A stretch of 64,000 nucleotides of DNA, taken from the NCBI GenBank assembly GCA_002717515.1, contig PBEC01000018.1, forward strand, positions 134,630 to 198,629, given 5' to 3'. A model generated the notes under the pieces. The model searched no databases. It was not told the origin of the DNA and saw only the letters and a list, made by a program, of their open reading frames with translations. The DNA comes from Flavobacteriales bacterium (lineage in GTDB: Bacteria > Bacteroidota > Bacteroidia > Flavobacteriales_C > GCA-002722245). Made by a program: the position numbers and the translations under genes. Of the stretch, positions 1 through 64,000 are shown piece by piece. How positions within the stretch are numbered: position 1 is the first letter of the stretch; each line of letters begins with the position of its first letter.

Positions 1-3000
1 TGTTCCATTGTTCTCGCTGTAATTAACGGAGAGATTTCTCAGCATCATTATTGCTCGAACACTGTGATTCATAATGTCTCTAGGAGTTAGTGTCACTTTT
101 GGTTTTTTAACCTGAGTGGTATCTTTTGGATTTTTCTTTACGGAGGGCCGTTTTTTATTACCTCTGTTAATTTGTTTTAGATATCTGGATTTGTTGTACA
201 GATTTACAAAATTAAGTTGTCCATTAATTTGACGCGTATTGTTGTTTGATATGTTATGACCTATGGAATCAACAAAAGCAGGGTTTGTGGCCTGCCAATC
301 GTACTTTCCTGTATATTTTGCGTTTGCCGTTATCCAGCTTGTTAAAGGAAATTTGTTTATCGGGATGCGATAGTTTGCACTAACGTTTTGAGAAAACATT
401 GTATTCCTTCCAAAATTTCTTAAATTATTCCAAACTGAATCTTTTTTCTCTTGACTGTCAATTCTTCCTAAAGGCTCATCAATTATAGCATTGTTGCTGG
501 AGTTATAATTTAACTTTAAAGTTTTGGTTAAATCCCATTTTACAGTATAGTCTCGATTGAAGTACCAATTTTTATTGTACGTTGGTTCTATTAATAAATT
601 GGCAGTTGAAACGTTTCTTATTTCACGCTCATTGAACATTCTGTTCATGTTTGTTTTTACTCCAATTTGTTGTGGCATATATTGAAAATTAAAATCACGA
701 TAAAGAGCAAGATATTTTGAGCGTTTTAGTTTTGCTACATTTTTACGATAGTCAATTTTATCTTTCTTTACCTGTTTAATTTCTTTTTGCAGTTTTTTTA
801 TTTCATCAGCGTAGGTACTGCTGTAGTTTCTCAATGACTTTAATGAGTCTTCGAGAGATTGTTCTTTTTTTGCTAATTTTGCTAGGTGTTTTTTTTCGAT
901 GTTCTTTATAATCGGAGTTTTTTTGAACGGTTGAATTGATTTTGGTCGATTGTTGTAGTTATAATTTACCCCCCCTTTGTAGTTTTGTACAAGATCAATC
1001 TTGGTGTTTACATCCTTCTTTTCATTTTCATTATAAGCAAATGTTGCATCGAAGTTTGAAATGTCATAAAGGCGTTTTTTCTTCTTCGCTTTTTTAAGTT
1101 TTTTTACATTAGAAAAATTAATACTCCTACTGGTTTGCTGATCTGGTGTAACGTCGAGTAAGTACGATTTATATGATCCGTTTTTTAATTGATTTATTTT
1201 TATGTCGGTGTCCAGAGGATTATATTTTTGGTCTTTTCTAACTTGATTATAGCTCATGTACACAGGAAGCGATAGTCCTATTTTTTCTGGCAGAAGTTTG
1301 CCCAGTTGAAAATTACTTGTTGCATTCATATTTCGGACAGTTTCTCTCGATCGATCACTGACTTTTTGGTCGATTGCCCCCCAGCCAGGAGTGCTGTATC
1401 CTCCCGATAAAGAGACATTTCCAAAATCTGCCAATTTCATATTAACACTTGCTGTAGAAGCCCATCCTCCTTGTTGGTCAAATTCCGACAGACGAAGTTC
1501 ATTTACCCATATTTCAGCGTCGCGTGTTTCCATTCCTATGGTGTCATTGTTTCGGACACCAATCATTAGGGAGGTGATGTTTGCCATACTGGGAGATCCT
1601 TTAACTATGGCAATATTTTTTCCATCAAATGTTGAATATCTCTCTGTAACGGGAATATTTAGTTCATTTCTTTTGGCTTTGAGGTTAGCGAATACTTCTT
1701 CATAATCGAAATCCATTCGGTTTCTTGCGTCCCAAATGGCCTCTCTCTTTTGATCGTCGCCCTGAGGGATATTATGGTCAGTAAATACAAGAGGGATTTC
1801 ATATTCGTAATAGTTTTCAGTATAATCGGATCCCATTCTTAAAAAAACTGACATATTTGGATTTTCCAAATCTATATCGGCGTCGTACGGATGTTCAGCA
1901 TGTATGTCCATTTGAATCCTCTTGTAGGACAACAGATCCAGATTTACAGGCTTGTACATTGCTCTGGCATCTCCGACATCAAGATTTTCAACTTGAATTT
2001 GCATGGCTTGTTCATTTTCCTGGTTTTGTGATCCCAAATTGAATTGACGTTGTGTATTTGGAGGTAATACATATGGAATAGGTGTTTTCTTTGAATCTTC
2101 CTCTAAGTTTACTGCACCAACGTTAAAAACAGGTGTTGTAGAGGGTGTCGAATTTTCTGCCGATAAGTCCTCTTCGTATTTCCTCCAGTCTGAACGAATT
2201 AAGTCCAACGAACCAAATCTGAGAACTACAGGATCTTTCCATCCTTTCAGCGCAAGTCTTATGAATCGAATGGACTGAAAGCCTTCAATGTTACCAATAA
2301 TATTATCGGGTGATTTAACGGGTATTCTAAAGTTGTACCAATTTACAGATTTTCCAGATCCTGAAACTTTAGCCTGAATTTTTTGAAAAAGATAATTTGT
2401 TCCTAAATCGTCTTCGTTTAAATCGTCAGGCCGCATTGATATTTTATATTCATAATAGCTTTCTCCTTCACTAAGTGTGTTGTCTCGATTTAAGTCTTCA
2501 ATATCTGGGAGAGTAGTTGAGGTACTCACGTAATCCAAGCCCGTTTGGCTTTGGGTTGGGGAATTGGCTTCAGTTCCATTAAAATCTTTATAACGTTCAA
2601 TTACATTTGCACTGACTGCATCCAGATTATCTCCTCGAAAGTATTGATAGTTGTCCGCCCCTGGATCTTTTCCAATATTACCAGGAGCGTTTTGTGTTCC
2701 TCCAAAATAATCCAGATATTTTGAATATTTTGACATTTCATCTCGATCTTGCATACCATCGAAACCAACGTCTTGAGCCTCTCTGGATTGTTCGTCATTA
2801 TCAAATGCGTTAATCAAGTTGATTTTGTTTGATACAAATCCCCATTCTGTAGTGTCGATATCAACATTGGGATCGCTGACTGAAGGCAATCCGTTTTCAA
2901 AAGATTTTCTTCCGTCTCGTAATATGTCTTCTGAAATATTACCAATATGTATATAAAGATCTCCACCTTCCATAGATCCTCCAAAGGCATCAATGTCATC

Positions 3001-5961
3001 CATTGATGAGGGATCATCTGGAAAAGGGTCCATTACCCAAAATTCAATAAATTCAATATTTTGACTAGCAAAATCCACATAATCTATTTTTCTCATTATC
3101 CCACCCCATCGGGTTTCAGGTTCAAATAATGTACCGGTTGTTTTGTCGATACCTTTGGATATTCCTGGAGCTCCTGTGGTATCGTAATTGTATGGACCTC
3201 TTTCTTCAGGAAAATAAGCTAAGTCAAGAGTTTGAAGTGTTGGAGGTTCACCTACAGCTAAACTTTTGTATGGATAAATTTCACTTTGTAATATAATTCT
3301 TTGGTAAAGGTTTTCTTGTATGGTTTTGTTTCCTTTAATGTGATCAGGAGTGTTTACACCGTCTCTACTTCCAAACAAAGGGTCGATATTGTACCAGGCC
3401 AATTTTGATCGATTAAATCCATAGGCTAAATCATTAATCAGATCTCCTTCAGGCCATTCTGGATTTCCCTGAGGAGTGGAGGCCAGAGTCCATGTTATTC
3501 TATTTCGAATATCAATACCTGTTTGACCGGCCTCAAAGTCATCGATGAAAGAAACAGCCTGTCCATTGTTTTCGATTGCGTTTGGTGAACCAGGCACCAA
3601 CTGTGCAAATTCTCCTTTTATTTCGATGGATGATTTAGCTTTTGTATTATATAAAAGTTTGTCAATTACCTTTGTAAGATATTTTGATTCTGTTCTATAA
3701 TCTGTATTCAATCCCCACATAGTATTCCTTATCGGTTCCTCTCCTTGGTTTACTTTTTGAGTTAAAGGTCTTTCAGTCAGATTTATAAAGGTTCCGCCAA
3801 TATGAAAGTCTTTGTTTACTTCGTATTGCAAATTGGTTCCAAAAAGAGTTTTACTCATAATGCTGAACATGGCATTGCTTTCAACATTTACTCGTATTGG
3901 AGTGTTTGAATTAAGTATCGATTCATTTAAAATGGTAACCTGGCCCATGTTGTAGTCTACTCTAAAATCAACGCCTTCCACAAGGTTTCTTCCTCCTGCG
4001 GTCACGGTAACAGCACCTCTTGGTATACTGAATGAATTTAAATTGATGATGTTGCTTTTCGAAGAGTAACGGGCATATATTCTAAATCGATTTTGTGTTG
4101 GAAATTCATTTTTAGCCCTGAATTTACTTACATGATATAATGAGTCGAATGCAAAAGTATCCGCAATTGCATTGTCATTAATCTCAACTCTTAATTTGTT
4201 ACCAAAAGGTTCCAATACTGGGAAGTAAATTTTCCCATTTTGAAGTCGAATGGTTTGCCCTTCAATTATGTCGTATTTTCCGTCCGGTCTTGGGTTTTGA
4301 AGGTTGTCAAGGCGATCCATACCCATAATCTCTAACCATCTTTTATTGCTCACATTCGGGTTTGCTCCAACTGCATTTAAAAAGTTAATATCATTGTTCG
4401 AAGATGGGTCTCTATATCGAATATCAATTTCTAGAGTTGAAGCATCAACCCCATAAGTTCCTAACGAGTAGACATTTTTCATCATAAGTTCCCAAAGTGG
4501 AACATTAGTGTTGTTGACTTGTGTCGACTTTAGCATTTTTAAAAAAATGGCAGATTGAACATCAGTTACTTCACTGGAGAATTCTCCAACTTGATAAACT
4601 TGATCTGATCCGATAACTGTATATTGATAAGCAATTGCCAACACTTCATCGTCTTCCATTTTTCGATTCAGTGAAATATATCCCAACTGGGGATGAATGA
4701 AATATTCTGATTCAGTTAGTTTTCTTGCGTTTTCAATTTTATTGAAATGAATTCCTGCAGTGTAATTATAGTTTGCTCCAATCAATTCTCCCGACGCTGA
4801 ATTATAGAGTCGAACAGAAGCATCATTATTTATTTTATTGTAAAGATTATTACTGGCGTTATCGGGAAAAATTTGTGTTCCGGTTAAAGTTCCATCGTAT
4901 GGTACGTTTTCCCCTAAGTCCATAAAACCAATTACATTTCTGGCACCTGGGTTGGCACTGATTCCAACATTTGTAACCCATACTTCAGCTTTTATTATGC
5001 TTACTGTTGAGTTCAGTATGGGAGGATTCGATAAGCTTTGATTGTAGTTATCTGCAAAATATTGAGCTAAGAAGAAATGACGATTATCCTCATAATCATC
5101 AGCTTGGATATATACCTCTTTCGTTTGAACACCTCCACTTAACTCAATAGTTTTTGATTCTGATTTTTGTTGAGATAAAACCGTTTGAACATTTAATTTC
5201 CCAAATTGCATTTCGGTTTTGACTCCAAATAAACTCTGACTTCCTTGGATTAAAGTTGAGTTAAGCGGCATGGTAACATTACCCAGTTCTATGTTTTTTA
5301 AAATTTCGTCCTCTTTTCCTTGGTATTGAAGTTTCATTTGGTTTTCAAAATCAAATGAAGCCTCGGTATTGTAGCTTGTTCCAAGTTCAAGTTTATCTCC
5401 TATTTTACCGCTAACATTAAGTTGTATTTTTTCATCGAAGTCGAAACTTGTCACACGTTGACTTTCAACTCTAATAATAGGATTCTCTGTTTTTGTGGAT
5501 GTGACCCCAAAAATCAACTCTGCAGAACCTTGAGGTTTAATTTCAATTTTATCGTTACCAAAAATAGATCGAATTGCTCCTCCTCCAGGGATAATACCTC
5601 CTATTACATCACTACTTGACGAAGTTCCTGTATTTTCCTGCTGTTTTTGTTTCCAATAGTCCCTCTCGGATTCTTTGTATCGATTTTTCCAAAAATCATC
5701 AAAGTTTTGTTCATCACCAGGTCGGTATTCTTGATCTCCTACTTTTTCCTTGAGCTTGTAAGTATTGGTAATAGGGTCATATATTACCTCATATTCAATA
5801 TTATTAGGATCTTTTAGGTCAAAAGGTTTTTTGTCTTCATCATATAGAACGGATGGTGTACTCAATGAGTCTCCTGAGTCGGACTGTGCAGAACCTTTCA
5901 TCAAGCAAATCATTAAAGCCAATGAGAGTAAGTAATATTTTATGTCCTTATTAAACTTCAA
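1..5961 (-). CDS. sprA: Cell-surface protein SprA (T9SS translocon / gliding motility), C-terminus beyond window
   Basis: Not in ORF track. Minus frame starts at TTG 5961 (LKFNKDIKYYLLSLALMICLMKGSAQ..., signal peptide) and reads DPNNIEYEVIYDPITNTYKLKEKVGDQEYRPGDEQNFDDFWKNRYKESERDYWKQKQQ. Spot-checked lines across the region, including the first 240 nt, have no stops in this frame. Directly downstream of ruvA, as is typical for sprA. Confidence 0.88.
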   Translation of the reverse strand, partial: MKFNKDIKYYLLSLALMICLMKGSAQSDSGDSLSTPSVLYDEDKKPFDLKDPNNIEYEVIYDPITNTYKLKEKVGDQEYRPGDEQNFDDFWKNRYKESERDYWKQKQQENTGTSSSSDVIGGIIPGGGAIRSIFGNDKIEIKPQGSAELIFGVTSTKTENPIIRVESQRVTSFDFDEKIQLNVSGKIGDKLELGTSYNTEASFDFENQMKLQYQGKEDEILKNIELGNVTMPLNSTLIQGSQSLFGVKTEMQFGKLNVQTVLSQQKSESKTIELSGGVQTKEVYIQADDYEDNRHFFLAQYFADNYNQSLSNPPILNSTVSIIKAEVWVTNVGISANPGARNVIGFMDLGENVPYDGTLTGTQIFPDNASNNLYNKINNDASVRLYNSASGELIGANYNYTAGIHFNKIENARKLTESEYFIHPQLGYISLNRKMEDDEVLAIAYQYTVIGSDQVYQVGEFSSEVTDVQSAIFLKMLKSTQVNNTNVPLWELMMKNVYSLGTYGVDASTLEIDIRYRDPSSNNDINFLNAVGANPNVSNKRWLEIMGMDRLDNLQNPRPDGKYDIIEGQTIRLQNGKIYFPVLEPFGNKLRVEINDNAIADTFAFDSLYHVSKFRAKNEFPTQNRFRIYARYSSKSNIINLNSFSIPRGAVTVTAGGRNLVEGVDFRVDYNMGQVTILNESILNSNTPIRVNVESNAMFSIMSKTLFGTNLQYEVNKDFHIGGTFINLTERPLTQKVNQGEEPIRNTMWGLNTDYRTESKYLTKVIDKLLYNTKAKSSIEIKGEFAQLVPGSPNAIENNGQAVSFIDDFEAGQTGIDIRNRITWTLASTPQGNPEWPEGDLINDLAYGFNRSKLAWYNIDPLFGSRDGVNTPDHIKGNKTIQENLYQRIILQSEIYPYKSLAVGEPPTLQTLDLAYFPEERGPYNYDTTGAPGISKGIDKTTGTLFEPETRWGGIMRKIDYVDFASQNIEFIEFWVMDPFPDDPSSMDDIDAFGGSMEGGDLYIHIGNISEDILRDGRKSFENGLPSVSDPNVDIDTTEWGFVSNKINLINAFDNDEQSREAQDVGFDGMQDRDEMSKYSKYLDYFGGTQNAPGNIGKDPGADNYQYFRGDNLDAVSANVIERYKDFNGTEANSPTQSQTGLDYVSTSTTLPDIEDLNRDNTLSEGESYYEYKISMRPDDLNEDDLGTNYLFQKIQAKVSGSGKSVNWYNFRIPVKSPDNIIGNIEGFQSIRFIRLALKGWKDPVVLRFGSLDLIRSDWRKYEEDLSAENSTPSTTPVFNVGAVNLEEDSKKTPIPYVLPPNTQRQFNLGSQNQENEQAMQIQVENLDVGDARAMYKPVNLDLLSYKRIQMDIHAEHPYDADIDLENPNMSVFLRMGSDYTENYYEYEIPLVFTDHNIPQGDDQKREAIWDARNRMDFDYEEVFANLKAKRNELNIPVTERYSTFDGKNIAIVKGSPSMANITSLMIGVRNNDTIGMETRDAEIWVNELRLSEFDQQGGWASTASVNMKLADFGNVSLSGGYSTPGWGAIDQKVSDRSRETVRNMNATSNFQLGKLLPEKIGLSLPVYMSYNQVRKDQKYNPLDTDIKINQLKNGSYKSYLLDVTPDQQTSRSINFSNVKKLKKAKKKKRLYDISNFDATFAYNENEKKDVNTKIDLVQNYKGGVNYNYNNRPKSIQPFKKTPIIKNIEKKHLAKLAKKEQSLEDSLKSLRNYSSTYADEIKKLQKEIKQVKKDKIDYRKNVAKLKRSKYLALYRDFNFQYMPQQIGVKTNMNRMFNEREIRNVSTANLLIEPTYNKNWYFNRDYTVKWDLTKTLKLNYNSSNNAIIDEPLGRIDSQEKKDSVWNNLRNFGRNTMFSQNVSANYRIPINKFPLTSWITANAKYTGKYDWQATNPAFVDSIGHNISNNNTRQINGQLNFVNLYNKSRYLKQINRGNKKRPSVKKNPKDTTQVKKPKVTLTPRDIMNHSVRAIMMLRNLSVNYSENNGT

Positions 5962-5962
5962 T

Positions 5963-6547
5963 CTAAAGATTTTTCAACGCTTCTTTAATTAAACTTTCTA
6001 CGTCTAATTCCGGTTGAGCCTTTAGTACCTTATTTAAAACTTTTTCCACCGAATTTTTGATGAAACCAAGTGCCAATAATGCAGATAACGCTTCATCTCG
6101 ATTTGTATTGTTAGCAAATGTTAAAATATTTTGTTCTATGCCATCAATTTTTCCGAGTTTATCTTTTAAATCAACAATGATCCTTTGGGCAGACTTTGCT
6201 CCTATGCCTTTAATACTTTTTAAAGCATTAACATCACTCGTGACAATTGCGGTTGTGATTTCTTCCGCAGTCATACTTGAAAGCATTATTCTGGCAGTAC
6301 TTGCTCCAACACCATTTACAGAAATCAATTGGCGAAAAATTTCTCGTTCACTTTTTTCGGCGAATCCATAAAGTATATGGGCATCTTCTTTTATTGATAA
6401 GTGGGTATATAATTTACAATTTTCATCGGTTCCTAATTTTGAAAATGTAATCAAAGAGATATTCAGAAAGTACCCAATTCCATTTGTTTCTAAAATGGCG
6501 TGAGTAGGAGATTTTTCGATGAGTTTTCCCTCTATGTGATGAATCAT
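5963..6547 (-). CDS. ruvA: Holliday junction branch migration protein RuvA
   Basis: 194 aa; MIHHIEGKLIEKSPTHAILETNGIGYFLNIS, HhH motifs (SVNGVGASTARIML, SIKGIGAKSAQRIIVDLKDKL). Confidence 0.95.
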   Translation of the reverse strand: MIHHIEGKLIEKSPTHAILETNGIGYFLNISLITFSKLGTDENCKLYTHLSIKEDAHILYGFAEKSEREIFRQLISVNGVGASTARIMLSSMTAEEITTAIVTSDVNALKSIKGIGAKSAQRIIVDLKDKLGKIDGIEQNILTFANNTNRDEALSALLALGFIKNSVEKVLNKVLKAQPELDVESLIKEALKNL

Positions 6548-8826
6548 GATTTTTTTGTTTGTTTAACTTGAGCATCAACTACTGCGAGCGTTGTCATATT
6601 CACAATTTCACGAACGCTTGCTCCAAGTTGCATAATGTGGACGGATTTATTCATGCCTAAGAGCACGGGTCCAATAACTTCTAAATCTCCCATTTGTTGG
6701 AGCAATTTGTATGAAATATTACCGGATGAAAGGTTTGGGAAAATTAGTGTATTTGCTCTTTTTCCATTTAATTTTGAGAACGGGAATTGTTCGTTTAATA
6801 AAGTTGGATTCACTGCAAAATTAGCTTGAATATCACCGTCTACAATCATTTTAGGATGATTCTTGTGAAGTGTTTTTACAGCTTCGATTACTTTATCAGG
6901 TCCTTTTCCTTCAACGGAACCAAAATTGGAATAACTCAACATTGCGATTCTTGGTTCAATATTAAATTCCTTAACCGCTTTGTGTGTGAGCAATGCAATA
7001 TCTGCTAAATCTTCTGCGCTTGGATTTTGATTAATTGTGGTGTCAGCAAAGAAATAAGGACCATAATTTTTAGTCAAAACAAGGTACATTCCAGCAAGTT
7101 TTCCTATTTTTTCATCAACACCAATTATTTGAAGTGAAGGTCTTATAGAATCCTTGTATTTTCTTGTCACACCTGTAATTAATGCATCGGCTTCTCCATT
7201 TTCAACCATCATGCTTCCGAAATAATTACGGCTTCGCATAATTTTACGGGCTTCATATTTTGTGACTCCTCTTCTGTTTCTTTTTTTGTACAACAGGTCA
7301 CCATATTCTTCAAGCTTGATTCTGGCCTCATCGGATCGAGTATCGATAATTTTAACCCCTTCTAAATCCAATTGATACTCTTCAATTAAATCGGATATAT
7401 TTTCTTTATTTCCTAATAAAATGGGTTCACAAACGCCTTCATCGAAAACTGTTTGCGCCGCTTTTAAAACCTTGTAATTGTCTGCTTCTGCAAACACAAC
7501 TTTTTTAGGATTTTGTTTTGCTCTTAATGTAACTTGTTGCATCAGGGTACTGTCGTAACCCATTCTGCTGATTAAATCCTGTTTGTATGTTTCCCAATTT
7601 TTAATTGGTTTTTGAGCTATGCCAGAATCCATTGCGGCTTTTGCAACTGCAGGAGCAACTATAGAAATTAATCTTGGATCTGTTGGTTTTGGAATAATAT
7701 ATTCTTTTCCAAAAACAAGGTTTTTTAGATTGTAAGCTTTACTAACTTCTTCTGGAACAGGTTCTTTAGCTAAAGCAGCAATTGCTTTTACAGCAGCAAT
7801 TTTCATTTCTTCATTAATCCCTGTAGCATTTACATCCATTGCGCCTCGGAATATAAAAGGAAAGCCAATCACGTTATTGACTTGATTAGGATGATCTGAC
7901 CTACCAGTTGCCAGGATGATGTCCTCTCTGGATTTGATGGCCAATTCATAAGAAATTTCTGGATCGGGATTGGCGCATGCAAAAACTATTGGATTCGGAG
8001 CCATTGTTTGTACCATTTTTGCAGATAAAATATTTCCTTTGGAAAGCCCCAAAAATACATCTGCACCTACAATTGCTTCTTCAAGAGTTGAGGCATTTAC
8101 ATCATTGGCAAAATAAGCTTTTTGTTCGGTTAAATTTTCCCTGGATGGTTTGATAACGCCTTTTGAATCAAGCATTAAGATGTTTTCCTTTTTTGCACCA
8201 AGAGAAATATACAACTTTGCACAACTTACTGCAGAAGCACCAGCTCCATTTACGATTATTCTTACGTTCTCAATATTTTTTTCAACGAGACTGAGGGCGT
8301 TAATCAAACCTGCAGTTGTAATAATTGCAGTACCGTGCTGATCATCATGCATAATAGGAATATTTAATTCCTCTTTTAAGCGACGTTCTATTTCAAAACA
8401 TTCCGGCGCTTTTATGTCCTCAAGATTTATCCCTCCAAAAGTTGGAGATATTGATTTTACAGTATTAATAAACTGATCTACATCCGTGGCATCAACTTCA
8501 ATATCGAAACAATCTAAATCGGCAAATATTTTAAAAAGCAAACCTTTACCCTCCATTACAGGTTTGGAAGCTTCAGGTCCAATATCGCCTAAACCCAATA
8601 CAGCTGTTCCATTTGAAATAACAGCAACTAAATTTGATTTTGCTGTATATTTATATACATTGTTTTTATTTTTGGCAATTGCCAAGCAAGGTTCTGCAAC
8701 CCCGGGAGAATAGGCTAAAGATAAGTCTCTTTGGGTACTGTAAGGTTTTGTAGGAACAACTTCAATTTTACCAGGTTTGCCGTTGGAATGATAGTCCAGG
8801 GCTTCCTTTTTTCTCAGTTTCGCCAT
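6544..8826 (-). CDS. maeB: NADP-dependent malic enzyme with C-terminal phosphotransacetylase-like domain
   Basis: 760 aa; YSPGVAEPCLAI, MHDDQHGTAIITTAGLINAL, C-terminal PTA-like domain (GEADALITGVTRKYKDSIRPSLQIIG). Confidence 0.95.
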   Translation of the reverse strand: MAKLRKKEALDYHSNGKPGKIEVVPTKPYSTQRDLSLAYSPGVAEPCLAIAKNKNNVYKYTAKSNLVAVISNGTAVLGLGDIGPEASKPVMEGKGLLFKIFADLDCFDIEVDATDVDQFINTVKSISPTFGGINLEDIKAPECFEIERRLKEELNIPIMHDDQHGTAIITTAGLINALSLVEKNIENVRIIVNGAGASAVSCAKLYISLGAKKENILMLDSKGVIKPSRENLTEQKAYFANDVNASTLEEAIVGADVFLGLSKGNILSAKMVQTMAPNPIVFACANPDPEISYELAIKSREDIILATGRSDHPNQVNNVIGFPFIFRGAMDVNATGINEEMKIAAVKAIAALAKEPVPEEVSKAYNLKNLVFGKEYIIPKPTDPRLISIVAPAVAKAAMDSGIAQKPIKNWETYKQDLISRMGYDSTLMQQVTLRAKQNPKKVVFAEADNYKVLKAAQTVFDEGVCEPILLGNKENISDLIEEYQLDLEGVKIIDTRSDEARIKLEEYGDLLYKKRNRRGVTKYEARKIMRSRNYFGSMMVENGEADALITGVTRKYKDSIRPSLQIIGVDEKIGKLAGMYLVLTKNYGPYFFADTTINQNPSAEDLADIALLTHKAVKEFNIEPRIAMLSYSNFGSVEGKGPDKVIEAVKTLHKNHPKMIVDGDIQANFAVNPTLLNEQFPFSKLNGKRANTLIFPNLSSGNISYKLLQQMGDLEVIGPVLLGMNKSVHIMQLGASVREIVNMTTLAVVDAQVKQTKKS

Positions 8827-8944
8827 TTTTTTAGTTTAAAGATGGTTTTTATTCAAGAATAAAGCTCGCTAAAATAAGGAATATATGACTAAAATCATTT
8901 ATTCTAGTTGTGAATCATATATCCTTTTTTGGTATTTTACAATC

Positions 8945-9640
8945 ATGAAGAAAATAGTTGTTTTATCGGGTGCCGGAATGAGTGCTGAAAGTGGTATTTC
9001 AACCTTTAGAGATAGCAATGGTTTATGGGAGAATCATAAAATTGAAGATGTCGCAACTTCTCAGGCATGGGAGCGAAATAAAGAATTGGTTTTAAGATTT
9101 TATAACTTGAGAAGAAAACAACTTTTTGAGGTTGAACCAAATAATGGTCATAAGGCTTTGGTTAAACTGGAAGAAAAATATGACGTTCAAATTATTACTC
9201 AAAATGTCGACGATTTGCATGAGAGAGCCGGCTCATCAAATATTTTACACCTTCATGGCGAGCTCAAAAAGGTGCGTTCAACAGTAGATTCCAATTTGGT
9301 ATACGATTGGGATCGGTGGGACCTTAAATTGGGAGATACTTGCGAGAAAGGAAGTCAGCTTCGTCCTCATATTGTGTGGTTTGGAGAGGATGTTCCGCAA
9401 ATTTTAAATGCCTCTGGAATCGTTAAGCAGGCGGATTATTTAATTGTTGTTGGAACATCATTAAATGTTTATCCAGCAGCAGGATTATTATATGACGTCA
9501 GGCCAAATGTCCCAATTTATGTTGTGGATCCTGGAAATGTGGAAGTGGGATTCTTTAAAGGAGTAAAAGTCATAAAATCCAATGCGGTAGAAGGGTTGAC
9601 AAACTTGGTGAACAAGTTGTTACAAATAAACAAAAAATGA
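8945..9640 (+). CDS. cobB: NAD-dependent protein deacylase, Sir2 family
   Basis: MKKIVVLSGAGMSAESGISTFRDSNGLWE, TQNVDDLHERAG, LHGEL, IVVGTSLNVYPAAGL. Track start 8885 adds 20 non-homologous residues; ATG 8945 preferred. Confidence 0.92.
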   Translation: MKKIVVLSGAGMSAESGISTFRDSNGLWENHKIEDVATSQAWERNKELVLRFYNLRRKQLFEVEPNNGHKALVKLEEKYDVQIITQNVDDLHERAGSSNILHLHGELKKVRSTVDSNLVYDWDRWDLKLGDTCEKGSQLRPHIVWFGEDVPQILNASGIVKQADYLIVVGTSLNVYPAAGLLYDVRPNVPIYVVDPGNVEVGFFKGVKVIKSNAVEGLTNLVNKLLQINKK

Positions 9641-9644
9641 ATAT

Positions 9645-10658
9645 TTGCGTAAAAAGTCCATGGAATTAAAGCCGAAAATTTTAGTGCTATACACTGGGGG
9701 AACTATTGGCATGGTGAAATCAGAATCGGGAACGTATGTTCCGTTCTCATTGGAAGGTCTTTTAGGTTGCATCCCTGAAATTAATGCGCTAGGCGTTGAT
9801 CTGCACTTAGAATCTTTTAAAATTCCTTTGGATTCAGCTTTAATAGGACCGGGAGAATGGCTTGAGATAGTCAATGTAATCAAGAATAATTATGATTTAG
9901 TGGATGGGTTTGTTGTTTTGCACGGAACCGATACAATGGCTTATACGTCTTCCGCTCTAAGTTTTATGTTGCGGGGGATTCATAAACCTGTAGTGCTTAC
10001 AGGTGCACAAGTTCCCATTTATGAATCAGATTCAGACGGGATATCCAATTTTATAAATGCACTGAAAATTGCGCGTGATGGAGTCGTGAGAGAGGTTTCT
10101 TTATGGTTTCATGAAACCTTATTCAAGGGAGCATGTGTTACTAAATTCGATAGTAAGGACTTTAATGGATTTAGTTCTCCAAATCATTCTCATTTAGCAA
10201 AAAAAGGCAGTAAAATAATTTACAATAAGCATGCTTTTCTTAAGGGAAATATTGAGCGAAACTTTTTTAAGAAAATCAATTCTAAGGTAAAGTTTTTAAA
10301 TCTTTTACCTTCTGTAAACAAACAAATTGAAGCCAAAGTAATACAGGAAAATTCCATTCAAGGAATCGTTTTGAGCATTTTTGGGTCAGGTACCGTTCCT
10401 TTGGTGCAAAACGATCCCGTTTTTTTAGCACTAAAAAATAAAAAGCTGCCAATTTTAGCAGTTACAGAATGCTATAAGGGTGGTTTGGAAATTGGAAAAT
10501 ATGAGGCAGGATCTGTTTTGAATGAATTGGGGGTTATTTCAGGGCAAAAAATGACAAAAGAGGCTGCCTTGACGAAGTTGATTGTGGCAACTTCTAATTT
10601 TGAAAGTACAGAAAAAATAAATTCTTATTTGTCTAAAAATCAAGTAGGAGAACTTTAA
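9645..10658 (+). CDS. ansA: Type I L-asparaginase
   Basis: KPKILVLYTGGTIGM and VLHGTDTMAYTSSALSFML motifs; start TTG 9645 or ATG 9660. Confidence 0.92.
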   Translation: MRKKSMELKPKILVLYTGGTIGMVKSESGTYVPFSLEGLLGCIPEINALGVDLHLESFKIPLDSALIGPGEWLEIVNVIKNNYDLVDGFVVLHGTDTMAYTSSALSFMLRGIHKPVVLTGAQVPIYESDSDGISNFINALKIARDGVVREVSLWFHETLFKGACVTKFDSKDFNGFSSPNHSHLAKKGSKIIYNKHAFLKGNIERNFFKKINSKVKFLNLLPSVNKQIEAKVIQENSIQGIVLSIFGSGTVPLVQNDPVFLALKNKKLPILAVTECYKGGLEIGKYEAGSVLNELGVISGQKMTKEAALTKLIVATSNFESTEKINSYLSKNQVGEL

Positions 10659-11414
10659 TTAAATGCTTTCTAAAAGTTCAAAAAGAAGGCTTTTTTTTCG
10701 TTTTGATACGGGAACAGTTGTTCCATCAGTTAATTTAATATATCCACCATCATTTTTCTCGTACACATCAAAGAATTCCAGGTTAATTAAATGAGATTGA
10801 TGGGATCTGAAAAAATATCTTTCTTCCAGAATATCGCTATACTCTTTAAGTGACTTTGAAACCAAAAGTTTTTTACCATCATTTAGATAAACACTTGTAT
10901 AATTACTTTCGCTTTCCAAACGAATGATTGAAGATACATCAACCGCTTTTATTTGTTCTGAAGTTTTGAATAAAATTTTTTTGGGTCTATCGCTTGGGTT
11001 CTTCATCATTTGAATTAGAGACTGAATTTCTTTTTGGGGCTCTTCAAATTCAATTTTTTTACAGGTGCGTTTTAAAGCTTCTTCCAATTCCTCAGGATCG
11101 ACTGGTTTCAAAAGGTAGTCAATAGCGCTGTATTTGAAAGCTTTGATAGCATATTCATTAAATGCGGTTACAAAAATAAGTTTGAATGACGCTTCAGGAA
11201 ATTGTTCAATAAGATCAAACCCAGTTTCTGATTTTCCCAACTGAATGTCGCAAAAAACCAAATCAGGTTTTTTTTCTAGAATCATTTTTCTTGCATCGAT
11301 AACATTATGCGCCATACCCAAAACGTTTACTTTATCGTTCTGGTCCAATAGTGTTTCTAGCGATTTTGCAACAGGAATTTCATCTTCAACAATTACAGCA
11401 GATATTGTAAGCAT
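10659..11414 (-). CDS. LytTR-family response regulator
   Basis: Receiver domain (VVEDEIPVAKSLETLL, PDLVFCDIQLG, FVTAFNEYAIKAFKYSAIDYLLKPV) plus LytTR DNA-binding domain (SNYTSVYLNDGKKLLVSKSLKE). Confidence 0.95.
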   Translation of the reverse strand: MLTISAVIVEDEIPVAKSLETLLDQNDKVNVLGMAHNVIDARKMILEKKPDLVFCDIQLGKSETGFDLIEQFPEASFKLIFVTAFNEYAIKAFKYSAIDYLLKPVDPEELEEALKRTCKKIEFEEPQKEIQSLIQMMKNPSDRPKKILFKTSEQIKAVDVSSIIRLESESNYTSVYLNDGKKLLVSKSLKEYSDILEERYFFRSHQSHLINLEFFDVYEKNDGGYIKLTDGTTVPVSKRKKSLLFELLESI

Positions 11415-11534
11415 TTCATGATTGTTTTAGGTTGCAAATGTAGTTTTTTAAAATTGATTTTCGATTACATCTCTTTTTTAAAAAATCACATTTGATTATT
11501 TTTTATTTCAACTGTTTGCAGCTGATTTTTTTGG

Positions 11535-12284
11535 TTAAAAATCAGTTTTGAATAAATTTCTTGCTCCGTTAATTCCGCATTTTTGATATTTGTTGTAAGC
11601 TTGAGCGGCAGCCTCACGGGCTTGATATCCAGTTTGATTATTCATCCAGCTTTTAATGATTGCATGTAGGGTGTAGGCCTCAGGAGCCATGTAATTTGTC
11701 GTCCAAACATAGGGTTTTGACTTCGAAATTTTAACCCCTACATTGTAATATTGGCTAGACATACAAGCTAAAATGGATGTTTTCCTTTTAAGACTATCGG
11801 TTCTAATGGGATAAAAGTCCATTTTAAAATCCATTAGCCCATTATGTCCAATATAATTGATAAGAGTGGCTTGATTGGTATTAATGTACAAAGAGTCATT
11901 TATTTTTACTTGATTGTTTATTTTCCCTGCAACGGCTTTAAAAAAATCTACATTACATTTTTTTATTTCTCTTCCACGGTAAGCATCAGCAATATGGTAA
12001 ACGTCATGTTTTTGATTATAAAAAATGAGTCTTTCGAGTATTATTGTATCAATTTTTTGAGATTTAATTAATTTCCATTCAGAGCTTTTTTTAAAAAAGG
12101 TTTTTAAACCGTATCCACATCCCCAGTACAAATTTGTATTTGGATTATCCCCATTTCCAATTGACTTTGGGACAGGAACAATCCCCTGGAATTCATTGTC
12201 GCATAGGGCGACCAAAGTATATGTTATTTTTTGTCCTTCAGATTTAAAGGCAATTAAGAACAGAAGCAAAAAAATGAATCTCAT
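11535..12284 (-). CDS. Secreted hypothetical protein, possible clan-CD (caspase-like) fold
   Basis: 249 aa; signal peptide MRFIFLLLFLIAFKSEGQ; LINYIGHNGLMDF followed 27 residues after the His by ILACMSSQYY. Confidence 0.7.
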   Translation of the reverse strand: MRFIFLLLFLIAFKSEGQKITYTLVALCDNEFQGIVPVPKSIGNGDNPNTNLYWGCGYGLKTFFKKSSEWKLIKSQKIDTIILERLIFYNQKHDVYHIADAYRGREIKKCNVDFFKAVAGKINNQVKINDSLYINTNQATLINYIGHNGLMDFKMDFYPIRTDSLKRKTSILACMSSQYYNVGVKISKSKPYVWTTNYMAPEAYTLHAIIKSWMNNQTGYQAREAAAQAYNKYQKCGINGARNLFKTDF

Positions 12285-12413
12285 AATGTTTGTGTTTTAT
12301 TCAATTTTTATCAAAAATGAATAATTAATCAAACTTATTAAATGAGCATTTATTGTAGATTGGGATTCATTTCGTGAAACATAATTTTCACTTAGTATAT
12401 TTGATGTATTACC

Positions 12414-13136
12414 TCAAAACAATTTTTCATTTTTTTCAATTTTTAAGTTGGCGAGTTTGTATTCTATATATTTAATTGTTTTTCCTTTTTCTAACCACAT
12501 GTTCTCGTAGAATGTTTTAAGCGATAATTCTTTTGCCAGTTGAGAATTTGGATTTTGAGGTATATATTTTTTATAAATATCATCGCAATCAAATAGAATT
12601 TCAAGATTTTTTTCAATGATGATTTCTTTCGTGAATTCATAAAAGAAATCACTGTCGGATTTGAGTCTCATCTTTCCATCCGGTTTTAAAAATTCTTGGT
12701 ATCGGGATAAAAACAACTTGTTTGTTAAACGTTTTCTGCGTCTGTTTTTATTGATTTGAGGATCAGGAAAAGTAATCCATATTTCATCTACTTCGTCTTT
12801 AGCAAAACAATTGGCGATGAAGTCAATTCTGGTTCTCAAGAAACCAACATTATTTAATTTTTTTTTAATCGCTTTTGTAGCGCCTTTCCATATTCGGTTC
12901 CCCTTGATGTCAACTCCAATAAAATTTCTGTTGGGATACATTTCTGCCATTCCAACTGTGTATTCTCCACCACCACAGGCTAACTCTACAGTAATTGGAT
13001 TGTTATTTTTAAAAAAAGTTTTGTTCCATTGTCCTTTTAGGTCAATACCTGTTTTCATTACCTCCTCCATGGTGGGCTCTACGCAATTTTCATACTCTTT
13101 AATCATTGCGAATTTTTCGAGTTTTCCTTTGCTCAT
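12414..13136 (-). CDS. trmB: tRNA (guanine-N7-)-methyltransferase
   Basis: VELACGGGEYTVGMAEMYPNRNFIGVDIKGNRIWKGA, WITFPDPQINKNRRRKRLTNKLFLSRY. Track start 13178 overlaps the upstream gene; MSKGKLEKF at 13136 preferred. Confidence 0.94.
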   Translation of the reverse strand: MSKGKLEKFAMIKEYENCVEPTMEEVMKTGIDLKGQWNKTFFKNNNPITVELACGGGEYTVGMAEMYPNRNFIGVDIKGNRIWKGATKAIKKKLNNVGFLRTRIDFIANCFAKDEVDEIWITFPDPQINKNRRRKRLTNKLFLSRYQEFLKPDGKMRLKSDSDFFYEFTKEIIIEKNLEILFDCDDIYKKYIPQNPNSQLAKELSLKTFYENMWLEKGKTIKYIEYKLANLKIEKNEKLF

Positions 13137-13137
13137 T

Positions 13138-13827
13138 TTAATAATTTCTGTTTGTTGGTCGAACAATAATTTGTTCAAAGTTAGCTCCTAAGGAGGATTT
13201 AATTATCATTTCAGTAGCATCTACTATATCTTTAGTTTGAACAAAGTCGTTTTTTGGAGCTTCAATTCCATCCCATGAAGATGTGTTAATCGATCCGGGA
13301 ATTATTTCAGTTACTTTAACTCCGAAATCTTTAAGATCATCGGTAAGGACTTTGGTGTAACCTTGTAGAGCAAATTTTGAAATTGTATATGCAGAGACGT
13401 CTTTTCTGGGTTCTTCAGTTACAATTGAACCGACGTTAATTATTGTTCCATATTTTTGAGATTTAAATACGTTTAGAAGGGATTGAGTAATTGAAAAAGC
13501 TGCTTTAAAATTAATCGACAACATTTTATTTACTTGTTCAAGATTGGTTTCTTCAAGGCTTCCCATTTCAAAAGCTCCAACATTATTAATGAGCACATCT
13601 ACTTGATTAAAATCAGCTTGTAATTCGCGAATAAGTGCCTGGACTGCTTCTGAATTAGTAAAATCACAAGTATAGGTTATTACACTACAGTGTTTTAAAT
13701 CCTCTGCGATATTTTTTAACCGATCTTGATTTGAAGCGATAATACCAATAGTACCGCCATATTTACTTGCAAATTTTGCAAATTCTTTACCTAAGCCTTT
13801 ACTAGCGCCTGTTATTATAAAATTCAT
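13138..13827 (-). CDS. SDR family oxidoreductase
   Basis: TGASKGLGKEFA, NNVGAFEMGSLEE, YTISKFALQGYTKVL (YxxxK). Confidence 0.92.
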   Translation of the reverse strand: MNFIITGASKGLGKEFAKFASKYGGTIGIIASNQDRLKNIAEDLKHCSVITYTCDFTNSEAVQALIRELQADFNQVDVLINNVGAFEMGSLEETNLEQVNKMLSINFKAAFSITQSLLNVFKSQKYGTIINVGSIVTEEPRKDVSAYTISKFALQGYTKVLTDDLKDFGVKVTEIIPGSINTSSWDGIEAPKNDFVQTKDIVDATEMIIKSSLGANFEQIIVRPTNRNY

Positions 13828-13903
13828 TGGATTATTTTTACTTAAAACAAATAGATTATTGGAATACTGTCTGATGTAAAATTATACTTATAAATTTGAA
13901 CTA

Positions 13904-14899
13904 TTGTTAAAGAAAAAGAAAATATTGTTTGCTGTTCTCAATTGGGGTTTGGGTCACGCAACTAGAAGCTGGGAGCTTATTCATAAATTGACGGAAGAAG
14001 GGAATGAGGTTGTTTTGGCAAGTGATGGGGTCGCTAAAAACTTTTTAGAAAAGGAATTTCCAAACTTAAAAGTCCATAATATCCCTTCCTACAATATTCG
14101 ATACGGTATAAGAAATACGGTGTTTACCATGCTTAAAAATGGGGTTAAAACTCAAATCGCTGTAAAAAAAGAAAAAAAATGGTTAAAAGAGTTTCTTAAA
14201 CAAAATAAGGTCGATCAAATTATAAGTGATAATCGATATGGATTTTATAATTCATCAATTAATTCAGTTATCATTACACATCAACTAAATATTAAAGCGC
14301 CTTTTGGATCAAGGTTGATTAATGCTCAAAATCATAAATGGTTAAATAGATTTCATGAAATATGGGTGCCAGATATGAATGGAGAATTATCAGGAGATCT
14401 TTCCAATCCCATACCTGAAAAATTATTATCAAAAGTTAAACAAATTGGGTTGCTTTCAAGATTTAAGAAAAATAAAAGCACAATCTGTCATGATTTTTTA
14501 TTGGCAGTTGTATCTGGACCAGAGCCTCAAAAATCAATTTTAGCAGAAAAACTAATAAAAATACTTTCTAAAACTAAGAGTGTCTCTATTTTATATTTAG
14601 GTTCTCCAGAAATTAATAAACAAGAAAAAATAGGAAATCTTATTATAAAGTCTCACGCATCAACAGTTGAATTTGGAAAGGACTTAGCACGTGCAAAAGT
14701 AGTCATTGGCAGATCTGGATATTCTTCAATCATGGATTATAAAACTTTAGATAAAAAAATGATTTTGATTCCGACACCAGGGCAAAGTGAACAAGAGTAT
14801 TTAGGAAAATACCTTGAGTCTCATTCAGAGGTGAAATTAATTACACAAAAGGAGTTGAGCATTACTTCATTAAAATCAGCACTTTGTGATAAAATCTAG
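13904..14899 (+). CDS. Glycosyltransferase family protein (GT-B, MurG-like)
   Basis: KKKILFAVLNWGLGHATRSWELIHKL; C-terminal VIGRSGYSSIMDYKTLDKKMILIPTPGQSEQEYLGKYL; TTG start. Confidence 0.85.
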   Translation: MLKKKKILFAVLNWGLGHATRSWELIHKLTEEGNEVVLASDGVAKNFLEKEFPNLKVHNIPSYNIRYGIRNTVFTMLKNGVKTQIAVKKEKKWLKEFLKQNKVDQIISDNRYGFYNSSINSVIITHQLNIKAPFGSRLINAQNHKWLNRFHEIWVPDMNGELSGDLSNPIPEKLLSKVKQIGLLSRFKKNKSTICHDFLLAVVSGPEPQKSILAEKLIKILSKTKSVSILYLGSPEINKQEKIGNLIIKSHASTVEFGKDLARAKVVIGRSGYSSIMDYKTLDKKMILIPTPGQSEQEYLGKYLESHSEVKLITQKELSITSLKSALCDKI

Positions 14900-15668
14900 G
14901 GCTCTGTTTGGAGAATTTTTAGGGACACTTATCTTAAGTGTAATTGGTTGTAGTTCTGTGGCTTTTTCGGTTCTTTTTAATGTCTTTGATTCAATCGTTC
15001 CAGTTGCATTAATTTGGGGAATCGGAGTTGCATTGGCAATTTATGCAACAAAAAGTTATTCTAAAGCGCATTTAAATCCAGCTGTTTCTTTAGGCTTTTT
15101 TATCCAGAAGCAAATTAATTACAAGGAGTTATTTAGCTATTGGCTTTTTCAGTTGTTAGGCGGCTTTGTTGCGGGTCTCGTAGTATACCTTTGTTTCATA
15201 TCCAAAATAAAAAGTTTTGAAGATCTGAACAATATCATTCCACACACTGATTCTGGCAGTTATACTGCTGCAATATTTGGAGAGTTTTTCCCAAATCCTG
15301 GTTACAAATTAAAATTATCTTATGTTTCTCAGGTTTCGGCTTGTGCATATGAATGTATAGGTACGTTTTTTTTAATGTGGAGTATCCTGTGTAGTACAAG
15401 AAGTGAAAAAATTTCGAGATATTCTCCGTTAATTATCGGTTTAACAGTTTCAGTATTGATAGTTTGGATTGCTCCTTATACACAATGCGGAATTAATCCT
15501 GCTCGTGATTTTGGACCCAGATTAGTAGCGTGTTTTTTTCATTGGGGTTCAGGAGCATTTCCCGATGGAGATTTTAGTTTTTTTAACGTTTATATTATTT
15601 CTCCAATGATGGGGGCGTTTTTGTCTTCATTTCTATATGAAAAAATGTACAAAATAGTAAAGGGCTAA
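14886..15668 (+). CDS. MIP family channel (aquaporin / glycerol facilitator-like)
   Basis: Two NPA boxes: SKAHLNPAVSLGFF and CGINPARDFGPRL; GTG start; multiple TM segments. Confidence 0.92.
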   Translation: MIKSRALFGEFLGTLILSVIGCSSVAFSVLFNVFDSIVPVALIWGIGVALAIYATKSYSKAHLNPAVSLGFFIQKQINYKELFSYWLFQLLGGFVAGLVVYLCFISKIKSFEDLNNIIPHTDSGSYTAAIFGEFFPNPGYKLKLSYVSQVSACAYECIGTFFLMWSILCSTRSEKISRYSPLIIGLTVSVLIVWIAPYTQCGINPARDFGPRLVACFFHWGSGAFPDGDFSFFNVYIISPMMGAFLSSFLYEKMYKIVKG

Positions 15669-15712
15669 ATCATTAGTAACTCTTCAATCTCAACTCCGTA
15701 ACAAGGATAATT

Positions 15713-16207
15713 TTGAGATTTTTACAAAACATAAGGAATTCCATTTTATTCATTTTAATCCTTGGCCTCTCAGTTGGATTAGTTGGTTTGATTGGTTGGT
15801 CGGATATTGCTCATCATATCGAGCTTATTACATTTACACCTTTTGCAAGTAAGAAAATCTTATTTGTGCTTTTCATAACAGGTTTAGTTGGGAATTATGT
15901 TTCTATTTATAAAATTTGGAAGACACCCGAATCAAAGTCCAACGGAGTTTTCGCAATAGGATATAGTTTTTTATTAATAACAACATCTGTATTACTTGTT
16001 TTGTGGTTGTTGGACATGAGAGAATTATTGGACAACAGTTTCAATAAAAAGAAATTTCCTAGTGATGTTGATCAAGTTATTTATAATGTCAGATTGTCTT
16101 TTTTGAACACTCTTTTTTGGTTTTTTTTACTACTTGGTTCAATAGGCTTGGTCTCTTTTTCAGGAGTTTTGACTATTCAAAAACACTTACTGAATCGTTT
16201 TTTCTAA
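15713..16207 (+). CDS. Hypothetical integral membrane protein
   Basis: 164 aa ORF with about 4 hydrophobic segments. Confidence 0.6.
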   Translation: MRFLQNIRNSILFILILGLSVGLVGLIGWSDIAHHIELITFTPFASKKILFVLFITGLVGNYVSIYKIWKTPESKSNGVFAIGYSFLLITTSVLLVLWLLDMRELLDNSFNKKKFPSDVDQVIYNVRLSFLNTLFWFFLLLGSIGLVSFSGVLTIQKHLLNRFF

Positions 16208-16313
16208 TTTAACTTCTTGTTTTAAACCGAAAAATCATGATTTCTTCTTTAAAACAGTTGATATGAGTGAAGGAAAAACCTTAGATTTGCGAATTGAACT
16301 GAAATAATCCAAG

Positions 16314-17804
16314 ATGGACAAGTTTACATTTTTAGGAAACGGGGATGTCAATGCTGTAGAATCTCTTTATGAGCAGTTTCTAGCTGACCCCAACAATGTT
16401 GATGAGACCTGGCAACAGTTTTTTGCTGGTTTTGATTTTGCTAAAGCTAATTTTGATCTTGATGGAGACCTTCCTGAGAACGTCCTGAAAGAATTTAAAG
16501 TTATAGAAATGATTGAGGCTTATCGAAAGTGTGGCCACTTGTTTACAAAAACAAATCCGGTACGGGTAAGAAGGAAGTATACTCCTACTCTTGATATTGA
16601 AAATTTTGGTTTAGAAAAGTCTGATTTGGAACTTCAGTTCCAGGCTGGAAGTAGAATAGGTATCGGAACAGCAAAATTAAAAGACATTCTTGCTCATCTT
16701 GATGCAATATATTGTGAAAGTATTGGTGTTGAATATACTTATATTCGAAAACCTGAAGAGGTAGAATGGTTGCAGAGTAAAATTGAAAACGGCCAAAATC
16801 GAACTCAATTTTCGGTCGAACAAAAACAACAAATTTTAAAAAAGCTAAATCAAGCTGTAGTTTTTGAGCAGTTTCTAGATAAAAAGTACGTTGGTCAAAA
16901 GCGTTTTTCTCTTCAAGGTGCTGAAGTTTTGATACCCGCACTGGATTCCGTTGTTGAAACAGGTGCTAAATTAGGAGTTGACGAATTTATATTTGGAATG
17001 GCTCATAGGGGTAGGCTGAATGTGCTTGCTAATATATTTTATAAAACCTACAAGGAAATCTTTTCAGAATTTGAACACAAAGATTTCGAGGATGAGGATT
17101 TAGGTTTTGACGGTGATGTAAAATACCATTTGGGATATACCTGTGATATAAAAACGGATTCTGGGAAGGATATTAAAATGACTTTGGCCCCAAATCCTTC
17201 GCATCTCGAAGCTGTTGATCCAGTAGTGGGAGGAATTGCAAGAGCAAAACTTGACAAGGAGTATGCAAATGATAATACTAAGGTATGTCCGGTGTTAATT
17301 CATGGTGATGCTGCAATAGCAGGGCAAGGTATAGTTTATGAGTACCTTCAGATGGCTCAACTTAAGGGTTATAAAACAGGAGGTACTATTCATATTGTTA
17401 TTAATAATCAAGTTGGTTTTACAACCAATTATAGAGATGCAAGATCTTCTACCTACTGTACGGATATTGGTAAAGTTACCCTTTCTCCTGTATTTCATGT
17501 AAATGGCGATGATGCTGAGGCTTTAGCTCATACGATTAACCTTGCAATGGAATACCGTCAGCGTTATGGTAAAGATGTCTTTATTGATTTATTATGCTAT
17601 CGTAAGCATGGTCACAATGAAGGAGATGAGCCAAGATATACCCAACCTTTGTTATATAAAGCCATAGCTAGACATCCTGATCCAAGGAAAATTTATGTCG
17701 ACAAACTTATGTCTGAAGGAATTTTGGAGCAACAGATGGCAAAAAAATGGAAAAAGAATTCCAGGAAGAGCTTCAGGCTAGAATTTTGGAATCTAAGGAA
17801 ATAA
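16314..17804 (+). CDS. sucA: 2-oxoglutarate dehydrogenase E1, N-terminal part (frame broken at A7 17741-17747)
   Basis: MDKFTFLGNGDVNAVESLYEQFLADPNNVDETWQQFFAGF, FGMAHRGRLNVLANI, PSHLEAVDPVVGG; E1 similarity ends at the A7 tract, the following 18 residues (WKKNSRKSFRLEFWNLRK) are out of frame. Confidence 0.93.
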   Translation: MDKFTFLGNGDVNAVESLYEQFLADPNNVDETWQQFFAGFDFAKANFDLDGDLPENVLKEFKVIEMIEAYRKCGHLFTKTNPVRVRRKYTPTLDIENFGLEKSDLELQFQAGSRIGIGTAKLKDILAHLDAIYCESIGVEYTYIRKPEEVEWLQSKIENGQNRTQFSVEQKQQILKKLNQAVVFEQFLDKKYVGQKRFSLQGAEVLIPALDSVVETGAKLGVDEFIFGMAHRGRLNVLANIFYKTYKEIFSEFEHKDFEDEDLGFDGDVKYHLGYTCDIKTDSGKDIKMTLAPNPSHLEAVDPVVGGIARAKLDKEYANDNTKVCPVLIHGDAAIAGQGIVYEYLQMAQLKGYKTGGTIHIVINNQVGFTTNYRDARSSTYCTDIGKVTLSPVFHVNGDDAEALAHTINLAMEYRQRYGKDVFIDLLCYRKHGHNEGDEPRYTQPLLYKAIARHPDPRKIYVDKLMSEGILEQQMAKKWKKNSRKSFRLEFWNLRK

Positions 17805-19063
17805 AAAAAGCAACGGTTACATCTTTCCTGGAGGACTACTGGAAGGGATTTCGCACTGCCACTGAACTTGATTTTGAAAAATCACCTATCACCGGAGTTA
17901 ATAAAAAAGAGCTTTTAAAGGTTGCAGAAACAATTTACAAGCAACCTGAAGACTTAAAATTCATAAAAAAAATTCAAAAAGAATTTGCAAAGCGGAAAGC
18001 GATGATTGAGGAGACCAATCAATTGGATTGGGGTATGGCAGAACTTTTAGCTTATGGTACTCTGATTAATGAAGGAAATACTGTTCGTTTTACAGGACAA
18101 GATGTTCAGAGAGGAACTTTTTCTCATCGTCATGCTGTTCTAAAAACAGAGGATAACGAAACAAAGTATATTCCTCTTAACAATATTCCTTCGAATAAAG
18201 GAGGGAAAATATGGATATACAATTCTCTTCTTTCAGAATATGGGGTTTTAGGTTATGAGTACGGATACTCATTAACAAATCCAAATTCGTTAACCATATG
18301 GGAAGCACAATTTGGTGATTTTAATAATGGTGCACAAATTATGATTGATCAGTTTATAGCTGCCGGAGAAGATAAATGGAAAACTCAGTCCGGTCTCGTT
18401 ATGTTGTTGCCTCATGGCTATGAAGGTATGGGAGCAGAACATTCAAGCGCTCGATTAGAAAGGTTTTTACAACTTTGTGCAGGCTTGAATCTTCAAATCG
18501 TTAATGCAACTACACCTGCTAATTTCTTTCACGTTTTGAGGAGACAAATGGTTCGGGATTTCCGTAAGCCTCTCATCGTATTCACACCTAAAAAACTGTT
18601 GAGATTTCCGGCTTGTGTATCCTCACTTGAAGAGTTCACCAAAGGATTTTTTCAGGAGGTTATTGATGACCCTCAAAACAAAGATTCCCAAAATATCGAT
18701 ACCATAATGTTTACTTCTGGGAAGATGTACTATGAGATTTTAGATCAACAAAAAAATTACACTGAACTGGATAATGTAGCTTTAGTTAGAATTGAACAAA
18801 TAAGTCCTCTTCCGGTTAAACAAATACAAAATCTTTTGAAAAAGTACTCTGGGGCGAAAAATTATTTTTGGGTACAGGAGGAACCCGAAAATATGGGGGC
18901 ATGGGGATATATTTTAAGAAAGTTCCCTGATGTTAAATTGAAATACATAGGTAGAAAAGAAAGTTCAGCACCTGCTGCAGGGTCTTTCAAAAGACATGAG
19001 ATACGAGTAAATAAAGTGTATGAACAAATTTTTTCTCATGCTAAACCTTTGGTAACTAAATAA
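17747..19063 (+). CDS. sucA: 2-oxoglutarate dehydrogenase E1, C-terminal part (-1 frame relative to upstream ORF)
   Basis: Continues E1: MEKEFQEELQARILESKEI..., LDWGMAELLAYGTLINEGNTVRFTGQDVQRGTFSHRHAVL, LLPHGYEGMGAEHSSARLERFLQL. Confidence 0.93.
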   Translation: MEKEFQEELQARILESKEIKKATVTSFLEDYWKGFRTATELDFEKSPITGVNKKELLKVAETIYKQPEDLKFIKKIQKEFAKRKAMIEETNQLDWGMAELLAYGTLINEGNTVRFTGQDVQRGTFSHRHAVLKTEDNETKYIPLNNIPSNKGGKIWIYNSLLSEYGVLGYEYGYSLTNPNSLTIWEAQFGDFNNGAQIMIDQFIAAGEDKWKTQSGLVMLLPHGYEGMGAEHSSARLERFLQLCAGLNLQIVNATTPANFFHVLRRQMVRDFRKPLIVFTPKKLLRFPACVSSLEEFTKGFFQEVIDDPQNKDSQNIDTIMFTSGKMYYEILDQQKNYTELDNVALVRIEQISPLPVKQIQNLLKKYSGAKNYFWVQEEPENMGAWGYILRKFPDVKLKYIGRKESSAPAAGSFKRHEIRVNKVYEQIFSHAKPLVTK

Positions 19064-19090
19064 TTGTAGAACAAAAGAAAATTAGATAAA

Positions 19091-20353
19091 ATGTCAATCG
19101 TTGAAATTAAAGTTCCAAGTCCAGGAGAATCCATTACAGAGGTAGAAATTGCAACCTGGTTAAAGTCAAATGGAGACTATGTAGAGCTTGATGAGGATAT
19201 ATGTGAGGTTGATTCCGATAAAGCAACTTTAGGTCTGCCTTCAGAGGCGGCTGGTACAATTGAAGTATTGGTAGAGGAAGGTGAAACTGTTCAAGTTGGA
19301 GATGTGGTAGCTAAAATTGATACCAGTGCTGTTGCTCCTGCTCCTAAAGAAGTTGAGGGAGAATCTGCTCCTGTTGAAAAGAAGGTTGAAGCTCCTGTTG
19401 TAAGTGATTCTTCTCCTAAAGCTCCTGTTATTGAACCGGCAAAAGTAAGTCACGCAACAGGGCATGCTGGTCCTGCTGCTGCAAAACTAGCCAGAGAGGC
19501 TGGTGTTGATTTGCAAAAGGTTAACGGTTCCGGAAAAGACGGTAGAGTATTAAAATCAGATGTTGTAGACTATATCGCTGCCGGATTTAATGCAGGTGAT
19601 ATCGCTCAAGGATGGGGTGGTACAAGAGAGGAGTCTTCACAGAAAATGAAAGCTTTACGAAGAAAAATTGCTGAGCGATTGGTGTCTGTTAAGCAAGAAA
19701 CGGCCATGTTAACTACTTTCAATGAAGTGGACATGAAGCCAATTATGGATATTCGTAAGCAATACAAAGAGAAGTTCAAAGAAACCCATGGAGTAGGAGT
19801 TGGGTTTATGTCATTTTTTACAAAAGCGGTTACCGAAGCACTTCGTCAGTTTCCTGATGTAAATGCAATGATTGATGATGATCATATTGTTAGTTTTGAC
19901 TACGCTGATATAGGTATTGCAGTATCTTCACCAAAGGGGCTAATGGTTCCAGTATTGCGTAATGCTGAACAAATGAGTTTGGCTGAAATTGAAGCTGAAA
20001 TAAGAAGGTTAGCGTTAAAAGCAAGAGATGGCAAATTAACCATTCCTGAAATGACTGGAGGAACATTTACAATTACCAATGGGGGTGTTTTTGGTTCTAT
20101 GCTATCTACACCAATAATCAACCCGCCACAGTCTGCAATTTTGGGAATGCACAACATCGTTGAGCGGCCTGTAGCCATTAATGGAAAAGTAGAGATCCGT
20201 CCTATTATGTATGTAGCGTTATCTTACGATCACAGAATTATTGATGGTAAGGATTCGGTAGGATTTTTAAAGACAGTAAAAGATTACTTAGAAAATCCAG
20301 TGAGTTTATTGTTTGGAGGAAAGTCTCCTGAACAAGTCTTATTAGGGTTGTAG
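19091..20353 (+). CDS. sucB: Dihydrolipoyllysine-residue succinyltransferase (2-oxoglutarate dehydrogenase E2)
   Basis: Lipoyl domain ([19 protein letters not shown]), peripheral subunit-binding domain, catalytic [15 protein letters not shown]. Confidence 0.96.
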
Positions 20354-20372
20354 TAGTATGAATTTTTAATAG

Positions 20373-20399
20373 AAGCCCAGCATTTGCTGGGCTTTTTTT
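20373..20399 (+). terminator. Rho-independent terminator after sucB
   Basis: Perfect 9-bp stem AAGCCCAGC-ATTT-GCTGGGCTT followed by a T run. Confidence 0.93.
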
Positions 20400-20414
20400 G
20401 TTTAAAAAGATTAG

Positions 20415-20422
20415 TATCTTTG
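20415..20422 (+). promoter_or_regulatory. Possible Bacteroidota -7 element (TATCTTTG)
   Basis: Matches TAnnTTTG; sits between the sucB terminator and the 20536 gene; similar context at 42597. Confidence 0.45.
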
Positions 20423-20535
20423 CCGCTTCATTTGGGTTAATATCAGAGGGGTAAAACTGAATGAAAAAAAACAGCAATTAGTGTATCTTTTTCATAAAAG
20501 ATGCATTATTGTTTTGATTGTAGAATAGTCTAATT

Positions 20536-23500
20536 ATGAAAAAGGTATTTTTATTATTTGTAATTCTTGTTAGTGTTTGCACTAAAACGGAAGCTCAAGA
20601 TGAAATATGGTATTTTGGAACAGGTAAAGATGGATTAGACTTTACGACTGATCCACCAACTGTTATTTCAATTCCATCAGGTGGGCCGCCAGCTGGTTTT
20701 TATGAGTGTAATGCAAGTATTTCTGATGGTTCAGGTAACTTGCTGTTTTATACTGACGGTTTGCGTATTTTGAATAGAAACCATGATATCATGCCAAATG
20801 GAGATGGTTTATCTGGGCCAAATGAGCCAGGTGGACAAACTGGCTCTAGTTCGCAAGGCGTAATTATTGTTCAAGACCCAGGGAACTCAGATAGATATTA
20901 TGTTTTATATGCCGATTGTATTCATAATGCTTTCTCCGATGGCTACAGGTATTCAGTTGTTGACATGACTTTAGATGCTGGTAATGGAGATGTTGTTCCA
21001 GGTTTGAAGGATTTAATCATTTTGAATGGTTCTCCAGGAAATCAAGCTTCAGAATTTCTGAACGCGGTTTGTTATCAAGGAGTAACTTGGGTTCTTTCTC
21101 ATAGTGTTGGAACAGATGAATTTATGGCACATAGAATTGATGCATCTGGAATTGATTTAACACCTGTTGTTTCCTCAGTTGGTCCAACCTTTACGCAGCA
21201 AGGTAATAACAGAGGAACGATTTCATTTAGTCATGCTGGGAATAGGTTCGCAATGGCATCTGGCGGTTTAGGAGTATATATGTTTGACTTTGATGTTACT
21301 ACAGGTGTAGTAAGTAATATGACAACCATTGAAACAGGTGCAAGTCATTTTTACGGAACTGAATGGTCTCCGGATGATTCAAAAATTTATTTTTCCAGAT
21401 TTATATCTGGAACAGGATCCGGATTATCGCAATATGACATCGCAACATCTTCTATTCATAATTATGCCGGAGGTACATTAGGAAGCCTTAGGTTGGCGCC
21501 TGACGGTAAAATATATGCTGCTCCTGGAAATCCTCCAGGTACGTCATTATCAGTAATAAATAATCCAGATGGACTTGGTGCTGCTGCTAATTATGTTCAA
21601 AATCAACAGACAGGTTTCAGTGGGGGTTGGATTTTATTAGGGTTACCAGATAATTTTCTTTGTAATGAGGTTATAGTATGTGAAATAGATCCTGTTTTAG
21701 ATCAATGCGACACGGACGATTCTTTTCAATTAACGGCCACTCCAGAGGGGGGTACTTTTGGAGGTGGGGCTTATGTCACCTCTGCCGGTATGTTTGATCC
21801 TATCGCTGCTGGAGAAGGGACACATTGGGTGACCTATGATAATGGTTGCCAAGAGCCTGATAGTATTCAAATAACGGTTAATTCATGTTGTCCTGATACT
21901 ACATTATCCAATACGATTGCAGCTATTTGTGTTGACGAAATAGCGGATTTAACAACCTATGAAGTTACAAGCGATGCAGGTACCTGGTCAATAATTAACA
22001 CTCCATCGGGTTCAAGTCCAGCTACTATAACAGGAGAATCTGTTTTTGATGCAACGGGAGCTGATGCAGGTATTTACAGAATACGATTCACCTTAGATGG
22101 TTCTCCTTTAGAAAATTGTCCCGATTCAGCCGAAAGAAATATTGTTGTCAATGAAAAACCAGTGGTTGCGCTAACCGGTGGAGAATTTTGTGCCGGAGAC
22201 TCTATACTTTTAGATGCCGGAAATCCAGGAGCGACGTATCAGTGGTCAAATGGGGGGACAAGTCAAACAGAATACTTTAGTACAGTTGGCCCTCACAAGG
22301 TAATTGTAACGCTTTCAGGCTGTGTAGATTCTGCTGAGGTATCGCTTACTGTTAATGAAAATCCAAATGTTTCTATTACTGCACCGTCAGCAAGTTGTGA
22401 TAATGATTCTCCAGAAAATTTAATAGCTACACCAGAAGGAGGTCAGTGGTACATAAATGATATCGTTGTATCTGATCCTGCGCAATTTAATCCGAGCTCT
22501 TTGGGAGATGGATCTCATGAGATAAAGTATGAAGTTACCAATGGTAACGGTTGTTCTGATGTTGATTCAATTAGTCATGTAATTAATGCTGCTCCTGAAA
22601 TTACAAACATGCCATCAACTGCTTTTTTGTGTGCGAGTCAGTCTGCTATAACATTATCTGCTGATCCAGCAGGAGGCCAATGGTATATAGATGATGTTGC
22701 TTCTTCCGACCAGTTTGATCCTGGTGCTTTAGGTTTGGGCGATCATGAGGTTAAATATGTTGTTTCAAGTGGTGCTTGTTCTGATTCTGATTCGGTTACT
22801 ATATCTGTAAATGATGCCCCGAATGTAGTTATTAATGAGATACTTTCAAATTGTGATAATCAGGACGTTGAGACCTTAAGTGCTTCGCCGGATGGTGGAC
22901 AATGGTATCTTGACAATGTTCCTTCGTCGAATCAATTTAACCCTGCTGCGTTAGGTGCAAACACTTATAACATTAAATATGTGTTTTCCAACGGAAGCGG
23001 ATGTTCAGATTCTGATTCCGTAAGTGTTACCATTAATGTTGCTCCTACAGTTGATTTAGGTCCGAGCACATTCTTCTGTACAGGAGATTCTGTTTCGTTA
23101 GACGCAGGTCCTGGATTTAGTGATTATGGTTGGTCAACAGGTGACTCTAGCCAGGTTATTTTTGTTAATTCACCAGGTCCCGTTACTGTAGTGGTTACTG
23201 ATCCTAACGGCTGCGTCGGAACGGACCAAGTACAGGTTTCTGCAAACGATTTACCTTCGGTTGATTTGGGAGGCTCTATTATAGTGTGTGAACAAGATTC
23301 AATTACTTTGGATGCGACTCACCCTGATGCATTTTCGTATGTCTGGCTTCCTGTTAATGAAACAACTCCAACAATTAGAGTGAGTTCTGAGGACTCAACG
23401 TATTCGGTTACAATAGTAGATAATGATGGATGTGAATTTACGGACTCTGTTCAGATTTCTCAAGAGGATCTCCCCACTGTTGATTTAGGTTCAGATACTA

Positions 23501-24918
23501 TAATATGTGATAATGTGACTACGGTTTTGGATGCAGCTTCTGGTTCCGATGTTTTGTATACATGGCTCCTGGATGGAATTGTAATCTCAGGTGAAAATTC
23601 CCAAACACTTGAAGCGGACTCTGGTGAATATGTTGTAACGGTTTCTACCGAAAATGGATGTGAGAGTAGTGACACTGTAAATATTGATAATCATCAATTG
23701 CCGAATATTACTTTAGATGCCGAATATGAGTTTTGTCAATTTGATAGCGTTGAGATTGATTTGGGGAGTATTGGTGTGTCCTATTTATGGAGCACAGGAG
23801 ATACTACTCAATCCATCTGGGCAATATCCAGTGGGACTATATCTGTGGAGGTTACAGATGCAAATTCATGTATCGTTTCTGGTAATACTTCAGTAATTGA
23901 AAATCTTGTTCCTGTAGTAAATTTAGGAAGTAATGATTCTGCATGTACTGGTTTAGAGATTGAATTAGACGCAACTGTTTTAGGAGGTGTAACTTACGTT
24001 TGGAGCGATGGAGAAACGGGTCCTGTATATAATTTGGTTGGTCCAGATACTCTATCGGTAATCGTAACAGACGATAAAAATTGTGTGGGTTATGATACAA
24101 TTGAAGTATTGGAATTGGATTCTCTTGTTTTAACATTTGATCCAGAGGGTAACCAGGTTTGTGAAGGTTCTGAAGATGAAAATCCTTTGGACGCAGGATC
24201 TTTTGAAGAAGCTGAATACATCTGGACTCTTCCTGATGGAACTACAGAAACTGGTCAGTCGATTGTGCCTTTGTTGGACGGGTGGTACATTGTAAATATT
24301 ACGGATCGATTTAACTGTAAAGGGCAAGATTCTGTTTTGAATATTGTGATTCCTGTTCCTAATATTGATTTGGGACCTGATACTAGTTTTTGTTCTTTAG
24401 GACAGGAAGTGGATACGGTTCGAATGAATTTTTCTCAAAATGTTCCTGGGGATATTTCTTGGGAGGATGAATACGGTAATACCGATAACAACAGTGTAAA
24501 TGATACTTTGTTCATCGCAACGAGTGCTCCAATTTGGATTTCTGGTCTTTTTGTCGATAGTGCCTCAGGATGTTCTCATAGAGATACGGTTTATTTGGAT
24601 GAAAAATGTGAAGAAACTGTCCTGACCTTTCCTAATATTTTTGTTCCAAATGGTACTAATAATACAACGTTTCGACCAATTGAATTGACGGATGAAGTTT
24701 TACAAAAGTTACTTAACAATATTTTATGGAGTAATTTTGAAGTTTACAACAGATGGGGTATTCGAGTATTCCAGAGTGAAAATACGCTGCCTCGATGGAC
24801 AGGTCAATTTGAAAACAGACCTGTTCCTACAGGTACATATTATTGGATATTCAGATACAAAGATTCTTCAGTAAAAATCCATAGCCTCAATGGATTTGTT
24901 CAGGTATTGCATCAGTAA
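20536..24918 (+). CDS. Large T9SS cargo protein: N-terminal propeller-like region, tandem Ig/PKD-like repeats, gliding-motility-associated (type B) C-terminal domain
   Basis: 1460 aa; signal peptide MKKVFLLFVILVSVCTKTEAQ; repeats GGQWY.D..SS.QF.P..LG and DLG...C..DS..LDA; C-terminus FPNIFVPNGTNNTTFRP...FEVYNRWGIRVFQSENTLPRWTGQFENRPVPTGTYYWIFRY. Confidence 0.92.
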   Translation: MKKVFLLFVILVSVCTKTEAQDEIWYFGTGKDGLDFTTDPPTVISIPSGGPPAGFYECNASISDGSGNLLFYTDGLRILNRNHDIMPNGDGLSGPNEPGGQTGSSSQGVIIVQDPGNSDRYYVLYADCIHNAFSDGYRYSVVDMTLDAGNGDVVPGLKDLIILNGSPGNQASEFLNAVCYQGVTWVLSHSVGTDEFMAHRIDASGIDLTPVVSSVGPTFTQQGNNRGTISFSHAGNRFAMASGGLGVYMFDFDVTTGVVSNMTTIETGASHFYGTEWSPDDSKIYFSRFISGTGSGLSQYDIATSSIHNYAGGTLGSLRLAPDGKIYAAPGNPPGTSLSVINNPDGLGAAANYVQNQQTGFSGGWILLGLPDNFLCNEVIVCEIDPVLDQCDTDDSFQLTATPEGGTFGGGAYVTSAGMFDPIAAGEGTHWVTYDNGCQEPDSIQITVNSCCPDTTLSNTIAAICVDEIADLTTYEVTSDAGTWSIINTPSGSSPATITGESVFDATGADAGIYRIRFTLDGSPLENCPDSAERNIVVNEKPVVALTGGEFCAGDSILLDAGNPGATYQWSNGGTSQTEYFSTVGPHKVIVTLSGCVDSAEVSLTVNENPNVSITAPSASCDNDSPENLIATPEGGQWYINDIVVSDPAQFNPSSLGDGSHEIKYEVTNGNGCSDVDSISHVINAAPEITNMPSTAFLCASQSAITLSADPAGGQWYIDDVASSDQFDPGALGLGDHEVKYVVSSGACSDSDSVTISVNDAPNVVINEILSNCDNQDVETLSASPDGGQWYLDNVPSSNQFNPAALGANTYNIKYVFSNGSGCSDSDSVSVTINVAPTVDLGPSTFFCTGDSVSLDAGPGFSDYGWSTGDSSQVIFVNSPGPVTVVVTDPNGCVGTDQVQVSANDLPSVDLGGSIIVCEQDSITLDATHPDAFSYVWLPVNETTPTIRVSSEDSTYSVTIVDNDGCEFTDSVQISQEDLPTVDLGSDTIICDNVTTVLDAASGSDVLYTWLLDGIVISGENSQTLEADSGEYVVTVSTENGCESSDTVNIDNHQLPNITLDAEYEFCQFDSVEIDLGSIGVSYLWSTGDTTQSIWAISSGTISVEVTDANSCIVSGNTSVIENLVPVVNLGSNDSACTGLEIELDATVLGGVTYVWSDGETGPVYNLVGPDTLSVIVTDDKNCVGYDTIEVLELDSLVLTFDPEGNQVCEGSEDENPLDAGSFEEAEYIWTLPDGTTETGQSIVPLLDGWYIVNITDRFNCKGQDSVLNIVIPVPNIDLGPDTSFCSLGQEVDTVRMNFSQNVPGDISWEDEYGNTDNNSVNDTLFIATSAPIWISGLFVDSASGCSHRDTVYLDEKCEETVLTFPNIFVPNGTNNTTFRPIELTDEVLQKLLNNILWSNFEVYNRWGIRVFQSENTLPRWTGQFENRPVPTGTYYWIFRYKDSSVKIHSLNGFVQVLHQ

Positions 24919-24950
24919 ATGTAAATAAATTACTTTTCCGAAGGACCTTT

Positions 24951-26159
24951 ATGAAAGTAGCAATTGTTGGTGGTGGAGCAGCCGGTTTTTTTGCAGGACT
25001 ATCGGTTAAAAAGCATCATTCTAATGCCGATGTATTTATATTGGAAAAATCCAGTAAACTTTTGAGTAAGGTGAAAATATCAGGAGGAGGAAGGTGCAAT
25101 GTTACTCACGCCTGTTTTAAAGCAAGTCAGCTGGCTAAATATTATCCAAGAGGATCAAAAGAGCTCAAAAAAGCTTTTTCTGTGTTTAATGTTAACCATA
25201 CTATTGCTTGGTTTAAGGAGCGTGGAGTTGACCTAAAAAGAGAATCCGATAACAGAATGTTCCCTGTTACCAATACATCAAATACAATTATTAATTGTTT
25301 TTTAGATGAGGCAAGAAAGCACAACTTAAAGATTCAAAAAGACACTTTTGTTACTCGAATTGCTCAAGAAAAAAGACAAGTTAAATTGACTATTGACGGT
25401 TTTGATCACCTTTACGACAAGGTGATTATTGCTTCGGGAGGAACTCCTAAATTAGAGGGGCTCGATTGGATGAAAAAAATTGGTCATTCCATAGTAAGTC
25501 CACTGCCCTCCTTGTTTACGTTTAATATGCCAAACGAGGGAATAACTGCTTTACAAGGTCTTTCTGTTAAAAATGTTATCATAAGGGTTCAAGGAACTAA
25601 ATTAGTTCAAGAAGGTCCTTTACTCATTACGCATTGGGGTATGAGTGGTCCTTCTGTTTTGAAAACATCGGCATGGGGAGCCAGAGATTTAGCAAAATTA
25701 GGTTACGATTTTAAAATTCAAATAAATTGGCTTGGAATTTCAAATGAGGATGAAGTTAGAAAGATATTAAATCGTCATTGCTACAATTACGATAAAAAGA
25801 AAATAGAAAATTCAAACCCATTTCAAATCCCTTCTCGATTGTGGAAGTTTTTAATTGTAAAGTCTGAATTGGATGGACAAAAAATTAATCATGAATTGAG
25901 TAATAAGGAAAAAAATAAATTAATAAATACTCTGTTGAATGATGTTTTTCAAGTTCGAGGAAAAACAACATTTAAAGAGGAGTTTGTTACATGTGGAGGA
26001 GTTGATCTAAAGGATGTAGATATAAAAACAATGCAAAGTAAGGTTTTTCCTAATCTTTACTTCGCTGGAGAGATACTTAATATTGATGGCGTCACAGGAG
26101 GATTCAATTTTCAAGCTGCATGGACAACCGCTTATATTGCAGGTCAACTGAAAAGTTAA
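24951..26159 (+). CDS. NAD(P)/FAD-dependent oxidoreductase, HI0933/BaiN family
   Basis: MKVAIVGGGAAGFFAGLSV, KISGGGRCNVTHAC, FPNLYFAGEILNIDGVTGGFNFQAAWTTAYIAG. Confidence 0.93.
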   Translation: MKVAIVGGGAAGFFAGLSVKKHHSNADVFILEKSSKLLSKVKISGGGRCNVTHACFKASQLAKYYPRGSKELKKAFSVFNVNHTIAWFKERGVDLKRESDNRMFPVTNTSNTIINCFLDEARKHNLKIQKDTFVTRIAQEKRQVKLTIDGFDHLYDKVIIASGGTPKLEGLDWMKKIGHSIVSPLPSLFTFNMPNEGITALQGLSVKNVIIRVQGTKLVQEGPLLITHWGMSGPSVLKTSAWGARDLAKLGYDFKIQINWLGISNEDEVRKILNRHCYNYDKKKIENSNPFQIPSRLWKFLIVKSELDGQKINHELSNKEKNKLINTLLNDVFQVRGKTTFKEEFVTCGGVDLKDVDIKTMQSKVFPNLYFAGEILNIDGVTGGFNFQAAWTTAYIAGQLKS

Positions 26160-26165
26160 ATGAAT

Positions 26166-26975
26166 TTATTTTGAACTCAACCAAATACTAAAATCGTCAG
26201 CTTCAATCAAAAGAGTTCCTCCTCTTTGATTTGTATTTTGTATGTGATTTTCTACTTTTTTTAAAGCGGATCCAATTGGTATCCAGGCTTCTTCACGAAA
26301 CAATATATCCCATTTTTTTTGTTGAGTAATGTTTACTAAGTGAATGTATTGTTGAATTATTTTAATTTCATCTGAAAGTAATGTGTTTTCAGAATTTGTT
26401 TTGTGTAGTTTGTATCTGAGTACTCTGCTAAGATAACCTATGGAGGATGCTACTGACTTCGGTTCATCAAGGGCGTTTTCATATAATTTACCCAAAACAT
26501 TACTCGTAAAGTTAAAACTCATTTCGTTTCGGATTTTTAGAATATCACCCTCTATTTTTTTTAATGAATTAAAATATCTTTTTTGTTTTTTAATTATTTT
26601 ATCGACTAGAATTCTAGAAAGTGAGCTTATTGCAAAGAAGAAGAATGATAGATGTAAAATAGCCCCAATCTTATGTCCTTTTCCTACGATTTCCATTGGA
26701 ACGAAGAATTTTTCAAATAAAAGATACAAGGGATATATTTGTGACATCGACAATATGATGTATAGTGAAAAGCTTAATAAAACCGCTTTTCCATGTTTCT
26801 TTTTAGGCATTATTGGTAACACAATGAAATAGTTAATGTAAAAAGGAAAAGCATAAATTAAAACACTGCCGAGATCAATAAACCATTTTTTTTCAGAAAG
26901 GCACAATTGTATTGAAACGCATGTTGTCCAAAAAAGAACATGACCAAAAAGGATATGCCAAAATTTATTTTTCAT
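26166..26975 (-). CDS. LytS-type sensor kinase-like protein, degenerate (no phosphoacceptor His, truncated ATPase domain)
   Basis: 269 aa; TM segments then IRNEMSFNFTSNVLGKLYENAL where the paralogue has LKAQINPHFLFNTLGCINGLAL; ends shortly after a degenerate N-box (ENHIQNTNQRGGTLLIEAD). Confidence 0.75.
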   Translation of the reverse strand: MKNKFWHILFGHVLFWTTCVSIQLCLSEKKWFIDLGSVLIYAFPFYINYFIVLPIMPKKKHGKAVLLSFSLYIILSMSQIYPLYLLFEKFFVPMEIVGKGHKIGAILHLSFFFFAISSLSRILVDKIIKKQKRYFNSLKKIEGDILKIRNEMSFNFTSNVLGKLYENALDEPKSVASSIGYLSRVLRYKLHKTNSENTLLSDEIKIIQQYIHLVNITQQKKWDILFREEAWIPIGSALKKVENHIQNTNQRGGTLLIEADDFSIWLSSK

Positions 26976-27957
26976 CTAACGTTAAATTAAGAGTAGATAT
27001 AAAATTATCGGGATATTGTTTTAAGAATAGATTGAATTTTTTTGGGTAAATTATCTCAAGTCTTTTCTTTAATTTTTCTAAATTTTTATTTAGGTCTCCT
27101 GATGTGTTGTTCCGATTTGTCATATTTCGAATAGAAACAGAAATATCATTATTTTGTATTGAGCATTTCACCGTAATAAAACCTTCATCTGATACATCTC
27201 CACATTTGAAAACATTCTCAATCAGAGGAAGAATAAGCAGGGGTTCTATATACAATTGATTTTCATCAATTTCAGGAAATTCAATGGAAACAGGAACAGA
27301 GTATCTTATTTGTTGAAGGTTGATGTAATTTTTTAAAAAGTTTAATTCATGTTGAAAATCGATTTTAATACCTCCTTTCATTTTAGAAGAGGCTGTAATC
27401 AGCTGATTAAAGTTTTTGATAGCATATCCAGTTTGAGCAGAATTAGTCAGAGCCAGTCCATTTATACAACCTAATGTATTAAATAAAAAATGGGGGTTAA
27501 TTTGTGCTTTTAGAAAATTTAATTCAGAGGTTTTTAATTCGTTTGTTCTGAAATATTTTTTTTGCGTATTTACAATAAGAAAGTTTAAATATCTCCAAGT
27601 AAAACTAACAGAAAAAAAAATAAAATTAGCACCAATAAACCCGGATAAATAAGCATCTGGAGTTTGGTTAAATAAGTTGCTAAATCCCGACCAAACCCAC
27701 CAAAGTCCAATACAGTGTACAACAGAAATCAGTACTGTGAAAGCTATAAATAAAGTATATCTACTAGATTTGAAAAAGAGAGGGAATAATATACTATAAA
27801 TAGAGTAAAAGTACATTATATGAAACAAAATTACTAAGGGACATGTCAACCAAAAGTATGGGTTTTCGTGTCGAGTGGGCAATTGAAAAAAAATAAAAAT
27901 GATGGCAATTTTAACCATCCAAAATCCAATGTGATATCTTATGTTAATTTTATTCAA
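26965..27957 (-). CDS. LytS/YehU-type sensor histidine kinase
   Basis: 330 aa; TM N-terminus; INPHFLFNTLGCINGLAL; LPLIENVFKCGD N-box; LKKRLEIIYP. Confidence 0.9.
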   Translation of the reverse strand: MNKINIRYHIGFWMVKIAIIFIFFQLPTRHENPYFWLTCPLVILFHIMYFYSIYSILFPLFFKSSRYTLFIAFTVLISVVHCIGLWWVWSGFSNLFNQTPDAYLSGFIGANFIFFSVSFTWRYLNFLIVNTQKKYFRTNELKTSELNFLKAQINPHFLFNTLGCINGLALTNSAQTGYAIKNFNQLITASSKMKGGIKIDFQHELNFLKNYINLQQIRYSVPVSIEFPEIDENQLYIEPLLILPLIENVFKCGDVSDEGFITVKCSIQNNDISVSIRNMTNRNNTSGDLNKNLEKLKKRLEIIYPKKFNLFLKQYPDNFISTLNLTLDEK

Positions 27958-28964
27958 ATTGAATTGAGTCTTGATTTAATAGAATCTGAAAACATTTGTA
28001 AAAACGGTTGAGTTCCTTTAACTGAGAGAATTAACGGACATACAAAATTTTTTTTGTCATGGATTATATCATTGTCGTTCAGAATTAGGTATTCAGAGTT
28101 GTGTTTTTTTGCAATGGAGTCAGTTCTTTGTAAAAATTGGTTTCGATTTGGTTGATCGGCAATTGAGGGCCAATATGCAGGACTTTCATATAAAATTAAT
28201 TTAATTTCGTGCTTACCACATAGGGTAAATATTTTGGTTAAGTATGAAGCTCTTTTCGGATCCCAAGAAAACAATTGCCTCTTTTTATAAAGTTCATAAT
28301 ATATCGAAGAATCGGTTAATTCAGTTACATTTAAATTTCCGCTGAATATTAGATGCTTTGGTGCGATATATCCATCGGGTTTTTTATGAAATTCATTATC
28401 AGGATGAGCAATATGTCCATCTTTGAAATAGGCTCGGCTTTTATCTTGTAGGTAGTGTTTAAATCCTTGAACAGCATTGAATGTTTTATAACTATTGTAA
28501 TAAGCAAACCTCATAAAAGGAAATCTGGATTTTTCAAAATAGTCAGGATCCATATCTTTTACGACTTCAGATACTATGGAATCTTTCAAATACGGAGCAA
28601 ATCGATAGGTGTGAAATGAATTGAATCGTGCGTCAAAACTTTCGGGTGTAACATAAAGGTAAATTTGTTTTGGAGCTTTATTGGCTTTTAAATAAAGGTA
28701 GAGGTGAAGATAATTATCGGCAAAGTCTGTATGTCTTAGAGCGTAATTGTATGACTTTATTTGTATTAAAGAATCAATTTTAGAAGCGTCAACGGTAAAG
28801 AGGGGTTCACACGGTCCATGAAATAGAATGTCGTAATCTAAATTGCCCTTCATTACATTGGACAACTTGATGTTTCTGTTTTCTTGAATGAGAAATGAAA
28901 AAAGTTTATCAAAGCAGAATAATCCTGATATGATTATTGATGTGGCAATGATTATTTTTTTCAT
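27954..28964 (-). CDS. Hypothetical membrane-anchored protein, SGNH-hydrolase-like layout
   Basis: 336 aa; N-terminal TM; DILFHGPCEPLFTVDASKID; 4-nt overlaps with both neighbours. Confidence 0.6.
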   Translation of the reverse strand: MKKIIIATSIIISGLFCFDKLFSFLIQENRNIKLSNVMKGNLDYDILFHGPCEPLFTVDASKIDSLIQIKSYNYALRHTDFADNYLHLYLYLKANKAPKQIYLYVTPESFDARFNSFHTYRFAPYLKDSIVSEVVKDMDPDYFEKSRFPFMRFAYYNSYKTFNAVQGFKHYLQDKSRAYFKDGHIAHPDNEFHKKPDGYIAPKHLIFSGNLNVTELTDSSIYYELYKKRQLFSWDPKRASYLTKIFTLCGKHEIKLILYESPAYWPSIADQPNRNQFLQRTDSIAKKHNSEYLILNDNDIIHDKKNFVCPLILSVKGTQPFLQMFSDSIKSRLNSI

Positions 28965-30637
28965 TTTTTACCGCTCTGTTTTAATGTTCTGTTTTTGAAG
29001 TAATTTGATTTTTCAAGATTAAGCAGCCATTCAACATCTAAATCCCAGTTGGCTCGAAGAGTTATGCTTTGGTTGTACCAATAAACTTTTTCAGGTTGCT
29101 CTTTTTTTAAATAATTTCCAGTTGTCCATTTTTTATCGTTGTTTTCATCTAAAATGTATTTAAGTTTATAGTTACCTGCTTTAGCCCCCTCTAAAATAAG
29201 TTTACCTTGATTTTTTTCTATTAAAACTTCTTTCATAAAGTTCTCCTCAAAATAAACTTGAAGTATTCCATTGTTTGTAGCTCCAATGAAATTATAATCT
29301 ATTGTCAAGTTGCCGAGTGAACTATTTGAAGCAGTTGTGAAATTATGTTGTAAAGTGTCTTTATTGTTTTCTCCAAAAATTGATTGAACTGCATTCGGTA
29401 AAATGAAAAGTGTATATTTTGAATTTTCTTTTAGTTCAAAATTAAGCTGGAATTTTTTTAAGCTTTTTTCGATACAACTTATGGGGGCAAAAATTGTATC
29501 TCTGCTTTCTACAAGAATAATTTTAGAGGTATCATAAGAGGATATGGGTTGAGAGAATGTAAAATGAAAAGGTTTTTTATAATAATCTCCAATTTTTTCA
29601 AAATTATTGTGTGTTGACAGAGATTGAGATTTCATTTCTTTTCGATTTGAAAGTTGGTAATGTAAGGTGTCCTTTATTCCGTCAAAATTAATAACCAATG
29701 TAACAGAATCTAATGACTCTAAATTGGAACTCCATACGGTTAGCGAGTCTTTGGTTTTGTTCCAGTCCAAAATTTTCCAATCTTTTTTGAAGTTTTTATT
29801 CAAAATATTAATTGAAAATTTCTGAACGGGTAAATTGAATTCAAAATCAAATTTACCTCTAAAACTGCAACTGCTTCCAGTTAAAAATTGTCTTTTATCT
29901 TCTCCTGAAAAGGCACGCAATACTATTTTAGAGGTATCTTTTTCTTCAGATATGTTGATGGGTGTGTTTAAAAATGCAATTGATTCATTTGGTAAATCGT
30001 ACAAAAAATTACTGTTGTTGTCATTCAAATAAAAGACTTTATATCTTCCTTCAGCCAAATTGGTAAAATGAAAATGACCGTTTTGGATTTTAGCAAAGTA
30101 CGATGGTATTTTTTTTAATGGAGTTGAGTCTTTTACATCTTTATACAAGTGAACCATTCCTTCTGATAGCTTTTTCATGGACTCTGCATCATATATATCT
30201 CCGTGAAATGAAAGGCTGTCTATAAATTTTCCTGTACTGAAAATCAGTAGGTTATCTTGAAGAGGGTTCCCTTCGTTTAAGTCTTTGATTCCTTTTCCCA
30301 AAAAAATACTGTAAGTGGTATTGGGCTGAAGTAAAGTGTCGAATGTCAATGTAAGTTTTTTTCCAGATAATTTATATGTTGGTTGTTTTTTAACAGGGGG
30401 AGAGATTAAAAGCTCTTGATTTAAGCTGGATAATGTTACATATTCATCAAATTTCCATGAAATTTTTTTACCGTTGAAGTTGACATCAAAACTATGGGGA
30501 TTGGACTCAACAATCTGTGGAGGAATATTATCTTTATTGCCTCCAGTTGGAGAACCTTTTTGACCACAATTCCATAGTAAAATAGAAAGGGATATTATGA
30601 GGTTAAATTTCCAAAAAATCTTTGCTTTTCTTAGCAT
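28961..30637 (-). CDS. Ig-like domain-containing lipoprotein
   Basis: From internal Met: MLRKAKIFWKFNLIISLSILLWNCGQKGSPTGGNKDNIPPQIVESNP (lipobox, then typical Bacteroidota Ig_5-type N-terminus). Track start 30772 is probably too long. Confidence 0.85.
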   Translation of the reverse strand: MLRKAKIFWKFNLIISLSILLWNCGQKGSPTGGNKDNIPPQIVESNPHSFDVNFNGKKISWKFDEYVTLSSLNQELLISPPVKKQPTYKLSGKKLTLTFDTLLQPNTTYSIFLGKGIKDLNEGNPLQDNLLIFSTGKFIDSLSFHGDIYDAESMKKLSEGMVHLYKDVKDSTPLKKIPSYFAKIQNGHFHFTNLAEGRYKVFYLNDNNSNFLYDLPNESIAFLNTPINISEEKDTSKIVLRAFSGEDKRQFLTGSSCSFRGKFDFEFNLPVQKFSINILNKNFKKDWKILDWNKTKDSLTVWSSNLESLDSVTLVINFDGIKDTLHYQLSNRKEMKSQSLSTHNNFEKIGDYYKKPFHFTFSQPISSYDTSKIILVESRDTIFAPISCIEKSLKKFQLNFELKENSKYTLFILPNAVQSIFGENNKDTLQHNFTTASNSSLGNLTIDYNFIGATNNGILQVYFEENFMKEVLIEKNQGKLILEGAKAGNYKLKYILDENNDKKWTTGNYLKKEQPEKVYWYNQSITLRANWDLDVEWLLNLEKSNYFKNRTLKQSGKK

Positions 30638-30673
30638 TTCACTAAGATAGGGAGAATCGTTCAGAGAGAAAGA

Positions 30674-30707
30674 AAAGGCCCCCTTGAAAATATTCTTAGG
30701 AGCCTTT
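30674..30707 (-). terminator. Terminator-like hairpin in the 5' leader of the 28961..30637 operon
   Basis: AAAGGCCCC (30674-30682) pairs 8/9 with GGAGCCTTT (30699-30707); minus-strand transcript continues with TTTTCTTTC. Confidence 0.5.
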
Positions 30708-30786
30708 ATAAAACAGGATAAGGTCGATTGAGATGAACCAATAATAATGCCAAATATTTTAAACTCAATCATACACTTTTGATATT

Positions 30787-31950
30787 GTGTATCTTTACAG
30801 TATGAGTTTTCTTATTCGGAAAAAGTTGTCTGACATACCAGAATCGATTTATCCAGTCATGACTGATTTGGCGGTAAAGTATAATGCAATTAATCTGGCG
30901 CAAGGTTTTCCTGGATACAGAGCTGATGAGGAGCTTTTAAAATTGGTGGATAAATACATATTGCTTGGAAAAAACCAATATGCACCAATCATGGGTGTTT
31001 TGGAGTTGAGAACAAATTTAGCCAATAAAATCAGTGAAATTTATGGTCGTGTGTATAATCCAGGTACCGAAATTTGTATTACTGCTGGTGCTACTCAGGG
31101 GATTTTTACAGCAGTAAGTGCAATAGTAAATAAGGATGATGAAGTTATAATAATTGATCCAGCATTTGAATCGTATGAACCTGTTGTTAAATTTAATGGG
31201 GGAAAGGTTAAAAGAAGTCCCCTGAAATCAGAGACTTTTGAAATTGACTGGAAGGATATTCAATCCAAAGTGACTGATAAAACTCGTATGTTAATCATTA
31301 ATACTCCACAAAACCCAACCGGTAAAGTTTTTTCCATTGAAGACATTCAGAACCTTAGAAAAATAGTTTCCAATACGAATATTATTGTCCTTTCAGATGA
31401 GGTTTATGAACACATTGTTTTTGATGGAAAAAAACATGAAAGTATATCAAAGTACCCTGATTTGGCAGAACGGTCCATTCTAGTTTACTCGCTGGGTAAA
31501 ACGTATCACATCACAGGATGGAGATTGGGGTATGTTTGCGCTCCTGAAGAATTAATGAAGGAGTTTGTGAGGGCTCATCAATATCAAGTTTATTCAGTAT
31601 CTACTCCTTTACAATATGCTGTTTCTGAATATTTATTGTTAAAAGAAAAGTATTTAGAACTGTCTCAGTTTTTCCAGGAAAAAAGAGATTTTTTCTTGAA
31701 GTGCTTAAAAGGAAGTAAGTTTGTCCCGTTGGAATGTTCTGGATCTTATTTTCAGCTATTGAATTACAGTTCAATTTCCAATGAAAATGATGTTGATTTT
31801 GCAATACGATTAACCAAAGAAAATAAAGTAGCCTCTATACCTATATCTGTTTTTTATGAAGATAAAAGACAAAGTCATTTGCTTCGGTTTTGTTTTGCAA
31901 AAGACTTAGAAGATCTTGAGCGTGGTGCAGAGAAATTACATAAGTTTTAA
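30787..31950 (+). CDS. PLP-dependent aminotransferase (class I/II, methionine/kynurenine aminotransferase-like)
   Basis: NAINLAQGFPGYRADEELL, ITAGATQGIFTAVSAIV, NTPQNPTGKVF, SLGKTYHITGWRLGYVCAP. Actual start may be ATG 30802. Confidence 0.93.
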   Translation: MYLYSMSFLIRKKLSDIPESIYPVMTDLAVKYNAINLAQGFPGYRADEELLKLVDKYILLGKNQYAPIMGVLELRTNLANKISEIYGRVYNPGTEICITAGATQGIFTAVSAIVNKDDEVIIIDPAFESYEPVVKFNGGKVKRSPLKSETFEIDWKDIQSKVTDKTRMLIINTPQNPTGKVFSIEDIQNLRKIVSNTNIIVLSDEVYEHIVFDGKKHESISKYPDLAERSILVYSLGKTYHITGWRLGYVCAPEELMKEFVRAHQYQVYSVSTPLQYAVSEYLLLKEKYLELSQFFQEKRDFFLKCLKGSKFVPLECSGSYFQLLNYSSISNENDVDFAIRLTKENKVASIPISVFYEDKRQSHLLRFCFAKDLEDLERGAEKLHKF

Positions 31951-31973
31951 AATAACTCTCTTAAATTAACTTT

Positions 31974-32702
31974 ATGAAATTTATTGCCATCATTCCTGCA
32001 CGTTATGCTTCAACCCGATTTCCCGGAAAGCCATTGGTTAAAATAAATGAAAAACTTATGGTTCAGCATGTTTATGAAAGAGTACTAAGTTCTGGTTTTT
32101 TTAAAAAAGTTATCGTGGCCACTGACGACGATCGAATTCAATCTGAAGTCTTGAATTTTGGAGGAGAAGTAATAATGACCAAAAGTAATCATCAGAGTGG
32201 AACCGATCGTTGTGGGGAAGCAATCGAAAAATTAAACGAATCTTTTGATGTAGTTGTAAATGTTCAAGGGGATGAACCATTTATTCATTATTCACAATTG
32301 GAAGAATTAATAAATGTATTTAAAAATACTTCAGCTCAAATTGGAACTTTAAAAAAAGAACTTATTCATACTGAAGATGTATTGAATCCTAATGTTGTTA
32401 AAATTGTTTCAGATTTAAGTGGAAAGGCATTGTATTTTTCCAGGAATCCAATTCCATATGTAAGAGACTCTGAAAGATCAGAATGGTTGAATAAACAAAA
32501 ATATTACAAGCATATTGGATTATATGGATATCGCTTCAATGTTTTGAAAGAGCTGGTTCGATTGAAACCCTCTGAACTTGAGTTGAGTGAATCCTTGGAA
32601 CAATTAAGATGGTTAGAGAATGGTTATCAAATATTTGCAGCTGAAACTAAGTACGAAAGTTTAGGAATAGACACTCCAGAAGATTTGTCTAAAATTATAT
32701 AA
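31974..32702 (+). CDS. kdsB: 3-deoxy-manno-octulosonate cytidylyltransferase
   Basis: MKFIAIIPARYASTRFPGKPL, VVNVQGDEPFI, IGLYGYR. Confidence 0.96.
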   Translation: MKFIAIIPARYASTRFPGKPLVKINEKLMVQHVYERVLSSGFFKKVIVATDDDRIQSEVLNFGGEVIMTKSNHQSGTDRCGEAIEKLNESFDVVVNVQGDEPFIHYSQLEELINVFKNTSAQIGTLKKELIHTEDVLNPNVVKIVSDLSGKALYFSRNPIPYVRDSERSEWLNKQKYYKHIGLYGYRFNVLKELVRLKPSELELSESLEQLRWLENGYQIFAAETKYESLGIDTPEDLSKII

Positions 32703-32858
32703 AAACAGAGGATCTAATACCATTTTTAAATTCTACGTGTTAAGCTACCTTTATAAATCCATGATTAATCTCGTGCTTTTTTCCTAAATTAGTAACCACT
32801 ATCGGACCAATTAAACATCCTTAATGTTGGATTTTAACGTTTTGAAAAATCACACTTT

Positions 32859-35285
32859 ATGAGTATTGAAAACGATTCCTCTTCGCTGGATCAAAAGGTG
32901 GAGAAAACAGAAGTGAAGGAAATGATCTTGAATGATTACAGGATTATGATGGAGAGTCGAGAGGCTTCACTTTTAGGAAGAAGAGAGGTACTTACAGGTA
33001 AAGCTAAGTTTGGTATTTTCGGAGACGGTAAAGAGTTAGCCCAGCTTTGTTTGGCAAAGCAATTTATGGATGGAGATTATAGGAGTGGTTATTATAGGGA
33101 TCAAACTATTATGCTTGCTCTTGGAGAAGTAACACTTCAAGAGTATTATGCTCAGTTGTTTTCAGATACAAATGTAGATAACGAACCACATTCTGCAGGT
33201 CGACAAATGAATTGTCATTACGGTACACGTTTCATTAACGATGATGGAACTTGGAAAGATATGACAAAAATTAAAATCACCACAACAGATTTATCGCCTA
33301 CAGCAGCTCAAATGCCAAGAATTATGGGGCTTGGGCTTGCGTCAAAATTGTTCCGTGAGGATAAAAATTTGCATCAATTTACCACTTTGTCCAATAAGGG
33401 AAATGAAATCGTTTTTGGTACGATTGGAGATGGATCAACTTCGGAAGGTATTTTTCTTGAGGCCATCAATGCTATGGGAGTTTTACAAATACCTGTGGTA
33501 ATGAGCGTTTGGGATGATGGACATGCAATCTCTGTTCCTGTTGAAAAACAAACTACAAAAGGAAGTATTTCAGAGGCATTGAAAGGATTCGTGAAAGAAA
33601 ATGGTTCCAATGGAATAGAAATATTAAAAGCTCGGGGATGGAATTACCCAGAATTATGTGCTGCTTATGATAAAGCTGCCAAAATTGCTCGTAAAACACA
33701 TACACCAGTTTTAGTTCATGTTGTTGAACTAACCCAGCCTCAAGGTCATTCCACGTCGGGCTCACATGAACGGTATAAATCGAAAGATCGTTTGGCTTGG
33801 GAAAAGGAATACGATTGCACGGTTCAATTTAAAAAGTGGATTATAGAAAATAGTTGGGCGAGTGAAGAGGAATTGGAAGAAGTGCATAAAAATTCAAAAA
33901 AAGTTGTAAGAGACGCAAAGAATAGTGCTTGGAAAAATTACATTACACCACTCAAAGAAGAGTTGTCCGAAGTGCTAGCAATGATTGATGCCATAGCATC
34001 CAAAAGTCGAAGCAGAACCTTTATTAAGAAATATCGAGATGAATTGACTGGGCAAATGGATGTGTATCGAAACTATATGATTACCGCTGCTAAAAAAGTA
34101 CTAAGACAGGTTCGTTTTGAAGATATTCCAGAGGAAAAGCAGCGTTTAGCAGATTGGTTAAATGAATCAAAAATATCAAATTACGATCGCTACAATTCTT
34201 TGTTGTATGCACATGGAGAATTTGCATCTACAAATGTTAAAGAAATAAAACCAATCTACTCCGAAGAGTCTAATCAAGTTGATGGCAGAATTGTTTTGAG
34301 AGAAAATTTTGACGCTTTGTTGGCGTCTAACCCTAAGGTTTCAATTTTTGGAGAAGATACAGGCAAGATTGGTGGAGTAAATCAAGGTTGTGAAGGCTTG
34401 CAGGATAAGTATGGAGAATTAAGAGTTTTTGATACAGGTATTCGGGAGGCAGCAATTATGGGTAAAGGATCTGGAATGGCGATACGAGGATTGAGACCCA
34501 TTGCTGAAGTTCAGTATTTGGATTATCTGGTTTATGGTTTAATGACGCTGACTGATGATGTGGCATCCCTGCATTGGAGAACAAAAGGAGGTCAAAAAGC
34601 TCCTATGATTATCAGAACCAGGGGGCACCGATTTGAGGGTATTTGGCATTCGGGCTCTCCTCTTGGTATGATTATCAATTCTTTAAGAGGTTTTGTTGTT
34701 TGTGTTCCAAGGAATATGACACAAGCTGCCGGTATGTATAATACGTTACTTTCCGCTCATGATCCATCATTGGTTATTGAGCCATTATTAATGTATCGTA
34801 AAAAAGAAGAATTGCCAACTAATTTAGGTGAATTCAAAGTTCCTGTTGGTATTCCTGAAATTATTGAAGAAGGAACAGATTTGACTATTGTGACTTATGG
34901 TTCTTGTGTTTCGATTGCTCAGGAATCCATAAAATCCTTACGTGAAGTGGGTATTTCCGCTGAATTAGTTGATGTTCAAACGTTATTGCCTTTTGATGTA
35001 GGTGGTAAGATTCTAAAAAGTCTACAAAAAACAAACCGTTTAATTGTTTTGGATGAAGATGTTTCTGGAGGTGCAACCGGGTTTATGATGCAACAAATTC
35101 TGGATGAACAAGGAGGTTATTTTTATCTGGATTCTGCTCCAAGAGCTTTATCTGCTAAAGATCATCGACCAGCTTATGGTTCAGATGGCAACTATTTCAG
35201 TAAGCCCAATCCTGAATCAATTTATGATGCCGCTTATGAAATGATGAATGAAGTTGATCCAGAAAAATATCCAGTTGTTTATTAA
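32859..35285 (+). CDS. 2-oxoacid dehydrogenase E1 component, fused alpha and beta subunits
   Basis: 808 aa; alpha half with TPP-binding GDGSTSEGIFLEAINAMGV; beta half FGEDTGKIGGVNQGCEGLQDKYG, DPSLVIEPLLMYRKKEELP. Confidence 0.93.
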   Translation: MSIENDSSSLDQKVEKTEVKEMILNDYRIMMESREASLLGRREVLTGKAKFGIFGDGKELAQLCLAKQFMDGDYRSGYYRDQTIMLALGEVTLQEYYAQLFSDTNVDNEPHSAGRQMNCHYGTRFINDDGTWKDMTKIKITTTDLSPTAAQMPRIMGLGLASKLFREDKNLHQFTTLSNKGNEIVFGTIGDGSTSEGIFLEAINAMGVLQIPVVMSVWDDGHAISVPVEKQTTKGSISEALKGFVKENGSNGIEILKARGWNYPELCAAYDKAAKIARKTHTPVLVHVVELTQPQGHSTSGSHERYKSKDRLAWEKEYDCTVQFKKWIIENSWASEEELEEVHKNSKKVVRDAKNSAWKNYITPLKEELSEVLAMIDAIASKSRSRTFIKKYRDELTGQMDVYRNYMITAAKKVLRQVRFEDIPEEKQRLADWLNESKISNYDRYNSLLYAHGEFASTNVKEIKPIYSEESNQVDGRIVLRENFDALLASNPKVSIFGEDTGKIGGVNQGCEGLQDKYGELRVFDTGIREAAIMGKGSGMAIRGLRPIAEVQYLDYLVYGLMTLTDDVASLHWRTKGGQKAPMIIRTRGHRFEGIWHSGSPLGMIINSLRGFVVCVPRNMTQAAGMYNTLLSAHDPSLVIEPLLMYRKKEELPTNLGEFKVPVGIPEIIEEGTDLTIVTYGSCVSIAQESIKSLREVGISAELVDVQTLLPFDVGGKILKSLQKTNRLIVLDEDVSGGATGFMMQQILDEQGGYFYLDSAPRALSAKDHRPAYGSDGNYFSKPNPESIYDAAYEMMNEVDPEKYPVVY

Positions 35286-35322
35286 ATAAAGTTATATTGC
35301 TCTTATTTTAAATTAGAATTCA

Positions 35323-36063
35323 TTGAATAGTTCTATTAGAAAAAAATTGATTGCTCTTCACTATAAAAAGCAATCCATTCACTTGGGGAGCTCTTTAAGT
35401 TGTATCGATATTATTTCATCGATATTGTTGGAATTAAAAATACCATTCAGAGATTTTATTTTATCTAAAGGTCACGCGTCAACAGCGTTATATGTCTGTT
35501 TGAATGAATTGGGTGTAATTTCAAATTCTTTGCTTGATTCATATTACGAAAACGGAACTCATTTAACTGCGCATCCCATTTTTGAAAGTGGTTTTGTCGA
35601 TTTCAGTACAGGATCTCTCGGTCATGGAATTTCTCTAGCCGCAGGAAAATGTATGGCTAGAAAATTTCAAGAAGTCGAAGCTCCAGTTTTTTGTTTGGTT
35701 TCAGATGGTGAGATGAATGAGGGTTCAGTATATGAAGGAATTAATTTCGCGGTTCAACATAAACTAAATAACTTGTACGTGATTGTTGATAATAATGGTT
35801 TTCAGGGTTTAGGACATGGAAGTGAAGTTTTGGGTGACTTGACTCAAACCTTTGCTACAAGGAAAGGCTTAAATTATATAGAAATTGATGGTCACAACTC
35901 TTCTGAAATAAAAATAGCGCTTAATTGTACATCCAGTTATCCAACCTTAATTAATGCTAAAACAATAAAAGGAAAAGGCGTCGACTTTGCCGAGAACGAC
36001 AATAATTGGCACTATAACAAGTTGTCGAGGGAACAATATCATAATGCATTATCCAAATTGTAA
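35323..36063 (+). CDS. Transketolase N-terminal (TPP-binding) subunit-like protein
   Basis: FILSKGHASTALYVCLNELG, STGSLGHGISLAAGKCMA, CLVSDGEMNEGSVYEGINFA, VDNNGFQGLG; TTG start. Confidence 0.93.
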   Translation: MNSSIRKKLIALHYKKQSIHLGSSLSCIDIISSILLELKIPFRDFILSKGHASTALYVCLNELGVISNSLLDSYYENGTHLTAHPIFESGFVDFSTGSLGHGISLAAGKCMARKFQEVEAPVFCLVSDGEMNEGSVYEGINFAVQHKLNNLYVIVDNNGFQGLGHGSEVLGDLTQTFATRKGLNYIEIDGHNSSEIKIALNCTSSYPTLINAKTIKGKGVDFAENDNNWHYNKLSREQYHNALSKL

Positions 36064-36965
36064 TGTCAAAAGAGAATTCAGAAAAAATATTAATTCTTGG
36101 GGCAGGTGGATTTATTGGTAAAAATTTATTCGATGGTTTTAAAGGAGAAGGTCTGGAAGTTGTTGGTTCTGCTCAATCAGGTAATTTTATTCGTTTGAAT
36201 ATTTTAATCGATGATTGGAAAAAAATAATACTCAATGAAAATCCTACTGTGATTATAAATTGTATTGCATACGGAAATTCTCAAAATCATCAAAACAACG
36301 AGTTAATAAAGGTCATATCGTATGACTTTCCTCGGGAGTTAATAAAATTTTGCCATGAGAAAATGAAGTTAAAGGCATTTATACAATTGGGTTCCAGTTC
36401 TGAATATGGATTAAATTGTTGTTATGCCGATGAAGGATTTGACTTAAAACCCAATAGTGAATATTCACTTCAAAAAGGAAGATTGAGCGAGTTTGTTCAT
36501 CAATTTGCATATGAGTATAACTTTCCAGTTATATATTTCCGGTTATTTTCAGTTTATGGAGATTCTGAATCGGAAATGCGATTAATACCTACACTGTTGC
36601 GTGAAGCTAAAAAAGGCAAGTTTCCAAATTTAGGAAGTAAAGAAATATCAAGAGATTTCGTCCACGTTGATGATGTGATTGAAGTCATTAAGCTTGGAAT
36701 TGAAAGTATAAATTTCGTTAAAGGCTCAATTTTTAATATTTGTTCTGGAAAAAAAATTACACTTCTTCAGTTGTGCGAAATAGTCAAATATCATTTTAAA
36801 ATTAAAAGAAATCCTATTTTTGATACACGTCCTAATCACTCATGGGATATTAAAGATTGGTATGGAAATTCCCAAAAAGCACAAAAAATATTAGGATGGG
36901 AACCGAAGATGTCTTTGGAAGATTATTTTCAAGAAGAATTTAAAAAGGCATTTAACGTTAAATAA
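36063..36965 (+). CDS. NAD-dependent epimerase/dehydratase (extended SDR)
   Basis: KILILGAGGFIGKNLFDGF, QLGSSSEYG, YSLQKGRLSEFV (YxxxK), RDFVHVDDVIEVI. Confidence 0.92.
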   Translation: MSKENSEKILILGAGGFIGKNLFDGFKGEGLEVVGSAQSGNFIRLNILIDDWKKIILNENPTVIINCIAYGNSQNHQNNELIKVISYDFPRELIKFCHEKMKLKAFIQLGSSSEYGLNCCYADEGFDLKPNSEYSLQKGRLSEFVHQFAYEYNFPVIYFRLFSVYGDSESEMRLIPTLLREAKKGKFPNLGSKEISRDFVHVDDVIEVIKLGIESINFVKGSIFNICSGKKITLLQLCEIVKYHFKIKRNPIFDTRPNHSWDIKDWYGNSQKAQKILGWEPKMSLEDYFQEEFKKAFNVK

Positions 36966-36976
36966 AACATTAAATA

Positions 36977-37657
36977 TTGAATAAGGTTTCTATAATATTA
37001 CCTTTATATCGACAATCTAAACAGGTTAATAAATTGATTGAAATTTATTCGTTGATTCGACAACGACATAAATCTGTTAATGAAATAATATTTGTAGTTA
37101 ATAATGGCGATGAAACAACACACAGAGCGATTAAAAAAATTCAGGATGATTTTTTTAAGGTTTTATTTGTTTCCGATGGAGGATGGGGTAAAGGGATAAA
37201 AGAGGGGGTTAATCACGCCAATGGAAATTGGATTTTGTACACAAATTCAGCAAGAACACATTTTGATGATTTGAATCGATTTTTAAACGAATCAAAATTT
37301 GTTTCAAATCAACTTTATAAAGCGTGTAGAAAATCAAGGGGAATGTTAAGGAAAATGATTTCTAAAATCATGGAACTTGAATTCGCCTTTTTTTCAGGAA
37401 TCCATCAAACAGATATTAATGGGACACCAAAACTGCTTGAGAAAGAATTGTTTCAAAACTTAGACTTAATAGAGGATAATGTTTTTATTGATTCAGAGCT
37501 GACATTAAAAGTAAGAAGTAGGGGTCTTTTTTTTCAGGATATTCCATTTTATAATTATCAAAGGTTGGAGGGGAAATCAACAACAAGTTCAAAAATGATT
37601 TTTTCTTTTATGATTCGACTGCCTAAAAAAGTTCGACTTTGGAAAAGTCAAATTTGA
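36977..37657 (+). CDS. Family 2-type glycosyltransferase
   Basis: NKVSIILPLYRQSKQVNKLIEIYSLI, GGWGKGIKEGVNHANGNWILYTNSA. Confidence 0.85.
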   Translation: MNKVSIILPLYRQSKQVNKLIEIYSLIRQRHKSVNEIIFVVNNGDETTHRAIKKIQDDFFKVLFVSDGGWGKGIKEGVNHANGNWILYTNSARTHFDDLNRFLNESKFVSNQLYKACRKSRGMLRKMISKIMELEFAFFSGIHQTDINGTPKLLEKELFQNLDLIEDNVFIDSELTLKVRSRGLFFQDIPFYNYQRLEGKSTTSSKMIFSFMIRLPKKVRLWKSQI

Positions 37658-37748
37658 GCGATCCATTGCTGGAATTTCAAACTCAAATATCACTCGACAT
37701 ATCCTTTTGCATATTTTGAGAAATTGAATTCTTATTTTTACAATAAGG

Positions 37749-38618
37749 ATGATAAAGGAATTCATAAAAGAGCTCGTAAATCAAATTTCAGATAGAGACG
37801 ATATAATATTTATAACGGGTGATGTCGGACATCAGTCACTAGATGATATCCAAGATGTTTTGGGTTCAAAGTTTATAAATGCTGGTATCGCAGAACAAAA
37901 TATGATAAATGTTGCTGCAGGAATGGCCAGTGAAGGGTATAAGGTTTATGTATATTCCATTGCTCCTTTTTTACTTTTCAGAGCTTATGAGCAGATAAAA
38001 TTGAATGTAGCCAGTAGAAATTTAGATGTCAATTTGATTTCAAATGGAGGTGGGTATGGGTACGGAATAATGGGGCCCAGTCATCATGCGATAAATGATT
38101 TAGCTCTAATTGGGGGATTAGAAAATATAAAAGGGTATATTCCTGCTTGTTCTTTAGATGTTAAAAAAATTGTAGTTGAATCTTTCAATTCGGGTCCTAA
38201 ATATTTTCGATTAGGTTTAAACTCAAATAAAATTGAAAAAACAATTGAAAATGGATTTGGTAAAGTAAGCACGTCAAAAAAGGCGAAATCAACCTTTGTG
38301 AGTCTTGGTCCATTGGCACAGGAAATCTCCAGAATTGAAAAAGATTTTGATCATTTTTCATGTTTTGAATTTCCGTTTCAAAACATACCCTTTTCTTTGG
38401 AGGAGTCTGTCAGAAGAACAAAACGTTTAATTGTTGTCGAAGAACATACCAAATCTGGAGGTGTTGGAGAGAAAATGACAGCAATTCTCCAGTCGAAAAA
38501 TATTGAATTTAAAATGATTCATCGATTTGCAGATCATTACCAAGGATCTTATGGTGATCAAAAATTTCATAGAGCTCAAAACGGATTAGATTCGAATTCC
38601 TTAGAAAAATTGGTGTGA
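37749..38618 (+). CDS. Transketolase C-terminal (pyrimidine-binding) subunit-like protein
   Basis: DDIIFITGDVGHQSLDDI, KFINAGIAEQNMINVAAGMASEGYKVYVYSIAPF, YGIMGPSHHAINDLALI, RLIVVEEHTKSGGVGE. Confidence 0.93.
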   Translation: MIKEFIKELVNQISDRDDIIFITGDVGHQSLDDIQDVLGSKFINAGIAEQNMINVAAGMASEGYKVYVYSIAPFLLFRAYEQIKLNVASRNLDVNLISNGGGYGYGIMGPSHHAINDLALIGGLENIKGYIPACSLDVKKIVVESFNSGPKYFRLGLNSNKIEKTIENGFGKVSTSKKAKSTFVSLGPLAQEISRIEKDFDHFSCFEFPFQNIPFSLEESVRRTKRLIVVEEHTKSGGVGEKMTAILQSKNIEFKMIHRFADHYQGSYGDQKFHRAQNGLDSNSLEKLV

Positions 38619-38635
38619 TTTTTCTTAGAGGGAGT

Positions 38636-40576
38636 TTAAATCCTTTTTAAGCAATACACCTTAAAGAGTTTGTTTTCAAGTATTTTCTCGCCTTTTATTT
38701 CTTCGTAATCTCCTCTGAATGATGGAGTATATATTATTAAATAATCTAATTGATGGTTCCTAGGCTTATATTGTTTTAGTGAAATTTTAAATTTTTCAAT
38801 ATATTTTTCTGGTTTCATAAAATAGCACCACATTACTTCGGTTGAACCTAAAATATTATCGGGGTATACCTTGGCTAGAGAATCTCGAGCTGCTGAGTCT
38901 TGTGAAATTACAATTTGATGATATTTTCCAATGTCTTTATATTTCTCGTATTCATTTAAAATTAATGAATCCGAGTAGCCCATAAGTTTGTATGGATGGA
39001 TAAACCTTTGTGCAGACTCTTCATACATTGCTCTTTTATGAGAGCAAGAGCCTTCATAAAGGTAAACGTCTGCATGAGCTGTAAATGTAATAAGAGGCAT
39101 CATATTGTTACCTCCAATCACAGAATATGGATTTTTTTCCAAAAGTTTAATAACATCTAATTCATCTTTTCCTATAGACCAAAATGAATGATTTTTATCT
39201 GCTGACTTATACGAATTAAGAAAACCAAAAACTATTGTTAATGTTGAACAGGTTAAAACGATGTTTCTAATTCGAGTTAAGTTGATTTTGTCTTTCCAAA
39301 TGATAATGATATTTAGTACAAGAAATGGAAAGTAAGATGCGTAAACCCAATGATAGGGCTGTATATTATAGCCTAGAACAAATTTTAAATTGCAAAAGAA
39401 AAAAATGAGATAGTAGTTTATGAGCGATAGCATGGCCCAATTTTTCCATTTGTTCCATTTGTTAGATACAATTACCATAAACAGAAGAGAGATAGGAAAA
39501 GAATATTTTACAATTTGTAGTAGATTTGGGAAGGGTTCAAGATAGCTGTTGAAGAATTTTATAAAAACAATCCAAAACAATGGAATTAGGCAAAGTAATA
39601 AATTGAACCATTGTCTTCCATTGTTAACGAAGCGCAATAGGCACAGTGTTCCAAAAAATAGGATGCCGCTGGATGGAAAAACTTCAATTCCTTTTATTCT
39701 TTCTCTATATTCTTCTAAAAAGGCTAATTGATTAAACTCGTAAAATTTAAGCCAAAAATGGCTGGATAAAAGTAAGTATCCAAGAAGTAAAATCAGAAAT
39801 TCTCGTGGTCGTTTTTTATCAAAAAATAACATTCCTGCTGTTATTGGTATAGCGAATGACCAATAGTAAAAGTATGAGTATTGCAGCCCAAGAAGAGAAA
39901 TTAACAACCAAATTTGATTTTTTATCGATGAAGATTCTCTGAATATGATGAATCGGTAAATCCAAAACAGGAAAAAAACAATTGAAGACTGGCAATAAGG
40001 AAATCTTTGAGCATAACCCAAAACGAGCAGATTGTTATGGTACTCACCTAAAAGTCCGAATCCAGTAAGAAATTTTTGTATTCCAAAAACATCATCAAAA
40101 TTAGAACACAATACGAGTATAGAAATACCAATTGATATTGGTATTGAATGTTTTTGAAAAAAAATTGAGATGATTTTAAAAATTAAAAAAATGGATAAGA
40201 ATAAGGGAATAAGCCCTCCATAATAATAGGTTATATTAATGTTTCCAACTATTTTATTGAAAAGACCTAAGTAAGAGTTGATGATGTTACCGTCAGCAAA
40301 GGATAAATGACTGTTTTCTTTTATTAATGGATCGTATCGGTAAAGAGAAGGGTGGTTTCCCGAGTAGCGGATAATTCCCGCATAGCTTAAATTGTCTTCT
40401 GATAAACTGAAAGGTGCTTTATAGGCAAAAGGAGTAAAAAGTTTGTTTTCATCTTTTTCATATAAATTGCCTATAATGTATTGGGCATTATGTAAAATAA
40501 AAACAAAAACCAAAGTTAACCCTATTTGAAAGGATCTTTTCGATTTTAATTTAACCATAGATGTCCAAAATTTCAT
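38636..40576 (-). CDS. Polytopic membrane protein, possible GT-C-type glycosyltransferase
   Basis: 646 aa with many hydrophobic segments and a soluble C-terminus; convergent with the sugar locus. Start may be MVKLKSKR near 40558. Confidence 0.65.
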   Translation of the reverse strand: MKFWTSMVKLKSKRSFQIGLTLVFVFILHNAQYIIGNLYEKDENKLFTPFAYKAPFSLSEDNLSYAGIIRYSGNHPSLYRYDPLIKENSHLSFADGNIINSYLGLFNKIVGNINITYYYGGLIPLFLSIFLIFKIISIFFQKHSIPISIGISILVLCSNFDDVFGIQKFLTGFGLLGEYHNNLLVLGYAQRFPYCQSSIVFFLFWIYRFIIFRESSSIKNQIWLLISLLGLQYSYFYYWSFAIPITAGMLFFDKKRPREFLILLLGYLLLSSHFWLKFYEFNQLAFLEEYRERIKGIEVFPSSGILFFGTLCLLRFVNNGRQWFNLLLCLIPLFWIVFIKFFNSYLEPFPNLLQIVKYSFPISLLFMVIVSNKWNKWKNWAMLSLINYYLIFFFCNLKFVLGYNIQPYHWVYASYFPFLVLNIIIIWKDKINLTRIRNIVLTCSTLTIVFGFLNSYKSADKNHSFWSIGKDELDVIKLLEKNPYSVIGGNNMMPLITFTAHADVYLYEGSCSHKRAMYEESAQRFIHPYKLMGYSDSLILNEYEKYKDIGKYHQIVISQDSAARDSLAKVYPDNILGSTEVMWCYFMKPEKYIEKFKISLKQYKPRNHQLDYLIIYTPSFRGDYEEIKGEKILENKLFKVYCLKRI

Positions 40577-41531
40577 CTAATAAACCTATGATTTGTTCTT
40601 CAGTTTGATATGTAACGAGTTTGAGACGGTAGTTTTTTATTCCAGGTAGGCCTCTGAAATAATTGGTGTAATGTCGTCGCATTTCTAAAATCCCTAGAGT
40701 AAGACCTTTCCATTTGATGGATTCTCTTAAGTGCATTTTGGCTGCATTAACACGATCATGAATAGTTGGAGCCGATAAGTGTTCTCCGGTTTTCATATAG
40801 TGCTTTATTTCATTGAAAATCCAGGGATAGCCAATTGCGGCTCTTCCAATCATAATGCCATCTACACCGTATTCATTCTTGTATTCCAAAGCTTTTTCAG
40901 GAGAATTAATATCTCCATTTCCAAAAACTGGAATATGTAAGCGGGGATTGTTTTTTGTGTCGCGAATTAAGTCCCATTTAGCTTCTCCTTTATACATTTG
41001 TTTTCGCGTCCTACCATGTATTGAAATACCCTGAATACCAATATCTTGTAATCTTTCCGCAACTTCAACAATATATTTTGTGTCTTCATCCCAGCCCAAT
41101 CGAGTTTTAACAGTTACTGGCTTTTTTGTTGCTTTAACTACTGCTTCAGTTAGTCGAACCATTTTTGGAATATCTTGTAAAATACCAGATCCGGCTCCCT
41201 TGCAAACTACTTTTTTTACGGGACAACCATAGTTTATATCGATAACATCAGGGTCAGCTTGTTCCACAATTCTGGTGGCTTCAATCATACTTTCCATATT
41301 TCCACCAAAAATTTGAATTCCTATAGGACGTTCAAAATCGTAAATATCTAATTTTTGAACACTTTTTTCTGCATCTCGAATTAATCCCTCACTCGATATG
41401 AATTCTGTATACATCATGTCGGCACCTTGCTTTTTGCAAAGCGCCCGGAAGGGTGGATCGCTTACGTCTTCCATTGGAGCCAATAAAAGAGGGAATTCAC
41501 CAAGATTAATATTTCCTATATTTACACTCAT
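40551..41531 (-). CDS. dusB: tRNA dihydrouridine synthase
   Basis: FPLLLAPMEDVSDPPFRALCKKQGADMMYTEFISSEGL, DINYGCPVKKVVCKGAGSGIL, IHGRTRKQMYKGEAKW. Confidence 0.95.
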   Translation of the reverse strand: MSVNIGNINLGEFPLLLAPMEDVSDPPFRALCKKQGADMMYTEFISSEGLIRDAEKSVQKLDIYDFERPIGIQIFGGNMESMIEATRIVEQADPDVIDINYGCPVKKVVCKGAGSGILQDIPKMVRLTEAVVKATKKPVTVKTRLGWDEDTKYIVEVAERLQDIGIQGISIHGRTRKQMYKGEAKWDLIRDTKNNPRLHIPVFGNGDINSPEKALEYKNEYGVDGIMIGRAAIGYPWIFNEIKHYMKTGEHLSAPTIHDRVNAAKMHLRESIKWKGLTLGILEMRRHYTNYFRGLPGIKNYRLKLVTYQTEEQIIGLLDEILDIYG

Positions 41532-41566
41532 AATTCACAACAAAGATACTTCAAAACTAATTGTAT

Positions 41567-42517
41567 ATGTCTTTGAGTCATTTGAAGTCCTGGCCTTTAA
41601 ACAAAAAAATTGTAGCATCGATTACACTTCTTGTGTTCTCTATTCTTTTATTTAATGGCTTGTATAGTCTAATCATTCACGGAGATCTTAAAGCTCTGGA
41701 GTCCGGTTCAGTTGGAGATAAAGTCACTCAGCTCGCACAACAAAAATTAGACGCTAAAATTGATGATTTTTCTTTTTTTAAAGAAATTCAGAAACTCATT
41801 CAAGAAGTGGATTCAAAAATTCTTAATAAAGGGTTTTATATCCAGATTGGATACAATCTAATTGTATTTTTCGGACTTTCTATTCTTTTTATGAAGTTTT
41901 TTCAGGTGGACGAACTAAAATCATTAAATTTTAGAAATAAAAGTGTCGTTTTATTATTGGTGGTTCTTGTTTTAGCAATTAATGTCCCATCTATTGGAAT
42001 CGACGCAACCAGTATGTTGGAATCTATTCTAGGAGAAAGTTCTCTTGATGATAAAAAAAACTTGATTTCTCAATTTATTTTATTTCTTCCCAATGCTGAG
42101 AGGGGGTGGATTGTTACGTTAATTGGTATTGCTTTAATACCCGCAATTGGAGAAGAGTTAATGTTCAGAGGTTTTCTAATGAATTTGTTGGCTCAAAAAT
42201 CAAATCATCATAATGGGATTGCTGTTTCTGCATTAATTTTTGCTGTTGTTCATTTTAATTTTACGAATTTCTTTTTTTATTTCATCTTAGGTGTTGTGAT
42301 GGGCTATGTTTATTATTGGGGAAGAAATTTGATTTTTCCAATAATCATCCATTTTGTAAATAATGCATTGGTTCTTTTTGGATATATGTATGCGATTTCA
42401 ATTGAGGCTCCTGAAGAGTTTAGTCAATCTTATTTTTTTATGCCATATATTATTACCGGTTTAAGCCTATTGATTTTTTATTTGAATTTCAAAAGAAACG
42501 AGAATTTATTGCATTAG
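41567..42517 (+). CDS. CPBP family intramembrane metalloprotease
   Basis: IGEELMFRGFLMNLL (EExxxR), FAVVHFNFTNFFFYFILG; multiple TM segments. Confidence 0.9.
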   Translation: MSLSHLKSWPLNKKIVASITLLVFSILLFNGLYSLIIHGDLKALESGSVGDKVTQLAQQKLDAKIDDFSFFKEIQKLIQEVDSKILNKGFYIQIGYNLIVFFGLSILFMKFFQVDELKSLNFRNKSVVLLLVVLVLAINVPSIGIDATSMLESILGESSLDDKKNLISQFILFLPNAERGWIVTLIGIALIPAIGEELMFRGFLMNLLAQKSNHHNGIAVSALIFAVVHFNFTNFFFYFILGVVMGYVYYWGRNLIFPIIIHFVNNALVLFGYMYAISIEAPEEFSQSYFFMPYIITGLSLLIFYLNFKRNENLLH

Positions 42518-42596
42518 AAGTCGTTGATTCAATTTTTTTTTCATGATTCTTAATCAATATACATCTATGCACCTAGACTTCCTTGTTTAAAAAGCA

Positions 42597-42604
42597 TATC
42601 TTTG
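42597..42604 (+). promoter_or_regulatory. Possible Bacteroidota -7 element (TATCTTTG) upstream of typA
   Basis: TTGTTTAAAAAGCATATCTTTGCGGC, closely resembling the element at 20415. Confidence 0.45.
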
Positions 42605-42629
42605 CGGCTGATTTTAAAAAGAGTGTTTT

Positions 42630-44423
42630 ATGAAGGTGAAAAACATTGCCATTATTGCTCACGTTGACCATGGGAAAACCACTTTGGTGGATAAGATGCT
42701 TCATGCTTGTGAAGTTTTTGCAAAGCATCAAGAAGTGGGTGAATTAATCATGGATAATAATGATTTAGAAAAAGAAAGAGGAATTACCATTCGTTCAAAA
42801 AATGCAGCAGTTCAATACAAAGACTATAAAATTAATATTATAGACACTCCAGGACACAGTGATTTCGGTGGTGAGGTAGAGCGTGTTCTTAAAATGTGTG
42901 ATGGTGTTTGTTTATTGGTTGATGCATTTGAGGGTCCAATGCCTCAAACTCGTTTTGTCCTTCAAAAGGCGATTCAATTGGGACTTAAACCGATGGTGTG
43001 TGTGAATAAGGTAGATAAGGAAAATTGTGATCCCGAGGCTGTATATGAAAAGGTTTTTGATTTGATGTTTGAATTGGAAGCAACTGAAGAGCAATTGGAT
43101 TTCCCTGTTGTTTACGGTTCTGCAAAAAATGGTTGGTTAAGTGAAGATTGGCAACAACCAACGGATAATATTGATGTTATTTTTGAAAAGATAATAGAGC
43201 ACATTCCTGATCCAAAAGTCGAGCAAGGAACAACTCAAATGCAAATTACGTCTTTGGACTATTCTTCTTTTGTTGGACGAATTGCTATTGGGCGATTGTT
43301 TCGAGGGACTTTACAACTCAACCAAAAAGTTAGTTTGGTAAAAAGAGATGGATCGGTTGTTAAGTCTCAAATCAAGGAATTAATGGTGTTTAATGATTTG
43401 GGTAAAGTAAATGTTAACCAAGTCGAAGCTGGCGAAATATGTGCAATTACCGGTTTAGAAGGATTTGAAATAGGGGATACTGTTGCGGATATTGAAAATC
43501 CAGAGGGATTACCTGCTATTACTATTGATGAGCCTACCATGAGTATGCTTTTTACAATTAATAATTCTCCTTTTTTCGGGAAAGAAGGAAAATACGTCAC
43601 CTCTCGCCATATCCGTGAGCGATTGGATAAAGAATTGGAAAAGAATTTAGCAATGAAGGTTACCGACACCGAATCTGCTGATTCTTGGATGGTAGCAGGT
43701 AGAGGAATTATGCATTTGGCAGTATTGATTGAGGAAATGAGACGTGAAGGGTTTGAACTTCAGGTTGGTCAACCTCAGGTATTGGTGAAAACCATAGACG
43801 GGGTTAAATGTGAACCTATTGAGGAATTAACAGTAGACGTGCCTGATGAAAATTCAGGTAAAGTAATTGAAATGATTACAAAGAATAAAGGAGAATTAAA
43901 ATCAATGACCCCTGTTGGAACAAGAATCAAAATTGAATTTGAGGTTCCATCAAGAGGGTTAATTGGTATGAGGGGTCCAATGCTTACAGCTACACAAGGA
44001 GAAGCCATTATGGCCCACCGCTTTATTAAATACGAACCCTGGAAAGGGGATATTCCTCAGCGTCAGAATGGTTCTTTGATTTCCATGGAAACTGGCCAGG
44101 CAATTCCTTATTCCATTAATAAAATACAAGAGAGAGGTAAGTTTTTCGTGGATCCTAATGAGCAGATTTACGAAGGTCAGGTTATAGGGGAAAATTCAAG
44201 AGAAGGAGATCTAACGGTCAATGTTACTAAAATGAAAAAGCAGTCCAATGTTCGATCCTCTGGGGCAGATGACTCTGTGAAAATTGTTCCAGCTATTAAA
44301 AGATCTTTGGAAGAATCTTTGGAATATATTCAATCGGATGAATATGTTGAGGTTACTCCTGAATCCATTAGATTGAGGAAAATTTTATTAACAGAAAATG
44401 AAAGAAAAAGAGGAGGGAAATAA
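42630..44423 (+). CDS. typA: Translational GTPase TypA/BipA
   Basis: [63 protein letters not shown]-terminal [23 protein letters not shown]. Confidence 0.97.
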
Positions 44424-44446
44424 CTCTTATTAAAATTTGAAAATTA

Positions 44447-44474
44447 GGAAAAGGAAGCTTAGGCTTCCTTTTCC
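44447..44474 (+). terminator. Terminator-like hairpin after typA
   Basis: Perfect 12-bp stem GGAAAAGGAAGC-TTAG-GCTTCCTTTTCC; no U tract after the stem. Confidence 0.75.
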
Positions 44475-44861
44475 AATAAGTTCGATTATTACAGTAGTCA
44501 TAATTTTAAAGTTTCACATTTTGTACATTGTTATTCCAACTAAATGATTTAAGATGACTTTTGAGTCATGTAATAAACGCTTTTGAATACGACTTTATAG
44601 TGAGCAAAATTTATTTTATTGATATCTTGGTTATACTCCATCTCGTGTAAGTCTTAAAATTCATCATTCTAAATACCAATCATTCGTAAAATCATAAATA
44701 TTCATACCTGGATAAAACTTTCAATTCAGGAGTTGACTGAATGTTGTTCTTCAGAAGGGTAGATTTCTTAGATTAATTTGTTATTTCCTTTGTAACTAAA
44801 ATTTTAAATAAATACGATTTATTACCTTTAAGCGTTTCAAATAGAAGTAAAGCAAAAAACT

Positions 44862-47450
44862 TTGAATTTTAGTTTAAAATCATCAGTATTTATTTTTCTA
44901 TCGGCATTGTTGATTTCATTGTTTTTGTATTCATGTAGTACTGAAAAAAATGCTTTTTTAAATAGAAACTACCATTATATAACGGTTAAATATAACGGTT
45001 ACTTTAATGGTAATGAGGCCTATAAACTGGCTAAAAAGAATATTGAAATTTCTGAAAAGGATGATTTTGATGACCTTTTAAACGTTTTCAAATTTGGAAA
45101 TTTGAACGATAATAAGAAAGAATATTCCAATCTAAACAGGTCTCTTACAAAGGGTGCAAAAATGATCGATCGCCATTCGATGAAGTTTAAAGTAGGTTCC
45201 GAAGATGTTGAATATAATAAAATGATTGATGATTGTTATTTGTTGATTGGAAAAGCCAGATTTTTAAAATTTGATTTAGAGCCTGCAAAAGAAACGTTTT
45301 TATTTATAAAAAACACATTCAAAAAAGGAGATGAACGATACAAGGCAACACTTTGGTTGGTAATGACTTATATCTACCAAGAGAATTTTGTTGATGCAGA
45401 AACTACAATTAAGGCAATACAGGCAGATAAAGAGTTTCCTAAAAAATTTCAAGATGAATTGGTTCTAATACAGGCAATTAGTTTAAAAAGGAGCGGGCAA
45501 ATAAGTGAAGCTATTCCAGTTTTTGAAAAGGCGATTGAGTCGGCTAAACCGAAAAAGTTTAAAAGAAGGTTACAGTATATACTGGCCCAAATGTATCAAA
45601 GTCAGAATAAATTTTTAGATGCGGCAAAGTTATATCAAATAGTTGCTAAGAAATCGACGGATTATGAATTGCAATTTAATTCGAAAATCAATTTGGCAAC
45701 AACTTACGAAGGGTCTGGAGATAACGTAATTAATATCTTAAAAAAGATGCTCAAAGATGCCAAAAATATTGAGTATTTAGACCAGATATATTATGCGCTC
45801 GCAAAAGTTTATGAAAAACAGGGGAAAAATGATTTGGCTATCGATAGCTATGAATTGTCTGCCAGCAAAAGCGTAAATAACCCAAAGCAAAAAGGGAAGT
45901 CGTTTCTAGCTTTAGGTGATTATTATTTTGACCAACCTGACTATTTAAATGCATACAGTTATTATGATTCATCTCTGACTTCTTTACCCAAAAGTTATCC
46001 CAATTATGAAGATATAAGCGCAAAAAAGGAAAGTTTAAGAGATTTGGTAAAACATCTTAAAATCGTTCAAGAGCAAGATAGTTTGTTAAAAATAGTTTTA
46101 ATGCCGGAAGAGGCACGAGCTGAATTCATAAAAAATAAAATACTTGAAGCAAAAGAAAAACAAGATCAAATAAATGCTATTGAAGAGGCTAAAAGAGAAA
46201 AGGCATTAGCTGATGCATCGGCACTTGGATCAAATGGGTCGAATTGGATATTTGAAAACCCTTCTCTTCTGGCCTCCGGTTTGGTCGAATTTAAAGGAAT
46301 ATGGGGCGACCGTCCTCTAGAAGATAATTGGAGGAGACAAGACAAATCTTCTGTTTTATTTGATGCTGTTGGTCAGGAAAATGAAAAAAACAGTGAAGCG
46401 AGTGAGGACATACCTGAAAATCAGACTGAAAAATTTTATTTAAAAGGATTACCCTTTAAAGTCGATCAGCAGGAAATTGCTCATCAAAAAATAATGAATT
46501 CATATTATCAACTCGGTGTAATTTATAGAGATAACTTTAATGATTTGCCAAAATCGATATTTTATTTTAAAAGGTTGAATTCTCGTTATCCTAAAAATCC
46601 TAAGGAGGCTGTAACATGGTATCAGCTTTATAGGAACTATGATAAAGTCGAAAAGGTGGTTTTAAAGAATGAGGTTAAAAATAAAGTCATTCAAAATTAT
46701 CCAAATTCTGAATATGCTCAACTTTTAATCAATCCAAATATGATGGCTGAAGAGGAGAATAAATCGATTTATGATGATCGAGTTTATGAGGAGATTTTTT
46801 ATGTTTTTAAAAAGGGTCAATATTCAAAAGTTATAAGCGACGTAAATGCATATAAAAAGAAGGTTAAAAGAAGTGAATTGAGGGCAAAATTTGATTTGAT
46901 ACATGCTTTTGCAAAAGGTAATTTATACGGAAAAGATTCTTTGGAGTATTATTTAAGAAAAACTCGAACTGATAATATAGGTACCGAAGCGGCCGATGAC
47001 GTGATTAGTATTTTAGAGAGTTTCGATGAAGAGCGAAAGAGAATAAAGTTGGCACAACAGGATTCTCTAAAGAAAGCTAAATCTTTTGTTCTCTCTTCAA
47101 ATGAGCCACATTATTTTGTTATAATATACAACAATCAGAAAAATAAATCGAGTGAAATTTTGAATAAAATATCCAATTTTAATAATGAATTCTATGCTAC
47201 AAAAAATTTAAAATCTAAATTCATATCATGGTCGGAAAACGAGGATCTCATCGTTGTAAAGCCTTTTGTTTCAAATAGTGAATCCGGTAATTATTTTGGA
47301 ACATTCAAACAACATTTTTTAGTGAACAATCTGGATTTAGGTGAGCTTAACTTCACCATTTCTAAAACCAATTATGCTAAGTTGTTTAAATACAAAGAAG
47401 TTATTCAATATATCGATTTTTACAAGAAAAATTATGCATCAAGGCAGTAA
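44862..47450 (+). CDS. porW: T9SS/gliding TPR lipoprotein PorW/SprE
   Basis: 862 aa; lipobox LISLFLYSCSTEKNAFLNRNYHYITVKYNGYFNGNEAYKLAKKNIE, TPR repeats, repeated Y..R.P.NP segments; TTG start. Confidence 0.9.
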   Translation: MNFSLKSSVFIFLSALLISLFLYSCSTEKNAFLNRNYHYITVKYNGYFNGNEAYKLAKKNIEISEKDDFDDLLNVFKFGNLNDNKKEYSNLNRSLTKGAKMIDRHSMKFKVGSEDVEYNKMIDDCYLLIGKARFLKFDLEPAKETFLFIKNTFKKGDERYKATLWLVMTYIYQENFVDAETTIKAIQADKEFPKKFQDELVLIQAISLKRSGQISEAIPVFEKAIESAKPKKFKRRLQYILAQMYQSQNKFLDAAKLYQIVAKKSTDYELQFNSKINLATTYEGSGDNVINILKKMLKDAKNIEYLDQIYYALAKVYEKQGKNDLAIDSYELSASKSVNNPKQKGKSFLALGDYYFDQPDYLNAYSYYDSSLTSLPKSYPNYEDISAKKESLRDLVKHLKIVQEQDSLLKIVLMPEEARAEFIKNKILEAKEKQDQINAIEEAKREKALADASALGSNGSNWIFENPSLLASGLVEFKGIWGDRPLEDNWRRQDKSSVLFDAVGQENEKNSEASEDIPENQTEKFYLKGLPFKVDQQEIAHQKIMNSYYQLGVIYRDNFNDLPKSIFYFKRLNSRYPKNPKEAVTWYQLYRNYDKVEKVVLKNEVKNKVIQNYPNSEYAQLLINPNMMAEEENKSIYDDRVYEEIFYVFKKGQYSKVISDVNAYKKKVKRSELRAKFDLIHAFAKGNLYGKDSLEYYLRKTRTDNIGTEAADDVISILESFDEERKRIKLAQQDSLKKAKSFVLSSNEPHYFVIIYNNQKNKSSEILNKISNFNNEFYATKNLKSKFISWSENEDLIVVKPFVSNSESGNYFGTFKQHFLVNNLDLGELNFTISKTNYAKLFKYKEVIQYIDFYKKNYASRQ

Positions 47451-47475
47451 CTGTAATTTATGAAATAAGGCCCAG

Positions 47476-48294
47476 TTAATCGTCTATTTTATTGAGTGGT
47501 TCGCATAAGTTTTTAAACTCTATTAAATCCATTTTGATTGCTCCTACCAATAAGTCTGCCTTTAAACGAATGGGTACTTTATTTTCATCGTCACTGATCC
47601 ACAAGGTCATATCCTCTTCCTCTTTGAAAACACGTCCCTTTTCAACCATGGGTCTGAATTTTAAGCATTTGAACTCTCCTAATTTTGTTTCAATTTCTTC
47701 TTTTCCAAGGAATTTAATTTTTAGTGGGTACATTTCCATATCAAAGAAAGTATTTATAACAAATTCTTGTCCAACTTTAGCACCCTGCAAATCAAGGGTT
47801 CGTGCATAATAAAATGCAGAAAGTAAATCCTGAGAGTTGGGCTTTACAGCGTAGTTTTTTGTGTCCTTTTCAAAAACTGTAGCTTCATTGGAATAATGAT
47901 TGAAATCAATATTTCTATCTAATTTGTAACCACCTTCTCGAACGTGACGGACAAATTTCCAAGGCAAGATAGCTTCTTCATCTATGTATGTTTCGTAACG
48001 ATCGTCTACTTTAAAAAACCAACGAAGAGTACCGGTTGATTTTCCTTTTCCTACAATGTGCATTGTTTTTCTTCCATTAATTTCTTTAGAACTGGGTTCA
48101 ACTTTCAATGTTGCTTGTGCGGCATCGAAAAATCCGTATGAAACATCATAGCGTAAAAATTCACCTTTTTTAAAGGAGGACTGTTTGATTTTTCTTAATG
48201 AATCTACTTCTTCGAGATTTGGATTTTTGTTTGCTGTGAAGGCGAAAACGCCTAAAATCAAAATCATTGAAATTACTACTGACCTTAAACTCAT
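47476..48294 (-). CDS. DUF3108 domain-containing protein
   Basis: KGEFLRYDVSYGFFDAAQATLKV, WFFKVDDRYETYID, LWISDDENKVPIRLKADLLVGAIKMDL. Confidence 0.88.
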   Translation of the reverse strand: MSLRSVVISMILILGVFAFTANKNPNLEEVDSLRKIKQSSFKKGEFLRYDVSYGFFDAAQATLKVEPSSKEINGRKTMHIVGKGKSTGTLRWFFKVDDRYETYIDEEAILPWKFVRHVREGGYKLDRNIDFNHYSNEATVFEKDTKNYAVKPNSQDLLSAFYYARTLDLQGAKVGQEFVINTFFDMEMYPLKIKFLGKEEIETKLGEFKCLKFRPMVEKGRVFKEEEDMTLWISDDENKVPIRLKADLLVGAIKMDLIEFKNLCEPLNKIDD

Positions 48295-48346
48295 AAAAAT
48301 TACTTTTGATACTCTACATTAACAAATACTATTCCAAATTTATAAC

Positions 48347-49462
48347 GTGAAAACTTATTCAAAGTTTTTGATAAACCCAATTAATCGTAATGCTTTCCTT
48401 AATTTAGTACTTAAATTTACAGGTTTGAAAGCCAAAATTAAAGACCAATTGAATTTAGTATCTAAATTAACTGTTCACAAATTGGTGAATAGTGCTAAAT
48501 TATTTTTGAGTTACCATTGGTCGAAAATAACAAGGAAACCTGTTCAGTGGGGATTACCTGCGAGCATTTCATTTGAGCCTACTACCTCATGCAATTTACG
48601 ATGTCCTGAGTGTCCAAGTGGATTGAGGGCGTTTACTCGTCCAACAGGAATGCTTGAGAACGAATTTTTTAAAAAGGCAATATTACAGCTTAAAAAACAA
48701 CTTCATTATCTCACTTTTTATTTCCAGGGAGAGCCTTACTTAAACCCGAATTTTCTTGAAATGGTGAAGTTTGCACATTTGAATAACATATATACTGCAA
48801 CTTCAACAAATGCACATTATTTAAAGCCTTCGATTGCAAAAAAAACGATTGAATCTGGTTTAGATCGACTAATTATTTCTATTGATGGTACTTCTCAAGA
48901 AACCTATGAGTCATATAGGGTAGGTGGAAAATTAGAAAAGGTGATTGAGGGTGCCAGAAATATAGTTGAAGCTAAAAAGGAAATGAATTCAACTAAACCT
49001 TTTGTTATTTTTCAATTTTTAGTTGTTCGGCCAAACGAGCACCAAATTGAGGAAGTGTTAAAATTAGGAAAAAACATAGGGGTAGATGAAGTACGTTTAA
49101 AAACAGCTCAGGTTTATGATTATAAAAATGGAAATGAATTGATACCTACTCTTGATAAGTATTCCCGATATTATCAAAAGAAGGATGGTACCTGGAGTGT
49201 AAAAAATAAAATGGTCAACTCATGTTGGAGAATGTGGCAGGGATGTGTCATCACTTGGAATGGTGGAGTTGTCCCCTGTTGTTTTGATAAGGATGCTTCT
49301 CATCAGCTTGGTCAACTTTCAAAGCAAGATTTTAAGTCCATTTGGAAAGGAGAAAAATATAAAGGTTTTCGTCAAGCTATTTTACAGTCTCGTTCTGAGG
49401 TTGATATTTGTAAAAATTGTACTGAAGGAACCAAAGTTTGGGGGGACAAAACGGCTACTTGA
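48347..49462 (+). CDS. Radical SAM/SPASM domain-containing protein
   Basis: EPTTSCNLRCPECPSG (CxxxCxxC), FQGEPYLNP, SPASM-like CWRMWQGCVITWNGGVVPCCFDKD...CKNC; GTG start. Confidence 0.9.
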   Translation: MKTYSKFLINPINRNAFLNLVLKFTGLKAKIKDQLNLVSKLTVHKLVNSAKLFLSYHWSKITRKPVQWGLPASISFEPTTSCNLRCPECPSGLRAFTRPTGMLENEFFKKAILQLKKQLHYLTFYFQGEPYLNPNFLEMVKFAHLNNIYTATSTNAHYLKPSIAKKTIESGLDRLIISIDGTSQETYESYRVGGKLEKVIEGARNIVEAKKEMNSTKPFVIFQFLVVRPNEHQIEEVLKLGKNIGVDEVRLKTAQVYDYKNGNELIPTLDKYSRYYQKKDGTWSVKNKMVNSCWRMWQGCVITWNGGVVPCCFDKDASHQLGQLSKQDFKSIWKGEKYKGFRQAILQSRSEVDICKNCTEGTKVWGDKTAT

Positions 49463-49521
49463 TTCTTAAAAGCCTTTGTGTTTTGGCATGAAATTTGGAG
49501 TTGAAATGAAAACCAAACACG

Positions 49522-50148
49522 ATGAAGTTATTGTACAGTTTCGTATTGATTTTTATAATCAATTCATCATTAAATGGACAAGTTAATCAATTACCTCCAC
49601 TACTTACTTTTACTCAAACCGAAACAATAAGTATTCAACCTAATGTAGCTGTTGTATGTTTTGAATTGAGAAAAGAATTTACTCAGGTAGGAAAAAATAG
49701 GTTGATTGATATATTTACAGAGCTTGAAATAAGTTCTAGACTTTTTGGAGTTGATCAACGAAACATTAAACTTTTTCCAACCACACAAGATTCAATTGGC
49801 TTTGTCAAAAAGGGTATTATTACTTTACATGATTTGGATAAATTAGACGCGCTTCATTTGTCTCTAAGACAAAGAAATGTAGGTGTTGTTTATACTCATC
49901 TTACGCATTCAAATTTAAATTATTACAAACAGAAGGCCTATTTATCTGGGATTAAAAAAGCAAAAACTCAAGCGCTAGAATTATCAAAAATCCTTAATGC
50001 TGGTTTAGGTAAAGTGTATTCAATTAACGAGTCTAGTTTGCAAGTTGTAAACAATACAAAATCTAAGGTTTCTCCTAATAACTATATTCATAATCTTGCG
50101 GAGATTAATTTAGTTTTAGAGCTTGAGATTTCATATTTACTGAATTGA
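49522..50148 (+). CDS. Secreted SIMPL-like (DUF541) protein
   Basis: Signal peptide ...INSSLNGQ; SGIKKAKTQALELSKILNAGLGKVYSINES resembles SIMPL C-termini. Confidence 0.6.
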   Translation: MKLLYSFVLIFIINSSLNGQVNQLPPLLTFTQTETISIQPNVAVVCFELRKEFTQVGKNRLIDIFTELEISSRLFGVDQRNIKLFPTTQDSIGFVKKGIITLHDLDKLDALHLSLRQRNVGVVYTHLTHSNLNYYKQKAYLSGIKKAKTQALELSKILNAGLGKVYSINESSLQVVNNTKSKVSPNNYIHNLAEINLVLELEISYLLN

Positions 50149-50161
50149 ATGAGTGTTGGTT

Positions 50162-50845
50162 TTAAATTAAATCTATGAGGCCCAATTCACCGGTTGATTT
50201 GGGTATTTTATAATTGTGTATGCCAAATTTTTTCAGTTCCTTTTCGGTAGTAGGTCCAATTGAAACGATACGTTGCCCTTCCTTTGCCTCCAACTTAGAA
50301 AAGTAAGCTCTCACATTGGATGGGCTTGTAAATATTAAAACATCAGCTTTTGGGTCTTGAAAGTTGTTTTTTTCAATTGTATTGTAAACAATTAAATCAT
50401 ATGTCTTCTCCTGATTAGGAAAATATTTTTGAATTGTTCTTTTGGAGATGTTGGAAACTGGAAAAAGACAAGTACCATCCTTGACTTTTTTTACAAATGC
50501 TTTACCAACATCATTTATGTTGACAGAGTCACCAACAAAATCAATTTTGGGAACATACTTCATAAGTTCTCTGTGGGTTCCTCTTCCCACACAGGCTATT
50601 TTTCTATTGTTAAGATGAATTTTTTGCTTGAAAAAGAAGCGTACGGAGTTCTTACTTGTAAAAAAAATCCAGTTTGTTATCGGAACATTTTCAACTTGGT
50701 TAATTTCAAAACGAATTAAAGATTCCGCAAGTATCGTGTACTCTTTAGGGATACACTTTGACTTAAAAAAGCTATTTTTATCAAGGTTTTTCGAAACAAA
50801 AACCCTTTTGGAAATTAGTTTTTTTTTAAGGCGTGAACAATTGAG
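50162..50845 (-). CDS. hemD: Uroporphyrinogen-III synthase; open frame lacks a canonical start in its N-terminal part
   Basis: Track starts at an internal GTG 50590. The frame is open up to 50845: ...LKKKLISKRVFVSKNLDKNSFFKSKCIPKEYTILAESLIRFEINQVENVPITNWIFFTSKNSVRFFFKQKIHLNNRKIACVGRGTHRELM; IFFTSKNSVRFFF and VLIFTSPSNVRAYF are HemD signatures. Confidence 0.85.
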   Translation of the reverse strand, partial: LNCSRLKKKLISKRVFVSKNLDKNSFFKSKCIPKEYTILAESLIRFEINQVENVPITNWIFFTSKNSVRFFFKQKIHLNNRKIACVGRGTHRELMKYVPKIDFVGDSVNINDVGKAFVKKVKDGTCLFPVSNISKRTIQKYFPNQEKTYDLIVYNTIEKNNFQDPKADVLIFTSPSNVRAYFSKLEAKEGQRIVSIGPTTEKELKKFGIHNYKIPKSTGELGLIDLI

Positions 50846-51705
50846 TCAGCTGCATCGTATTCAGAGTCAAAACTGGATTGAACTCTTTTTAAAGAGCCAT
50901 CTTCTTGTCCCAAAGTAGCCCAGACCTCATATTTTCCACTGATCTTTTCTGCGTAAACTCCAAGGGGTAGTTGACACCCTCCATCTAATTTGTTCAAAAC
51001 GCTTCTTTCAATATTAACAATAGATTTAACATCTGGGTTATTTATTTTGGAAACGTATTTTTTAGTTTCTTCATCTTCAGATCGAGTTTGCAAGCCAAGC
51101 ACTCCTTGCGCTGGTGCTGGAACAAAATCTTGTGGTTTTAAAATTTCTACTTGAAATTCTGATAGATCAATATTTAATCTTGAAACTCCTGCATTTGCTA
51201 AAACAATGGCATCATAATCTTCTTCACGAAGTTTATCAATCCTTGTTGGAACATTTCCTCGAAGATCTTTTATTTTTAAATCGGAACGAAAGGCACTTAG
51301 TATGGATTTTCTTCTGGCTGATGAAGTTCCAACTATAGCGTTTTCTTTTAACGCCAATTGTTTTGTTGGGTCATAGGCGTTCTTTTTTATTAAAAGCATG
51401 TCTGATGGGTTCTCTCTATCTGACACAGCAACGATTTCTAAACCATCGGGCTGGTTTGTTTCAAGGTCTTTGTGAGAGTGAACAGCAAGATCAATAGATT
51501 TATCTAATAAGGCGTCTTCAATTTCTTTAGTGAAAAAACCTTTACCCTCTAACTTGTCAAAGCTAAGATGCTGGATTTTATCTCCTTGAGTTTTTATAAT
51601 GTGTATTTCAACTTCACAACCTAACTTTTGCAACTTGCTTTTTACAAAGTTTGCTTGCCATAATGCTAAATCACTTCCTCTGGTTCCTATTTTAATTAAT
51701 GCCAT
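50815..51705 (-). CDS. hemC: Hydroxymethylbilane synthase (porphobilinogen deaminase)
   Basis: KIGTRGSDLALWQANFVKSKL, IVGTSSARRKSIL, DLRGNVPTRIDKL, LDGGCQLPLGVYA. Confidence 0.96.
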   Translation of the reverse strand: MALIKIGTRGSDLALWQANFVKSKLQKLGCEVEIHIIKTQGDKIQHLSFDKLEGKGFFTKEIEDALLDKSIDLAVHSHKDLETNQPDGLEIVAVSDRENPSDMLLIKKNAYDPTKQLALKENAIVGTSSARRKSILSAFRSDLKIKDLRGNVPTRIDKLREEDYDAIVLANAGVSRLNIDLSEFQVEILKPQDFVPAPAQGVLGLQTRSEDEETKKYVSKINNPDVKSIVNIERSVLNKLDGGCQLPLGVYAEKISGKYEVWATLGQEDGSLKRVQSSFDSEYDAADSIVHALKKN

Positions 51706-51797
51706 GATACTAATTTAGGATAAAGCAGTTAAGATTTCATCAAATATAATTATGTTTTTAAATCATAGCATAAATTTCATATATTATTAAAAAATTA

Positions 51798-52268
51798 TTG
51801 AACCTTTATGTTATGTCTAATTATTGGATGAAATGGAAACCTAAAAATTTTTTCTTATTTCTGAGTTTACTTTTTTTATTTTCTTTTACAGTAAGTTCTG
51901 ACCAAAATGTCTATGATATAATCATTCAAAAGACAATAAAGAAAATAGGAAAGCATTTGTACCAAGTTAAAATAGATGTTAAAAATGGTGGCATGGTGAA
52001 TGGAATTGCTAAATACGAGGCAAAACTGCCACTTTCGGCCGATTTTGTCAAAGAAGTTAGTAAGGACAAAACGGTAAACTTTAAAGTTGAAAAAAGGAAA
52101 ATTAAAATAATTTGGATGTACTTGAGAAACAATAAAAACTATTCAACGGTTTTTCAAATGAGATCTCATCGTTCAATTAATAAATTAAAGATGTATGGTG
52201 ATTTTCACGGACATAGCTCAGGTAAGCAATTTAGATTGAGAGATACAACCTCATTTTTACTTCCTTAA
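51798..52268 (+). CDS. Hypothetical exported protein
   Basis: 156 aa; hydrophobic signal-like segment NFFLFLSLLFLFSFTVSSDQ; TTG or internal ATG start. Confidence 0.55.
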   Translation: MNLYVMSNYWMKWKPKNFFLFLSLLFLFSFTVSSDQNVYDIIIQKTIKKIGKHLYQVKIDVKNGGMVNGIAKYEAKLPLSADFVKEVSKDKTVNFKVEKRKIKIIWMYLRNNKNYSTVFQMRSHRSINKLKMYGDFHGHSSGKQFRLRDTTSFLLP

Positions 52269-52278
52269 AGTTTTGCTT

Positions 52279-53664
52279 TTAATCTTGATGAATTACTATG
52301 AGTTTCTTTTTTAACATCTCGTGAACTGAGTATTCGATACCTCCCAATCCTTCTCCACTCAATCCTTGTCCGCCAAAAGGCATCCAGTCGACTCTGAATG
52401 CAGGATGCGTATTAATCATAACAGCAGTGCCGTTCAATGTTTCTGTAAATTTTAATGCGGAATTGATGGAGTTTGTGTAAACTGCCGATTGAAAAATGTA
52501 TGGAGAATTATTGGCAAGTTGAATGGCTTCATTTATTTTTTTGAACGAATAAACGCAAATCACGGGTCCAAATATCTCCTCTTTGCTTACTAAACTATTT
52601 TTATTCGGATTTAATAAAACAGTGGGTTCATAGCAATTGTTTTGAAGTTTATTCCCTCCGCAAATTAGTGTGGCACCTTCATTAATGGCCAGTTGTACCC
52701 ATTCATCGATTCTATCCAATGCAGATTTTGAAATTACAGGACCAATCAATGAGTTTTCACTTTTTGGGTTTCCTACTTTTTGTACTTGTGCCTGAAGATT
52801 TAATTGTGAAATAAACTTATCTATGATTTCTTCATGAACAAAAATTCTTTGCGCAGACACACAAACCTGTCCGGCATGATAAAACCCAGCTTTTACAATT
52901 TGAGGAACAGCATTGTTCAAGTTTGCATCTTTTGCAACAACAACTGGAGCAATTCCTCCATGTTCCAGAACAATCCTTACTCCTGGTGCCATTTTTTGTT
53001 TTATTGACCAGCCAATCTCACTTGAGCCAATAAAAGAAATGTAGCCAAGTAAGTCACTTTGAGCCAGGATTGAGGTGGTTTCATTATCGCATATTAAATA
53101 GGTACACCATTCTTTTGGGAGACCTGCTTCGTATATTGAATTAATTATTTCTTTACTTGTTAATGGAGTAGATAAAGCAGGTTTGTAAATAACTGGACAA
53201 CCTGCAGCAATACAGGGTATAATTTGATGAATGGCCAGATTAATGGGATGATTAAATGCACTTATTGACAGAACAACTCCAATTGGTTTTTTTTGAGTGT
53301 AAGCGAGTTTTTTTTCACTTGCAGAATTTAAATTCATTGGAATCATTTCTCCTTTAATATTCCGAACGGCTTGGATTCCTAGTTTTACTCCTTCGAGAGC
53401 GCGATTCATTTCTAATTTAGTGTCTTGAATTGGTTTTCCACCTTCAGAAACACTTAATTCAATAAGTTTGTTTTTGTTTTTAAGCAGTAATAGATGCAGA
53501 TTTTCAAGAATTTTTATTCTTTTTTCTTTTGAAATACCGGAAGGGTTTTTAGTGTGTAATGTATGGGCTTTCGTAAGTATTTGAAGGGCATCTTTTTTAC
53601 TTGTAAAATTTACAGTTGAAATTTTATCAGAAGTAAAAGGATTTTCTATGTTCAAATTTGTCAT
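52279..53664 (-). CDS. Aldehyde dehydrogenase family protein
   Basis: PIGVVLSISAFNHPINLAIHQIIPCIAAGCPVIYKPA, EHGGIAPVVVAKDANL, GQVCVSAQRIFV, EEIFGPVICVY. Confidence 0.94.
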   Translation of the reverse strand: MTNLNIENPFTSDKISTVNFTSKKDALQILTKAHTLHTKNPSGISKEKRIKILENLHLLLLKNKNKLIELSVSEGGKPIQDTKLEMNRALEGVKLGIQAVRNIKGEMIPMNLNSASEKKLAYTQKKPIGVVLSISAFNHPINLAIHQIIPCIAAGCPVIYKPALSTPLTSKEIINSIYEAGLPKEWCTYLICDNETTSILAQSDLLGYISFIGSSEIGWSIKQKMAPGVRIVLEHGGIAPVVVAKDANLNNAVPQIVKAGFYHAGQVCVSAQRIFVHEEIIDKFISQLNLQAQVQKVGNPKSENSLIGPVISKSALDRIDEWVQLAINEGATLICGGNKLQNNCYEPTVLLNPNKNSLVSKEEIFGPVICVYSFKKINEAIQLANNSPYIFQSAVYTNSINSALKFTETLNGTAVMINTHPAFRVDWMPFGGQGLSGEGLGGIEYSVHEMLKKKLIVIHQD

Positions 53665-53697
53665 ATCCTTAATTTAAAGAAAGATGAAGGCTTTTGG

Positions 53698-55065
53698 TTA
53701 TGAGAAAAGGTCACGGAAAACCTCTTCTATTTTTTTTACTTTAAAAACTGTTATTTCATTAATGGTACTTAATGCACTTAAATCATTATACTTTGAAACA
53801 TATATCTTTTCGAAACCAAGTTTTTGAGCTTCTACAATTCTTGATGAAATTTTTTGAACTGGTCTCACTTCGCCCGATAAACCAACTTCTCCTGCAAAAC
53901 AAACCTTACTTGAAATGGAAATATCTTCCCTACTTGAAACAATAGCAGATAGCACTGCGAGATCGGAAGCAGGGTCTTCAATCTTTATTCCTCCAGTTAT
54001 ATTTAAAAAAACATCTTCCATTCCTACTTTAAAACCGCATTTTTTTTCAAGTACAGCCAATAGCATATTCATTCTTCTTGCATCAAACCCGGTTGTGGTT
54101 CTTTGGGGAGTTCCATATGCAGCTCTTGAAACAAGGGCTTGAGTTTCAATCATTAAAGGTCGTATTCCCTCCAGGTTAGCTGTTATTGCGACGCCACTTA
54201 AGTCTTCCTCACGAGCAGAAATCAGTATTTTTGAAGGGTCAGTAACTGGTTTTAGTCCCGATTCCAACATCTCATATATACCCAATTCATTAGTAGATCC
54301 GAACCTGTTTTTTATGCTCCTTACAATTCTGTAAAAATGGTTTCTATCTCCTTCAAATTGAAGAACGGTATCTACCATATGTTCTAAAACTTTTGGGCCG
54401 GCAAGACTTCCTTCTTTGTTGATGTGACCTATTATAAACGTTGGTAGTGATAAACTCTTGGAAAAAGCTAAAATCTCAAAAGTACATTCTCTAATTTGAG
54501 AAACGGTTCCTGGTGCTGAGTCTAAATTATTCGAGTGGAGTGTTTGAATGGAATCAATTATTAAAATATCAGGATTGAGCGTTTCTGCAGCACTTCGAAT
54601 AATGGTTGTATCTGTTTCTGTTAAAATAAAAATATTTTCAGAAGATTTAGGATTTATTCGATCTGCTCTTGTTTTGATTTGTTCGTCACTTTCTTCACCG
54701 GAAACATATAACACTTTGAATTGAGGGTTTAAAAGTGCTATTTGCAACATTAATGTAGATTTTCCAATCCCGGGTTCTCCGCCAAAAAGAATTAAAGAAC
54801 CAGGAATTGCTCCTCCCCCTAAAACACGATTAAGTTCTTTATCGGTAAAAACTAAACGCTTTTGAGTTAGAGGTTGAACATCATTGAGTGCTCGAGCTTT
54901 TTTCGCTGTTCTCGAAGTGTTTTTTAATGTGGAAATACCTGAACCGTCAGAAATAATTTCTTCTACAAAAGAATTCCAAGCACTACATTGAGGACATTTA
55001 CCCAGCCATTTGGCAGATTGATTTCCACAACTTTGACATACAAATGTTGTTTTTTTCTTGGCCAA
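53698..55065 (-). CDS. radA: DNA repair protein RadA (Sms)
   Basis: Zn finger FVCQSCGNQSAKWLGKCPQCSAWNS, Walker A GGEPGIGKSTLMLQ, KNRFG motif, Lon-like C-terminus. Confidence 0.97.
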   Translation of the reverse strand: MAKKKTTFVCQSCGNQSAKWLGKCPQCSAWNSFVEEIISDGSGISTLKNTSRTAKKARALNDVQPLTQKRLVFTDKELNRVLGGGAIPGSLILFGGEPGIGKSTLMLQIALLNPQFKVLYVSGEESDEQIKTRADRINPKSSENIFILTETDTTIIRSAAETLNPDILIIDSIQTLHSNNLDSAPGTVSQIRECTFEILAFSKSLSLPTFIIGHINKEGSLAGPKVLEHMVDTVLQFEGDRNHFYRIVRSIKNRFGSTNELGIYEMLESGLKPVTDPSKILISAREEDLSGVAITANLEGIRPLMIETQALVSRAAYGTPQRTTTGFDARRMNMLLAVLEKKCGFKVGMEDVFLNITGGIKIEDPASDLAVLSAIVSSREDISISSKVCFAGEVGLSGEVRPVQKISSRIVEAQKLGFEKIYVSKYNDLSALSTINEITVFKVKKIEEVFRDLFS

Positions 55066-55067
55066 TT

Positions 55068-55508
55068 TTATTCATTTACAGCCTTTTCAAACTCATACCA
55101 CTGAGATCCGTTATCTGTTTCTCTACGAATGGTTAAATAAGATTCAGTTATGACTTGTATATCCCAATCTCCGGCATAAACACTCTCTCTACAATATCCT
55201 TCAGGAAGAGCTATGGTAAGTACTCCATTTTTTAAAACATACGGACCATAATTACAAGTGTCAAGATCACCTGTTGGAGGTTCGTTGTCGTCTCCATCGG
55301 TAGCCGCAATGTAAACTCTACTCTCCTTAAAATACCATCGGTAATCTAAATCAGGTACGGGCTTCGTTATTAATATCCATTCACCAAGTAGGTACTCTCT
55401 GTTTTGCTTGTTACAAGAGATTAAACAAATTGAGCTGAAGATTATAGCTAGTGATATGTACAAGTTTTTTTTCATGACAACACAATTAAAACGTGAATAT
55501 ACAAACAA
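55068..55508 (-). CDS. Small lipoprotein, lipocalin-like
   Basis: Lipobox ISLAIIFSSICLISCNKQ from Met near 55472, LLGEWILITKPVPDLDYRWYFKE. Confidence 0.65.
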   Translation of the reverse strand: MFVYSRFNCVVMKKNLYISLAIIFSSICLISCNKQNREYLLGEWILITKPVPDLDYRWYFKESRVYIAATDGDDNEPPTGDLDTCNYGPYVLKNGVLTIALPEGYCRESVYAGDWDIQVITESYLTIRRETDNGSQWYEFEKAVNE

Positions 55509-55509
55509 T

Positions 55510-56010
55510 TTAACTTTTACTGAAACTTTGAATCTTAGTTACAATTTTACTTGTTGAATACCCAGGGAGGAATGGTATTATTTCAACACGACCACCACTT
55601 TTCTTTACTTCCTCTGCACCAACGATTGTCTCAATCGTATAGTCTCCTCCCTTTACCAAGATACTGGGTTTTAGTTGAGTAATTAAATTGATTGGCGTTT
55701 CTTCTTCGAATACAATTACGAGGTCAATACATTCCAAAGCAGCCAAAAGGTTGGAGCGGGATTTTGTTGAATTAATTGGGCGTGACGGACCTTTTAGTTT
55801 CCGAACGGAATCTGAAGAATTTACGCCAACTATTAATTTACTTCCTAAATCTTTGGCTTTGCACAAGTAGTCAATGTGACCCAAATGCAGTAAATCAAAA
55901 CAACCGTTTGTGAAAACAATAATCTCTTCATTGGAATTCCAATCTTGAATAGTTCTTTTCGCTTTTTCAAGATTTTGAATTTTTGATGAGGATTTTTTTA
56001 AGCTCGACAA
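55510..56010 (-). CDS. rfaE2: D-glycero-beta-D-manno-heptose 1-phosphate adenylyltransferase (RfaE2/HldE C-domain type)
   Basis: IVFTNGCFDLLHLGHIDYLCKAKDLGSKLIVGVNSSDSVRKLKGPSRPIN; ILVKGGDYTIETIVGAEEVKKSGGRVEIIPFLPGYSTSKIV. Confidence 0.95.
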   Translation of the reverse strand: MSSLKKSSSKIQNLEKAKRTIQDWNSNEEIIVFTNGCFDLLHLGHIDYLCKAKDLGSKLIVGVNSSDSVRKLKGPSRPINSTKSRSNLLAALECIDLVIVFEEETPINLITQLKPSILVKGGDYTIETIVGAEEVKKSGGRVEIIPFLPGYSTSKIVTKIQSFSKS

Positions 56011-56361
56011 TTATTTCAGTTTATTAGTAGACGTATCGGGAAATACAATAGTTGGCTTAAATTGTTTAGCCTCTTCAAAATTCATTTGGGCATAAGCGAT
56101 GATTATTATAACATCTCCAACCGCTACTCTTCGGGCGGCAGGACCATTTAAGCATACATTTCCAGAACCTCTTTTTCCTTTAATTACGTAGGTTTCTAGC
56201 CGTTCTCCGTTATTAATATTAACGATTTGAACTTTTTCGCCCTCTATTACATTACTTGCGTCCATAATATCTTCATCAATTGTAACGCTTCCAATGTAAT
56301 TCAAATCGGCTTCAGTAACCGTTACCCTGTGAATTTTAGATTTTAAAACCTCAACTAACAT
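56011..56361 (-). CDS. panD: Aspartate 1-decarboxylase
   Basis: 116 aa; [56 protein letters not shown]. Confidence 0.97.
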
Positions 56362-56435
56362 AATGCAAAATTACAACTATTTGTCAAATAATTTAAGTCC
56401 TCTTTTTTTTACTTGGCTTGAATTTTTTTTAAAAT

Positions 56436-56465
56436 AAAAAAGGAGCTGATTACAGCTCCTTTTTT
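56436..56465 (-). terminator. Terminator downstream of tRNA-Cys
   Basis: AAAAAAGGAGCTG-ATTA-CAGCTCCTTTTTT near-perfect palindrome, U tract on the minus strand. Confidence 0.9.
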
Positions 56466-56466
56466 G

Positions 56467-56537
56467 AGGTTGCGGACGGAATCGAACCGCCGTAGCAGGT
56501 TTTGCAGACCTGTGCCTAGCCACTCGGCCACGCAACC
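56467..56537 (-). tRNA. tRNA-Cys (GCA)
   Basis: Reverse complement GGTTGCGTGGCCGAGTGGCTAGGCACAGGTCTGCAAAACCTGCTACGGCGGTTCGATTCCGTCCGCAACCT: cloverleaf, anticodon loop CTGCAAA, U73 discriminator. Confidence 0.96.
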
Positions 56538-56599
56538 TTTTAAATTTGAGATTTCAAAGATAAAACAAATCCTTTAGTTTGTCCAAAATTTAATTGCGC

Positions 56600-57223
56600 T
56601 TATTGTACAGTATATTCCACTAAATCGGAATATCCCCCTAAAAGCGCTGAACCACTCTTTATTAAACCAATTCCGTTAGCGTAATAGTACCTGTAGTCAT
56701 TAGTAGACATAATGTAATCCCCGTCAAGGTAAGTTTCGATATCTAAATCAATTACCAAAACATCTTCAAACAAGTTGTTGTTTACCTCTAAAGATTCCAG
56801 TTTTTCATGAATCGTAAATTTGTAAACATTTTTTGTGATAAAACCATAAGTGTTAACAGAAATATCAAATCCCCATTCGTCTCCTTCATTACCTTTTTCT
56901 TTAAGAATTACATGAGGTTCATTGTCTCCGTAAACCGCTTCATCAATTATCAGATAATCACTACCTGATTTTCTAATTAAGTTACTCGCACCCTGATCAT
57001 TTTCAATCTTGTAGTATAGTTTCCCTCCGATTGTTGTGTCACTGTTAATGAAAGTTTCGTAGGCAATAGCTCCTGTATAGCTCCAGTTGTTGCCAATGTT
57101 TAATGGTAAATAGTCTTCAGTTGATGTTGATGTTGATGTTGATATTGATGTATCTTCATCTTTCTCACAGGATGAAAATATGAATAAACTCACCGATAAT
57201 AATGTAATTAATTTTGTATTCAT
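56600..57223 (-). CDS. Hypothetical lipoprotein
   Basis: Lipobox SLFIFSSCEKDED followed by a Ser/Thr repeat linker (STSTSTST); YLPLNIGNNWSY. Confidence 0.75.
   Translation of the reverse strand: MNTKLITLLSVSLFIFSSCEKDEDTSISTSTSTSTEDYLPLNIGNNWSYTGAIAYETFINSDTTIGGKLYYKIENDQGASNLIRKSGSDYLIIDEAVYGDNEPHVILKEKGNEGDEWGFDISVNTYGFITKNVYKFTIHEKLESLEVNNNLFEDVLVIDLDIETYLDGDYIMSTNDYRYYYANGIGLIKSGSALLGGYSDLVEYTVQ
57121..57150. repeat. Hexanucleotide tandem repeat (TTGATG x5, one TTGATA)
   Basis: ttgatgttgatgttgatgttgatattgatg; encodes the lipoprotein linker. Confidence 0.9.
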
Positions 57224-57269
57224 TGTTTAAATTTTTATCAAATTTAATATATTTTTTAAAATAAATTAT

Positions 57270-57307
57270 TCTTAATACAATACTATTTAATAATTGTTGT
57301 ATTAAGA
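57270..57307. promoter_or_regulatory. 11-bp inverted repeat, 16-nt spacer, in divergent intergenic region
   Basis: TCTTAATACAA (57270-57280) and TTGTATTAAGA (57297-57307). Confidence 0.6.
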
Positions 57308-57560
57308 TTGCAATGGAGTCAATGAATGCAACTGTTAGTATTGAAATAGGATATGTTATTAAAATTACATCTGGTTCGAAAAAGAGAAAATATTTCGAAT
57401 TTATAAACGCTTTTGTTCATTATAATTTTCATCAATTTGGTTTCCTTATTAGAGTTTTATAAGGATATTCTTATGACCATATAAGAATTTTTGAAAAAGA
57501 TATGGATAGTCAATTCGCATCAAATTCTTATTTTTACGTAGAATAATTCTAAATAAGGAT

Positions 57561-58661
57561 ATGATTCCAAATAAAAAGAAGATTTTAGAAGCGTTAAGTT
57601 CCGTTCAGGAGCCGGACTTAAAAAAGGATATTGTAGAATTAAATTTGGTTGATGAAATCGTTTGTGAAGAAAATACAGTCTCTTTTACTGTAAAGGTGCA
57701 CAATCCTGCCATGCACAGTAAGAAAAAAATGGAGGAGGCTTGTGAATTTGCAGTTCACCGGTTTATTTCAAAAGAAATTATAGTTAATATAAAAGTAATC
57801 CCTTTGCCGGCGGACAGAGAACCTGAACAAAGAAAGATTCTCCCTGGAGTTAAGAACATAATTGCAATTTCATCAGGTAAAGGGGGAGTAGGAAAATCTA
57901 CAATTACTTCAAATTTAGCTGTTGGTCTCGCGGATTTAGGATATAGTGTTGGTCTTATAGATGCTGATATTTACGGTCCGAGTATGCCTTTAATGTTCGA
58001 TGTCGCTGATGAAAAACCATCAACAGTTGATGTGGAGGGGAAAAATTATATTAAACCAATTGAAAGTCATGGCGTTAAAATTTTGTCGATTGGTTTTTTT
58101 GCAGATGCAAACCAGGCAATTGTTTGGAGAGGACCAATGGCAAGTAAAGCATTACAGCAAATGTTCATGGATACGTACTGGGGAAGTTTAGACTATTTAC
58201 TTATTGATTTACCACCAGGAACGGGAGATATTCACCTGAGTCTTGTTCAAACGGTTCCGGTAACAGGAGCGGTTGTTGTTTCTACACCTCAGGGCATTGC
58301 TTTGGCGGATGCTAAGAAAGGAGTTGGAATGTTTAAGTTGGAAAATATTAATGTACCGGTTTTGGGTATCGTTGAAAACATGGCTTATTTCACACCTGCC
58401 GAACTTCCTGAAAATAAATATTACATTTTCGGAAAAGAAGGAGGTGCTCAGTTGGCTGAACAATTGAATGTGAAATTGCTTGGTCAAATACCTTTAGTGC
58501 AAAGTATTTGTGAAGCAGGAGAGGCTGGTAGACCTGCGATTTTGCAAGAAACTACACTTCAAGCAAAGGCACTAAAAGAAATGGTAATTGAGGTGGACAA
58601 GGCAACAAAAGAAAGGAATGAAACGCTTGGGCCTACAAAGCTTGTTAAATTAAACAGTTAA
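57561..58661 (+). CDS. apbC: Mrp/NBP35 family Fe-S carrier ATPase
   Basis: N-terminal DUF59; ISSGKGGVGKSTITSNLAVGLADLGYSVGLIDADIYGPSMP; LIDLPPGTGDIHLSLVQ. Confidence 0.95.
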   Translation: MIPNKKKILEALSSVQEPDLKKDIVELNLVDEIVCEENTVSFTVKVHNPAMHSKKKMEEACEFAVHRFISKEIIVNIKVIPLPADREPEQRKILPGVKNIIAISSGKGGVGKSTITSNLAVGLADLGYSVGLIDADIYGPSMPLMFDVADEKPSTVDVEGKNYIKPIESHGVKILSIGFFADANQAIVWRGPMASKALQQMFMDTYWGSLDYLLIDLPPGTGDIHLSLVQTVPVTGAVVVSTPQGIALADAKKGVGMFKLENINVPVLGIVENMAYFTPAELPENKYYIFGKEGGAQLAEQLNVKLLGQIPLVQSICEAGEAGRPAILQETTLQAKALKEMVIEVDKATKERNETLGPTKLVKLNS

Positions 58662-58672
58662 AGTAATTTGAA

Positions 58673-58927
58673 TTGATGAATAAGCAGGATATCATATCAA
58701 AAGTTGAGATTGGCTTGAACAAGGTTCGCCCGTTTCTTCAGTCCGATGGAGGTGATGTAAGAATTGTTGATTTGTCTGAGGATGGAGTTTTGAAACTTGA
58801 ATTTCTTGGGAATTGTAGCTCATGTTCAATGAGCAATATGACATTTAAGTCTGGTATTGAAGAAAATGTTTTAATGGAGGCCCCGGAAATCAACTCAATT
58901 ATAGTGACCAATTTGACAGCAAATTAA
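58673..58927 (+). CDS. NifU C-terminal domain protein (Fe-S scaffold)
   Basis: VRPFLQSDGGDVRIVDL, LEFLGNCSSCSMSNMTFKSGIE (CxxC). Confidence 0.95.
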   Translation: MMNKQDIISKVEIGLNKVRPFLQSDGGDVRIVDLSEDGVLKLEFLGNCSSCSMSNMTFKSGIEENVLMEAPEINSIIVTNLTAN

Positions 58928-59084
58928 AAAATCATTTAAAACTGACGTAAATCTGCAATAATTAGGCTATTAGTGTTATTTTTGAAGACTGAAAAATTTG
59001 GTAAATACATAATTTACTGACTTTTTAAAAAAAATTAAAGAAATCCTTACAGTACAAAAGGTTTAATAGAGGAAAAAGTCTGTT

Positions 59085-60926
59085 ATGACAAACGAAATAA
59101 AAGATGAGGTAACAATATTGTTCGCTGGAGATTCGGGAGATGGTATTCAGCTGACCGGAGGACAATTTACAGATACGGCTGCTTTAGTTGGAAACGACAT
59201 CAGTACCTTTCCTAATTTCCCTGCAGAAATTAGGGCTCCCCAGGGAACTGTAGCGGGAGTTTCAGGATTTCAACTCCATTTTGGAAGTATTCAGTTGTAT
59301 ACTCCAGGAGATAGAGCAGATGTACTGGTGGTAATGAATGCTGCGGCCTTGAAATCTAATCTTGAATCGTTAAAAAAAGGAGGGATAGTTATTGTAAATA
59401 TTGCCGGTTTTGATAAAAAGAATTTACGACTCGCAAAATATGAGGATGGAACAAGTCCACTAACGGATGGAACTTTAGATGGATATAAAATTCATGAAGT
59501 TGATGTTACCAAAATTACCCGTGAGACTTTAAAAAACTCAGGTCTTGGAAACAAGATTGTCGATCGTTCAAAAAATATGTTTGTACTTGGTTTTTTATAC
59601 TGGATGTACAACAGAAAGTTAGACAATACCATAAGATTCATAGAGACTAAGTTTGCCAATAAACCCGAATTAATAGAGTCTAATATAGCTGTTTTAAAGG
59701 CCGGGTATCACTATGGGGATACCGCCGAGGCGATTGCTTCAAGATTTGAAGTGAAACCTGCAAACATCAAGCCTGGTACTTATCGAAATATTATGGGTAA
59801 TCAAGCTACTGCTATTGGTTTAATTGCTGCAAGTCAAAAAACAGGTTTGGAATTATTTTGTGGAACTTATCCAATTACTCCTGCATCTGATATTCTCCAT
59901 TTTTTGTCAAAGTATAAGAATTTTGGTGTAAAAACTTTTCAGGCAGAGGATGAAATAGCCGGAATATGTTCTACAATTGGAGCTTCTTTTGGAGGGGCTC
60001 TAGGGGTTACGACTTCTTCTGGCCCTGGTATTGCATTGAAAGGAGAAGCAATTGGTTTAGCTGGTGTTTTTGAATTGCCTTTGGTAATTATTAATGTTCA
60101 ACGAGGTGGCCCGTCAACTGGATTACCTACTAAAACCGAGCAAGCTGATTTATTTCAGGCCATGTATGGAAGAAATGGAGAGTCTCCTGTTCCGGTTATA
60201 GCAGCTCAATCGCCAAAAGATTGTTTCAATTTAGCTTTTGAAGCTTGTCGAATAGCAATTGAGCATATGACCCCTGTATTTTTATTGACAGATGGTTATA
60301 TTGCTAACGGATCAGAACCTTGGGAAGTTCAAAAATCTGAAAACCTGCCGAACATCGATGTTAAGTTTGCCAAACCAAGACAAGATGATGATCCGGAATT
60401 TTTACCTTACAAAAGAAACGAAAAACTTGTTCGACCCTGGGCCATTCCCGGAACAGAAGGATTAGCTCATAGGATAGGTGGTTTGGAAAAAGATTTCGAG
60501 ACAGGAAATGTTTCCTATGACCCAGAAAACCATGAGAAAATGGTTAAAATTCGTCAAGAAAAAGTGGATAGAATTGCTGATTTTATTCCTGATCAAGAAA
60601 TTGAGACGGGTAAAGAGTCGGGGGATTTACTTTTGTATAGTTGGGGTTCGACCTATGGGGCAGTTAAAACAGCTACCCGACAATTAATCAAGGAGGGGTA
60701 TAATGTTTCTCATGCTCACGTAAGATACCTGAACCCGTTACCCAAGAACACAAAAGAAATTTTGTCCAAATTTAAACATGTAGTTATTCCTGAGATGAAT
60801 AATGGGCAATTTATTAAGATTGTTCGAGATAAATTCCTGGTTGACGCAAAGGGGTTAAATAAAATAAAAGGACTTCCGTTCGCAACTGAAGAAATTGTTC
60901 AAAAGGCTAAAGAGGTTTTAGGCTAA
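59085..60926 (+). CDS. korA: 2-oxoacid:ferredoxin (2-oxoglutarate) oxidoreductase subunit alpha (gamma-alpha fusion)
   Basis: FAGDSGDGIQLTGGQFTDTAALVGNDISTFPNFPAEIRAPQGTVAGVSGFQLH; GTYPITPASDILHFL; NVQRGGPSTGLPTKTEQADL. Confidence 0.94.
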   Translation: MTNEIKDEVTILFAGDSGDGIQLTGGQFTDTAALVGNDISTFPNFPAEIRAPQGTVAGVSGFQLHFGSIQLYTPGDRADVLVVMNAAALKSNLESLKKGGIVIVNIAGFDKKNLRLAKYEDGTSPLTDGTLDGYKIHEVDVTKITRETLKNSGLGNKIVDRSKNMFVLGFLYWMYNRKLDNTIRFIETKFANKPELIESNIAVLKAGYHYGDTAEAIASRFEVKPANIKPGTYRNIMGNQATAIGLIAASQKTGLELFCGTYPITPASDILHFLSKYKNFGVKTFQAEDEIAGICSTIGASFGGALGVTTSSGPGIALKGEAIGLAGVFELPLVIINVQRGGPSTGLPTKTEQADLFQAMYGRNGESPVPVIAAQSPKDCFNLAFEACRIAIEHMTPVFLLTDGYIANGSEPWEVQKSENLPNIDVKFAKPRQDDDPEFLPYKRNEKLVRPWAIPGTEGLAHRIGGLEKDFETGNVSYDPENHEKMVKIRQEKVDRIADFIPDQEIETGKESGDLLLYSWGSTYGAVKTATRQLIKEGYNVSHAHVRYLNPLPKNTKEILSKFKHVVIPEMNNGQFIKIVRDKFLVDAKGLNKIKGLPFATEEIVQKAKEVLG

Positions 60927-60936
60927 AGATATTATT

Positions 60937-61962
60937 ATGACTGAAGTAAAAACAAAAAAAATATCAGCAAAAGATTACGCTTCTGATCAGGATGTTAAAT
61001 GGTGTCCCGGTTGTGGAGACTACTCAATATTAAAACAAGTTCAGGGAGTTTGTGCAGAGCTTGAATTGAATAAAGATAATACGGTTTTTGTTTCAGGGAT
61101 TGGTTGCTCGTCTCGCTTTCCATATTACATGGATACATACGGTATGCACAGTATTCATGGAAGAGGACCTGCATTTGTTTCTGGCTTAAAGGTTGCTCGT
61201 CCTGACTTAAATGTTTGGATGATTACAGGAGATGGAGACGCTCTGTCAATAGGTGGGAATCATTTTATTCATCTTTTGAGAAGAAATGTTGATGTTAATG
61301 TACTTCTCTTCAATAATCAAATATATGGATTAACAAAGGGACAATATTCTCCAACTTCAGAAAAAGGAAAGGTAACCAAATCAACACCATTTGGGTCTAT
61401 TGATCATCCTTTTAATCCTGCTTCGTTAGCGCTAGGTGCTGATGGGACCTTTGTCGCCAGAACTATGGATAGAGACCCAAAGAGTATGAGGGCTATTCTT
61501 CATGAAGCGCATGGTCATAAAGGAACTTCATTTGTTGAAATATATCAAAATTGTAACATATTTAACGATGGAGCGTTTTTCCCCTTAACGGAAAGATCTA
61601 CAAAACCAGATAATACATTGTTTGTTCAACACGGTCAACCTTTGCTGTTTGGTGAAAACAATCAAAAAGCGATTGTATTAAAGGATTTTACTCCTACTGT
61701 AGTCAACGTTGATGAAGTTGATGAATCAGAAATATGGATTCATGATGTACATGATCGTGTAAAAGCCTCCATACTTACCAGGTTTTTTGATGACCCAAGA
61801 GAAGATGGAGGATTACCTCGTCCTTTTGGTGTTTTTTACCAAGAAGAGCGCCATGTATATGAAAATGGAGTGAAAAGTCAAATTGAAAAGCATATTGATG
61901 TTAAGGGATCTCCCGATTTAGACGATTTACTTGAAGGACCCAATACGTGGAGTATCAAGTAA
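60937..61962 (+). CDS. korB: 2-oxoacid:ferredoxin oxidoreductase subunit beta
   Basis: VKWCPGCGDYSILKQVQGV, SGIGCSSRFPYYMDTYGMHSIHGR, ITGDGDALSIGGNH, FNNQIYGLTKGQYSPTS. Confidence 0.95.
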   Translation: MTEVKTKKISAKDYASDQDVKWCPGCGDYSILKQVQGVCAELELNKDNTVFVSGIGCSSRFPYYMDTYGMHSIHGRGPAFVSGLKVARPDLNVWMITGDGDALSIGGNHFIHLLRRNVDVNVLLFNNQIYGLTKGQYSPTSEKGKVTKSTPFGSIDHPFNPASLALGADGTFVARTMDRDPKSMRAILHEAHGHKGTSFVEIYQNCNIFNDGAFFPLTERSTKPDNTLFVQHGQPLLFGENNQKAIVLKDFTPTVVNVDEVDESEIWIHDVHDRVKASILTRFFDDPREDGGLPRPFGVFYQEERHVYENGVKSQIEKHIDVKGSPDLDDLLEGPNTWSIK

Positions 61963-61976
61963 TCAAAATGGAAATT

Positions 61977-62012
61977 AAAAACCGACTTTTTAAAAAATAG
62001 TCGGTTTTTTTT
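61977..62012 (+). terminator. Rho-independent terminator after korB
   Basis: ACCGACT (61981-61987) pairs with AGTCGGT (61999-62005), flanking A tract upstream and T8 run downstream. Confidence 0.88.
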
Positions 62013-62083
62013 GTTCATAACCTCAATCTCTTATTCTTACTTTTATGGATTATAGTTCCTATTTTTGAGTGTTCTCCTAGTTT

Positions 62084-64000
62084 ATGTGGAATAAGATATC
62101 TCATATTATTTTAAGGTACCGAATTTGGGTTATTGCGTTATTGGTTCTAATTACTGGGTTTTTAGCTACCAATTTGGGATACAACAAAGTATCTTACGAT
62201 CTTTCTCGATTGCTTCCGTTGGGCGATTCTACCTCAATAGTTTTTAGAGAGTTTAAAGAAACTTTTGGAGTCAACGATAATGTATATTTGGTTTCTACTG
62301 AGGATTCCAGTCTTTTTACATTGAATAAATTTCAAAAGTATTATGATTTCACAAGAAGTCTTCAAAATGAAACTGCAGTAGACAGTATTTTCTCGGTTGC
62401 CGATTTTGGGTTTTTAAAATTGGATAAGGAGACTAAAACATTTCGTTTAGAAAAAGCGTTTAAAAGCCGTCCTGAATCTCAAATAGAAATAGATTCTGCC
62501 CTATTGATTTTACGTGACCAACCGTTTTACGAAGGGATTTTATATTTACCCGATTCAGATATTTCATTACTTGCCGTTTCTTTTAATCCTGATTCTCTTG
62601 CAACCGTTCGGAGGAATCAATTTATTCTCTCGGTTACTCAGAAAATTGAGGAGTTTGAAAAAGAGAACGATATAAAGTTTAATTATTCAGGAATGCCTTT
62701 TATTCGTGCAAAATTAAGTTCTCAAGTTCGAGATGAGATTTTGTTGTTCATTGGTCTAGCTTTTATTTTGACTGCACTTTTGCTGTACTTTTTTTTGAGG
62801 GCCCCTCGAGCTGTATTTGTCTCTTTGTTGATTGTAAGTGTGGCTGTAGTTTGGTTGTTTGGGTCTTTAGGCTTATTGAACAGGTTGGCGGGTTATGGTT
62901 ATTTCTCCAGTTTAGAGTTCAATATGAATATACTTACGAGTTTGGTACCTCCTTTGGTAATTGTAATAGGTATTCCAAATTGTATTTTTCTGATAAATAA
63001 ATATTTTGATGAATACAGAGATCATAAAAATCAAGCATTAGCTCTTAAGCGTGTAATTCAAAAAATTGGAGGGGCAACTTTTATGACAAACGTCACAACT
63101 GCAAGTGGTTTTGCTACTTTTATTTTTGCTTCCAGTGATATACTTAAAGAATTTGGAATAGTTGCCTCAATTAGTATTATGGGCGTTTTCATTCTTTCTA
63201 TTTTATTATTGCCTATTATTTATAGTTATTTGTCTCCTCCAAGGGAGAAACACTACAAACATTTAGATTATAAATGGACAAATGCTCTTATTGCATGGTT
63301 TGTAAATATTTCAAAAAATTATAGAGGTACTGTTTATGTTGTTATGATTTTTATAGCAGGAACAGCCGGGTTTGGTTTGAGTCAACTTGACAATAATGCT
63401 CTTGTTGTAGACGATATGCCGGAAGATCATCCTGTTATGGTTGATTTGAAATATTATGAATCGAAGTTTAATGGAGTAGTTCCTTTTGAAATAATTTTAA
63501 GGGCAGGAGTCGGAGAAAAAATCACTTTGAAGTCTAATAACGTAATATCTATTACTGATATAGAGAAACTTCCTTTTGTAAAGTATGTAAATCTCGATAG
63601 TTCTGGAGAATGTACAATCGTAACTAAAAAGAATGGGAATTTCAGTGATGAAATCCAAGGTTTTTGTGATGAGAAAGGATATGTTATTTCTGAACTTGAA
63701 AGTGAAAAAGTAAAAGGAAACGTTTTAAAATTAAAAACACTTAAGAAAGTAGAAAAGCTCTATCAATTACTCTCGACTTATGATGAGTTTTCTAGGCCAA
63801 TGTCCATGCTTGACGTTTTAAAGTACAGTAAACAGGCTTTGTGGGGTGGGGAACGTAAAGAATTTACATTACCAACACAAGTAGAGTTGGGTTTTATTAA
63901 ACAATATGCATCTAAATCAAAAGATGCTTCTTCAGAAATGCTGGGTGCTTTTATATCAAAAGACGGGAGTCAGTTGAGAATCGGATTTAAAATGAAAGAT
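62084..64000 (+). CDS. MMPL/RND family transporter, C-terminus beyond window
   Basis: Not in ORF track. ATG 62084: MWNKISHIILRYRIWVIALLVLITGFLATNLGYNKVSYDLSRLLPLGDSTSIVFREFKETFGVNDNVYLV; TM block IGLAFILTALLLYFFLRAP; KIGGATFMTNVTTASGFATFIFAS. Confidence 0.92.
   Translation, partial: MWNKISHIILRYRIWVIALLVLITGFLATNLGYNKVSYDLSRLLPLGDSTSIVFREFKETFGVNDNVYLVSTEDSSLFTLNKFQKYYDFTRSLQNETAVDSIFSVADFGFLKLDKETKTFRLEKAFKSRPESQIEIDSALLILRDQPFYEGILYLPDSDISLLAVSFNPDSLATVRRNQFILSVTQKIEEFEKENDIKFNYSGMPFIRAKLSSQVRDEILLFIGLAFILTALLLYFFLRAPRAVFVSLLIVSVAVVWLFGSLGLLNRLAGYGYFSSLEFNMNILTSLVPPLVIVIGIPNCIFLINKYFDEYRDHKNQALALKRVIQKIGGATFMTNVTTASGFATFIFASSDILKEFGIVASISIMGVFILSILLLPIIYSYLSPPREKHYKHLDYKWTNALIAWFVNISKNYRGTVYVVMIFIAGTAGFGLSQLDNNALVVDDMPEDHPVMVDLKYYESKFNGVVPFEIILRAGVGEKITLKSNNVISITDIEKLPFVKYVNLDSSGECTIVTKKNGNFSDEIQGFCDEKGYVISELESEKVKGNVLKLKTLKKVEKLYQLLSTYDEFSRPMSMLDVLKYSKQALWGGERKEFTLPTQVELGFIKQYASKSKDASSEMLGAFISKDGSQLRIGFKMKD

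Follow-up and report, generated by a model that had tools for sequence, protein, structure and literature searches.

The dnaX gene of Thermus thermophilus contains a run of nine A within its coding sequence (A9), on which RNA polymerase slips, and gives rise to a short and a long product with no need for a ribosomal stimulator (PMC1088944, PMC5009743). There the long form is encoded in frame and slippage leads to the short one. In the tssM1 gene of Citrobacter rodentium an A11 tract lies right before a premature stop codon, and the sequence beyond it is in another frame. Mass spectrometry demonstrated slippage on the RNA, which yields products of two lengths, both of them needed (PMC4256274). 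The endosymbionts Blochmannia and Buchnera have tolerated frameshifts in poly(A) tracts over time through slippage, which rescues full-length products of single genes in their eroding genomes (PMC3017870). The dnaX gene of E. coli, which is expressed through a -1 ribosomal frameshift, combines the heptamer A_AAA_AAG with an SD-like element and a hairpin. To our knowledge, most known cases of recoding concern IS elements, dnaX, prfB, and eroding endosymbionts, and conserved recoding in housekeeping metabolic genes of ordinary-sized bacterial genomes is rare.

The window, which is the whole stretch of 64,000 nucleotides analysed here, carries hemC and hemD joined through an A9 tract (Table 1). 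As in Thermus dnaX, the tract is a coding A9 and a short and a long product would be made with no stimulator, but here the short HemC is in frame and slippage would lead to the long form, and the genes encode a metabolic enzyme pair rather than a replication subunit. The tract right before the stop codon, the out-of-frame downstream part and the two expected length variants recall tssM1, and SD elements or structures were found in neither (PMC4256274); tssM1 is one secretion gene, whereas the present case involves two whole enzymes, is conserved across a genus and across families, and would depend on slippage suggested by comparison. Unlike those of Blochmannia and Buchnera, the genomes concerned measure 1.5-6.9 Mb; runs of nine are scarcer in the window than expected, and its tract lies between two enzymes, the first of which ends at a stop codon. 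The joint shares with E. coli dnaX the heptamer type, its register and a single tRNA-Lys, but it has a longer A-run, no conserved stimulator, and AAC at the heptamer end in three loci. The direct relatives, as placed by the gene tree, are the in-frame HemC-HemD fusions of the Bacteroidia, which have the same domain order; they form one open reading frame of ~520-550 codons without an A-tract, whereas hemD of the window lies in the -1 frame. The papers searched held no mention of recoding or fusion of hemC and hemD. The pattern is best described as presumed recoding of two heme-biosynthesis genes, conserved and probably convergent: a known type of expression in an unexpected place.

Table 1. 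Features of the hemC-hemD joint and the second HEM4 gene (window positions, unless a locus is named)
Feature	Position	Strand	Details
hemC, hydroxymethylbilane synthase	50815..51705	minus	296 aa, ATG start, TAA stop; ORF and TIGR00212
A9 slippery tract (candidate)	50819..50827	minus	codon phase TTA AAA AAA AAC
hemC stop codon TAA	50815..50817	minus	immediately 3' of the A9 tract
hemD, uroporphyrinogen-III synthase	50162..50818	minus	-1 frame; 218 codons past the tract and TAA stop; start-less
TGA closing the hemD frame upstream	50846..50848	minus	read in the sequence
GTG, first canonical start codon in the hemD frame	50588..50590	minus	codon 77 of 219
ATT overlapping the hemC stop, candidate non-canonical start	50813..50815	minus	read in the sequence
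Second HEM4 gene of the window's genome	L197:2069-2815 (G000:C18 about 76568-77314)		adjoins a DUF4271-like membrane protein gene (name by eye)

Read on the minus strand, hemC ends with the codons TTA (50829-50827), AAA (50826-50824), AAA (50823-50821), AAC (50820-50818) and TAA (50817-50815), which agrees with the ending and the A9 tract (50827-50819) described in the initial annotation. In the zero frame the tract holds both A_AAA_AAA and A_AAA_AAC. The complete hemD which that annotation had placed in the -1 frame was borne out: this frame runs uninterrupted from 50845 to a stop at 50162 (a stop-to-stop span of 227 codons), its product passes PF02602, and the peptide right after the tract is KLISKRVFVSK.... 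The two boundaries it had given, the upstream TGA and a first start only at GTG 50590, are likewise present in the sequence. No ATG, GTG or TTG occurs in the hemD frame of the window before codon 77, and since the TGA closes that frame a hemD start further up inside hemC is impossible.

HemC scored 301.5 bits against TIGR00212 (curated cut-off 164), identifying it as hydroxymethylbilane synthase, and HemD scored 102 bits against PF02602 (HEM4; cut-off 27.5). An AlphaFold model of HemD, built from 24 relatives, reached a pLDDT of 94; its top matches in the PDB are all uroporphyrinogen-III synthases, the best being H. pylori U3S 3p9z (E 3.7e-10). In the predicted structure the first strand comprises residues 4-8, beginning three residues past the tract. 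Initiation at GTG 50590 would remove strands 1-4 and one helix of the predicted secondary structure; this internal start was set aside because of the lost N-terminal strands and because the site is not common to the relatives.

All five species of the window's genus, that is the window and four genus-mates whose hemC is 79-95% identical to it, possess exactly A9, the -1 offset and a start-less hemD, and in all genus-mates the hemC stop (TAA or TAG) directly follows AAC or AAG. In locus L004 the hemD frame has its first canonical start past the tract at codon 184 of 219, and upstream it stays open as far as a GTG within hemC, which the other four species do not have. hemD is intact in all five, with no in-frame stops against 13-29 in each other frame, and its dN/dS is 0.11-0.16 where computable, that of hemC being of the same order; between the deeper pairs of the genus silent sites are saturated (pS 0.7-0.8). 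The first 76 codons of hemD, which lie ahead of any possible start, are constrained as well (pS 0.67-0.84 versus pN 0.23-0.30 in deep pairs). Purifying selection acts on hemD. As AAA makes up ~73-85% of Lys codons here, conservation of synonymous sites in the tract was not taken as proof. Judged from these genomes, the out-of-frame state of hemC and hemD is conserved among relatives. The initial annotation had ranked a lost A in a true fusion gene and a slip as equal options and had proposed a search for A9 in relatives; that all four genus-mates keep A9 and a start-less hemD speaks for the slip and against the lost A.

Wider comparison revealed the same genes in three arrangements. The sister genus (g2) encodes one in-frame HemC-HemD protein of 517-526 residues in five genomes, the kind of fusion that the initial annotation had suggested looking for, and in-frame fusions account for most of the class-scan matches listed. 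The class scan also contained two further cases of start-less hemD, and a scan of the family to which these two belong, f5, yielded seven genomes from six genera with A9 or A10, the -1 offset and a start-less hemD. Five of these have A9 and two have A10, where the extra A belongs to the preceding codon (CAA, GAA) and the offset is therefore the same. The tract and offset persist in f5 though the distance to the HemD core varies: in G327 the tract lies directly before the core, and in G412 and G306 it stands some codons farther upstream. When all classified loci were counted, with duplicates removed, at least nine A were found at the joint of 12 of the 12 readable start-less loci, whereas such a run was absent from all 63 separate, start-bearing hemD genes and from all 72 fusions; one further start-less locus (L128) is masked by N and stands outside the 12. 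Each of these 63 genes has an ATG, GTG or TTG close to the joint, and in many relatives with separate genes the hemD start overlaps the hemC stop. Separate genes with an ordinary hemD start, which had been named as the observation that would speak against slippage, occurred only in more distant taxa without the A-tract. A phylum scan added zero start-less cases among its best 30 loci, many of which are too distant, and none of 30 other A9 loci checked in the window's genome has the same split-gene layout. The pattern is thus, on the genomes compared, kept in twelve species of some marine Bacteroidota and is no accident of one genome.

In a tree of HemC plus HemD, the window's genus is sister to the fused g2 (100/100) and both nest in a mainly fused clade (98/99), the f5 cases lying apart. 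On this topology the direction from fused to A-linked is well supported for the window's genus. A single clade for all twelve recoded loci was rejected (AU p=0.0002), from which it follows that the A-linked state probably arose at least twice; a single clade for the seven f5 loci was unrejected (p=0.126). Support for the deeper branches of this tree is weak; two or more origins are its most economical interpretation, and a single ancient recoded state followed by many losses is less likely.

We consider it likely that the A-tract supports programmed slippage, probably by RNA polymerase, giving HemC together with a HemC-HemD fusion. hemC and hemD would then constitute one recoded gene. On unmodified A9 mRNA most translation would stop right after the tract and yield HemC alone. 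In some transcripts RNA polymerase would slip on the A9, adding one A or omitting two, which would place hemD in frame, and such transcripts would give a fusion resembling that directly encoded in the sister genus. In the window's genus an in-frame fusion would have undergone a one-base frame change in its A-rich linker, and the resulting A-linked state may have been retained because the two products, or the proportion between them, bring an advantage or are at any rate adequate. Recoding itself, the polymerase as slipping agent, the exact mutational path and the benefit are what we infer from these comparisons. The joint presents the features expected of programmed transcriptional slippage, namely a run of at least nine A, a selected and otherwise untranslatable downstream frame, and a conserved tract and offset. 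The fused sister genus, the conserved A9 and the seven f5 genomes all lend weight to the slippage or -1 slip first proposed in the initial annotation.

The same fusion would result if the ribosome shifted -1 on A_AAA_AAG, A_AAA_AAC or A_AAA_AAA before the stop codon, as happens in E. coli dnaX and numerous IS elements; this is the leading alternative, though we regard it as unlikely. The zero-frame heptamer is in the right register at all 12 loci (A_AAA_AAG or A_AAA_AAC), the reading being uniformly NNA or NAA followed by AAA AAA AAG/C. This register may, however, merely mirror the coding of Leu(TTA)-Lys-Lys-Lys at the end of HemC, and as proof of a ribosomal shift it was set aside on that ground. 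A single tRNA-Lys (UUU) was found in the window's genome, as is the case in E. coli, where the literature ties it to the shift-prone AAG. The hemC stop, too, lies within a few codons of the tract at all recoded loci except G306, where it comes 10 codons on. Stimulators are a different matter. At locus L164 the tract is closely preceded by AAGGAGG and followed by a stable hairpin, and L003 and L006 have local hairpins, but the SD-like element is confined to L164 and there is no shared 3' stem; fold z-scores at the recoded loci range from +1.0 to -4.2 and reveal no conserved 3' structure. A stem-loop stimulator 3' of the tract was rejected, because L004-L006 either lack the hairpin of L001 and L003 (GGGTTTTT...AAAAACC) or have only a weak form of it. 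Three loci, namely the window, L003 and L165, have AAC as the last codon of the heptamer, an ending that bacterial ribosomes tolerate poorly (PMC4066793). Finally, A_AAA_AAG needs six A, and A6+G would suffice for a ribosomal shift, yet all recoded loci have tracts of 9-10 A, the length at which transcriptional slippage turns efficient (PMC1088944, PMC5009743). This uniform length, the lack of a conserved stimulator, AAC in three loci, and the A9 and A11 precedents together favour the polymerase, which we infer to be the considerably more probable slipping machine; both may act. In L164 (G411), the sole locus with dnaX-like stimulators, AAGGAGGAGC stands directly before the A10 and a stable hairpin after it, and ribosomal frameshifting may be at work there.

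Separate translation of hemD, from an ATT overlapping the hemC stop or through stop-coupled reinitiation, is very unlikely. Overlapping starts are common among the relatives with separate genes, and the ATT at 50815-50813 does overlap the TAA in the window and in L003. Among the genus, this codon is present only in these two 95% identical relatives and is absent from L004-L006, which disfavours the ATT start that the initial annotation had offered as an alternative, and no near-cognate codon at the start position is common to the 12 loci. A separate start would also leave the association between A9-A10 and start loss unexplained, given that the 63 separate hemD genes have usual starts and no run of at least nine A.

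Every genome in the window's family has a second stand-alone HEM4 gene, as has each of the seven recoded f5 genomes, and the recoded HemD need not be the only uroporphyrinogen-III synthase. Its presence in all recoded genomes could mean that hemD is a decaying remnant and that the second protein does the work. This is a highly improbable account: the second gene is also present in the sister genus alongside an intact fusion, and such coexistence argues against a recent replacement, while hemD itself is intact, with a dN/dS of 0.11-0.16 and a frame open in all five species. That the true tract is A10 in a plain fusion gene is scarcely credible, even though sequencing errors are frequent in A-runs and the named records were assembled from metagenomes (G327, which consists of one contig, may derive from long reads). 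The identical offset recurs in 12 genomes of seven genera, where repeated loss of one A in sequencing, the lost-A alternative of the initial annotation, is very unlikely; two or more different projects produced the g1 records (PBJD01000025.1, CAJJCC010000018.1), and fused relatives lack a run of at least nine A at the joint.

Without the action of HemD, hydroxymethylbilane, the product of HemC, cyclizes spontaneously to uroporphyrinogen I, which is of no use, and for this reason the proportion of HemC that is free rather than joined to HemD could be important. Tentatively, and short of an even chance, we suggest that selection has kept this core biosynthetic enzyme pair half-fused, convergently, in two or more bacterial lineages, the A9-A10 tract setting the ratio of free HemC to fusion and acting as a reversible bridge between the fused and the separate states. 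The occurrence of hemC and hemD as in-frame fusions, separate genes and A-linked pairs within one class makes testable both a path from fused to split genes and the reason for making HemC as well as HemC-HemD. Annotators are likely to miss hemD in these genomes or to label it truncated.

Four f5 loci of genus g133 (L170, L172, L174 and L184) have a separate hemD, the hemC stop TAG being followed by CCGC(T/C)ATG. The joint is near-identical across the four and may represent a replaced or re-split hemCD locus.

Compared with dinucleotide shuffles, A/T runs of exactly 8 are not scarce in the window (32 seen versus 23.3 expected), whereas runs of exactly 9 number 4 versus 10.5 expected and runs of 10 or more 0 versus about 7.6. 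Taken together, 4 runs of at least nine were seen versus about 18 in shuffles; so sharp a cut-off at 9 is the expectation if the polymerase slips from 9 on. One of the window's genes, trmB-like by eye (12414-13187, minus strand), has an in-frame A9 at 12858-12866 that is translated straight through as KKK and, as far as its reading frame indicates, is a natural control for an A9 without recoding.
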